Assembly: GCA_030841285.1 (NCBI GenBank)
Contig: JAVECW010000091.1
Coordinates: 1 to 39,184, forward strand
DNA length: 39,184 bases
Reading direction: 5' to 3'
Source of the DNA: Microbacteriaceae bacterium
GTDB lineage: Bacteria; Actinomycetota; Actinomycetes; Actinomycetales; Microbacteriaceae
Every line of letters starts with the position of its first letter. Position 1 is the first letter of the stretch. This document shows, piece by piece, positions 1 through 39,184 of this stretch. A program made the position numbers and the translations under genes. The notes beneath the pieces were generated by a model that was not told where the DNA came from, searched no databases, and saw only the letters and a program-made list of their open reading frames with translations.

Positions 1-2
1 GA

Positions 3-287
3 AAGCCGGCGTACCTCGTCATCGCCCGTGGCGGTATGTACGGCCCGGGCACGCCTCGTGAAGGCTGGGACCATGCCACGGACTGGCTGAAGCTGATCTT
101 CGAAAGGATCTGGGGCTTAGACCTGACTGTCATCGAGACGGAACTGACCGCCGCGGATGTCAACCCGGCCCTGGCCGAACTCCGCGGACTGGCAGCCCAA
201 AACCTCGAGCGCGCACACGTCGCCGCGACCGAACACGGCAAGGCTCTGGCTGGGCGGTTCAGCGAGGCCGAGGCAGCAGCTGCATAG
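3..287 (+). CDS. FMN-dependent NADH-azoreductase-like protein, C-terminal part (5' truncated)
   Basis: The open frame enters from the left edge and stops at TAG 285-287, so only about 94 C-terminal residues are present. The visible part starts with a 'YLVIARGGMYGPGTP' strand-loop, followed by 'WDHATDWLKLIFERIWGLDLTVIETELT'-type sequence and a helical tail. This is the pattern of the last third of AzoR-type flavodoxin-fold quinone/azo reductases, where the ARGG loop lies at the flavin site and an 'L..IFGFIG' helix follows. The family reduces quinones or azo compounds with NAD(P)H using bound FMN in the cytosol. An internal ATG at 36 is too far into the fold to be the start. Family assignment is from motif memory only; another NAD(P)H oxidoreductase of the same fold is possible. 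Confidence 0.7.
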   Translation, partial: KPAYLVIARGGMYGPGTPREGWDHATDWLKLIFERIWGLDLTVIETELTAADVNPALAELRGLAAQNLERAHVAATEHGKALAGRFSEAEAAAA

Positions 288-422
288 CGAGCGCCTCTGA
301 ACCCGCATTCGCATCGGCATCCTCAGATCATCGATGGCATCCTCCATCATCACAAGCTGTTGGGCACGAATCGCTATCCTGCCCAGATCGAGGTCGGTGT
401 TTTAGCGCTGATTTGACCGGTG

Positions 423-439
423 CCGGTGAATGTCACCGG
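423..439. repeat. Small perfect inverted repeat (7-3-7)
   Basis: CCGGTGA and TCACCGG flank a 3-nt centre. The longer, nested ACCGGTG (416-422) / CACCGGT (434-440) pair uses the same bases. It sits about 150 bp upstream of the hydrolase start. It could be a protein-binding palindrome or a terminator-like hairpin of the upstream gene, but there is no T-run. Confidence 0.4.
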
Positions 440-504
440 TGTACCATCAATCTCAGGTTGCTGTCCTAGGCGGACACGTGGTGTTCCTTCCGCTGCGCGG
501 AGTG

Positions 505-550
505 GCTGGGTTCGCTCTGACCAATCCGCTGGGTTCGCTCTGACCAATCC
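505..550. repeat. Two adjacent identical 23-bp direct repeats upstream of the alpha/beta hydrolase
   Basis: Units 505-527 and 528-550 are identical and abut directly; each contains the core TTCGCTCTGACCAATCC. They end 37 bp before the hydrolase start codon, where the 5' untranslated or promoter region is expected. Adjacent direct repeats in this position suggest a double binding site for an activator or repressor, but a simple replication-slippage duplication is equally possible. Confidence 0.55.
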
Positions 551-587
551 GCACGCTGGTGTGCCGACCGGAGAGCAGGGTTGTCTG

Positions 588-1442
588 ATGAACACTTTGA
601 CGCAGTGGGAACAGAACGAGATCGCGAAAGCGAACGAGAGTGGCAAGCGGCCGGTGGTGTTTGTCCACGGCCTGTGGTTGCTCTCCAGCAGCTGGGACAA
701 GTGGCGCGCTCTGTTCGAGGACAACGGATACGCGACGATCGCACCCGGCTGGCCGGACGATCCGGACAGTGTCGACGATGCGCGGCGTGCCCCGGAGGTC
801 TTCGCCAAGAAGATGGTGAAACAGGTCACCGGCCACTACCTCGAAGCCATCGACGAGCTCCAGCACGAACCGGCCGTGATCGGGCACTCGTTCGGCGGGT
901 TGATCGCGCAGAAGATCGCCGGTGAAGGGGTCGCGGCGGCCACGGTGGCGATCGATAACGCACCGTTCCAGGGTGTGCTTCCGCTGCCGGCTTCCTCCCT
1001 GAAGTCGGCGGCCCCGGTTCTGACGAACCCGACCAATCTTGGAAAGGCAGTCTCGCTCACCTTCGAACAGTTCCGCTACGGCTGGGCGAACCACGTCGAC
1101 GAGGCCGAGGCGCTCGAGCTGTACGAGACGTATCACGTTCCCGCGTCCGGAGTCCCACTGTTCCAGGCGGCGACGGCGAACCTGAACCCCTTCTCCGAAA
1201 CCAAGGTCGACACCAAGAACCCGGAGCGTGGTCCGCTGCTGCTGATCTCGGGCGACGGCGACAACACCGTGCCGTGGCCGATCATGGAGGCCAGTTACAA
1301 GCTGCAGTCGCGGAACGAAGGCGTCACCCGCGTCGTCAGGGTGCCGAATCGCGGTCACTCGCTCACCATCGACAGTGGTTGGCGCGAAGTCGCCGACCTC
1401 GCCCTCGAGTTCGTCCAGGAGTTCGCCACCGTTGAGAGGTGA
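588..1442 (+). CDS. Alpha/beta hydrolase
   Basis: Encodes 284 residues with an alpha/beta-hydrolase fold. The oxyanion-hole strand 'VVFVHGLW' is near residues 23-30 and the nucleophile elbow GHSFGG is at 99-104 with Ser101. The acid is probably the Asp in 'ISGDGDNTVPW', and the catalytic His is in 'NRGHSL' near the C terminus. The substrate is unknown; the family includes esterases, haloperoxidase-like enzymes and lipases. I chose ATG 588 because a GGAGAGCAGGG purine stretch lies just upstream and the fold begins directly after it. The frame is open back to 420, but that stretch reads through the 23-bp tandem repeat and is not protein-like. No signal peptide is visible, so it is probably cytosolic. 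The nearest neighbour is the azoreductase-like gene, which would suit a stress or xenobiotic role (inference). Confidence 0.85.
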   Translation: MNTLTQWEQNEIAKANESGKRPVVFVHGLWLLSSSWDKWRALFEDNGYATIAPGWPDDPDSVDDARRAPEVFAKKMVKQVTGHYLEAIDELQHEPAVIGHSFGGLIAQKIAGEGVAAATVAIDNAPFQGVLPLPASSLKSAAPVLTNPTNLGKAVSLTFEQFRYGWANHVDEAEALELYETYHVPASGVPLFQAATANLNPFSETKVDTKNPERGPLLLISGDGDNTVPWPIMEASYKLQSRNEGVTRVVRVPNRGHSLTIDSGWREVADLALEFVQEFATVER

Positions 1443-1628
1443 CGATGAACCATGGGCTGCTAGGAACGGCGCTGTGACAGCTCTCCCTGCACCGCGCTCA
1501 GCGAGGACTCGCCGGGACCCGCGAGACGCGGCCTGACCTGGCGATGACGTTGTTCTGATTCGAGTCCAAGACCACAGCATGGGTCTTCTTCGTGCCATTT
1601 CTGCGGGCGCCCGCGGACGATGTATTCC

Positions 1629-1658
1629 TTGACGACGGAATGCATGCGTGATTGCATT
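1629..1658 (+). promoter_or_regulatory. Candidate promoter/operator for the Pot-type ABC operon
   Basis: A -35-like TTGACG (1629-1634) is followed by an inverted repeat, AATGCA-8 nt-TGCATT (1639-1658), about 35 bp upstream of the ATPase start. The -10 element is poor. A repressor site overlapping the promoter is the simplest reading, but this is a weak call. Confidence 0.3.
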
Positions 1659-1691
1659 ACCTCAACTGAAACCGTCCTCAGGGAGGCGGAA

Positions 1692-2825
1692 ATGACCGAA
1701 TTCCGCAACAACCGCCCGACTGTAACTTCGGAATCAGCACCATCGGGCGTTGATCAGGCCCCGCGGTTCGGCGTAGCAGACGCAGCGGAGCGACCAATTG
1801 ACATCGCCCCGCAAATCTCCCTGCGAGGGTTACGCAAAACATTCGGCACAGTCACCGCCGTCGATGGAATCGACCTTGACGTGCACGACGGTGAGTTCTT
1901 CGCAATGCTTGGTCCGTCGGGGTCAGGCAAGACCACGGTGCTCCGGATGATCGCAGGGTTCGAGACCCCGACTTCTGGTTCGGTCTTCCTCGACGGCACC
2001 GACGCGACTGGTCTGCCTTCGTACCGGCGTGATGTCAATACCGTCTTCCAGGACTACGCACTCTTCCCGCATATGACCGTCGCCAAGAACATCGAGTACG
2101 GCCTGCTTGTTGACAAGGTGCCCAAGTCGAAGCGCGTCCAGCGCGTCGGCGACGTGCTGGAGATGGTGCGCCTCCACGGTTTCGGCGATCGCCGGCCCAC
2201 CCAGCTTTCCGGCGGCCAGCGTCAGCGCGTCGCGCTGGCGCGGGCACTCGTCAAACGCCCCAAAGTGCTTCTGCTCGACGAGCCGCTCGGCGCCCTCGAC
2301 CTCAAGTTGCGCGAGCAGATGCAGCTCGAGCTCAAAGCCATCCAGCGCGACGTCGGCATCACGTTCGTGTTCGTGACACACGACCAGGATGAAGCGCTCA
2401 CGCTCTGTGACCGACTCGCCGTCTTCAACAACGGGCGCATCGAACAGCTCGGGGCGGCCCAGGACGTGTACGAGTTTCCGGCCACCGCGTTCGTGGCAGG
2501 CTTCGTCGGCTCATCCAACTTCATCAGGCCGCACGTCGCGCGCGAGGTGTTCGGGATGTCGGGGTCATTCGCGGTCCGACCCGAGAAGGTGGCGATCCTT
2601 CCGCGCGGCGGACCTGTCTCCGCCGGTGCCGCGCACATAGATGGTGTGGTGCGCGACGTCGTCTATGCCGGGGCCGTCACTCGCATCGTCGTCGACGGTC
2701 CGGCCGGACTCACACTCAGCTCGATGGTGCTCAACACCGCAAGCGAACTCGATGCGAGCATTCGGCGCGGCACTGAGGTCACCCTCTCGTGGCCGGCAGC
2801 CGCACTGCGCAGGATCTCGGACTGA
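1692..2825 (+). CDS. ABC transporter ATP-binding protein, PotA-type (spermidine/putrescine family)
   Basis: Energises the importer encoded by the next three genes by cytosolic ATP hydrolysis. The 377-residue protein has Walker A GPSGSGKT at 74-81, a Q-loop near 120, the LSGGQ signature at 172-176, Walker B LLLDE at 193-197 and the switch His at 230. A C-terminal beta-rich region ('FAVRPEKVAI' onward) fits a TOBE domain, as in PotA/FbpC/MalK types. I chose ATG 1692 because GGGAGG lies 5 nt upstream; the frame is open from 1620 but has no better start. About 40 extra residues precede the ABC domain. The order ATPase - binding protein - two permeases is the usual Pot arrangement. The substrate could be a polyamine, but related opine, thiamine-like or iron importers cannot be excluded. 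Confidence 0.9.
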   Translation: MTEFRNNRPTVTSESAPSGVDQAPRFGVADAAERPIDIAPQISLRGLRKTFGTVTAVDGIDLDVHDGEFFAMLGPSGSGKTTVLRMIAGFETPTSGSVFLDGTDATGLPSYRRDVNTVFQDYALFPHMTVAKNIEYGLLVDKVPKSKRVQRVGDVLEMVRLHGFGDRRPTQLSGGQRQRVALARALVKRPKVLLLDEPLGALDLKLREQMQLELKAIQRDVGITFVFVTHDQDEALTLCDRLAVFNNGRIEQLGAAQDVYEFPATAFVAGFVGSSNFIRPHVAREVFGMSGSFAVRPEKVAILPRGGPVSAGAAHIDGVVRDVVYAGAVTRIVVDGPAGLTLSSMVLNTASELDASIRRGTEVTLSWPAAALRRISD

Positions 2826-2892
2826 ACGGCGATACACGAACTACACCAGATAGCACAGCTTCACCACAGCACATGAAGGAGAGGCATACATC

Positions 2893-4092
2893 ATGAGAAG
2901 GATGTTTCGCACCGCAGGAGCGGGCGTGGCCGTCGTGCTCGCAACCGCCCTGGCTCTGTCCGGATGCTCGCCCAACGGCACACCCGGAACCAAGCAGTCC
3001 GCGCCGCCCAAGGAGACGATGGCGTCGTCGGTGGGTTCCGGTGAAGGCCAACTTAACCTGATCGCGTGGGCTGGGTACGCGGAAGACGGAAGCAACGACA
3101 AGACGGTCGACTGGGTGCATCCATTCGAGACGCAGACAGGTTGCACTGTGCACACCACCTATGGTGCTACTTCGGATGACATGGTGCAGCTCATGCGCAC
3201 GGGACAGTACGACGGGGTGTCCGCTTCCGGCGACGCCACACTGCGCCTCATCTACGCGGGCGACGTGGCCCCGGTGAACACTCAGCTCGTGCCGAACTAC
3301 ACGAGCATCTCGTCGTTCCTGAAGAAAGGCAACTGGAATTCCGTGAACGGGCAGATGTACGGCATCCCCCACGGCTGGGGTGCCAATCTGCTGATGTACA
3401 CGCCGTCGACGGTGTCGCCGGCGCCGACGTCGTGGTCCGCGGTGTTCGACGATGCGAGCAAGTACGCGGGCAAAGTCACCGCATACGACTCTCCGATCTA
3501 CATCGCTGATGCAGCCCTGTACCTCAAGTCGTCCGACCCGTCACTCGGCATCACCGACCCGTATTCGCTCACGACGAAACAGCTCGCAGCGGCCGTGACG
3601 CTGCTCAAGAAGCAGAACGCTAGTGTTGGCGAGTACTGGTCTGACTACACCAAGGCAGTCCAGGCATTCGAGTCCGGCACCTCCGTGGTCGGAACGACCT
3701 GGCAGGTCATCGCCAACCTCATCAATTCCGACGCAAAGGTCAAGGTCGAAACCGTCGTCCCGAAGGAGGGCGTCACCGGTTGGTCGGACACCTGGATGAT
3801 CTCGTCCAAGTCCAAGCACCCCAACTGCATGTACAAGTGGATGGACTACATCACCTCGGCATCGGTGAATGCTCAGGTCGCCGAATGGTTCGGTGAAGCG
3901 CCCGCCCAGACCCTCGCCTGCGCGAAGACGAGCGACCCCAACTTCTGCGCTGATTACCACGCCACCGACGAGGCATACGCGGCGAAGATCCACTACTGGA
4001 CGACGCCCACCAAGCAGTGCGTCGACGGCAAGGGTGACAACTGCACCTCGTACACCGACTGGGTGAACGCGTGGCAGCAGATCAGGGGCTAG
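2893..4092 (+). CDS. Extracellular solute-binding lipoprotein, PotD-like
   Basis: Captures the substrate outside the membrane and delivers it to the two permeases downstream. A short basic N terminus, a hydrophobic stretch and the lipobox ALSGC (Cys25) mark it as a lipoprotein. The mature part has the PotD/family-1 features 'LIAWAGY', 'YDGVSASGDATLRLI' and 'YGIPHGWGANLLMY'. The protein is 399 residues; the C-terminal third has several Cys residues (around 'PNCMYKW', 'ACAKTSDPNFC', 'KQCVDGKGDNC') that could form disulfides, which is more than usual for PotD. AAGGAGAGG lies just upstream of ATG 2893. It follows the ATPase by 67 bp, and its 3' end overlaps the proposed GTG start of the first permease. 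Substrate identity is not readable from the sequence. Confidence 0.88.
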   Translation: MRRMFRTAGAGVAVVLATALALSGCSPNGTPGTKQSAPPKETMASSVGSGEGQLNLIAWAGYAEDGSNDKTVDWVHPFETQTGCTVHTTYGATSDDMVQLMRTGQYDGVSASGDATLRLIYAGDVAPVNTQLVPNYTSISSFLKKGNWNSVNGQMYGIPHGWGANLLMYTPSTVSPAPTSWSAVFDDASKYAGKVTAYDSPIYIADAALYLKSSDPSLGITDPYSLTTKQLAAAVTLLKKQNASVGEYWSDYTKAVQAFESGTSVVGTTWQVIANLINSDAKVKVETVVPKEGVTGWSDTWMISSKSKHPNCMYKWMDYITSASVNAQVAEWFGEAPAQTLACAKTSDPNFCADYHATDEAYAAKIHYWTTPTKQCVDGKGDNCTSYTDWVNAWQQIRG

Positions 4093-4946
4093 CTCCAACG
4101 CGATCGCCCAGCTACCTTTCAACCAGGCCCAGGGCGCGGCTGGCGCTGCTTCTCAGCGTCCCGCTGCTCTGGCTGGTGGTGATGTACCTCGGTTCGATCG
4201 CGGTCATGCTCGTTTCGGCATTCTGGATGGTCGACGACTTCACCGGCGCGGTCGTGCAAACTTTCACGCTCGACAACATCGTTCGCCTGTTCGCGGACCC
4301 ACTGTACGGAACGGTCGCGCTCCGCACTATCCTCGTCGCCGCAGGAGTAACCCTCATCGATGTGGTTATCGCCGTTCCGATGGCACTCTTCATGAGCAAG
4401 GTGGCCTCGCCGCGTGCGCGGGTGGCGCTGCTCGTCGCGGTCACCACCCCACTCTGGGCGAGCTATCTCGTGAAGGCGTACGCGTGGCGCGTCGTGCTTG
4501 CACCGAACGGCCCGCTCGCTTTCGTGACCGGCGGGCACACGCCGGGCTACGGACTCACCGCGACCGTCATCACGCTCGCCTATCTGTGGCTGCCGTACAT
4601 GATCATTCCGGTGTATGCCGGTTTCGATCGCGTGTCCGACTCGCTCGTGGAGGCAAGCTTCGACCTCGGCGCGAACGCATGGCGCACCATCCGCTCGGTC
4701 GCGCTGCCACTGGTGTTCCCCGCCATCGCGGCGGGCTCCATCTTCACTTTCTCGCTCACGCTCGGCGACTACATCGCCGTCGGGATCGTCGGCGGCAAGA
4801 CGCAGCTGCTCGCCAACGTCATCTACGGGCAGCTCGTGACGGCGAACAATCAGCCCTTCGCGGCCGCGCTCTCGCTCATCCCGCTCGCCGCCATCGTCCT
4901 CTACCTGTTCTCGATGCGACGCACTGGCGCCCTGGAGAATGTCTGA
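4071..4946 (+). CDS. ABC transporter permease, PotB-type
   Basis: One of two membrane subunits that form the translocation pore. The 291-residue protein has about six hydrophobic segments, starting with 'LALLLSVPLLWLVVMYLGSIAVMLV' near residues 24-49. The ATPase-coupling EAA loop is near 194-216 ('EASFDLGANAWRT'). The GTG start at 4071 overlaps the end of the binding-protein gene by 22 nt, which implies translational coupling. No strong ribosome-binding site is visible, so a start a little downstream is possible. It overlaps the second permease by 1 nt (TGATG). Confidence 0.87.
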   Translation: MAADQGLAPTRSPSYLSTRPRARLALLLSVPLLWLVVMYLGSIAVMLVSAFWMVDDFTGAVVQTFTLDNIVRLFADPLYGTVALRTILVAAGVTLIDVVIAVPMALFMSKVASPRARVALLVAVTTPLWASYLVKAYAWRVVLAPNGPLAFVTGGHTPGYGLTATVITLAYLWLPYMIIPVYAGFDRVSDSLVEASFDLGANAWRTIRSVALPLVFPAIAAGSIFTFSLTLGDYIAVGIVGGKTQLLANVIYGQLVTANNQPFAAALSLIPLAAIVLYLFSMRRTGALENV

Positions 4947-5758
4947 TGAAACTGCCGACCGGCCTTCGAGCCACGCTCTACGTCTGGATGGGGCTCGGCC
5001 TGGCCGTCATGTACACCCCGTTGCTCCTCGTCGTGCTGAACTCGTTCAACAGCTCTCGCACCTTCGGCTTTCCTCCCACCGCGCTCACGCTCGAGTGGTG
5101 GCAGAAGGCGGCCAACAGCAGTGGCGCGCTCAGCGCGCTCGGCACGTCCGTTGTCGCCGGATTGTGTGCCATGGCGATTGCGTTGGTGCTCGGCACGATG
5201 GCCGCATTCGCCGTGCAGCGCTACCGGTTCTTCGGCAGATCGACAATCAGCTTTCTCGTCGTGCTTCCCATCACACTGCCCGGAATCGTCACCGGCATCG
5301 CACTGAACGCCACCTTCGTGCAGATACTTGGGCCGTTCGGCGTCGCCCTCGGCCTGGCCACGGTAATCATCGGTCATGCGACCTTCTGCATCGTGATCGT
5401 CTACAACAATGTGCAGGCGCGCTTGCGACGGATGGGAACCTCGCTCGAAGAGGCTTCGGCCGACCTCGGCGCAAACGGCTGGCAGACATTCTGGCGGGTG
5501 ACCTTCCCTGGCGTACGGGGCGCATTGGTTGCGGGGGCGGTGCTGGCGTTTGCTCTCAGTTTCGACGAGATCGTGGTCACGACTTTCACGGCCGGCCCAG
5601 CGATCCAGACGCTGCCGCTCTGGATCTTCAGTAACCTGTTCCGGCCCAACCAAGCGCCGGTCGTCAACGTTGTCGCCGCGGTGCTGGCTGTCGTGGCGGT
5701 CATTCCGGTGTGGTTAGCGCAGCGTTTCTCGGGGGATTCGACCACGAGCCGAGTGTGA
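4946..5758 (+). CDS. ABC transporter permease, PotC-type
   Basis: Second pore subunit of the Pot-type importer, 270 residues with about six membrane segments. The first segment, 'WMGLGLAVMYTPLLLVVLNSF', carries the typical PotC 'SFNSSR' end. The EAA coupling loop is near 168-190 ('EEASADLGANGWQT'). ATG 4946 overlaps the stop of PotB-like by one base. The frame is open far upstream to 4484, but that part is antisense-like shadow of the first permease and not this gene. It is the last clear transporter gene of the operon; the methyltransferase follows after 113 bp. Confidence 0.88.
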   Translation: MKLPTGLRATLYVWMGLGLAVMYTPLLLVVLNSFNSSRTFGFPPTALTLEWWQKAANSSGALSALGTSVVAGLCAMAIALVLGTMAAFAVQRYRFFGRSTISFLVVLPITLPGIVTGIALNATFVQILGPFGVALGLATVIIGHATFCIVIVYNNVQARLRRMGTSLEEASADLGANGWQTFWRVTFPGVRGALVAGAVLAFALSFDEIVVTTFTAGPAIQTLPLWIFSNLFRPNQAPVVNVVAAVLAVVAVIPVWLAQRFSGDSTTSRV

Positions 5759-5871
5759 GGAAGGGATGCGGCGAGGTCAGCGTGCTCCGTACACGTCCCT
5801 CATGATCGGGTTCAGGGCCTCAAGCCAGTTTGCGCCTAGCCAGCGCCGGGGTCAGCTGGAAGAATTCAGGC

Positions 5872-6630
5872 GTGAGCGCGACATCCGACTTCGAGGAGCT
5901 CGTCGCCGAGGCGGAAGCGGCCTCGGTGGACGGATGGGACTTCTCCTGGTTCGACGGTCGCGCGACTGAGGAGCGCCCGTCGTGGGGCTACAGCCGGATC
6001 CTGGCTCAGCGCATGTCCGAGGCGCACGCCGCTCTCGACATCCAGACCGGCGGCGGCGAGGTGCTCCGGACGATCCCGCAGCCGCCGAAGGTGCTTGTCG
6101 CCACCGAGTCCTGGCCCCCCAATCTCGCGCTCGCCAGGGAGAACCTCCGTTCGCTCGGATGCACGGTCGTCGAAATCGCCGACGACGCGCCCCTGCCCTT
6201 CGACGATGAAACGTTCGATCTCGTCGTCAGTCGTCACCCCACCACGAATCCCTGGGCCGAGATCGCGCGTGTGCTCGCGCCGGGCGGAACCTACCTGTCA
6301 CAGCAGGTCGGTTCGGGCACGAACCGCGAGCTCGCCGAATATCTGATGGGTCCGCAGCCCGTCAATCCGGTTTCGGATGTCGCGCGCCTGGCCGAGGGAG
6401 TGCGGTCACACGGCCTGGAGGTCCTCGATGTGCAGCAGGAGAGCCTGCGGATCGAGTTCTATGACATCGGCGCAGTCGTTCATTTCCTGCGCAAGGTCAT
6501 CTGGACGGTTCCGGGCTTCGCGGTCGACCGCTACCGGGAACGGCTTCTCGCCATGCACGAGCACATCCAGGCGCATGGCGCCTTCGTCTCCCATAGCCGC
6601 AGAGCCCTCATCGAGGCCCGCAAGCCGTAG
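5872..6630 (+). CDS. Class I SAM-dependent methyltransferase
   Basis: A 252-residue cytosolic protein predicted to transfer a methyl group from S-adenosylmethionine to an unknown acceptor. The glycine-rich SAM motif is the atypical LDIQTGGGE at 55-63, followed by the acidic strand end 'VLVATE', a 'LPFDDETFDLVVSRH' motif IV region and 'RVLAPGGTYLSQQVG', the post-motif III loop. This is the pattern of a recurrent actinobacterial 'TGGGE' methyltransferase group. GTG 5872 was chosen because GGAAGA lies about 10 nt upstream and the preceding frame looks non-coding. It lies 113 bp after the permease, and whether it is co-transcribed with the importer cannot be decided. The long C-terminal helix segment may shape the acceptor site. 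Confidence 0.8.
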   Translation: MSATSDFEELVAEAEAASVDGWDFSWFDGRATEERPSWGYSRILAQRMSEAHAALDIQTGGGEVLRTIPQPPKVLVATESWPPNLALARENLRSLGCTVVEIADDAPLPFDDETFDLVVSRHPTTNPWAEIARVLAPGGTYLSQQVGSGTNRELAEYLMGPQPVNPVSDVARLAEGVRSHGLEVLDVQQESLRIEFYDIGAVVHFLRKVIWTVPGFAVDRYRERLLAMHEHIQAHGAFVSHSRRALIEARKP

Positions 6631-6658
6631 CGAGCCGCATCCCGGTAACACGTATGGT

Positions 6659-6674
6659 GTACGGTATATCGTAT
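6659..6674. promoter_or_regulatory. GntR-type operator, copy 1 (upstream of amidohydrolase)
   Basis: The 16-mer GTACGGTATATCGTAT is a near-palindrome (TACGrTATAyCGTA). It occurs identically at 10378-10393, upstream of the amino-acid-type importer. It lies 57 bp before the amidohydrolase start, in the expected promoter zone. The GntR/FCD gene encoded in the same operon (8027) is the natural candidate binder. Confidence 0.65.
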
Positions 6675-6730
6675 CGACGGCCGGAAATGCGGCCCTCGAA
6701 ATTGCACGACTCGCATCAGGAGGAACCACG

Positions 6731-7987
6731 GTGAACGACGTACGACAGGACGAAACCGGGCTTCTCGCCGTGCGGGGTGCTCACGTCCTTGACGTCGAGT
6801 CCGGTGAGCTGTCCGACCGAAACGTCGTCGTCATCCGCGATTCGCAGGTCGTGTCCGTCGAGGCGGCCGTGCCAGCGGGTGCGCGCCTCATCGACCTGGG
6901 CGACAGCATCCTCATGCCCGGGCTGATCGACGCGCACACGCACATCCTGCTGCACGGCAACAAGGGCGCCGAAGAAGCGCGATACCAGCTCATGGAGGAG
7001 TATCCCGCGCACCGGATCGCCCACGCCGTGCAGGCGATGCGGATCGCTCTCGATAACGGCTTCACCACCATTCGTGACCTCGGTTCGGAGGGTGTCGGCT
7101 ACGCAGACGTCGCGCTCAGGGATGCGGTGGCGGAAGGTGTGATCGAGGGTCCGCGGATGCAGGTTGCCGGCCCGGCACTCTCGTCGACGGGCACGTATCC
7201 CGTGCAGCGCTATCGCCCGGACTGGGCGTTTCCTTCCGGCGTGCAAGTTGTCGACGGTGCCGATGCGTGCCGGCGTGCCGTTCGTGAGCAGATCTCCTAC
7301 GGAGCCGACTGGATCAAGGTCTACACGAATTCCGGGGCGGGCAGGCAGCTCAACGCCGACGGGTACATCGACTCCGCGCCGAACTGGACCGCGGAGGAAC
7401 TCTCGGCGATCGTCAGCGAAGCGCACTCGCGCGGGGTCAGGGTGGCGGCTCACGCCACCTCGGACATCGGACTCGACATGGCGCTTGCCGCCGGTGTCGA
7501 CTCGATCGAACATGGCTACTCGATTCGCCCGGAAGCCGCAAAGCTGATGGCGCAGCGTGGTGTCTACCTCAGCCCGACCCTGCTCGCCGCCGACTACGTG
7601 GTCGAACATCGGGCGCAGGAACGCGGTCCGATCTGGAAGTCGATCCTCGAAGTGCAGGCCCGCACTCTCCGCAACTGCCTCGACGCCGGGGTCAAGATCG
7701 CGTTCGGGACCGACGTGGGCGGCTTCCCGTGGACCGAATTCAACCAGGCCGAAGAGATGCCATACCTGGAGCGGATCGGGATGTCGGCCACCGACATCAT
7801 CCGAAGCGCGACCACCGTCGCGGCCGAGTTGATGGGACTCGCGGGCGAGGTCGGAACGCTCCGGCCGGGCGCATCCGCCGATATCATCGCAGTCAAGGGT
7901 GATCCCCGGAGCGACCTGACTCGACTCGCGGACATCGATTTTGTGATCCGCGCAGGCCAGCTGGTCCGATCGCCGAGCGCGTATTGA
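6731..7987 (+). CDS. Metal-dependent amidohydrolase (imidazolonepropionase/prolidase-like)
   Basis: Predicted to hydrolyse a C-N (amide or cyclic amide) bond in the cytosol with one or two metal ions. The 418-residue protein has the N-terminal composite beta-sandwich followed by 'MPGLIDAHTH' with the metal HxH at 69-71. It also has a conserved Lys in 'WIKVYTNSGAG', metal His residues in 'VAAHAT' and 'SIEHG', and the metal Asp in 'AFGTDVG'. This order is typical of the imidazolonepropionase-related/Xaa-Pro dipeptidase-like amidohydrolases. GTG 6731 follows AGGAGGAA at a good distance; the same frame is open back to 6377 but overlaps the methyltransferase and lacks a better start. It is the first gene of the operon with GntR, SDR and RraA, and has the shared 16-bp operator upstream. 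Confidence 0.88.
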   Translation: MNDVRQDETGLLAVRGAHVLDVESGELSDRNVVVIRDSQVVSVEAAVPAGARLIDLGDSILMPGLIDAHTHILLHGNKGAEEARYQLMEEYPAHRIAHAVQAMRIALDNGFTTIRDLGSEGVGYADVALRDAVAEGVIEGPRMQVAGPALSSTGTYPVQRYRPDWAFPSGVQVVDGADACRRAVREQISYGADWIKVYTNSGAGRQLNADGYIDSAPNWTAEELSAIVSEAHSRGVRVAAHATSDIGLDMALAAGVDSIEHGYSIRPEAAKLMAQRGVYLSPTLLAADYVVEHRAQERGPIWKSILEVQARTLRNCLDAGVKIAFGTDVGGFPWTEFNQAEEMPYLERIGMSATDIIRSATTVAAELMGLAGEVGTLRPGASADIIAVKGDPRSDLTRLADIDFVIRAGQLVRSPSAY

Positions 7988-8026
7988 TGACATCGACAGC
8001 ATGATCAGACGATTGAGAGGTGGGGC

Positions 8027-8686
8027 ATGGGCGATCTTCTAACCATTCAGCAGCGACCGGAGAGCCTGTCCGACCAGGTGTTCGCCACCATCCGTGAGGC
8101 GATCATCTCGCGAACGCTTGCACCGGGCAGTGCCGTGACGGAAGCCCAGCTCGCCAAGGACCTGGGCGTGAGTAAGACTCCGGTCCGTGAGGCATTGTTG
8201 CGCCTGCGTGAGGTTGGCCTGGTCCAGTCCATGCCCATCCGTGGCATGACGATCATCGAATCCTCACGCGAGGCTCTGATCCAGGCCTATGAATTGCGCG
8301 GCATCCTGGAATCGTCGGTTGCCAGGCTCGCCGCGCTCAAGGCGTCTGAGGATGAGATTGCCGAACTCGGGGCCATGGCAAAGCAGTCGCTCGAGTTCGC
8401 GCAGCAGCACGACGCCGCCAACTTCCGCCAGACGGATCGGCTGTTTCACGCGGCGGTCTGGCGCGCGGCGGGTAATCCCGAGCTCGAGCGCATCGCTGAG
8501 AATGCCTACCTGCTCAGCAGCGCGTTGCGTGCCATCCACGCTCTGTCGAGCAGCGACTCGATTAAATGCGCTAAGCAGCATGTCGCGATCGCCACCGCCA
8601 TCAAGGGGCGAGACGAGACAAAGGCCGCCGAGCTCGCCGCCAACCATGTGAGGGACGTACTCCAGTACTCCTTGCCATCGGCTTAA
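8027..8686 (+). CDS. GntR-family transcriptional regulator, FCD (FadR) subfamily
   Basis: A 219-residue DNA-binding regulator. The N-terminal winged helix has 'TEAQLAKDLGVSKTPVREALLRLREVGLV', the classic GntR recognition helix and wing. The C-terminal all-helical FCD domain has the spaced metal/ligand residues in 'RLFHAAVW', 'KQHVAIA' and 'AANHVRDV'. FCD regulators normally sense a small organic acid or sugar acid and act as repressors of the adjacent catabolic operon. GAGAGGTGGGG precedes ATG 8027, and the gene starts 39 bp after the amidohydrolase. The likely targets are the two identical 16-bp sites at 6659 and 10378, which would make it autoregulatory and also the regulator of the importer (inference). 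Confidence 0.9.
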   Translation: MGDLLTIQQRPESLSDQVFATIREAIISRTLAPGSAVTEAQLAKDLGVSKTPVREALLRLREVGLVQSMPIRGMTIIESSREALIQAYELRGILESSVARLAALKASEDEIAELGAMAKQSLEFAQQHDAANFRQTDRLFHAAVWRAAGNPELERIAENAYLLSSALRAIHALSSSDSIKCAKQHVAIATAIKGRDETKAAELAANHVRDVLQYSLPSA

Positions 8687-8711
8687 CACACGCACGCACC
8701 GCGCCAGTCGC

Positions 8712-8728
8712 CGCGACCTGAGGTCGCG
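8712..8728. terminator. Short hairpin in the GntR-SDR gap
   Basis: CGCGACC-tga-GGTCGCG is a perfect 7-bp stem with a 3-nt loop, 25 bp after the GntR stop in a 138-bp gap. There is no T-run, so it may only attenuate or stabilise the transcript. Confidence 0.35.
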
Positions 8729-8824
8729 CCCGGCGCCCCATACAAGCACTGGTCTCTCGAGCCCAGCGCTCGGTTTACTGCGCGCTGCTCGAGGACTATT
8801 CGGGCGCGCAACAAAGGGAGAGAG

Positions 8825-9610
8825 ATGGATCTAGGGATAACGGGTCGGGTTGCACTGGTTCTCAGTGCCGGCGGCGGACTCGGGAGTGCGATCGCCGTCG
8901 CGTTGGCCCGCGAAGGGGCAACCGTTTTCGGTTGCGGCTCTAATGCTGAGCGCCTCAAGCACACGGCCCAGCGAGTGAAAGAGGCGGGCGGAACGATGAC
9001 GCCTGTGCTTGCTGATCTCACTCAGGTGGATGCGCTCGGCGACCTCGTCACCTCCGTCAAGCAGCAGGCGGGTCCCATTTCGATCCTGGTCAACATGACC
9101 GGCGGCCCGCCACCTGGCGCGACAGCAGGCGTCGAGGTGGGCACCTGGCAACGGCACTTCGAGTCCATGGTCCTTCCGGTCTTCCGCCTCACCGACCTGG
9201 TGCTTCCGGACATGCGCGAGCAGCGCTGGGGTCGGGTGATCACGAGTACATCCTCTGGAGTCGTCGCTCCGATCCCCAACCTCGGGATCTCGAACGCGCT
9301 CCGGTCGACGCTGGTCGGTTGGTCGAAGAGCCTCTCCGCGGAGGTCGGCCGCGACGGGATCACCGCCAATGTCGTCTTGCCAGGGCGCATCGCCACCGGG
9401 CGGATCGTCAGCCTCGACAACGCCAGGGCCGAGCGCGAAGGTCGCCTGGTTGAGGATGTCGCGGCCGAAAGCGTGGGGAAGATTCCTGTCGGCCGCTACG
9501 GGGATCCTGCCGAGTACGGCGACGTCGTCGCCTTTCTCGCCAGCGAGCGAGCCTCGTACATCACCGGCTCGGTCACCCGAGTCGACGGCGGGATGATCCC
9601 GAGCATCTAG
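8825..9610 (+). CDS. SDR-family protein lacking the canonical catalytic YxxxK motif
   Basis: A 261-residue Rossmann-fold protein of the short-chain dehydrogenase/reductase superfamily. The nucleotide-binding loop is the unusual 'SAGGGLGSA' instead of TGxxxGIG. The Ser region 'ITSTSSGV' is present, but the Tyr and Lys of YxxxK are replaced: the aligned stretch reads 'NLGISNALRS', with Ile and Leu at the catalytic positions. The C-terminal 'YITGSVTRVDGGMIPSI' is normal. This matches a known ketoacyl-reductase-like SDR subgroup with an incomplete tetrad, so it may use a different chemistry or be a non-redox enzyme. AAGGGAGAGAG precedes ATG 8825. It lies between GntR and the RraA-family gene and is probably in the same regulon. 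Confidence 0.88.
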   Translation: MDLGITGRVALVLSAGGGLGSAIAVALAREGATVFGCGSNAERLKHTAQRVKEAGGTMTPVLADLTQVDALGDLVTSVKQQAGPISILVNMTGGPPPGATAGVEVGTWQRHFESMVLPVFRLTDLVLPDMREQRWGRVITSTSSGVVAPIPNLGISNALRSTLVGWSKSLSAEVGRDGITANVVLPGRIATGRIVSLDNARAEREGRLVEDVAAESVGKIPVGRYGDPAEYGDVVAFLASERASYITGSVTRVDGGMIPSI

Positions 9611-9663
9611 GGCAAACGGCTGGGGAAACCCAGCGTCTGATGAAAGAACAAGGAGTAGCACCA

Positions 9664-10335
9664 ATGCGTACAGCACAAGAGAAGAAAGACATCCGCGAGC
9701 GATACCTCGCGGTGGACACGGCGAATGTGGCCGACACCCTGGACAAGCTCGGCCTTCCCGACCAGGGGCTTGCGGCCGATTTCGTCCCGTACTCGGGGGA
9801 GCGACTGGGTGGTTGGGCGTACACCATCGCTGGTCAGACCCAGCCGTACGAGGGCACGGGCGACGCGAAGAAGATGGAGGCGTGCGCCGGCATCTCCGAG
9901 GGTGAGATCTCGGTATGGAGCGGAAACGGCGTTGGTGTCTGCTACTTCGGTGAGCTCATCGCGATCGGGATGAAGGAGCGCGGATCGGTGGGAGCGCTCG
10001 TCGATGGCGGCATCCGCGATGTGCGCTGGCTCCGCGAGCACGAGTTCCCAGTCTTCGCGCGCTACCGGACTCCTACCCAGTCCATCGGTCGGTGGAAGGT
10101 GACGTCGTGGCAGGAGCCCATCTCCATCCCCGGTGCGACCTCGACCTGGGTCGCTGTCGCCCCCGGCGACTTCGTTCTCGCGGATGAGGATGGCGCCATC
10201 GTGATCCCGGATGCCTATGTCGAGCAGGTGCTCGCCGAGGCCGAGTCGCTCACGGTGACCGAGGTCAAAGTGCGCGAAGCGCTCCGGCAGGGTCGGACCC
10301 TGGCCGAGTGCCTCGCCGAATTCGGACACGTCTAG
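9664..10335 (+). CDS. RraA-family protein (HMG/CHA aldolase or oxaloacetate-decarboxylase-like lyase)
   Basis: A 223-residue protein of the RraA/class II pyruvate aldolase fold. Family enzymes cleave 4-hydroxy-4-methyl-2-oxoglutarate-type acids or decarboxylate oxaloacetate with Mg; true RraA proteins inhibit RNase E. The active-site signature of the lyases is D-X20-R-D; here it reads E97-X20-R118-D119 ('GELIA...DGGIRD'), so the metal-site Asp is replaced by Glu. ATG 9664 has AAGGAG upstream; the in-frame ATG at 9640 has no such site. It starts 53 bp after the SDR. With an amidohydrolase and an importer in the regulon, a lyase acting on a 2-keto acid intermediate is more likely than an RNase regulator. 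Confidence 0.85.
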   Translation: MRTAQEKKDIRERYLAVDTANVADTLDKLGLPDQGLAADFVPYSGERLGGWAYTIAGQTQPYEGTGDAKKMEACAGISEGEISVWSGNGVGVCYFGELIAIGMKERGSVGALVDGGIRDVRWLREHEFPVFARYRTPTQSIGRWKVTSWQEPISIPGATSTWVAVAPGDFVLADEDGAIVIPDAYVEQVLAEAESLTVTEVKVREALRQGRTLAECLAEFGHV

Positions 10336-10377
10336 GCCACGGTCTGCCACTCGTAACGCGCAGGAAATATATGTAGC

Positions 10378-10393
10378 GTACGGTATATCGTAT
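10378..10393. promoter_or_regulatory. GntR-type operator, copy 2 (upstream of amino-acid-type importer)
   Basis: Identical over 16 nt (GTACGGTATATCGTAT) to the site at 6659-6674. It lies in the 164-bp gap between the RraA-family gene and the binding-protein gene, so the importer seems to have its own promoter under the same regulator. Confidence 0.65.
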
Positions 10394-10499
10394 TCCGCCA
10401 GCGGTCGCCTAGCCCGCCGACGGAACCGGCAGTTTTTTACGGGCCGCATGGCTCACACAGCGAGGAATTTACGTTCCGAAACGACAGAAGGATTGCAAG

Positions 10500-11393
10500 A
10501 TGGGTTCGAGCAAAACCGTCAAAACCTTGGCACTAGCCGTGGGAACCGTCACCGCCCTGCTCCTGGCTGGATGCGCATCCACCCCCGCACCGGCGGCGAG
10601 CGCGAGTGGCAGCGCCAACGCGCTCTACAAGAGCTCGCCTGCGCTGGTGAAGATCCAGGCGGCAGGCGTCTTCAACATCGGCGTGGACACAGAGCCTCCG
10701 CTGTCGTCGATCTCGGGCGGCAAAGCCGTCGGTGTCATCCCTGATGTGCTTGCCGAGTTCGTCAAGCGCGTCGGCATGACCGTGAAGATCAATGCCGTCG
10801 CGACCCCATTCAGCAGCATGGTGCCTGAGGTCCAGAGCAACCGCATCGACACGATCGCCGCCGGCATGTACAACACGCCGGCACGCGCACAGGTCGTGAA
10901 CTTCACCGAGCCGATCGTCTACAACCCGGGCACACTCATCGTTGCCCCTGGCAACCCCAAGAAGATCAACGGGATCACCACAGCGAGCCTGCACGGTCTC
11001 ACGGTCGGAAGCTACGCGGGCACGACCCTGCTCACCGAGCTCCAGGCTCTCGCTGCAAAGGACCCATCGATCCAGGTCAAGGCGTTCACGACGGCGCCTC
11101 TGCTCGCGCTCGCCGTGTCGCAGGGCCAGGTTGACGCCGGCTACATCGACCAGGTGTCCGGCGCGTACTTCCTGAAGCAGGACCCGACCCTCAAGTACCA
11201 GGTCCTGACGAACCTGGCGGGCGCCGACCCCAAGTCTGCAACGGGCGACTGCCTCCCGGTCAACAAGAGTGACCCCCAGTTCGTGACCCTGTTCAACAAG
11301 GTCTACGACCAGATGAAGGCCGACGGTACGGCAGCGAAGATCATGACCAGCAACGGCCTCACTCCTCCGGCCAGCTTCTACAACCTCAAGTAA
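10500..11393 (+). CDS. Polar-amino-acid-type ABC transporter substrate-binding lipoprotein (family 3)
   Basis: A 297-residue lipoprotein with signal sequence and lipobox LLAGC (Cys25). The mature domain has family-3 binding-protein landmarks: 'FNIGVDTEPPLSSISGGKAVGVIPDVLAEF', 'IDTIAAGMYNTPARAQVVNFTEP', 'LTVGSYAGTT' and 'GQVDAGYIDQVSGAYF'. The usual ligands are polar amino acids or related amines. ATG 10500 follows AAGGA. It is the first gene of a three-gene importer and is followed by a strong hairpin before the permease, which fits the higher amount of binding protein these systems need. The shared operator upstream links it to the amidohydrolase operon, so the real ligand may be the amidohydrolase substrate. 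Confidence 0.9.
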   Translation: MGSSKTVKTLALAVGTVTALLLAGCASTPAPAASASGSANALYKSSPALVKIQAAGVFNIGVDTEPPLSSISGGKAVGVIPDVLAEFVKRVGMTVKINAVATPFSSMVPEVQSNRIDTIAAGMYNTPARAQVVNFTEPIVYNPGTLIVAPGNPKKINGITTASLHGLTVGSYAGTTLLTELQALAAKDPSIQVKAFTTAPLLALAVSQGQVDAGYIDQVSGAYFLKQDPTLKYQVLTNLAGADPKSATGDCLPVNKSDPQFVTLFNKVYDQMKADGTAAKIMTSNGLTPPASFYNLK

Positions 11394-11405
11394 CGAACGC
11401 AGTGG

Positions 11406-11438
11406 CTTCGGCTCGCTTCGTGAGGAAGCGAGCCGAAG
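11406..11438 (+). terminator. Intra-operon hairpin between binding protein and permease genes
   Basis: CTTCGGCTCGCTTC and GAAGCGAGCCGAAG form a perfect 14-bp stem with a 5-nt loop, starting 12 bp after the binding-protein stop. No T-run follows, so partial termination or 3'-end protection of the upstream message is likely. Such structures commonly raise binding-protein levels over membrane subunits. Confidence 0.7.
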
Positions 11439-11480
11439 TGCTCCGTCAGCGGCGAAATCTGACAGTCCAGAAAGGCAAAA

Positions 11481-12158
11481 GTGGGCGAGATTGCAAGTTG
11501 GCTTCCGAGTCTCCTAACGGGACTCGGGGTGACGGTCGAGCTGACCGTGTTCTCGATGGTGTTCGGGCTCGTCGTGGGACTTGTCCTCGCGACGATTCGC
11601 TTGGAGCCGCGTAACAGGTGGCTCTACATCCCGGCGACCATCTACATCGAGGTGATTCGTGGGACGCCGCTGATCCTGCAGCTCTTCTTTGCATACTTCG
11701 CCCTCCCGGCGGCCGGCATCCGTCTGGATCCGTTCATCGCTGGAGTGCTCGCGCTAGGCATCAACTACAGCGCATACCTGAGCGAGGTCTTCCGATCGAG
11801 CATCAAGGCCGTGCCCCACGGACAGTGGGAAGCAGCTTCAAGCATCGGCATGCCGTGGGTGCTGGTCATGTGGCGGATCATCCTGCCGCAGGCCGGCCGG
11901 ATCGCGCTGCCCGCCACGGGAAACTATTTCATCGCCCTCTTCAAGGACAGCGCCCTGGCGTCGACGATCTCCGTCACGGAGCTTCTCTTCAGCGGCCAGA
12001 TCCTGGCCGCTGCGAGCTTCAACTACTTTGGCATCTACGCCGTCGTTGCCGTCTTCTACCTTGCCGTCAGCTACCCATCGAGCCTTGGTCTTCGCGCACT
12101 TGAGCGCCGCCTCGAGCTGAGCAGGCGTAAGGCGAGACCAAAGCGAGTCGCGGCATGA
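11481..12158 (+). CDS. Amino acid ABC transporter permease (HisM/GlnP family)
   Basis: A 225-residue membrane subunit with the HEQRO/HisMQ pattern: 'LLTGLGVTVELTVFSMVFGLVVG' at the N terminus, 'YIEVIRGTPLILQLFF', and the EAA loop in 'GQWEAASSIGMPWVLVMWRIILPQA'. The last helix is followed by a basic tail. Only one permease gene is present, so it probably forms a homodimer. GTG 11481 has AGAAAGG upstream. It lies 87 bp after the binding-protein gene, with the strong hairpin in the gap, and 39 bp before the ATPase gene. Confidence 0.9.
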   Translation: MGEIASWLPSLLTGLGVTVELTVFSMVFGLVVGLVLATIRLEPRNRWLYIPATIYIEVIRGTPLILQLFFAYFALPAAGIRLDPFIAGVLALGINYSAYLSEVFRSSIKAVPHGQWEAASSIGMPWVLVMWRIILPQAGRIALPATGNYFIALFKDSALASTISVTELLFSGQILAAASFNYFGIYAVVAVFYLAVSYPSSLGLRALERRLELSRRKARPKRVAA

Positions 12159-12197
12159 TGTTGCGATCGCAGGGCGAGGGTATGAACACCGGACAGG

Positions 12198-13004
12198 ATG
12201 GTTTTCACTGTGGATGAAGCAACGAACAAGAGCCCCCTGATTCAAGCGAAGAATGTCACCAAGAGCTATGGGGATTTGCCCGTACTCCATGACTTCAGCC
12301 TGGATGTCGACCGCGGCGAGGTCGTGGTCCTGATTGGTCCGAGCGGGTCGGGAAAGACGACGTTCATCCGCACGCTCAACGGTCTTGAAACGATCGATTC
12401 AGGGCGGATCAGCATCAACGGCACTGTGCTTGCCGATTCGAAACCCCTGGACAAGGGCAAGCCGCACAAGCCGAACCATCGCAGCCTTCAGAAGGTTCGG
12501 CTGGATGTGGGGATGGTTTTCCAGCAGTTCAACCTCTTCCCTCACCTGACCGCCGCGGAAAACGTGATGGAGGCGCCGGTGTGGGTTCGCAAGATCCCGC
12601 AGAAGGATGCACGAAAGCGTGCACTCGAGCTGTTGGATCGCATGGGTCTCGCCGATCGTGCCGACCACTATCCGCACGAACTCTCGGGCGGCCAGCAGCA
12701 GCGCGTCGCGATTTCCCGTTCCCTGGCGATGGACCCTGTGGCGATCCTCTTCGACGAGGTCACCTCCGCGCTGGATCCCGAGTTGGTCGGCGAAGTCCTT
12801 CGGGCCATGCGCCAGCTGGCCGCAGACGGCATGACGATGATTGTCGTCACTCACGAGATGCAGTTTGCGCGACAAGTGGCAGACCGCGTTGTCATGATGG
12901 CGAGCGGAAGGCTGGTTGAGGCCGGCACGCCGGAGCAGATCTTCGCTTCACCGACGGACCCTCGCACCGCGAAGTTCCTGCAGAGCGTCGTTCACCCGCA
13001 GTAG
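12198..13004 (+). CDS. Amino acid ABC transporter ATP-binding protein
   Basis: A 268-residue cytosolic ATPase with Walker A GPSGSGKT at 47-54, a Q-loop near 109, LSGGQ at 162-166, Walker B ILFDE at 183-187 and the switch His at 219. 'DEVTSALDPELVGEVL' and 'THEMQFARQVADRV' are diagnostic of the GlnQ/HisP polar amino acid group. An insertion of about 15 residues near 83-98 ('KPLDKGKPHKPNHR') lies between the Walker A and Q-loop regions. The start may be ATG 12198 or GTG 12210; both have weak ribosome-binding sites. Confidence 0.9.
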   Translation: MVFTVDEATNKSPLIQAKNVTKSYGDLPVLHDFSLDVDRGEVVVLIGPSGSGKTTFIRTLNGLETIDSGRISINGTVLADSKPLDKGKPHKPNHRSLQKVRLDVGMVFQQFNLFPHLTAAENVMEAPVWVRKIPQKDARKRALELLDRMGLADRADHYPHELSGGQQQRVAISRSLAMDPVAILFDEVTSALDPELVGEVLRAMRQLAADGMTMIVVTHEMQFARQVADRVVMMASGRLVEAGTPEQIFASPTDPRTAKFLQSVVHPQ

Positions 13005-13045
13005 CAGACCCAGGTCTCCTTTCGCCCCTCTCGAGAGCGGCGTCG

Positions 13046-13062
13046 CGACTCGCGTAGAGTCG
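13046..13062. promoter_or_regulatory. Small inverted repeat upstream of the Gfo/Idh-ThuA operon
   Basis: CGACTC-5 nt-GAGTCG lies 45 bp before the start of the first dehydrogenase gene, in the 102-bp gap after the ATPase. It could be an operator of this operon; the evidence is position and symmetry only. Confidence 0.3.
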
Positions 13063-13106
13063 TTGGACGCGCAATCCTCGGGTGAGTGCGAGACAAAGGA
13101 GTTGAA

Positions 13107-14294
13107 ATGGGTGCCGCCAATTCCCCAGCCCTGAACGTTGCCATGGTCGGGTATGGGTTCATGGGGGCCGCCCATTCCCAGGGCTGGCGCGTCGCCCCTC
13201 GATTTTTCGACTTACCCAGGGAACCTCGCCTGTCCGTGATCGTCGGCCGCGATGCCGGCCGAGCCGCTGCCGCCGCCACGAAGTTCGGCTGGGATGAGGT
13301 CGAGACCGACTGGCGGCGCGTGATCGAGCGCGACGATATCGACCTCATCGACATCTGCTCTCCCGGTTCCAGCCACGCGGAGATTGCGATTGCGGCGCTC
13401 AATGCGGGGAAGCATGTGCTGTGCGAAAAGCCCCTTGCCAACACCGTCGCGGAGGCGGAGCTCATGGCGGAGGCGGCCGAAGTTGCGGCCCGCTCCGGCG
13501 TGTACGCCATGGTCGGCTTCAGCTATCGCCGGGTCCCAGCCATCACGTTCGCCCGGGACCTGGTCGCCCAGGGCAGGGTCGGAGACATCCGCCAGGTGCG
13601 CGCCCAGTACCTGCAGGATTGGCTGGTCGACGCACAAGGGCCGATGACCTGGCGCCTCGACAAGGAGCAGGCTGGCTCGGGATCGCTGGGCGACATCGGT
13701 GCGCACGCGATCGACGCGGTGCAGTTCATCACGGGCGAGAGGCTCGAGTCGGTCAGCGGCATCCTGCACACGTTCGTGACCGAGCGGCCGCTCCTTGGCG
13801 AGTCGGTCGGCCTCAGCGGTACGGCCTCGAGCGAGTATGGCCGGGTCACGGTCGACGATGTCGCAATGTTCACCGGGCGCCTGAGCGGTGGCGCACTCGG
13901 GTCTTTCGAGGCCACGCGGTACGCGACCGGCAGGAGGAACGCCCTGCGGCTGGAATTCAGCGGATCGGAGGGCGCGATCGCGTTCGACCTCGAGCGGATG
14001 AATGAGCTCGAGTTCTATGACGGGCGCGACGCCGCCGGTGAGCAGGGTTTCCGGCGGATCCTCGTGACCGAGCCCGAGCATCCGTACATGGCCGCGTGGT
14101 GGCCGACCGGACATGGCATCGGCTACGAACATCCGTTCTCGCACCAGGTGCGAGACCTCGTCACCGACATCGCGGAAGGCAGGCAGCCGCGGCCGTCCTT
14201 CGCAGATGGACTTCAGGTTCAGCGCGTTCTCGCGGCCGTCGAAACCAGTGCAACGACAGGAAGCGCCTGGACCACAATAGGAGGAGAAGCATGA
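13107..14294 (+). CDS. Gfo/Idh/MocA-family oxidoreductase 1 (levoglucosan-dehydrogenase-like)
   Basis: An NAD(P)-dependent sugar dehydrogenase of 395 residues. The Rossmann loop is 'VAMVGYGFMGAAHS' near residues 11-24, the Gfo/Idh catalytic 'CEKPLAN' is near 112, and the substrate-domain residues 'GSLGDIGAHAIDAVQFI' carry the conserved D-x-x-x-H. The sequence around 'QDWLVDAQGPMTWRLDK' and 'GHGIGYEHPFSHQVRDL' resembles the levoglucosan dehydrogenase/inositol dehydrogenase branch, which oxidises C3 or a ring hydroxyl; this comparison is from memory. AAGGAG precedes ATG 13107. The stop overlaps the start of the ThuA-like gene (ATGA). It begins an operon of five tightly packed genes. Confidence 0.88.
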   Translation: MGAANSPALNVAMVGYGFMGAAHSQGWRVAPRFFDLPREPRLSVIVGRDAGRAAAAATKFGWDEVETDWRRVIERDDIDLIDICSPGSSHAEIAIAALNAGKHVLCEKPLANTVAEAELMAEAAEVAARSGVYAMVGFSYRRVPAITFARDLVAQGRVGDIRQVRAQYLQDWLVDAQGPMTWRLDKEQAGSGSLGDIGAHAIDAVQFITGERLESVSGILHTFVTERPLLGESVGLSGTASSEYGRVTVDDVAMFTGRLSGGALGSFEATRYATGRRNALRLEFSGSEGAIAFDLERMNELEFYDGRDAAGEQGFRRILVTEPEHPYMAAWWPTGHGIGYEHPFSHQVRDLVTDIAEGRQPRPSFADGLQVQRVLAAVETSATTGSAWTTIGGEA

Positions 14295-15010
14295 CCGCCG
14301 CACCATCCGATTCGACCGCCACGCGTCGCGCGCTCGTCGTGCGTGGGGGGTGGGACGGCCACCAACCCGTCGAGACGACCGACCTGTTCATCCCCTTCCT
14401 CGAGGCGAACGGATTCGAGGTTCGCGTCGAGGACTCGCCGAAACCGTACGCGGATGCCGATTACCTGGGGACCGTCGACCTCATCGTCCAGACCAACACC
14501 ATGTCGACGATCGAGCCGGACGAGTTCGCCGGGCTCCGCCAGGCGATCGAGAGCGGCACAGGATTCGCCGGTTGGCACGGCGGCATCGCGGATTCGTATC
14601 GCAACACCGTGGACTACCTGCAACTCGTGGGCGGACAGTTCGCGGCGCATCCTGGCAAACGGCCTGAGGAGCGCACGGGCGAGCAGTCGGATAACTACGT
14701 CCCGTACACGGTTAATATGCTGCCCGCAGCGGCGGAGCATCCGATCACTCAGGGCATCGGAGACTTCGAGCTCGTCACCGAGCAATACTGGGTCCTGCAC
14801 GACGACCTCAACGATGTGCTCGCAACGACAACGCAGGCGGTGCGCCCGTGGGATCCTTGGCACCGGCCGGTGACATCCCCCGCGATCTGGACCAGGCAGT
14901 GGGGCAAGGGCCGGATCTTCGTGTCGACGCCGGGACACCGGATCGAGATCGTCGAGAATCCAATCGTTCGCACCATCATCGAGAGGGGACTGTTGTGGGC
15001 GGCACGCTGA
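14291..15010 (+). CDS. ThuA-like domain protein (trehalose-utilisation/3-keto-sugar type)
   Basis: A 239-residue protein of the class I glutamine-amidotransferase-like fold with ThuA features: 'ALVVRGGWDGHQPVETTDLF', 'GTVDLIVQTNTMSTIEPDEFAGLRQAIESGTGFAGWHGG', 'YRNTVDYLQLVGGQFAAHPG' and 'RIFVSTPGHR'. In Sinorhizobium ThuA works with the Gfo/Idh enzyme ThuB in trehalose use, and the family has been linked to 3-keto-glycoside turnover. Here it is flanked by two Gfo/Idh genes, with overlaps at both ends (ATGA upstream; the next GTG lies 16 bases inside its 3' end), so the same partnership is likely. Confidence 0.88.
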   Translation: MTAAPSDSTATRRALVVRGGWDGHQPVETTDLFIPFLEANGFEVRVEDSPKPYADADYLGTVDLIVQTNTMSTIEPDEFAGLRQAIESGTGFAGWHGGIADSYRNTVDYLQLVGGQFAAHPGKRPEERTGEQSDNYVPYTVNMLPAAAEHPITQGIGDFELVTEQYWVLHDDLNDVLATTTQAVRPWDPWHRPVTSPAIWTRQWGKGRIFVSTPGHRIEIVENPIVRTIIERGLLWAAR

Positions 15011-16092
15011 AGATCGGCATCGTCGGAGTCGGGAAGATCAGCGAGCAGTACTTCGCATCGTTTCCATCGCTGCCAGGTCTTGAGGTCATCGCCGTTGCCG
15101 ACCTCGATCAGGCGAGGGCGGCTGCCGTGGCCGAGGAACAGGGCATCGAGTCGATGACGGTCGATGAGCTCCTGACCGATCCGCGCATCGATGCCGTGCT
15201 CAACCTCACCATCCCGGCCGCGCACGTCGAGGTCGCGACCAAGGCGCTCGCGGCGGGAAAGCATGTGTACACCGAGAAACCACTCGCGCTCGCGCCAGAG
15301 GAGGCCGTCGACATGCTCGCGCTCTCCGAGCGCACCGGCCTGCGGGTGGGCTCGGCTCCGGATACTGTGCTCGGCACCGGAATCCAGACGGCGCGCGAGT
15401 TGCTGGATTCGGGCAGGATCGGCACCCCCGTCGGTGCAACCGCGTTCTGGGTCGCTCCGGGACACGAGCTGTGGCATCCGGCCCCGCAGTTCTATTACCA
15501 GGCGGGCGGTGGACCCCTCTTCGACATGGGTCCGTATTATGTGAGCGCCCTCGTCACGCTCCTTGGTCCCGTCGCCCGAGTGTCAGGTGCCGTCGCACGG
15601 TCAGATCGCGAGCGTGTCGTCGCGACCGGGCCGAACGCGGGCACTCCGATTACCGTGTCGGTGGACACGCACGTGACCGCCATCCTGGAGCACGCGTCCG
15701 GCGTCGCCTCAGGCCTCACCGTGAGCTTCGACGTCTGGGCCTCGCGTATCCCGAACATCGAGGTCTACGGAACAGCGGGCACGATCGCGGTGCCCGATCC
15801 CAATCGGTTCTCGGACCCGGTTGAGCTGTGGACGAAGGATGAGCCGGAGTGGCAGACGGTTCCCGTCTCCGCGGGCTACGCGGATGCGGGCCGTGGCGTT
15901 GGGCTCGCCGACCTCGCGCGCGCGATCGAGACGAATCGTCCGCATCGCGCGTCGGGTGAACTGGCCTTCCACGTACTCGAGATCATGGATGCCATCATCC
16001 GGGCAGGCAACGAGCACCGCACGATCGAGTTGGATAGCACGGTCCAGCGGCCGGAACCCGTTCCGTTCGGCTCTCAGCCACACACCTGGTAG
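14995..16092 (+). CDS. Gfo/Idh/MocA-family oxidoreductase 2
   Basis: A 365-residue NAD(P)-dependent dehydrogenase. It has 'IGIVGVGKISEQYFASF' as the dinucleotide loop, 'TEKPLAL' as the catalytic Lys motif and 'GGPLFDMGPYYVSALVTLLG' as the substrate-site strand, where the usual D-x-x-x-H reads D-x-x-x-Y. Its sequence is clearly different from the first dehydrogenase of the operon, so the pair may act on different oxidation states of one sugar, for instance forward oxidation and later reduction. GTG 14995 has AGAGGGG six bases upstream and overlaps the ThuA-like gene. The kinase follows after 16 bp. Confidence 0.88.
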   Translation: MGGTLKIGIVGVGKISEQYFASFPSLPGLEVIAVADLDQARAAAVAEEQGIESMTVDELLTDPRIDAVLNLTIPAAHVEVATKALAAGKHVYTEKPLALAPEEAVDMLALSERTGLRVGSAPDTVLGTGIQTARELLDSGRIGTPVGATAFWVAPGHELWHPAPQFYYQAGGGPLFDMGPYYVSALVTLLGPVARVSGAVARSDRERVVATGPNAGTPITVSVDTHVTAILEHASGVASGLTVSFDVWASRIPNIEVYGTAGTIAVPDPNRFSDPVELWTKDEPEWQTVPVSAGYADAGRGVGLADLARAIETNRPHRASGELAFHVLEIMDAIIRAGNEHRTIELDSTVQRPEPVPFGSQPHTW

Positions 16093-16108
16093 CAACGGAG
16101 GGCGGCCG

Positions 16109-17611
16109 ATGAGGCAACGGTATGTTCTCGGTGTCGACGCCGGTCAGACCGCCATCAAGGCGGTTCTACACGATGAGGGATTGCGCCCGATCTCTGTCGC
16201 ACGCCGCTTTAGCCCCCTCGACACCAGCGCGCCTCGACACGCGGAACGATCGCAGGTCGACCTGTGGGCCGCCGCTGCAGACGCGATCGGGGAGGTTGTG
16301 AGTACTGCCCGGATTGAACCACGCGACATCGCCGCCGTCGCAATCACCGGGCACGGCGATGGCCTCCATCTCATTGACGCCGCGGGGGCCGCTGTGGGGC
16401 CGGCGATCACGGCCGTCGACAGTCGAGCGTTCCGCGAGGTCGACGAGCTGCTCGCCGATGCCGACCGGACCCGCACCGTGCTCGAGCTTTCCGGCCAGGT
16501 GCCGACGGCCGGCTCACCAGGACCCCTGCTGAAGTGGGTAGCGAACAACCATCCCGAGCAGCTCGAGCGTGCCCACGCGATGCTGTCATGCAAGGACGTG
16601 ATTCGACTGCAGCTGACCGGGCAGATTTCAACCGACCTCTCCGACGCATCCGCCTCGTTTCTCGACACCCGAAGGGCAGAGTGGAGTTCCCGGATTCTGG
16701 ATGCCTACGGCCTCGGCGGCCTGGAGCGCCTGTTGCCGGAGTTGCAGCGCGGGGGCGACCCAGCCGGCTCGGTCCGGCGCGGGGCCGCCGAGCGGACCGG
16801 CCTCGTTGAGGGCACCCCGGTTATTGCAGGAGTCCACGACGTGCAGGCGGCCGCGATCGGGATGGGCGCGCTCATTCCCGACCGGCTCGCGCTCGTGGCG
16901 GGATCCTTCAGCACCAACGGGGTGACGACGACGCGCGACGATGTCGACCCTCGCTGGCAATCGCGCCTCTCTATCCGCCCGGACCTGCGGATCGCGATGT
17001 CGACCTCGCCGACCGCATCGCCGGCGCTCGAGTGGTTGCTCGGATTGCTCGGCATTACGGATGCCGCGCAGCGCGATGCGCTCTTCGCTGAGGCTGCGGC
17101 ACTGGATCCGCAGGAGAACGTGCCGTTCGTACTGCCCTTCTTCTATGCCTCCCCATTGGGCGCCGACGCATCCGCGATCCTTGCCGGAGTACGTGGCTGG
17201 CACTCGCGCCCGCACATCCTGCGCGGAATGCTTGAGGGCATCGCGCTCATGCACGTCTGGCACACGCAGGCGTTGGCTGAGCGGTTCGAGTGGGACGAAA
17301 CCGTCGTCCTTGGTGGCGGTCTCTCGAATTCGCCGCTCTACGTTCGGCTTGTTGCAAATGCCTTGCGCGCCCCGATCCGGGTGATCCACAACGAAGAGCC
17401 AGGTGCATTCGGTGCCGCCGCGCTCGCGGCGGTCTCGCACGGCATCTTTCCCTCCATCGAGGCAGCTCAGGAGAGGGTCGCCGGCGCCCCGGTCGTTGAG
17501 CCGACGGCCGACTCCGCGTCGTACTGGGAGGACGCCAGAGCGTCCCTCGGCACTCTCGGATCAGCGCTTGATCCGTGGTGGACGGCGCACCGCACAGAGG
17601 CGCGACTATGA
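16109..17611 (+). CDS. FGGY-family carbohydrate kinase (L-xylulose/erythritol-kinase-like)
   Basis: A 500-residue ATP-dependent sugar kinase. The N-terminal phosphate loop is 'VLGVDAGQTAIKAVL', the sugar-site strand 'AITGHGDGLHLIDAAG', and the catalytic base Asp244 lies in 'GVHDVQAAA'. The ATP-site 'VVLGGGLSNSPLYVRLVANAL' and 'PGAFGAAALAA' are intact. The layout, with 'FVLPFFYASPLGADASAILAG', recalls LyxK/EryA-type kinases rather than glycerol kinase. ATG 16109 follows GGAGGGCGG. The frame is open upstream but covers the end of the previous gene. The stop overlaps the PfkB start (ATGA), so the two kinases are coupled. Confidence 0.88.
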   Translation: MRQRYVLGVDAGQTAIKAVLHDEGLRPISVARRFSPLDTSAPRHAERSQVDLWAAAADAIGEVVSTARIEPRDIAAVAITGHGDGLHLIDAAGAAVGPAITAVDSRAFREVDELLADADRTRTVLELSGQVPTAGSPGPLLKWVANNHPEQLERAHAMLSCKDVIRLQLTGQISTDLSDASASFLDTRRAEWSSRILDAYGLGGLERLLPELQRGGDPAGSVRRGAAERTGLVEGTPVIAGVHDVQAAAIGMGALIPDRLALVAGSFSTNGVTTTRDDVDPRWQSRLSIRPDLRIAMSTSPTASPALEWLLGLLGITDAAQRDALFAEAAALDPQENVPFVLPFFYASPLGADASAILAGVRGWHSRPHILRGMLEGIALMHVWHTQALAERFEWDETVVLGGGLSNSPLYVRLVANALRAPIRVIHNEEPGAFGAAALAAVSHGIFPSIEAAQERVAGAPVVEPTADSASYWEDARASLGTLGSALDPWWTAHRTEARL

Positions 17612-18618
17612 ATGGGATTGTCACCCTGACGCCGTCCGCTGCGATCGATCACACCTACCTCCTGTCTGAGCTCGTCCTTGGCGAAGTCAATCGTGCGCAC
17701 GCCATGCATTCGGAGTTGAGCGGCAAGGGCGTCAACGTCGGCCATGCGATCGCACTCGCGGGGCATCCAGTGACCGCCGTGCTTGCACTCGGCGAGGATG
17801 ACCTTGCCCGTGCCGGACACTCGACGTCAGGACTGCGCTTGCGCGCAGTTGGCGTCCCTGGCCGAACCAGGATCAACACCACGATCCTCGATGGGCACGG
17901 GCAAACCACCAAGGTCAACGAGTCGCCACATCCCCTCACCGACGACCACTGGCGTGAGTTGTGCCGGGCGACCCTGGATGAGATCGAGCGACTCGAGGCG
18001 GATTGGCTCGTGTTGTGCGGCAGTGTTCCCACGCGCGCGGGCTCTGGTGAGTTGGTGTCGTTCACCGAACTCCTGCGGGATGCCGCAGCGCTCGGAGCAC
18101 GAGTCGCACTCGACACGAGCGGCGAGGCGCTCGACCGGGCGATCCACGATTTTGGCGCGGTCACCCTCATCAAGCCGAATACCCACGAACTCGCAGCGCT
18201 GGTGCGCCGAGAACTCCGCACCTTCGCCGACGTGATCGACGCCGCGTCGGAACTCCGTCGACACGGAGTCGACTCTGTCTTCGTGAGCATGGGGGAGGAC
18301 GGTGCGCTCGTCGTGGCCGAGGAAGGAACCTGGTTCGCGCGCGCGGACGCCGACGTGGTCGCCAATTCGGCCGGGGCGGGGGATGCGTCCCTCGCTGGAT
18401 TCCTCGTCGGCGAGAGTGTGCACCGTGCGACTGGGGACGCGTCTGAGTCAGCGTTGGCGGGAGCCCTTGCACGTGCGGCATCCTGGGGTGCGCTGGCGGT
18501 TGGGCAACCAACGACCCTGCTTGCGTCACTGGACGGCGCACCGCAGGCAACAGTGGTGCGCGATCCGGATCCAGCGACGCGACTGCGCGATCCGGCCCGC
18601 TCACCGGGGTCGTCTTAG
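17608..18618 (+). CDS. PfkB-family kinase (1-phosphofructokinase/tagatose-6-phosphate-kinase-like)
   Basis: A 336-residue kinase of the FruK/LacC branch, which adds a second phosphate to a ketose phosphate. Seen are 'SGKGVNVGHAIALAG' at 38-52, 'IKPNTHEL' near 188-195 and the anion-hole/catalytic-base motif GAGD with Asp259 ('NSAGAGDASLAGF'). The early 'TLTPSAAIDHTY' is a FruK/LacC start signature. It is translationally coupled to the FGGY kinase. Its 3' end overlaps the convergent SDR gene by 4 bp. A combined FGGY then PfkB route would give a ketose bisphosphate suitable for the LacD-type aldolase at 24120, though that gene is in another operon. Confidence 0.88.
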   Translation: MNGIVTLTPSAAIDHTYLLSELVLGEVNRAHAMHSELSGKGVNVGHAIALAGHPVTAVLALGEDDLARAGHSTSGLRLRAVGVPGRTRINTTILDGHGQTTKVNESPHPLTDDHWRELCRATLDEIERLEADWLVLCGSVPTRAGSGELVSFTELLRDAAALGARVALDTSGEALDRAIHDFGAVTLIKPNTHELAALVRRELRTFADVIDAASELRRHGVDSVFVSMGEDGALVVAEEGTWFARADADVVANSAGAGDASLAGFLVGESVHRATGDASESALAGALARAASWGALAVGQPTTLLASLDGAPQATVVRDPDPATRLRDPARSPGSS

Positions 18619-19343
18619 CGGGCGGTGTATCCGCCGTCGATCGGCAGGGAGACCCCTGAGATCATTGCCGATTCGTCGCTCAGGAGAAACACGATGGGCC
18701 CGGCGACATCGTCCACGGTTGCCCATCGGCCGAGCGGCATCTGCTCGAGGAAGGGTCCGCCGATCTCCGGACGGCCCCAATAGAAGTTCGACATCTCGGT
18801 CATCACAACCGTCGGGTTCACGCTGTTCACGCGGATGTTGTACCGGCCGAGTTCGAGTGCAGACACACGCGTGATGTTGTCGAGCGCTGCCTTGGATGAG
18901 CCGTATGAGACGTGATTGCTCAGCGCGACCAGGCTCGCCTGGCTCGAAACGTTGACGATTGATCCACCCTTGCCCAGGCGGATCAGCGACCTCGCCGCGT
19001 ACTTGATCACGAGCAGCGAACCTCGTGCGTTGATGTTCATCACCTTGTCGAAGACGTCGATATCGGTGTCCTGTGGCGTCGCGATCTCACCCCCGAAACC
19101 GCCGCAGTTGACCACTCCCCAGAGGTCGAGGCCATCCACGGCACCCTTGATGCTCTCCTCGGATGTGAGGTCGAACGCAAGCGCCCGCGCGCCCGTTTCC
19201 GCGACGAGGGCAGACAACGAGTCCTCGTCGCGCGCGGCCGCGATGACATCCGCGCCCTGGGCTCTGAGCAGGCGCACCGTCGCGCCGCCGATACCGCCGC
19301 TGGCGCCCGTTACGAGAATGGGTCTTCCTGCAAAATCCGTCAT
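18615..19343 (-). CDS. SDR-family oxidoreductase, L-xylulose reductase (DCXR)-like
   Basis: A 242-residue classical SDR that interconverts a polyol and a ketose with NAD(P). It has TGASGGIG near residues 13-20, 'GVVNCGGFG' in place of NNAG, catalytic Ser in 'VNVSSQASL', and YxxxK in 'SYGSSKAALD'. 'RVNSVNPTVVMTEM' and 'LPIDGGY' closely follow the animal and bacterial dicarbonyl/L-xylulose reductases. Its ATG overlaps the stop of the LacI gene upstream on the minus strand, so both are translated together. A polyol or ketose substrate for the divergent importer is therefore a good guess. Confidence 0.9.
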   Translation of the reverse strand: MTDFAGRPILVTGASGGIGGATVRLLRAQGADVIAAARDEDSLSALVAETGARALAFDLTSEESIKGAVDGLDLWGVVNCGGFGGEIATPQDTDIDVFDKVMNINARGSLLVIKYAARSLIRLGKGGSIVNVSSQASLVALSNHVSYGSSKAALDNITRVSALELGRYNIRVNSVNPTVVMTEMSNFYWGRPEIGGPFLEQMPLGRWATVDDVAGPIVFLLSDESAMISGVSLPIDGGYTAR

Positions 19344-20341
19344 GGCTTCGTCGCTTTCTGTGGAGACGCGGAAGACGCCCTTTCGATCAGGTTGACAGCA
19401 AGCACGTTTCGGCGCTCGAGTTGTCGATCTGGGTCGTTGATCCGCGCGAAGAGGCGCTCGCTGGCGGCACGGCCGAGCCGTTCCGGATTCTGGTCGAGCA
19501 CGGTCACCGAAGGCTGCAGCGCCGAGGCCATCGGGAAGTCACCGAAGCTGACGAGCGCAATGTCGGTTCGCCCGAGAGATTGCAGAGCCGGGAAGACACC
19601 GAGCGACGTTCGGGCATTCGAGGAGAAGATCGCCGTCGGCGGTGATGGAAGCCGGAGCAGCTCGGAGATGATCTCTGCAGCGCGTGTGCCAGCACCCATG
19701 GCAATCAGGTCGTCGTCCGGGGTCAGCCCCGCGTCCACGAGAGCATCCCGATATCCCGCGATGCGGAGCTTGGTGGTGATGATGTGATCAGAATCCCCCA
19801 TGAAAGCGATGCGCTCGTGTCCGCGCTCGAGCAGGTGGGCCGTCGCCTCCCTGGCTCCGCCGCGGTCATCCTCCACGAAGCTATCCGCGCTGAGGTTCGT
19901 CGGCTCTCGGTCGATGAAGACAACGGGGAGATGTTCCAGCCAGCGCGCGAGATACGACTGGTCGGCATCGATGGGCGCCACGATGAGTCCGTTGACCTGG
20001 CGACGCAGAAGCGCTTCGATGATCTGCCGCTCCCGCGAGGCGTCTGAACCGAGGCTCGTAACGACGATCGCCATGCCGTGCTCCTGCGCCACCTGGTCGA
20101 CTGCGCGAATGATCGCTGCAAAGAAGGGGTCGCCAATATCCGGAACCGCAATGCCGATGACCGAGGCCCGGCCGGCGCGGAATGTCCGCGCCAGCATGTT
20201 GGGAACGTAGTTGAGCTCCTTCATGGCGGCACGGACCTTGGTGCGGGTCTCTTCGGTGACGTGCGGGTCGTCGTTGAACACACGCGAGACCGTCTTCGAA
20301 CTCACTCCCGCCTGCTCGGCCACGTCCTGCATTGTCGTCAC
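19340..20341 (-). CDS. LacI-family transcriptional regulator 1
   Basis: A 333-residue repressor-type regulator. The HTH 'TMQDVAEQAGVSSKTVSRVFNDDPHVTEETR' is at the N terminus, and the hinge helix 'YVPNMLARTFRAGRASVIGIAVPDIGDPFFA' leads into the periplasmic-binding-like sensor domain. GTG 20341 is chosen because the HTH begins two residues later and AAGGTG lies just upstream; the frame is open to 20425 but would run through the operator. The operator TTGACATCGATGACA lies about 32 bp upstream of this start and overlaps the -35 of the divergent importer operon, so it probably controls both directions. The same site recurs at 26620. Confidence 0.92.
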   Translation of the reverse strand: MTTMQDVAEQAGVSSKTVSRVFNDDPHVTEETRTKVRAAMKELNYVPNMLARTFRAGRASVIGIAVPDIGDPFFAAIIRAVDQVAQEHGMAIVVTSLGSDASRERQIIEALLRRQVNGLIVAPIDADQSYLARWLEHLPVVFIDREPTNLSADSFVEDDRGGAREATAHLLERGHERIAFMGDSDHIITTKLRIAGYRDALVDAGLTPDDDLIAMGAGTRAAEIISELLRLPSPPTAIFSSNARTSLGVFPALQSLGRTDIALVSFGDFPMASALQPSVTVLDQNPERLGRAASERLFARINDPDRQLERRNVLAVNLIERASSASPQKATKP

Positions 20342-20372
20342 GATGCACACCTTAGCAAGGATCGCCACATGC

Positions 20373-20401
20373 TTGACATCGATGACACGTCCGGTTAGGT
20401 T
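20373..20401 (+). promoter_or_regulatory. Promoter of the sugar importer with overlapping LacI operator
   Basis: A consensus -35 TTGACA (20373-20378) and a -10 TAGGTT (20396-20401) are separated by 17 bp. The palindromic TGACATCGATGACA (20374-20387) overlaps the -35 box, a textbook repressor position. The same 15-mer TTGACATCGATGACA lies on the minus strand at 26634-26620, also as a -35 element. Confidence 0.75.
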
Positions 20402-20525
20402 CGGTCCTAAGTGGATGCCAACCACGGCATCTGCGATCTCGAAGCTTGACTGAGCGCTCCACTGACGTAGCGATTGTCTTCTTTCGTTGTTGGATGCTCT
20501 CGACTCGACCCTGAGGAGAGATCTT

Positions 20526-20585
20526 GTGAATCCAATCGGCGGTGTCGGACTCGCTCAGCGGGTTTCGGCGGGGGTTGTGCTGTGA
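20526..20585 (+). CDS. Short leader ORF (19 codons) coupled to the importer ATPase gene
   Basis: GTG 20526 follows an excellent AGGAGA (20514-20519) at optimal spacing and opens a 19-residue frame, MNPIGGVGLAQRVSAGVVL. Its TGA overlaps the ATPase start codon (GTGA). The ATPase start itself has only a poor ribosome-binding site, so ribosomes finishing this peptide probably re-start on the ATPase. The peptide has no runs of one amino acid that would suggest attenuation. It is too short for a family assignment. Confidence 0.55.
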   Translation: MNPIGGVGLAQRVSAGVVL

Positions 20586-21349
20586 GTACCGGCGACGTCC
20601 CCGTCCTCCAGGCACTGGGCATCTCTCGAAGCTTCGGTCACGTGCGGGCGCTCGACAATGTCGATTTTGAGGTGTACCCCGGAGAAGTTGTTGCGCTCAT
20701 TGGCGACAACGGAGCTGGAAAGTCGACGCTCGTCAAGGCACTCTCGGGAAGCCTGGCCCTCGACTCAGGCAAGATCCTGTACGCCGGCGGCGAAGTGACC
20801 TTGTCCACACCGGCCCAGGCGAGTGCCCTCGGTATCGAGACCGTCTACCAGGATCTTGCACTCGCACCGCACCTGAACCCTGTACAGAACATGTTCCTCG
20901 GGCGCGAAGTCCCAAAGCCCGGTCTACAGGGCAAGCTGGGCTTCCTCGACAACAAGGCGATGAGGGACCGGTCTCGCCTGGCATTCGATGACCTTGGTGC
21001 AACCGTGCGCGGGCTTGGTGATCCCGTGGGGAGCATGTCCGGTGGGCAGCGACAGGCGATCGCCATCGCACGTGCCGTGAACTGGGCGAAGGGTGTTGTC
21101 TTCCTCGACGAGCCAACGGCTGCACTCGGCGTCGTCCAGACCAAGAACGTCCTGGAGACGATTCGCCGCGTTCGTGACAAAGGGGTGGGCGTCGTCTTCA
21201 TCAGCCACTCGATGCCGCACGTGATGGAGGTCTCCGACCGCATCCAGGTCCTGAGGCTGGGCAGGAGCGTCGCGGCCTACAAGGCAAGCAACACGTCGAT
21301 GGAGGAACTCGTCGGCGCGATGACGGGTGCAATTGGGGGAGACAAATGA
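20582..21349 (+). CDS. Sugar ABC transporter ATP-binding protein, single-domain (FrcA-like)
   Basis: A 255-residue ATPase of the ribose/fructose importer group. It has Walker A GDNGAGKS at 41-48, the SGGQ signature at 153-156, Walker B VVFLDE at 172-177 with the characteristic 'EPTAALGV', and the switch His at 209. Unlike RbsA (about 500 residues with two ABC domains) it has a single domain, as in FrcA, and must dimerise. GTG 20582 overlaps the leader-ORF stop. The permease ATG overlaps its own stop (ATGA). Confidence 0.9.
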   Translation: MSTGDVPVLQALGISRSFGHVRALDNVDFEVYPGEVVALIGDNGAGKSTLVKALSGSLALDSGKILYAGGEVTLSTPAQASALGIETVYQDLALAPHLNPVQNMFLGREVPKPGLQGKLGFLDNKAMRDRSRLAFDDLGATVRGLGDPVGSMSGGQRQAIAIARAVNWAKGVVFLDEPTAALGVVQTKNVLETIRRVRDKGVGVVFISHSMPHVMEVSDRIQVLRLGRSVAAYKASNTSMEELVGAMTGAIGGDK

Positions 21350-22440
21350 CGACAGACGTGGCATCCACCTCGAATGGTGCCCCGGCCCAGGCGCCCGGTG
21401 TGTTCACGCCTGAGGGTGCGATCGGCAAGCTCGTGCGAGTGCAGGCATTCCAGATCCTGCTCGTCCTGGTCGTCATCTTCCTGATCTTCTCTGCACTGGC
21501 TCCCACGATCTTCCCGCAGTGGTCAAATCTGCGCCTGATCATCCAGAACATGTCGATTCTCGCCATCCTCGGAATCGGGATGACGTTCGTGATCGTAACG
21601 AGCGGCATCGACCTCTCGATCGGATCGGTACTGGTCTTCTCCGGTGTCGTCTCCGCAATGGCCATGCGCGCGGTCGGCGGAGACGGATTGCCCACCGCCG
21701 GACTGGGGATCCTCGTCGCGGTCGGCTGTGGCCTCGCGTGGGGAATCCTGAACGGGGTGCTCGTCGCGAAAGCGAAAGTGCCGCCGCTCATCGTCACGCT
21801 CGGTACCCTCGGAGGTGCGCTCGGACTTTCCCAGGTGCTGACCGGTGGAGTCGACATCCGCGATGTGCCGTCGATTCTCTCTGACAACATCGGCTACGGC
21901 AATGTTCCCGGTACGACGCTTCCGCTCATCTCACTGATCGCCTTCGTCTTCCTCGTGGCCTTCGGGATCATCCTGCATCGGACGAGATTCGGCCTGTACA
22001 CCTTCGCCGTCGGGTCGAACGAGGAGGCGGTGCGGCGGGTCGGCGTCAAGGTCGATCGGCATCTCATCCTTGTCTACTCGATCTCGGGTGGTCTCGCCGG
22101 GGTCGCCGGTATCCTGTCGCTCTCGCAGTACGGCACGACAGCGATCGCCGGGCAATCACAGACCAACCTGAACGTGATCGCCGCGGTCGTGATCGGCGGC
22201 ACCAGCCTCTTCGGCGGTGTCGGCACCATCTTCGGCACCGTTGTCGGACTCTTCATCCCCGCAGTGCTGCAAAACGGCTTCGTCATCGTGGGCGTGCAGC
22301 CGTTCTGGCAGCAGGTTGCCGTCGGGTTCGTCCTGATCATCGCGGTCTACATCGACCAGCGGCGCCGGCTTGCTGCCGCTCGCGGCACGGGCGTGAAACG
22401 AAGATTCTCCCTGGGCAACCTTGTGACCAGGCGGAAATAG
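21346..22440 (+). CDS. Sugar ABC transporter permease (RbsC/FrcC family)
   Basis: A 364-residue membrane protein with about 8-10 hydrophobic segments. RbsC-family hallmarks are 'NMSILAILGIGMTFVIVTSGIDLSIGSVL', 'LNGVLVAKAKVPPLIVTLGTL', 'GLYTFAVGSNEEAVRRVGVKV' and 'AVVIGGTSLFGGVGTIFGTVVG'. These are the conserved loops that contact the ATPase and the binding protein. A 30-residue hydrophilic N terminus precedes the first segment. ATG 21346 overlaps the ATPase stop. Confidence 0.92.
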   Translation: MTTDVASTSNGAPAQAPGVFTPEGAIGKLVRVQAFQILLVLVVIFLIFSALAPTIFPQWSNLRLIIQNMSILAILGIGMTFVIVTSGIDLSIGSVLVFSGVVSAMAMRAVGGDGLPTAGLGILVAVGCGLAWGILNGVLVAKAKVPPLIVTLGTLGGALGLSQVLTGGVDIRDVPSILSDNIGYGNVPGTTLPLISLIAFVFLVAFGIILHRTRFGLYTFAVGSNEEAVRRVGVKVDRHLILVYSISGGLAGVAGILSLSQYGTTAIAGQSQTNLNVIAAVVIGGTSLFGGVGTIFGTVVGLFIPAVLQNGFVIVGVQPFWQQVAVGFVLIIAVYIDQRRRLAAARGTGVKRRFSLGNLVTRRK

Positions 22441-22478
22441 AAGAAATCCCTGCACCAATCTCAAAGAGGAGCACCACA

Positions 22479-23456
22479 ATGAAGAGGCATCTCATATCAC
22501 TGCTCGCCGTGGGCGCTGTTGCCGCCCTTGCACTCAGCGCCTGCTCGTCGGGAGGCGGGGGCGGAGGCACCAACACGAGCGGCAATTACAAACTGTCGTT
22601 CATCCAGGGCGTCGCCGGCGATGAGTTCTACATCAGCATGCAGTGCGGCATCGAAGCCGAGGCAAAGAAATCCGGCGCGACGGTCAACACGCAGGGTCCC
22701 GCGAAGTTCGACCCGACGTTGCAAAGGCCGATCGTCGACTCGGTCGTCGCATCCAAGCCAGACGCGATCCTCGTCGCACCGACGGATGTCTCCGCGATGG
22801 AGGCCCCGCTGAAGGCCGCCGCAGCAGCCGGCATCAAGATCATCCTCGTCGACACCACGGTGAACGATCCGTCGTTCGCTGCCTCGCAGATCTCGTCGGA
22901 CAACAAGGGCGGCGGCGCTGAGGCGTTCAAGGCGATTCAGGCCCAGAAGCCGAATGGCGGAAAGGTTCTGGTGATTTCAGTGGATCCCGGCATCTCAACA
23001 ACGGATGCGCGCGTCGCCGGCTTCAAGGAGGCGGCAGCTGCCGACTCCAAGTTCACCTACCTCGGAGTGCAGTACAGCCACAACGACCCGGCTGTAGCAG
23101 CCCAGCTCGTCGCAGCCGCACTGGCAAAGGACCCGGACATCGTTGGTATCTTCGCAACGAACCTGTTCGCCGCCGAGGGAACCGCGACGGGAGTACGCCA
23201 GGCCGGCGCGCAGGGCAAGCTCTCGATCATCGGTTTCGACGCTGGACCTGCACAGGTCAAGCAGCTTGAGGCCGGCACGGTCCAGGCGCTCATCGCGCAG
23301 GAGCCGGCAACGATCGGCACCGACGGTGTCCAGCAGGCGATTGCCGCTCTGAAGGGCCAATCCGTGAAGAAGACGATCCAGACAGGATTCACCGTCATCA
23401 CGAAGGACACCCTGACCACGACAGGGAAGAACGCCGTATACAAGTCGGCTTGCTAA
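22479..23456 (+). CDS. Sugar ABC transporter substrate-binding lipoprotein (ribose type)
   Basis: A 325-residue lipoprotein with lipobox ALSAC (Cys22), then a Gly-rich linker. The mature domain has the two-lobe periplasmic-binding pattern of ribose/galactose binders: 'LSFIQGVAGDEFYISMQCGIEAEAKKSGA', 'PDAILVAPTDVSAMEAPLKAAAAAGIKIILVDT', 'IVGIFATNLFAAEGTATGVRQAG' and 'IIGFDAGPAQVKQLEAGTVQALIAQEP'. AAAGAGGAGC precedes ATG 22479. It is the last gene of the importer operon and ends before a strong bidirectional terminator. Confidence 0.92.
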   Translation: MKRHLISLLAVGAVAALALSACSSGGGGGGTNTSGNYKLSFIQGVAGDEFYISMQCGIEAEAKKSGATVNTQGPAKFDPTLQRPIVDSVVASKPDAILVAPTDVSAMEAPLKAAAAAGIKIILVDTTVNDPSFAASQISSDNKGGGAEAFKAIQAQKPNGGKVLVISVDPGISTTDARVAGFKEAAAADSKFTYLGVQYSHNDPAVAAQLVAAALAKDPDIVGIFATNLFAAEGTATGVRQAGAQGKLSIIGFDAGPAQVKQLEAGTVQALIAQEPATIGTDGVQQAIAALKGQSVKKTIQTGFTVITKDTLTTTGKNAVYKSAC

Positions 23457-23471
23457 CCGCTCGTCGATAAC

Positions 23472-23509
23472 GGTGGTGGTTCTCCCAATCCGCTGGGAGG
23501 ACCGCCACC
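23472..23509. terminator. Bidirectional terminator-type hairpin between convergent operons
   Basis: A 16-bp stem with two G-U pairs (GGTGGTGGTTCTCCCA with TGGGAGGACCGCCACC) and a 6-nt loop lies 15 bp after the binding-protein stop and 30 bp beyond the stop of the convergent P-loop kinase gene. It lacks a T-run but is ideally placed to end both operons. Confidence 0.7.
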
Positions 23510-23539
23510 TCACGGCTCCGCCCAGCCATGCAGACGGAA

Positions 23540-24112
23540 TCAGCGTCGACGCAGCTCCCGCTCCCTGAGGAACAGCTCGACCTGTTGTGCAGGCTCCAGC
23601 ATGCCGTCCAATCGCAGGTGGTCCACGGCCGGGGGAGCAACAGCATCCATCGTTTCGAGGGTGGCGAGCTTCCCGGCATCCCTGGATGCGGCGCGCTGCG
23701 ACATCCGACGCGCTACTTCCAGGATCGGGGTCTCGAGCCAGACAAGGTGGACGAAGTCGGATCGGATGCCGAGTCGCCCTGGAACGCCCTCCCACTCACG
23801 GCGCGAGGTCCGTTCGGAGGTGAATGGCGCAACGAGAATGACGTTCTGGCCGACGCTCAGGTTCTCGCGCGCAGAGTCGTAAAGGCAGGCATAGCGTGCG
23901 CGGTCCAGCTCCGAGCGAGCCAACGGGTTGGTCATTGAGGCAGGGGAGGCGCGGTAGTCGCCGCCGGCATACTCGAACAGCGGGTTGGTCAGAGTGTCCA
24001 GGTCGAGCAGTGTCCACCGCAGGCGGGCAGCCAGGGCGCACGCGAATGCACTCTTGCCGCTGGCCGCGACGCCGGCGACGAGGATCGCCTCGACGTGCCT
24101 TGGTTCCGACAT
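23540..24112 (-). CDS. Small P-loop kinase-like ATP-binding protein
   Basis: A 190-residue protein with Walker A GVAASGKS at 14-21 ('LVAGVAASGKSAFA'), then 'RWTLLDLDTLTNPLFEY' and a later 'VWLETPILEVARRMSQRAASRD' LID-like segment with clustered Arg residues. This is the layout of small-molecule kinases such as gluconokinase or shikimate kinase, not of an ATPase domain in a transporter. The acceptor is unknown; a sugar or sugar acid is suggested by the operon. ATG 24112 starts inside the end of the aldolase gene (9-base overlap), with AGGTAGGTG upstream. The same frame is open to 24562 but that part shadows the aldolase. Confidence 0.78.
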   Translation of the reverse strand: MSEPRHVEAILVAGVAASGKSAFACALAARLRWTLLDLDTLTNPLFEYAGGDYRASPASMTNPLARSELDRARYACLYDSARENLSVGQNVILVAPFTSERTSRREWEGVPGRLGIRSDFVHLVWLETPILEVARRMSQRAASRDAGKLATLETMDAVAPPAVDHLRLDGMLEPAQQVELFLRERELRRR

Positions 24113-24119
24113 CCGACAC

Positions 24120-25043
24120 CTACCTGCTCGTGATGGCGGTCCACGGCGTTGCGCGGTCGGAGGCGATCTCCACGAGCTTTTCGAGTCGCGGGCGTGCAGT
24201 GCCGGCAAGGAACACCTCTCGCTCGACGTCGGCCAAGGCGATCGACTCCTTCCAGACCGAGCGGCCGGCAATGAATCCGGATGCTCCGCCTTCGTCGAAG
24301 GCGATCCGGAGGACGTCGGCGAATTGCTCGAAGGCGACACCGGCAGAGAGGACGGCCCACGGATGGTCGAGAATCTCGGCGAGTCGCCTCGTGCCTTCTG
24401 GGGAGCCGGGATACTCGAGCTTGAGCAAATCGATGTCGAGCTCGTTGAGCGCGCGGGCCGCTTCGATGATGGCATCCTCGCGGGCCTGGCCGGAGAGATC
24501 CTCACCGGGTAGCTGGTAGACGAGATTCTCGATGACGACGGGGACGCCGACGGTCCTGGCATCCGCGATGACGTCGCGGGTCACCTGGAGCACGTCCTCG
24601 GCAAGGTCGGGCTCGCCCTTCTGGGGGGTGGGGCGATCGGCGCGCAACTGGACGAAGAACTTCAGGGCGTCGCCGCCCTGGTCGAGGACCCACTGCGCGT
24701 CCAGTTCGGGGTCGCGGTGCGTACGCGGTTCGCCGTTCCATGTCCCTCGCTCGGCCGGTTCGGACGCGACGAGGAGTCCGCACGTGGACGCCAGCGCCCG
24801 AGCCTCGGTGACGGCAGGAACGCCGAAGGTGGGATCGAAGAGGATCCCGCTTGCCAGGGGAGTAAGGGAACGCGCCACCGCGACCTTGGACTCACGCAGC
24901 TGTTCGTCAGTGCCTTCGAGTCCGACGGCAGTGAACATGCGGCGGAGGGTGTTGCGCTGGTCCATCGCGATGATTGAGAAAATTCCGTCGGTGCTTGCGA
25001 TGTCGGCCAGCGTCTTGGACGCGTGCGTGGTGATTGTGGGCAT
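24120..25043 (-). CDS. LacD/YihT-type class I aldolase (tagatose-1,6-bisphosphate or related)
   Basis: A 307-residue (beta/alpha)8 aldolase that cleaves a ketose phosphate or bisphosphate to DHAP plus an aldehyde through a Schiff base. The phosphate/active-site start is 'IIAMDQRNTLRRM' with Asp28-Gln29-Arg30, as in LacD and sulfofructose-phosphate aldolase. The Schiff-base Lys is probably Lys208 in 'DIDLLKLEYPGSP', and 'GFIAGRSVWKES' forms the C-terminal phosphate site. It follows the FGGY kinase by 28 bp in the same minus-strand operon. The substrate could be tagatose-1,6-bisphosphate, a 6-deoxy-6-sulfo analogue, or another ketose. Confidence 0.85.
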   Translation of the reverse strand: MPTITTHASKTLADIASTDGIFSIIAMDQRNTLRRMFTAVGLEGTDEQLRESKVAVARSLTPLASGILFDPTFGVPAVTEARALASTCGLLVASEPAERGTWNGEPRTHRDPELDAQWVLDQGGDALKFFVQLRADRPTPQKGEPDLAEDVLQVTRDVIADARTVGVPVVIENLVYQLPGEDLSGQAREDAIIEAARALNELDIDLLKLEYPGSPEGTRRLAEILDHPWAVLSAGVAFEQFADVLRIAFDEGGASGFIAGRSVWKESIALADVEREVFLAGTARPRLEKLVEIASDRATPWTAITSR

Positions 25044-25071
25044 GTCGTGCTCCTCGATTGTTCAGGGGTCG

Positions 25072-26493
25072 TTAGGCGATAATTAGAGGGATTGCGGGTA
25101 TCTTCGCGTCGTCGAGGCGCAGGCGGATGAACTCGGCGAGTGGAGTCAGAGGTGTGCTGGCTGCATGCTCGGCGATCAGGGCAGCACCAGTGACGCCAGG
25201 CTGGGTGTTCGTCGAGAAGGTCACATTGCTGATGACGGCGCGTTTTGCCTGTCGCACGCTTTCCATGCGCGTCCAGCCGCCTGCGGCGACAGCGCTGCGG
25301 TGCGGGCCAACGGTTTGCTCGAGCTGAGAAAGCAGGATCCCGAGGTTCCCCGCCGTGAGCCTCGTTGCGGCGGCCCAGACCTCAGCCGGGCCCGCGTCGT
25401 CGCCGAGGGAGATACTGACGTCGTTACCCGTCTGCCCCGTCCCCGAGAGGACTAACCCGGCAGGGAGGGCGCCGACGCGGGCAGCGCGCTCATCGAGGTC
25501 GGCACGCTGCTCATCCGTCGTCACCCCGAGCAGTGCAAGCACCCTGCGAAGGAGGAGTCCCCCGCGAACACCTCCAAGGAGCAGGGTCGTGTCCGGGATG
25601 ACGTGCTCTCCGACCGACCATGATGCCTGCACGAGCTCGGCCCGGGTGTCGTCGTCCAGCCGACCTGGCAGGGAGCGAAGTACAACGTCGGCCGTACCGC
25701 TCGAATTGAACAGCGAGTCACGGCCGAGCGCGCCAGCGCCGACAGCGCCGACCGGGTGGTCGTGTCCCGCAACCGTGAGCACGGCGCCCTGGCACGACAA
25801 CGGAAGATCGGCGTGGCGGAGGAAGCCGGTCGGGTCGCCGGCGCGCCGAACAGGAGGCAGGATGTCGGCCGGGAGGCCGACCAGCTCGAAGACCGTTGCC
25901 CACGGCGCCCCCGTGGCCTGGTCGATCAGCCCCGTCCGCGACGCGAGCGACGGTTCGCGAACCTGGTCGGAGCCGAGCGAGAAGGCGATCCATTCCTGAA
26001 CGCTGAGCCAGCGCGCGCCCCGTACGATTCGGGTCCCATCCGCTTTGAGGTAGGCGAGTTTCGCAACACTTGACTGGCAGTCCCACGGCAATCCGCATGC
26101 TCGGCTGAATGCTTCGGGGAACTCCGGATGCCGCGACGCGAGCGCCTCGATCTCGGCCGTTCCGCGAGTGTCGAACCAGGCGATCACGGGCGCGATGGGC
26201 GCACCGGAGGAGCCGAGAAGTACTCCGCTCTCGGCCAGCCCGGTGAATCCGATTGCCCGCACGTGCACTGCGCCGAGAATTCGTTCCGCCTCGTTCACCA
26301 CGCGACGGATGAGTGTCAGGGTGAGCCGAAGGAGCGTCTCCGGGTCGGTCTGAGTGTGGCCGTCATGGGAAGTCGCCCACTCGGTGCTCTCGTGCACGGT
26401 GCAGACGGGCCTGCCGTCGTCGAGGCAGGCGAGCACTTTCGACGTGGTGGTTCCGAGGTCGACCCCGAGCGTGATCGCGGTTGCGGGGATCAT
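25072..26493 (-). CDS. FGGY-family carbohydrate kinase (xylulokinase/gluconokinase-like)
   Basis: A 473-residue sugar kinase. It has 'ITLGVDLGTTTSKVLA' at 7-22, the sugar-binding 'IGFTGLAESGVLL' near 81-93, 'VIAWFDTRG', catalytic Asp245 in 'VAGHDHPVGAVGAG' and the ATP-site 'VAAGGWTRMESV'. It differs clearly from the FGGY kinase at 16109, so the two are not recent duplicates. No strong ribosome-binding site precedes ATG 26493, and the message seems to have a leader of about 105 nt from the promoter at 26605-26634. It is the first gene of a kinase-aldolase-kinase operon, under the LacI operator pair. Confidence 0.88.
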   Translation of the reverse strand: MIPATAITLGVDLGTTTSKVLACLDDGRPVCTVHESTEWATSHDGHTQTDPETLLRLTLTLIRRVVNEAERILGAVHVRAIGFTGLAESGVLLGSSGAPIAPVIAWFDTRGTAEIEALASRHPEFPEAFSRACGLPWDCQSSVAKLAYLKADGTRIVRGARWLSVQEWIAFSLGSDQVREPSLASRTGLIDQATGAPWATVFELVGLPADILPPVRRAGDPTGFLRHADLPLSCQGAVLTVAGHDHPVGAVGAGALGRDSLFNSSGTADVVLRSLPGRLDDDTRAELVQASWSVGEHVIPDTTLLLGGVRGGLLLRRVLALLGVTTDEQRADLDERAARVGALPAGLVLSGTGQTGNDVSISLGDDAGPAEVWAAATRLTAGNLGILLSQLEQTVGPHRSAVAAGGWTRMESVRQAKRAVISNVTFSTNTQPGVTGAALIAEHAASTPLTPLAEFIRLRLDDAKIPAIPLIIA

Positions 26494-26571
26494 GAATGAC
26501 GCTCGCGAGTGTGGCCGTGATGGAGAGTCTCGAAGTGCACAGTGGCGGCCTTTCAGACGACTTTGTCACTT

Positions 26572-26591
26572 CCATGTCATCGATGGCATGG
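26572..26591. promoter_or_regulatory. LacI operator, downstream copy
   Basis: CCATGTCATCGATGGCATGG is symmetric at 18 of 20 positions around CATCGATG. On the minus strand it lies just downstream of the predicted transcription start. Its centre is 45 bp from that of the second site, about four helical turns, which would suit cooperative binding or looping. Confidence 0.7.
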
Positions 26592-26604
26592 TTGGGTCGG
26601 TCTC

Positions 26605-26636
26605 ATCATGGACCTACCATGTCATCGATGTCAAGG
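26605..26636 (-). promoter_or_regulatory. Promoter of the FGGY-aldolase operon with overlapping LacI operator
   Basis: Reading the minus strand, TTGACA (26634-26629) and CATGAT (26610-26605) are separated by 18 bp. The operator TTGACATCGATGACA (26634-26620) overlaps the -35 box exactly as at 20373, where the 15-mer is identical. The extended palindrome covers 26617-26636. Confidence 0.72.
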
Positions 26637-26665
26637 CATTGATGCGAAGTCTGGACTCGATAGTT

Positions 26666-26717
26666 CCCGTTCCGGCGTGTAGTGCCCGGCGCACCAGGCA
26701 CTACACGCCGGAACGGG
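26666..26717. terminator. 21-bp perfect inverted repeat, probable terminator of the upstream minus-strand operon
   Basis: Arms 26666-26686 and 26697-26717 are perfectly complementary over 21 bp with a 10-nt loop. The element begins 26 bp after the stop of the Gfo/Idh gene on the minus strand and ends about 30 bp before the next promoter, the place for an intrinsic terminator. There is no T-run, as is common in high-GC actinobacteria. Confidence 0.7.
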
Positions 26718-26743
26718 CACGACCAGGGAGGCTGGAAGGCGGC

Positions 26744-27892
26744 TCAGAGAGTAACGGCGGCGTGCGTTTCGTGCGACGTGATGGCCGCGCGATAGATCGC
26801 GTGAGTGGCCGAGGCTTCGGCAGGCCTGGCGCAGCCGAAGCGATCGCCGAGGGCGCCCTCGCGCTCGGCGAGGTATGCGGCCCACATCTGGAGGATCGAG
26901 TCCGAGAATCCAGACTCGAAATTCGCCCCGGTGACCGTCGGCCAGACCGATTGGCTGCCCGAGTCGAGTCGTTGCCACGCTTGTTCCCTGCCAATGCCGG
27001 GTGCATCGATCGTGCTGAAGACCTCGACCTGCTTGGGATTCTTGGTCGAGAAGCGCACGCCGCCGTCCATGCCGATGGCCTCGAATTCCCAGGTGTTCTT
27101 GTGCCCGGGGTCGATGCGTTTCATCTCGGTCGTGAGCGGGAACTCGATGCCGTCATGACGACCCCAGGAGTGGATCACGGCGTTGTCCCAGGTATCGCTC
27201 GGCTGCAGTGTGCCGTCCTGCCCTGGCCGCTCGGTGACGATGTTCTGAAGGATGCCATAGACGCGGTCGGGTGCCCACCCGAGACGCAGCGGCACGTGCC
27301 ACACGTGCAGGCCCAGGTCGTTCATAACGCCGGCCTCGCCGCAGTATTGGTTCTGCCGCTTCCAGTTCAGCGGCTTGTTGACGTCGAGGTCGCTCGAGTG
27401 CAGGAACGCGTTCCTGGCCTCGATGATGCGGCCGAGCGCTCCCGACTTCACGTAGTTGATCGCCCACTGGGCGCCGGGGTAGAAGGGCATCTCGCTCGAG
27501 CAACGCACGAAGCTCTCCGGATGCGCGGAAATCGCCGCGAGGATCGCATCCGCCGCCCGTCCATCAATACCGAACGGTTTTTCCGCGAGGAGTCCCTTGC
27601 CGGCTTCGATGGTGTCGACGTAGAGCCGCTCGTGCAGATCGTGCCGCACCGCGATATAGAGGACATCGATCGAGTCGTCGGCGAGAAGTTCGCGGTAGTC
27701 GGTCACTTTCGTCGTCACCGTATCGATCTGGTCGAACCAGTCGAGTGCCGCGGGGTTGATGTCGCACACCGCGGTGAGCCGTGGGCGAACCGGGTGGTCG
27801 ATGAGTGCGGGCCAGCGTTGGATCGCCGCGGCGATCTCGCGGCCCATCAGGCCGCCGCCGACAATGGCCACGTTCACGATCTTCGTGCTCAT
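26744..27892 (-). CDS. Gfo/Idh/MocA-family oxidoreductase 3
   Basis: A 382-residue NAD(P)-dependent dehydrogenase with 'VAIVGGGLMGREIAAAIQ' as the Rossmann loop, 'AEKPFGIDG' as the catalytic Lys motif, and 'AGVMNDLGLHVWHVPLRLG', where the family D-x-x-x-H is intact. The long insertion around 'NAFLHSSDLDVNKPLNWKRQNQY' shapes the sugar pocket. It overlaps the end of the aldolase gene by 4 bp (ATGA type on the minus strand) and is followed by the 21-bp inverted repeat. The substrate is unknown; it is only distantly like the two Gfo/Idh genes at 13107 and 14995. Confidence 0.87.
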   Translation of the reverse strand: MSTKIVNVAIVGGGLMGREIAAAIQRWPALIDHPVRPRLTAVCDINPAALDWFDQIDTVTTKVTDYRELLADDSIDVLYIAVRHDLHERLYVDTIEAGKGLLAEKPFGIDGRAADAILAAISAHPESFVRCSSEMPFYPGAQWAINYVKSGALGRIIEARNAFLHSSDLDVNKPLNWKRQNQYCGEAGVMNDLGLHVWHVPLRLGWAPDRVYGILQNIVTERPGQDGTLQPSDTWDNAVIHSWGRHDGIEFPLTTEMKRIDPGHKNTWEFEAIGMDGGVRFSTKNPKQVEVFSTIDAPGIGREQAWQRLDSGSQSVWPTVTGANFESGFSDSILQMWAAYLAEREGALGDRFGCARPAEASATHAIYRAAITSHETHAAVTL

Positions 27893-28731
27893 TCCGTACT
27901 CCGCTCGATGATCGCGAGGGCGTCATCGACCGATGCACTCTCGTGCAGCATTGCCATCAGTGCCCTGGTGATACCGGAGGGCTTCTCGTGTTGGATGACA
28001 TTCCGGCCGTACACGATGCCGCGCGCGCCCTGGGCGAGGACAGCGGAGGTGCGCTGCAACAGCGTGCGGTCGTCGACACGCCCGCCTCCGCGGACGAGCA
28101 CGGGAACGTCACCGGCGACCTCGACCACGCGATGGTAGTCAGCGATGTTATCGGTCGGATCCGCCTTGATCAGGTCGGCCCCGAGCTCTGCTGCCTGGCG
28201 CACGAGTGCCACGATCTTCTCGGTGTCACCGTCGACCATGTATCCGCCGGCCTTCGCGTTGTCCTGCATCACGAGGGGTTCGATCATGAGCGGCATCCCG
28301 TATCTCGTTGCCTCGACGCGCAGGGCCATGATCGAGAGGATGCACGCCTCGCGGATCTCTGGCCGGCCAGGCAGCTGCATGAGGTTCGCGCACACTGCGA
28401 CTGCATCCAGTCGCACCGCCTCCTCGATCGCATTCGGGATGTGATGACTGAATATGTGCGAGTCGAGCGGGTTGCCGTAGACGTTCGCCACGTCGGTGCG
28501 AAGGACGAGTGCGGGTTTGGCCTTGCCCGGCGCCGATTGCAGGTGCCGCGCCTGGCCGACCGTCAGTTGCACGGCGTCTGGGTTGGCCCGGATCAGCGTG
28601 GCTACAACGGAGCGCATGTCTTCGATGCCCGTGACGAACGTTGCCTCGCCGAAGAACCCGTGGTCGACCGCGACGTCGAGGGCTCGGCCCGATCCGGGAT
28701 TGAAAAGCCTGTTCAAGCGGTAGAGCGTCAT
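27889..28731 (-). CDS. Class I aldolase of the LsrF/DeoC-type family
   Basis: A 280-residue (beta/alpha)8 barrel. Family members such as LsrF and archaeal-type class I fructose-bisphosphate aldolase use a Lys Schiff base. Visible are 'GRALDVAVDHGFF', 'GADLIKADPTDN' with the likely Schiff-base Lys, 'VLVRGGGRVDDRTLL' and 'GIVYGRNVIQHEKP', the phosphate-binding end of the barrel. I start at ATG 28731 ('MTLYRLNRLF'); the frame extends to a TTG at 28788, but the added residues are not typical and would crowd the divergent promoter. Overlap with the Gfo/Idh gene indicates an operon. The divergent PfkB kinase could provide its phosphorylated substrate. Confidence 0.82.
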   Translation of the reverse strand: MTLYRLNRLFNPGSGRALDVAVDHGFFGEATFVTGIEDMRSVVATLIRANPDAVQLTVGQARHLQSAPGKAKPALVLRTDVANVYGNPLDSHIFSHHIPNAIEEAVRLDAVAVCANLMQLPGRPEIREACILSIMALRVEATRYGMPLMIEPLVMQDNAKAGGYMVDGDTEKIVALVRQAAELGADLIKADPTDNIADYHRVVEVAGDVPVLVRGGGRVDDRTLLQRTSAVLAQGARGIVYGRNVIQHEKPSGITRALMAMLHESASVDDALAIIERSTE

Positions 28732-28808
28732 TGCTGTTCCGATCTGGGTGAGTTGCTGCCCGGCGTTGGGATTCCGATGGACGCGCAACTCGTGCCAGAC
28801 TATCGACC

Positions 28809-29885
28809 GTGAGACAACGTTGTCCAGCAGGAGGCCCGTCGGGGGAGATCGTGGTCGCCGGCCATATCTGCGTGGACATCACGCCGACGCTCCCAGCCGG
28901 ACTGACGGTGGTCCCCGGGGATCTCGTCGAGGTCGGACCCGTCTCGATGACCTTGGGCGGATGTGTCGGAAACACCGGTTGGGACCTGGCCGACCTGGGT
29001 GCGCCCGTACGGCTCGTTGCGGTGATCGCCGATGACGATCTCGGTGCATTCGTTCGAACGAGCTTCGAGAGTCGGGGCCTGTCGGGTGATGGCCTGGCCA
29101 CCTCGTCCGAGACGGGGACCTCCTATAGCGTCATCCTCCAGCCCGGTGGCGCCGACCGAACCATCTGGCACTACCCAGGGGCGAACGCGCAGTTCAACGA
29201 CAGTTCAGTCGAGCTCGATGGCGCCGCCATGCTGCACGTCGGCTATCCGCCCTTGCTGCGGGGACTCCTTGTCGATGAGGGCCTTCCGTTGCTTCGACTT
29301 TTCGATCGGGCTGGGTCTGCGGGGATAACGACGTCGCTCGACATGGCCGTCGTCGACCCGAAGTCCGAGGTTGGCGCGTTCGACTGGAGTGCGCTCTTCG
29401 CGAGGGTCCTTCCCCTGGTCGATGTGTTCAGCCCGAGTGTTGACGATCTGCGATCGGCCCTTGGCATCGCGGAGGGGTACTCGATCGGTCTCGTTGAGCG
29501 CCTGGCCGAGGAGTTCATCGAGGCCGGCGTCGCCATCGTGGCGATCTCGGCTGGGGCAGAAGGAATGTACGTACGGACCGCGTCTGCCGAGCGGATTGCA
29601 TCCGGAGGACAGGTCTTAGGCCGCCTTTCGCCTGCGTGGGCGAACCAGCGGTTCTGGATGCGACCGGCCCCGGTCGCGGAGGCGGTCACGACGAATGGCG
29701 CTGGAGACGCGGCGGCGGCCGGCCTGGTGTACGGCCTGTGGCTCGGACTTGAGCCTGAGGAGACAGCGAGACTCGCGATCGCGTGCGCGGCGACCCTGAT
29801 CTCGGGTCGACCGACCACGCGTGACGCGATCGCCACGGTCGACGAGGCCCTAGCCGCGCGAGTGGTTCAGCGTGCGGTTGTGTGA
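28809..29885 (+). CDS. PfkB-family carbohydrate kinase
   Basis: A 358-residue ribokinase-fold enzyme. It has the opening strand 'EIVVAGHICVDITP', 'TLGGCVGNTGWDLADLGAPVRLVAVI' as PfkB signature 1, and 'VTTNGAGDAAAAGLVYG' as signature 2 with the catalytic Asp of NGAGD. An extra segment near 'LGRLSPAWANQRFWMRPAPV' precedes signature 2. GTG 28809 is used; GTG 28851 is also possible, with GGGAG only about 3 nt upstream. If transcription begins near 28809 the message could be leaderless. The operator GACAACGTTGTC sits at or just before this start. First gene of a four-gene operon ending with its own LacI. Confidence 0.85.
   Translation: MRQRCPAGGPSGEIVVAGHICVDITPTLPAGLTVVPGDLVEVGPVSMTLGGCVGNTGWDLADLGAPVRLVAVIADDDLGAFVRTSFESRGLSGDGLATSSETGTSYSVILQPGGADRTIWHYPGANAQFNDSSVELDGAAMLHVGYPPLLRGLLVDEGLPLLRLFDRAGSAGITTSLDMAVVDPKSEVGAFDWSALFARVLPLVDVFSPSVDDLRSALGIAEGYSIGLVERLAEEFIEAGVAIVAISAGAEGMYVRTASAERIASGGQVLGRLSPAWANQRFWMRPAPVAEAVTTNGAGDAAAAGLVYGLWLGLEPEETARLAIACAATLISGRPTTRDAIATVDEALAARVVQRAVV
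28813..28824. promoter_or_regulatory. Palindromic operator in the divergent aldolase/kinase region
   Basis: GACAACGTTGTC is a perfect 12-bp palindrome between the divergent aldolase and PfkB genes, with the centred CG typical of LacI-family operators. The LacI gene at 31898, the last gene of the plus-strand operon, is the likely partner. No second copy was seen in another intergenic region. Confidence 0.6.
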
Positions 29886-29904
29886 ACGAGAGAAAGGAAA
29901 ACCA

Positions 29905-30897
29905 ATGGATCCCATCGTGTTGCCAGCCAACCAGCCCGCCGATCGGTTCTACCGCGGCGGAGCCCGGATCGCCGAATTTCGTGGGGAACCGAGCCATGGC
30001 ACACGGGTCCCCGAGGATTGGGTGGCTTCGACCACGACCATCGCCGGGGAGGAGTCGCTCGGACTCACGACGCTGCCCGGCGGCGCTGTGCTTCGGGACG
30101 AGGTCGAGCGGGACCCCGTGTCGTGGCTGGGGGCGGAGCACGTCGGTCGCTTCGGGCCAGACGCCAAGCTGCTGGTCAAGCTGCTGGATGCGGGGCAACG
30201 CCTGCCGGTGCATGCCCACCCGGCGACAGAGTTTGCACATCAACATCTCTCGCGCGCGCACGGCAAGGCGGAGGCGTGGTTCATCCTCGAGGCCGGCGAG
30301 GTCTATCTCGGCCTCACGGAGGCTATCCATCCCGCGGACCTGCTCGCGCTCGTGGTTGGACAGGACATTGAGAACCTGCTCTCGAAGATGCATCGTCGTC
30401 ACGTCGAGGTCGGGGACACCGTGTATGTCCCGCCGGGCGTACTGCACGCGATTGGCGCGGACACCTTCCTGGCCGAGGTGCAGGAGCCGGAGGACCTTTC
30501 GATCCTGCTCGAATGGCGTGGATTCGAGCTCGACGGTCGCCGTGACGGCCACCTGGGTCTCGGCTTCGAGACCGCGCTCGACGCGGTCGAGGTCAGAGCG
30601 CGCTCCGATGCCGAGATCTCGGCACTCATCACCTCCGGTGCTCGCGGAGATTCAGTGCTCGCGGAAGCGTCGACCGAGTTCTTCCGGCTGGGCCACTACG
30701 TCGTCGACGGGATGCTGAGCCTGGAAGCCGGCTTCGCGGTGCTGATCGTGACGGACGGCTCGCTCCGGCTCGAGTTCGGGCCCGAGCGGGCGCTTGACCT
30801 GCCCAGGGGAAGCACAGTGGTGGTGCCCCACTCTGCCGGTCCGCTCGCGGTTTCCGGTCCTGGCCGCCTCCTCGTCTGCCGGCCTCCGGCGGTGTGA
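29905..30897 (+). CDS. Class I mannose-6-phosphate isomerase-like protein
   Basis: A 330-residue cupin-type protein that in the family interconverts mannose-6-phosphate and fructose-6-phosphate using zinc. The metal ligands are visible: His103 and His105 ('LPVHAHP'), Glu123 ('AEAWFIL') and His181 ('VPPGVLHAIG'). The C-terminal jelly-roll half is present. AAAGGAAAACC precedes ATG 29905; the frame extends to 29872 but without a better start. It follows the PfkB kinase by 19 bp. Because it is in a sugar operon with a kinase and a mutarotase-like gene, the true substrate may be another aldose or aldose phosphate. Confidence 0.85.
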   Translation: MDPIVLPANQPADRFYRGGARIAEFRGEPSHGTRVPEDWVASTTTIAGEESLGLTTLPGGAVLRDEVERDPVSWLGAEHVGRFGPDAKLLVKLLDAGQRLPVHAHPATEFAHQHLSRAHGKAEAWFILEAGEVYLGLTEAIHPADLLALVVGQDIENLLSKMHRRHVEVGDTVYVPPGVLHAIGADTFLAEVQEPEDLSILLEWRGFELDGRRDGHLGLGFETALDAVEVRARSDAEISALITSGARGDSVLAEASTEFFRLGHYVVDGMLSLEAGFAVLIVTDGSLRLEFGPERALDLPRGSTVVVPHSAGPLAVSGPGRLLVCRPPAV

Positions 30898-31901
30898 CGC
30901 TGATGACGAGCGAACAGGGCTCGGGGGGCCTTGTGCACGAGGGTCTCATCTCGCGCATTGACGCGCTTGCGCCCGTGCGCGAGTTCGTAGATCCACGCCA
31001 GGGTCGGATGATCGACGTGAGGTTGGCGGGGGGCCTGAGCTTCGAGGTGTTGGCAGACCGCGGTCTCGACCTTGGCGCGGTCTGGTGGGCCGGACAGCCG
31101 GTTGCCTGGCGATCGCCCCAGCCGCTGGGGCAGGTGTATCCGAACGGGGCGGAGGAGCCCTGGCTGACCCGGTGGAGTGGAGGCATGCTGACCACCTGCG
31201 GCCCCGACAACATCGGCCCCGCCAGGGATGGGTACGGCCTGCATGGTTCGCACCACGGAACACCGGCACGCGACGTCGCCTGGCATCGGGAGATTCGAGG
31301 CGAACACGTCGTCGTCGTGGTCTGGGGGACCATGGACAACGTCGAAACCTTTGGTCGTCGCGTCACCATCCACCGTGAGATCGAGGCATCCACCGACCAT
31401 GCGAGTATCGAGGTGCGCGACAGCATCCGCAATGACGGATTCACCCCGGTGCCGGTGCCCATCCTGTACCACGTCAACTTCGGCGCACCCTTCCTCGAAC
31501 CAGGGGGACGAATCGATATTGCGTCGGCCCGGACCGCGGCGCGTGATGAGCAGCCGGGAGTGCCAGACCACCGGCGAATGCCGCCGGTCGCGGAGTCGAT
31601 GGCGGAGGCCGTGTTCGAGCATGTCGGCGTGGCCTCGACGAGTGGGAGGTCTAACGCCGTCGTCCATTCGTCGGTCCTGCATGCTCGTGCAACCCTGAGC
31701 TGGACAAGCACGTCGCTCCCGAGGCTCTTCCAGTGGGTCTGGCCGGCCCGCGATGGCTGGGCTCTCGGGATCGAACCGGCGAACGCTCCGCTCTTCGGCC
31801 CGGATCGGGAGGGGCCTCACGCCGGGGCGCCCATCCTCGAGCCTGGGGCGAGTGTCGACACCGGAGTGCGGATCGAGTTCGCGCGGGACGAAGCGCCATG
31901 A
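30894..31901 (+). CDS. DUF4432 / aldose-1-epimerase-fold protein
   Basis: A 335-residue galactose-mutarotase-fold protein of the DUF4432 type. It shows 'GLSFEVLADRGLDLGAVWWAGQPVAWRSP', 'LTRWSGGMLTTCGPDNIGPAR', 'YGLHGSHHGTPAR', 'ILYHVNFGAPFLEPGG' and 'WALGIEPANAPLFG', the conserved stretches that hold the sugar and the catalytic His/Glu-type residues. It probably equilibrates anomers of the imported sugar or an isomer. The GTG at 30894 overlaps the stop of the isomerase gene; ATG 30903 is also possible. Its stop overlaps the LacI start (ATGA). Confidence 0.82.
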   Translation: MTLMTSEQGSGGLVHEGLISRIDALAPVREFVDPRQGRMIDVRLAGGLSFEVLADRGLDLGAVWWAGQPVAWRSPQPLGQVYPNGAEEPWLTRWSGGMLTTCGPDNIGPARDGYGLHGSHHGTPARDVAWHREIRGEHVVVVVWGTMDNVETFGRRVTIHREIEASTDHASIEVRDSIRNDGFTPVPVPILYHVNFGAPFLEPGGRIDIASARTAARDEQPGVPDHRRMPPVAESMAEAVFEHVGVASTSGRSNAVVHSSVLHARATLSWTSTSLPRLFQWVWPARDGWALGIEPANAPLFGPDREGPHAGAPILEPGASVDTGVRIEFARDEAP

Positions 31902-32905
31902 TCGGCCGACCGACGATGAACGATGTTGCCTCGGATGCCGGCGTGAGCCTGAAGACGGTGTCGCGCGTCGTGAACAACGTCGCGACCGTGGATCCGGAGC
32001 TCGTTGCCAAGGTATTCGCGTCGATCAAGAGCCTCGGCTATCGCCGAAACGGGATCGCTGCAAGCTTGAGAGCGGGGGGAGAGACCCGGATGATCGGGCT
32101 GATCACCGAAGACCTCTCGAACACGTTCTACATCACGCTCGCGAGCGCTGTCGCGAAGGTTGCGCGCGCTCGCGGATTCCAGGTGATCATGGCGAGTTCG
32201 GAAGAGGATCCGGAAATCGAGCGCGAGCTCGCACTCGACCTGTGCCAGCGGCGGGTGAGCGGACTCCTCGTCGTGCCGACGAGCGCGGACCATCACTACC
32301 TCCAGGCGGAGATGGATCTGGGCGTCGCCGTCGTCTTCATCGACCGGCCAGGGTCAGGGCTCGACGCGGATGCGATCCTGGTCGACAACCAGGGCGGGGC
32401 TCGCAGTGCCGTTGAGCGACTCATCTCGAACGGACACCGTCGCATCGGCCTCCTGATGGACTCGCTCTCGATCTACACCATGCGCGAACGCCTCGCCGGT
32501 GCTCGCGACGCGCTCGCCGCGGCCGGCGCCGACGACGATCCCGCGCTCCTCGTCGAGAACGTGCACGCGCCGGATGACGCGGCCAGCGCCGTGCGCGCGA
32601 TGCTCGATCTCGCCGAGCCCCCGACGGCCATCCTCTGCGGGAACAACCGCAGCACTATCGGCGCCGTCGAGGAGGTGTGGCGAAGCCGCGCGAGCATCGA
32701 GATCGTCGGGTTCGACGATTTCGAGATGTCCCGACTTCTCCCGCAGCCCGTGACGATCGTGGACTACGACACGTCCGCGCTCGGCACGCGTGCCGCCGAG
32801 CGGCTGTTCGATCGCATCGACGGCATCGCGTCAGAACCGTTCGAGCAGCTGCTGCCCACCCACCTCGTCGATCGCGGTGTGTCCTGGGCGCTTGCGCCCT
32901 CCTAG
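31898..32905 (+). CDS. LacI-family transcriptional regulator 2
   Basis: A 335-residue regulator with HTH '[34 protein letters not shown]', hinge '[31 protein letters not shown]' and the sensor domain ending '[21 protein letters not shown]'. ATG 31898 overlaps the previous stop; the upstream open frame is a shadow of the epimerase gene. It is the last gene of the kinase-isomerase-epimerase operon, so it would control its own synthesis, probably through GACAACGTTGTC at 28813. The 3' end overlaps the convergent SDR gene by 4 bp. Confidence 0.92.
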
Positions 32906-33687
32906 GCCTTCGCTTCCTGGATCGTATTGCCGCCATCGACCACGATCAGCTGCCCCGTGACATACGAGGCGATCGGGCTCGCCAGGTAGGCAATCAGCCC
33001 GGCGACCTCGTCTGGCGTCCCCGGCCGGCCGACGGGTGTGTGCTCACCCCACACGAGCTCATCGGGCGGCGAGGAGTCCGTTCGGATCCACCCCGGCGCG
33101 ACGGCGTTCGACGTGATCCCATGCTGCGCCAGGTCGAAGGCCGCCGACCGCATCAGGCCGACGAGACCGGCCTTGGCCGCGTGGTATGCCACATCGTCTT
33201 CGTACGCGACGAGCGGGCCCGTGACCGAGGACACCGTGACGATGCGTCCATAGCCTCGCGACGTCATCTCGGCCGCGGCGGCCCGCGTCACGAAGAGCGC
33301 TGTCGTGAGGTTGCGGTTGATTCCCGCGGTCCATTGGGCATCCGTGATGTCGAGCACGCTCGCGAGCCGCAGCGGCTCGGTCACAGCGGTCATGCCGGCG
33401 TTATTGACCAGGATGTCGAGGCGTCCGTACTCGGTGACGGCCGCGCTCACGAGTGCTGTCGCATCATCGACGCTGGTGAGGTCGCCGACAACGGCAATGC
33501 TCCGGATGCCCTCCGCTTCGAGCGCTGCGCTGCGGTCGCGCACGCGTTCGCTGAATCCGGCGACCACGACGGATGCGCCGAGCGAGCCGAGCAGGCGCGC
33601 GACAGCGAAGCCGATCCCGTTCTCGCTGCCGGCTCCGGTGACGATCGCGACCTGGCCATCGAGGGAGAAACCGCGGGCCGGACTCAC
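32902..33687 (-). CDS. SDR-family NAD(P)-dependent oxidoreductase
   Basis: A 261-residue classical SDR with '[17 protein letters not shown]' (an expanded TGxxxGIG loop), 'ILVNNAGM', catalytic Ser in 'VTVSSVTG' and YxxxK in 'VAYHAAKAG'. '[18 protein letters not shown]' closes the sheet. It resembles 3-oxoacyl-ACP reductase/glucose-dehydrogenase-type SDRs; the substrate is unknown. It is transcribed right after the 988-residue fusion gene on the minus strand (4-bp overlap), so it may belong with that enzyme, for example to oxidise an alcohol or reduce an aldehyde formed by the phospholyase (inference). Confidence 0.9.
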
Positions 33688-36650
33688 CGTGCGACCTCAC
33701 GCGAGAGCACGCGCTCAAGCGCGTCGGCGAAGAAGTCGGCGCTCTCGATCGTGAGGCAGAGCGGCGGCTTGATCTTGAGCACGTTCTTGTAGTCGCCCGT
33801 CGGCTGCATAATGCATCCTTCCGTCAGTAGGGCCTCGCACACCCGCGCGGCCACGGACGTGGCCGGCTCGAGCGTCGTGCGGTCCAGCACGAGCTCAACC
33901 CCCAGGTAGAGCCCCAGGCCATACACGGCGCCGATCAGCTCGAACCGCTCGCCGAGATCCTCGAGTCGACTTTTGAGGTGCGTACCGACCACGCTCGCGT
34001 TCTCCTGCAGCGACTCGTCGGCCATGATCTCGAGCACCGTGAGCCCGACGCGGCAACTGACCGGGCTTCCGCCCGCCGATGAGAACATGCTGCCTTCGTT
34101 TGCGAATCTCTCGGCGATGTCGCGGCGCGTGATGACAGCCCCAAGCGGATGCCCGTTGCCCATGGCCTTCGCGACGGTGATGATGTCGGGCACCACACCC
34201 TGCTGCGTCGATCCCCAGAAGTACTCGCCGAGCCGGCCGTAGCCGACCTGGACCTCATCGGCGATGCAGAGGCCCCCTCGCCGGCGCACCTCGGCGTAGG
34301 TTCCCTCGAGGTATCCGTCTGGAAGCAGGACGCCGCCCGCGTTCCCGAACACGGGCTCGGCAATGAAGCCGGCGATTCCCCTGCCCTGTTCATCGAGCAT
34401 CCGGAGGTCCGCCGCGAAGTCGGCTACGTAGCGGGAGCCGGAGTCTGCCCCCCGGTGCTTGCCGCGGTAGCTGTGCGGCGACTCGACGAGGCGTACCCAG
34501 TCCGGTCGAGTCTCGAGTGCGCGTGGGTTGTCGCCGATCGAGGAGGAAACGGCATCCGCGCCCATGGTCCAGCCGTGGTAGGCCTCGCGGACCGCGAGCA
34601 CAGTCGATTGACCCGTGTATGCCTGGGCGAGGCGAATCGCGAGGTCGACGGCCTCGCTTCCGCTGTTGACGAGAAACACCGTATCCAGCGGTTCCGGTGC
34701 CAGCGCGGCCAGCCTGGAGGTGAACCGAGCGAGCTGGGCATAGTGGAAGCGAGAATTCGTGTTGAGCAGCGACCACTGATCGGCAACGGCCTCGACCAGG
34801 CGTGGGTGGGCGTGGCCGACGGCTGAGACGTTGTTGACCATGTCGACGTAGGTCTGTGCGCGCACGTCGATGAGGTGGTGGCGCCAGCCGCGTTCGATCT
34901 GGGGCGGATGCTCGTAGTAGTGCTCCTGCACGCGCGCGAAAGTCGCCTCCCGGAGATGCAGCAGGGCATCCGTGGCCCATTCGGCTGCGGCCGCCGGGAT
35001 GCCGAGCAACCCGGAGGGATCGGGACAGACGCGCCGCCAGAGCGCCTCGGCCGATGGACGGACGAAGAACGGCGGCCGGATGCCCCTGGCCCGGGAGACC
35101 TGCAGTGTCATGCGGGCGACATCCGTCGTCGCGGGCACGTCTGCTTCGTCCGACCCGGATACGGCGACGTCGTGCCACGGTGCGACCGTCCCGATGACCT
35201 GGCCTGCGATCACGATTTCGTTGCCGCGGGAAGCGCGATCGAGTCCGGTCAGCCAAACGTCGTAGCCCGCCGCCACCAGCACCACCGCGCCGTCGGCGCT
35301 CCGGATCTCACCGTCCACGGGTGCGACCACCGGCGTTCCCGGCGACAGGTAGATCTCCGCACCGATGGCCAGGGTCGCAACCTCACCCGCCACGTCGAGC
35401 ACAGCCCTGGAGAGCCGGTACTCGCCGTAGCGCGTGACGGCGGCACCGAGCGTGTCGTACATGGCGCCCGCCAGTCGGCTCTCGATTCCAGGATCGAGCC
35501 AGGAGCCGCCTTCGAACGCCAGGCTGGTGACCGAGAGGTCGAGCTGGGCGGCTGCGGGCAGTTCAGCCACGAGAGCGTACTCGCCGATGGGATCGACTTC
35601 GGGGGAGTCCGCAGTTCGGACCCGCCAGGCGATGAGCGCCTCCATTTCGTCGAAGTCGAGCCGTGTCACTGTGTCGAACGCCAGCCACTCAGAGCGGCGG
35701 TTCTCATCCGCGTATTCGTTGTCGCCGTCGAGCGCGACCTGTTGCTCGCCGCTGACCACGAGGACCGCGGTGCGGAGCACCACGAGCGGCCAGAGTGCCG
35801 CAATCTCCTGGTCTGTCAGTGGCACGCGCTCGGTGAAGGCGGCGATGGCTTCGAGCACGTCGAGCGGATGCGCATGGTTGTGGTGCAGGACCGACGCGCA
35901 GGTTGCCGCGAGCTCCCCGACGAGCCACCCCTGTCCGATGTCGCCGAAGTCGATGACGCCGGTGACTTCGACGTCCCCTGCCCCCTCCGCGCGAACGACG
36001 TTGTCATCCGTGAGGTCGCTGTGGATGGCCTGGATGCGCAATCCGTCGCGAACCTGATCGAGTCGTCTGCTCGCGTGCTCACCGGCTGCCCTGACCACTG
36101 CGCGCCTTCCAGCGGATGCGACGTGGTCGATCAACGTGTCGATCACCTCGGATGCGACCCGCAGGTCCCATTGGGTGACCCGCTCGGTTCCCGGATGGGC
36201 AAAGTCCGCCAGGCCGGCCACGATCCTCGCTGAGGTGTCGCCGAGGGCGCGGACCTGGTCGGGGGAGAAGACGTCGTCCGCGGCCAGCGACTCTCCTTCG
36301 ACGAACGTCAGAAGGCGCGCGATCAGCGTCTGGTGGTGGAGCTCAACGGGCTGATGGAGCATTCCGTCGAGCCCCTCGACGCTACGGGGAACATCAAGTC
36401 CGGCGTGTTTGAGGTGGGCCATCGCCGCATCCTGCGCCGCGAGCTCGGTCGCGGAGAACGCGGGGTTGGAGATCCTGAGCACGTAACGCGCCTCGTCCAC
36501 AGTGACCTGGAAGTTGCGATCCTGGTTGCTGCCGAGTTCCGTGACCGTGCCGCTGATTCCGAACGACTCGCGCGCAATGCGTTCTGCGTCCTCGATCGTC
36601 ACGCGCGGCCGGGGCAGGGACGGCTGGGCGAGAAAGTTGAAGGTCGGCAT
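33684..36650 (-). CDS. Kinase / degenerate M23-like / class III aminotransferase fusion (amino-alcohol kinase-phospholyase type)
   Basis: A 988-residue three-domain protein. Residues 20-330: APH-type kinase with HSD at 210-212, Asn217 and 'VIDFGD' with Asp234. Residues 430-495: a short M23/biotinyl-like barrel ('[13 protein letters not shown]') without the Zn-binding His motifs of active M23 peptidases. Residues 575-985: fold-type I PLP enzyme with '[10 protein letters not shown]', 'AYHGW', '[10 protein letters not shown]' (Asp798) and PLP-Lys828 in '[12 protein letters not shown]'. In humans the separate proteins hydroxylysine kinase and AGXT2L phospholyases phosphorylate an amino alcohol and then eliminate phosphate and ammonia; bacterial fusions of these parts are known. 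It is divergent from an Lrp/AsnC gene and coupled to an SDR. Start ATG 36650 gives the complete kinase. Confidence 0.88.
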
Positions 36651-36706
36651 TGGGCTCCGCGTAGGTCAAAGAAACCGTCAGTAGAGTCACTTTACTTCTG
36701 CTGTAT

Positions 36707-36722
36707 GCGCAATTCAATGCGC
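36707..36722. promoter_or_regulatory. Inverted repeat in the fusion-enzyme/Lrp divergent region
   Basis: GCGCA-6 nt-TGCGC lies in the 90-bp gap between the fusion gene (minus) and the Lrp/AsnC gene (plus). The flanks are relatively AT-rich. It is a candidate binding site for the Lrp-type regulator, on position and symmetry only. Confidence 0.45.
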
Positions 36723-36740
36723 CTTGAATGACGAAACGAG

Positions 36741-37226
36741 ATGATGGACACTTGTAGGGTGACGGAAAGCGAAGCGGAACCAAACCTCGATGACATCGAT
36801 CGTGCCTTGATCGTCGCCCTCCAGGGCGATGGTCGACTGACCTATGCGGAGCTGGGCGAACTCGTCGGTCTCTCGGCTGGTGGCGCTCGGTTGCGCGTCT
36901 TGCGACTCCAGGAGCGTGAGATCCTCGAGGTCGTCGGGGTCACCGACCCCCTGAAGCTTGGTTACCATCGCATGGCGATGATCGCCATCGAGGTTGATGG
37001 CGACGTCAAGGCGACCGCCGACGCCATCGGTGCGCTCGACGGCGTCATCTATGTCGTGTTCGCAGCGGCAACGTTCGACCTGATCGTCGAGGTCATCGCG
37101 GTCGACTCCGAGAGCCTGTTCGAACTCATCAATGAGCGGATCCGGCGCGTACCAGGTGTGGCGAAGGCACAGACCTTCCCTTACTACTCGATCCACACGC
37201 ATCGCTTCACGTGGGGCACGCGTTAG
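36741..37226 (+). CDS. Lrp/AsnC-family transcriptional regulator
   Basis: A 161-residue regulator with an N-terminal HTH ('LDDIDRALIVALQGDGRLTYAELGELVGLSAGGARLRVLRLQE') and a C-terminal RAM/ligand domain ('VDGDVKATADAIGALDGVIYVVFAAATFDLIVEVIAVD'). Such regulators sense amino acids and usually control the neighbouring gene. It is divergent from the kinase-phospholyase fusion, so an amino acid or amino alcohol inducer is likely. ATG 36741 or GTG 36759 may be the start; neither has a strong ribosome-binding site. Confidence 0.9.
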   Translation: MMDTCRVTESEAEPNLDDIDRALIVALQGDGRLTYAELGELVGLSAGGARLRVLRLQEREILEVVGVTDPLKLGYHRMAMIAIEVDGDVKATADAIGALDGVIYVVFAAATFDLIVEVIAVDSESLFELINERIRRVPGVAKAQTFPYYSIHTHRFTWGTR

Positions 37227-37285
37227 CTCGCAACTTCGTACTGTGGTCAACCGGCACCGCCGTGTGTTGATTGAGTTGGCCGTGT

Positions 37286-37353
37286 TGGTTGAGTAGGCCG
37301 CCCGCGGCCGTATCGCCCTGTGGTGGTTGAGTAGGCCGCCCGCGGCCGTATCG
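37286..37353. repeat. Two identical 30-bp intergenic repeats with internal hairpin
   Basis: Copies 37286-37315 and 37324-37353 are identical, 8 bp apart, and each contains TGGTTGAGTAGGCCGC and the hairpin GGCCGC-CC-GCGGCC. They lie between the convergent Lrp and hydrolase genes. Similar 'GTTGAGTAGGC...TATCGAAACC' elements are, from memory, dispersed in many Microbacteriaceae genomes at gene ends. They may serve as terminators or transcript 3' ends. Confidence 0.7.
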
Positions 37354-37359
37354 AAACCT

Positions 37360-37998
37360 CTAGAGATCCAGGGTGTCGCCCGGCTCGAGCGGCAGGAACT
37401 CGCCGCCACCCTGCTCGGTCGCCCATCCGATCCGTCCGTTCGACAGATCCTTGCCCGCGCGTGAGAGCAGCATCTCGTGCGTGGGGAAGCTGCGCTTCGG
37501 CTTGACCGCGAGTACGTAGTCGATGACCTCGGCGATCTTCATCCACGGCGCTCCGGACGGCGCAGCGAGGAGGTCGACCTCAATGCCCTCCGGGACCGTG
37601 AAGGAGTCGCCCGCGTAGTAGAGCTGTTCGTTGATCAAGACGCCGAGATTGTCGATGATCGGAATCGACGAATGGATGACGGCATGCTTCCCGCCGAAGA
37701 AGCGCAGTGTGAACGGCTCAACCTCGATCGTGTCGCCCGCCTTGACGACAGTGACATCGAAGTCGGCAGCGGCCAGGGCGACGCCGGCCGGCGCGTAGAT
37801 GGGGATGCCGTCGTTCATCTCCAGAATGCGGCTCAGTTGCTCGGGAGTCCAGTGGTCCGCGTGCTCATGCGTGATGACGACCGCTACGGCGTTGGCGGTA
37901 TCTGTGAGAGCCGTCGTGAGCGAACCGGGGTCGAGGTAGAGCCTCTTGCCGGAACTTTCGAGGACAAGGGCGGCATGCTCAAGCTTGGTCAGTCTCAT
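37360..37998 (-). CDS. Metallo-beta-lactamase-fold hydrolase (UlaG-like)
   Basis: A 212-residue MBL-fold protein: 'LTKLEHAALVLESSGKRLYLDPG' at the start, the metal motif HEHADH at 44-49, 'YYAGDSF' and 'SFPTHEMLL' with further metal ligands. UlaG-type enzymes of this size are lactonases or phosphodiesterases; the substrate here is unknown. ATG 37998 is chosen because it begins the fold; the frame is open to 38541 but that part is antisense to the copper ATPase. It is divergent from copB. Confidence 0.85.
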   Translation of the reverse strand: MRLTKLEHAALVLESSGKRLYLDPGSLTTALTDTANAVAVVITHEHADHWTPEQLSRILEMNDGIPIYAPAGVALAAADFDVTVVKAGDTIEVEPFTLRFFGGKHAVIHSSIPIIDNLGVLINEQLYYAGDSFTVPEGIEVDLLAAPSGAPWMKIAEVIDYVLAVKPKRSFPTHEMLLSRAGKDLSNGRIGWATEQGGGEFLPLEPGDTLDL

Positions 37999-38046
37999 GC
38001 TTCGAGCTAATACCCGTTTGGCGTGCTTGGCAACCGGTTGAGATAT

Positions 38047-38063
38047 ATACCCCATAGGGGTAT
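38047..38063. promoter_or_regulatory. CsoR-type copper operator
   Basis: ATACCCC-ata-GGGGTAT is a perfect 7-3-7 palindrome, the recognisable Cu(I)-sensor CsoR box. It ends 16 bp upstream of the ATPase start codon and overlaps the TATATA promoter-like stretch. No csoR gene is in the window. Confidence 0.8.
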
Positions 38064-38079
38064 GGTGAGGCTCGTGGAT

Positions 38080-39183
38080 ATGGACGAGAAGACAGAACAC
38101 GTACACGATCACGCCGCGCACGCCGAGCACGCGGAACACGAAGCGCATGCGGGACACGGGGCTCATGCCGGGCACGAGGCCCACGCCGGGCACGACCCCG
38201 CAGCCTTCCGCCGCAAGTTCTGGATGAGCCTCGCGCTGACGATCCCGACCATGGTGTTCTCCCACGGCCTCCAGCAAATCCTCGGCCTCTCCGGCCCCCG
38301 CTTCCCCGGCAGTGACTACATCCCGGCGATCTTCGGCATCGCACTCTTCTTTTACGGCGGTCTCGTCTTCCTCCGCGGTGCGGTGACGGAGCTGCGCGCA
38401 AAACAGCCGGGAATGATGACGCTGATCTCGCTCGCGATCGTGGTCGCATTCGGCTACAGCGTCGCCGTCACCGTCGGCCTCTCCGGCATGGATTTTTGGT
38501 GGGAGCTGGCGAGCCTGATCACGATCATGCTCCTGGGTCACTGGATCGAGATGTCCGCGGTCATGGGCGCTCAGGATGCGCTCGGCGAGCTAGCCAAGCT
38601 GCTTCCCGACGAAGCCGAGCGTGTCGACCGCGCCGGCGGAGTGTCGGAGCACGTCGAAATCGTCCCCGTCGGTGCGCTCGCGATCGGCGACCTCGTCATG
38701 GTTCGCCCCGGTGCGAGCATTCCCATCGATGGCGAGGTTGTCGAGGGCAGAAGCGACGTCGACGAGTCGCTCCTGACCGGTGAGTCAAACCCGGTCGAGC
38801 GAGCGGTGGGCGACAACGTGGTGGCCGGGAGCATTGCGGCCAGCGGCGCGCTTGTCGTGCGTGTGACCCGGCTTGGTTCGGACACCGCTCTGGCCGGGAT
38901 CATGCGACTCGTCTCCGACGCCCAGGCCAGCAAATCGAGCACCCAGATCCTCGCCGATCGCGCTGCCGCTTGGTTGTTCTACGTCGCTCTCGCCGCCGCG
39001 GCGGTCACTCTGCTCGTCTGGGCGCTCCTGCGGCCGGGCGACCAGGCGTTCGTGCTTGAACGCGTCGTCACAGTGCTCATCATCGCGTGCCCGCACGCGC
39101 TGGGATTGGCCATTCCTCTCGTGGCGCAGATCTCGACGGCCCGCGGCGCTCGGCACGGGCTGCTGATCCGGGATCGCCACGCC
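38080..39183 (+). CDS. copB: Copper-translocating P-type ATPase, P1B-3 (CPH) type, 3' truncated by window end
   Basis: The first 368 residues of a heavy-metal P-type ATPase that pumps copper out of the cytosol. The N terminus is His-rich: ten His occur at every third residue from 11 to 38, plus His7 and His9. Membrane segments follow near 48-70, 82-98, 112-134 and 138-155. The actuator TGES is at 233-236, and two segments surround the metal motif CPH at 337-339. CPH plus a His-rich N terminus marks the P1B-3 (CopB) class rather than CPC-type CopA. ATG 38080 has GGTGAGG at good distance; GTG 38065 and GTG 38074 are also in frame. The phosphorylation DKTGT and ATP-binding domains lie beyond the right edge. 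Confidence 0.9.
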   Translation, partial: MDEKTEHVHDHAAHAEHAEHEAHAGHGAHAGHEAHAGHDPAAFRRKFWMSLALTIPTMVFSHGLQQILGLSGPRFPGSDYIPAIFGIALFFYGGLVFLRGAVTELRAKQPGMMTLISLAIVVAFGYSVAVTVGLSGMDFWWELASLITIMLLGHWIEMSAVMGAQDALGELAKLLPDEAERVDRAGGVSEHVEIVPVGALAIGDLVMVRPGASIPIDGEVVEGRSDVDESLLTGESNPVERAVGDNVVAGSIAASGALVVRVTRLGSDTALAGIMRLVSDAQASKSSTQILADRAAAWLFYVALAAAAVTLLVWALLRPGDQAFVLERVVTVLIIACPHALGLAIPLVAQISTARGARHGLLIRDRHA

Positions 39184-39184
39184 A

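Follow-up and report, generated by a model that had tools for sequence, protein, structure and literature searches.

One predicted GntR operator at the two promoters of an amidohydrolase and importer gene cassette in Microbacteriaceae

The window analysed here is a stretch of 39,184 nucleotides from a Microbacteriaceae genome, and it contains a run of genes that encode an amidohydrolase, a GntR-family regulator with an FCD domain, an SDR-family dehydrogenase, an RraA/HMG-aldolase-like enzyme and the SBP, permease and ATPase of an importer (Table 1). The gene families were assigned by Pfam and NCBIfam profiles. The nearest solved relatives of the amidohydrolase are the Zn-dependent arginine carboxypeptidase Cc2672 and prolidase-like or ochratoxinase-like hydrolases, and its score against the profile XaaProDiPepCaul (NF051886), 308.6 bits, lies under the curated cut-off of 500. 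In the RraA-like protein, R118-D119 is invariant across the orthologues and probably corresponds to the catalytic pair Arg-123/Asp-124 of the HMG/CHA aldolase of P. putida F1. The match of this protein to 3noj begins at 93 vs. 98, which fits such an equivalence as read from the start of the match rather than from a one-by-one alignment of the residues. Because gntR starts 39 bases past the amidohydrolase gene, it is probably co-transcribed with that gene and self-regulated. Between gntR and the SDR gene lies a gap of 138 bases (8687-8824) that is well conserved in three species and in which GC-rich hairpins are possible. A conserved RNA structure in this gap was rejected because no compensatory base change was present, and no Rfam family was found in the window.

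Table 1. Features of the cassette and its promoters, with positions in the window unless a locus handle is given.
Feature	Position	Strand	Basis or context
Third 7-base unit, TATGGTG	6653..6659	+	In phase with operator copy 1
Putative operator copy 1	6659..6674 (dyad 6660-6673, TACGGTA/TATCGTA)	+	Upstream of the amidohydrolase-GntR operon
Amidohydrolase (Amidohydro_1)	6731..7987	+	Profile match and solved relatives
GntR-family regulator with FCD domain, likely binder	8027..8686	+	Profiles, orthologue alignment, motif in relatives
SDR-family dehydrogenase	8825..9610	+	Profile matches
RraA/HMG-aldolase-like enzyme (R118-D119)	9664..10335	+	Profile matches
Putative operator copy 2	10378..10393 (dyad 10379-10392)	+	Upstream of the importer operon; identical in three species
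SBP, polar-amino-acid (family 3) type	10500..11393	+	Profile matches
ABC permease, polar-amino-acid type	11481..12158	+	Profile matches
ABC ATPase, polar-amino-acid type, last conserved cassette gene	12198..13004	+	Profile matches, cassette comparison
Loci with in-phase 7-base units	Window 6653-6673; L025 about 1465-1510, 6273-6310, 7173-7210; L027 6498-6546; L034 about 9430-9475		

According to the first-pass annotation of this DNA, a 16-mer without mismatches precedes two transcription units and occurs nowhere else in the window. Both statements hold: two exact copies of GTACGGTATATCGTAT lie at the positions given in Table 1, and a search that allowed up to three mismatches returned no third match across the 39-kb window. 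In dinucleotide shuffles of the window the chance expectation is 0.02, and two copies were reached in 0 of 100 shuffles. Both copies are intergenic, the first between the genes at 5872-6630 and 6731 and the second between the genes at 9664-10335 and 10500; the distance from the end of the copy to the start codon is 56 bases for the amidohydrolase gene (GTG) and 106 bases for the SBP gene (ATG). A copy was also looked for in the 138-base gap downstream of gntR, and none was found there. The core of the 16-mer spans 14 bases and forms an imperfect dyad in which one pair is mismatched. In the genome of the organism itself (2,568,863 bases searched, about 91% complete), this core, TACGGTATATCGTA, occurs in the same two places only, and the sole additional place within two mismatches of it is C68:9549. 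The degenerate dyad TAYSRTATAYSRTA, with at most one mismatch, is found in this genome at the two sites and at 6653-6666 only, the latter being the third-best genomic site and sharing 7 bases with the first copy.

Two further MAGs labelled Microbacteriaceae carry the seven genes in the same order; G054 belongs to the same genus as the window and G237 to a different one. The cassette proteins of these MAGs are about 88-98% identical to those of the window, the other genes of the window are not shared, and the neighbouring genes are absent beside the cassette in the stretches of the relatives that were read. The amidohydrolase and the ATPase are therefore taken as the two ends of the cassette. 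The methyltransferase gene (5872-6630) and the upstream spermidine-type transporter, neither of which stands beside the cassette in G237, were rejected as members. The region after the cassette, 13086-18618, holds a separate run of sugar-type genes (Gfo/Idh/MocA dehydrogenases, a kinase and a PfkB kinase), and the first of these is levoglucosan-dehydrogenase-like with a score under the cut-off of that model. A search of genome contigs with RraA returned only the G054 and G237 relatives, and searches of the genus and the family around the relatives yielded no further close GntR. Because the seven genes travel as one unit, the co-regulation of importer and enzymes that had been proposed from the shared 16-mer is supported.

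The first-pass annotation had suggested footprinting the two promoters in relatives, and the site is kept in both of the relatives that keep the cluster. On the importer side, the 14-mer core is identical in all three species. The G054 contig starts inside the amidohydrolase gene, and the comparison of the amidohydrolase promoter is that of the window with G237, where the site is TACCATATATGATA (dyad TACCATA/TATGATA). This site is clearly changed; position 4 of each half is altered symmetrically, and the dyad symmetry is largely kept. The 23-base block that contains the site is the best-conserved block of this promoter, with 19 of 23 bases identical vs. 39 of 83 elsewhere (Fisher p = 0.002). 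In pattern searches of 300 genomes of the family and 396 of the order, the motif was seen solely where the cassette occurs.

The regulator belongs to the FCD (FadR) subfamily of the GntR superfamily, with scores above the cut-offs for the GntR winged HTH at its N terminus (PF00392, 57.6 bits against 27) and for the FCD domain at its C terminus (PF07729, 77.5 bits against 24.3). Its winged-HTH region is nearly invariant among the three orthologues, in which D137, H141, H185 and H207 are also invariant; by analogy with FCD structures, these four residues are candidate metal ligands of the effector pocket. Eight distant relatives of this GntR, 40-47% identical to it, come from five genomes that belong to the same phylum but to other genera or families. 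We built a symmetric half-site matrix from the Microbacteriaceae sites only, which comprise three distinct sites. A matrix site lies at most 200 bases upstream of every one of the eight distant GntR genes, and among all positions of the 5-20 kb loci it ranks first in six and third in two; none of 200 permuted matrices equalled this result. For comparison, nine plasmid-borne FCD regulators that are more remote (33-38%) were taken as controls; a rank-1 site was present in three and absent in six of them. Therefore, the motif is not generic to FCD promoters. These results tie it to the clade of this regulator and argue for autoregulation. The regulator lies inside an operon preceded by the site, and the motif recurs upstream of its eight homologues, as expected of a local autoregulated catabolic regulon. 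The earlier proposal that the GntR/FCD gene between the two copies encodes the likely binder is thus well supported by computation.

From these sequence comparisons, we consider it very probable that the FCD-type GntR uses the 16-mer as its operator. The protein is predicted to bind the dyad as a dimer at both promoters, most likely as a repressor that an effector releases, and would in this way coordinate uptake and breakdown. The first promoter would drive the amidohydrolase gene and gntR, with transcription probably reading on across the 138-base gap into the SDR and RraA genes, and the second would drive the SBP, permease and ATPase genes. Because of the analogy with characterised catabolic FCD regulators, repression is the most likely role, although no consensus sigma-70 promoter against which to place the operator was seen near either copy. 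The effector would be a small carboxylate-type compound, either the imported compound or an intermediate. The expected outcome is a coordinated and self-limiting induction, with one switch probably controlling a small nutrient-breakdown pathway and its importer together. Such a circuit would belong to the known and ordinary class of autoregulated catabolic regulons, and the grammar of its operator is mildly interesting.

At first sight, an AT-rich word in a GC-rich genome, with TAnnnT-like words and at a plausible distance from a start codon, could also be a core-promoter element shared by the two promoters, such as a -10 region read by a sigma factor. We consider this unlikely. A core promoter element would recur widely, whereas the genome holds only two copies, both in the cassette; moreover, the element has dyad symmetry, and its motif tracks a single regulator clade from family to family. 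The operator may nevertheless overlap a -10 box, as the operator of Atu1419 does. The 16-mer could also be a real operator that is read by another regulator encoded elsewhere, since the genome has some two dozen further candidate GntR genes and GTATAC-like cores are common to FCD regulators (PMC4494728). The chance of this is small, because the motif stands upstream of all eight distant homologues of this particular GntR, most of the FCD controls lack it, and the conserved cassette carries this GntR as its regulator. Duplication can leave intergenic repeats behind, and the two promoters also resemble each other upstream of the site, being 77% identical over about 31 bases, but a chance repeat or a duplication relic without regulatory function is highly improbable in view of the chance expectation in the window and of a dyad that is conserved across genera despite diverged flanks.

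The predicted GntR operator can be compared with those of known regulators. Atu1419, a VanR-group FCD GntR of Agrobacterium fabrum, binds copies of ATGTATACAT at its own and a second promoter, and a change of the G of GTATAC in both halves abolished binding (PMC7797058). The regulator of the cassette matches the Atu1419 structure (PDB 6z74) with an E of 2e-16, and in both cases short palindromes with a GTATA core stand in identical form at the operon of an FCD-type GntR and at another catabolic promoter. However, the palindrome of Atu1419 is perfect and shorter, occurs in three copies and serves the pathway of hydroxycinnamic acids, and one half of the operator described here has GTATAT where the family consensus has GTATAC. 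The operator consensus of the FCD (FadR) subfamily is NyGTM-N0-1-KACNy (PMC4494728); compared with it, GGTATATC has GTA in one half and ATA in the other, and the GT..AC core is present on one side only. The clade of this GntR was not identified among the FadR groups in the passages of that source that were consulted. NanR of E. coli is an FCD GntR whose tandem GGTATA units are bound cooperatively by successive dimers (PMC8012715). GGTATA is also present in the core of the operator here, and there is a weak match to the NanR profile NF003011. In contrast to the spaced GGTATA direct repeats of NanR, however, two 7-base half-sites make up a dyad core here, and with about 13 residues ahead of its GntR domain the protein lacks the 32-residue N-terminal extension of NanR. 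An assignment as a NanR-type regulator was rejected because of the dyad and a score of 64.5 bits vs. a cut-off of 260. The best NCBIfam profile is of the PhnR type (TIGR03338, phosphonate utilisation); this assignment was also rejected, with 95.7 vs. a curated cut-off of 271.5 bits and a cassette without phosphonate genes.

The first-pass annotation held that the importer delivers the substrate of an amidohydrolase, SDR and RraA pathway, and that this combination is undescribed. Close homologues of the RraA-like protein on plasmids (57-66%) form a distinct set, and every one of them adjoins an SDR gene; their neighbours include a polysaccharide deacetylase, an aspartate dehydrogenase and, in Azospirillum, an amidase. 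In Deinococcus, the neighbours are a DUF885 protein, an aminopeptidase and a peptide importer, and the Rhizobium homologues of the SDR (about 60%) adjoin RraA together with either an amidohydrolase and an amidase or an aminotransferase and an amino-acid importer. These neighbourhoods point to a shared theme, in which an amide or peptide-like bond would be hydrolysed and the product would then undergo SDR and RraA chemistry, and they support the proposed pathway in outline. The substrate is probably an amide- or peptide-linked compound, and its delivery to the amidohydrolase by the importer is a reasonable inference. In the papers searched, no described pathway with this gene combination was found, which is weak evidence of novelty. 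However, SDR and RraA are widespread beside amidases, peptidases and amidohydrolases, and the cassette is therefore not a unique route but one version of an uncharacterised module that recurs. In this cassette, the amidohydrolase, SDR and RraA are tied to one importer and one regulator, and this delimits a small regulon that can be tested; identifying the substrate would give an annotation to the recurrent SDR+RraA module seen in Actinobacteria, Alphaproteobacteria and Deinococcus. The SDR+RraA pair (8825-10335 in the window; L018-L024, L045 and L046) recurs in Alphaproteobacteria and Deinococcus with various importers.

In most relatives of the regulator, further half-site-like 7-base units lie next to the core, strictly in 7-base phase with it. 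When the core is left aside, the in-phase class ranks first among the seven classes in 7 of the 8 promoters (under uniform ranks, p about 9e-5; p = 0.002 without the two L025 promoters), in a sample that is small and in which some loci share ancestry. The amidohydrolase site of the window has one extra unit (Table 1), and the importer site has no convincing extra unit. We tentatively suggest, with considerable doubt, that this FCD-GntR clade uses an iterated operator, which would consist of a core dyad with half-sites of the TAYSRTA type and of further units in strict 7-base phase, so that dimers could stack side by side and promoters would be graded by the number of units; this grammar would be NanR-like and yet distinct. 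If so, the enzyme operon would have three units and the importer two. For the FadR subfamily, PMC4494728 describes a palindrome with weaker half-site boxes 7-12 nt from the centre in 13 orthologous groups, whereas several units continue in strict 7-base phase in the relatives analysed here. Because extra boxes are known for FadR-type regulators and tandem units for NanR, the phasing is an extension of known behaviour, and it provides a simple case in which the stacking of FCD regulators on DNA can be tested. Two paralogous GntR genes lie about 10 kb apart in G859, and its stretch L025 has at least two more strong sites (1480-1493 and 7181-7201), which suggests a wider regulon there.
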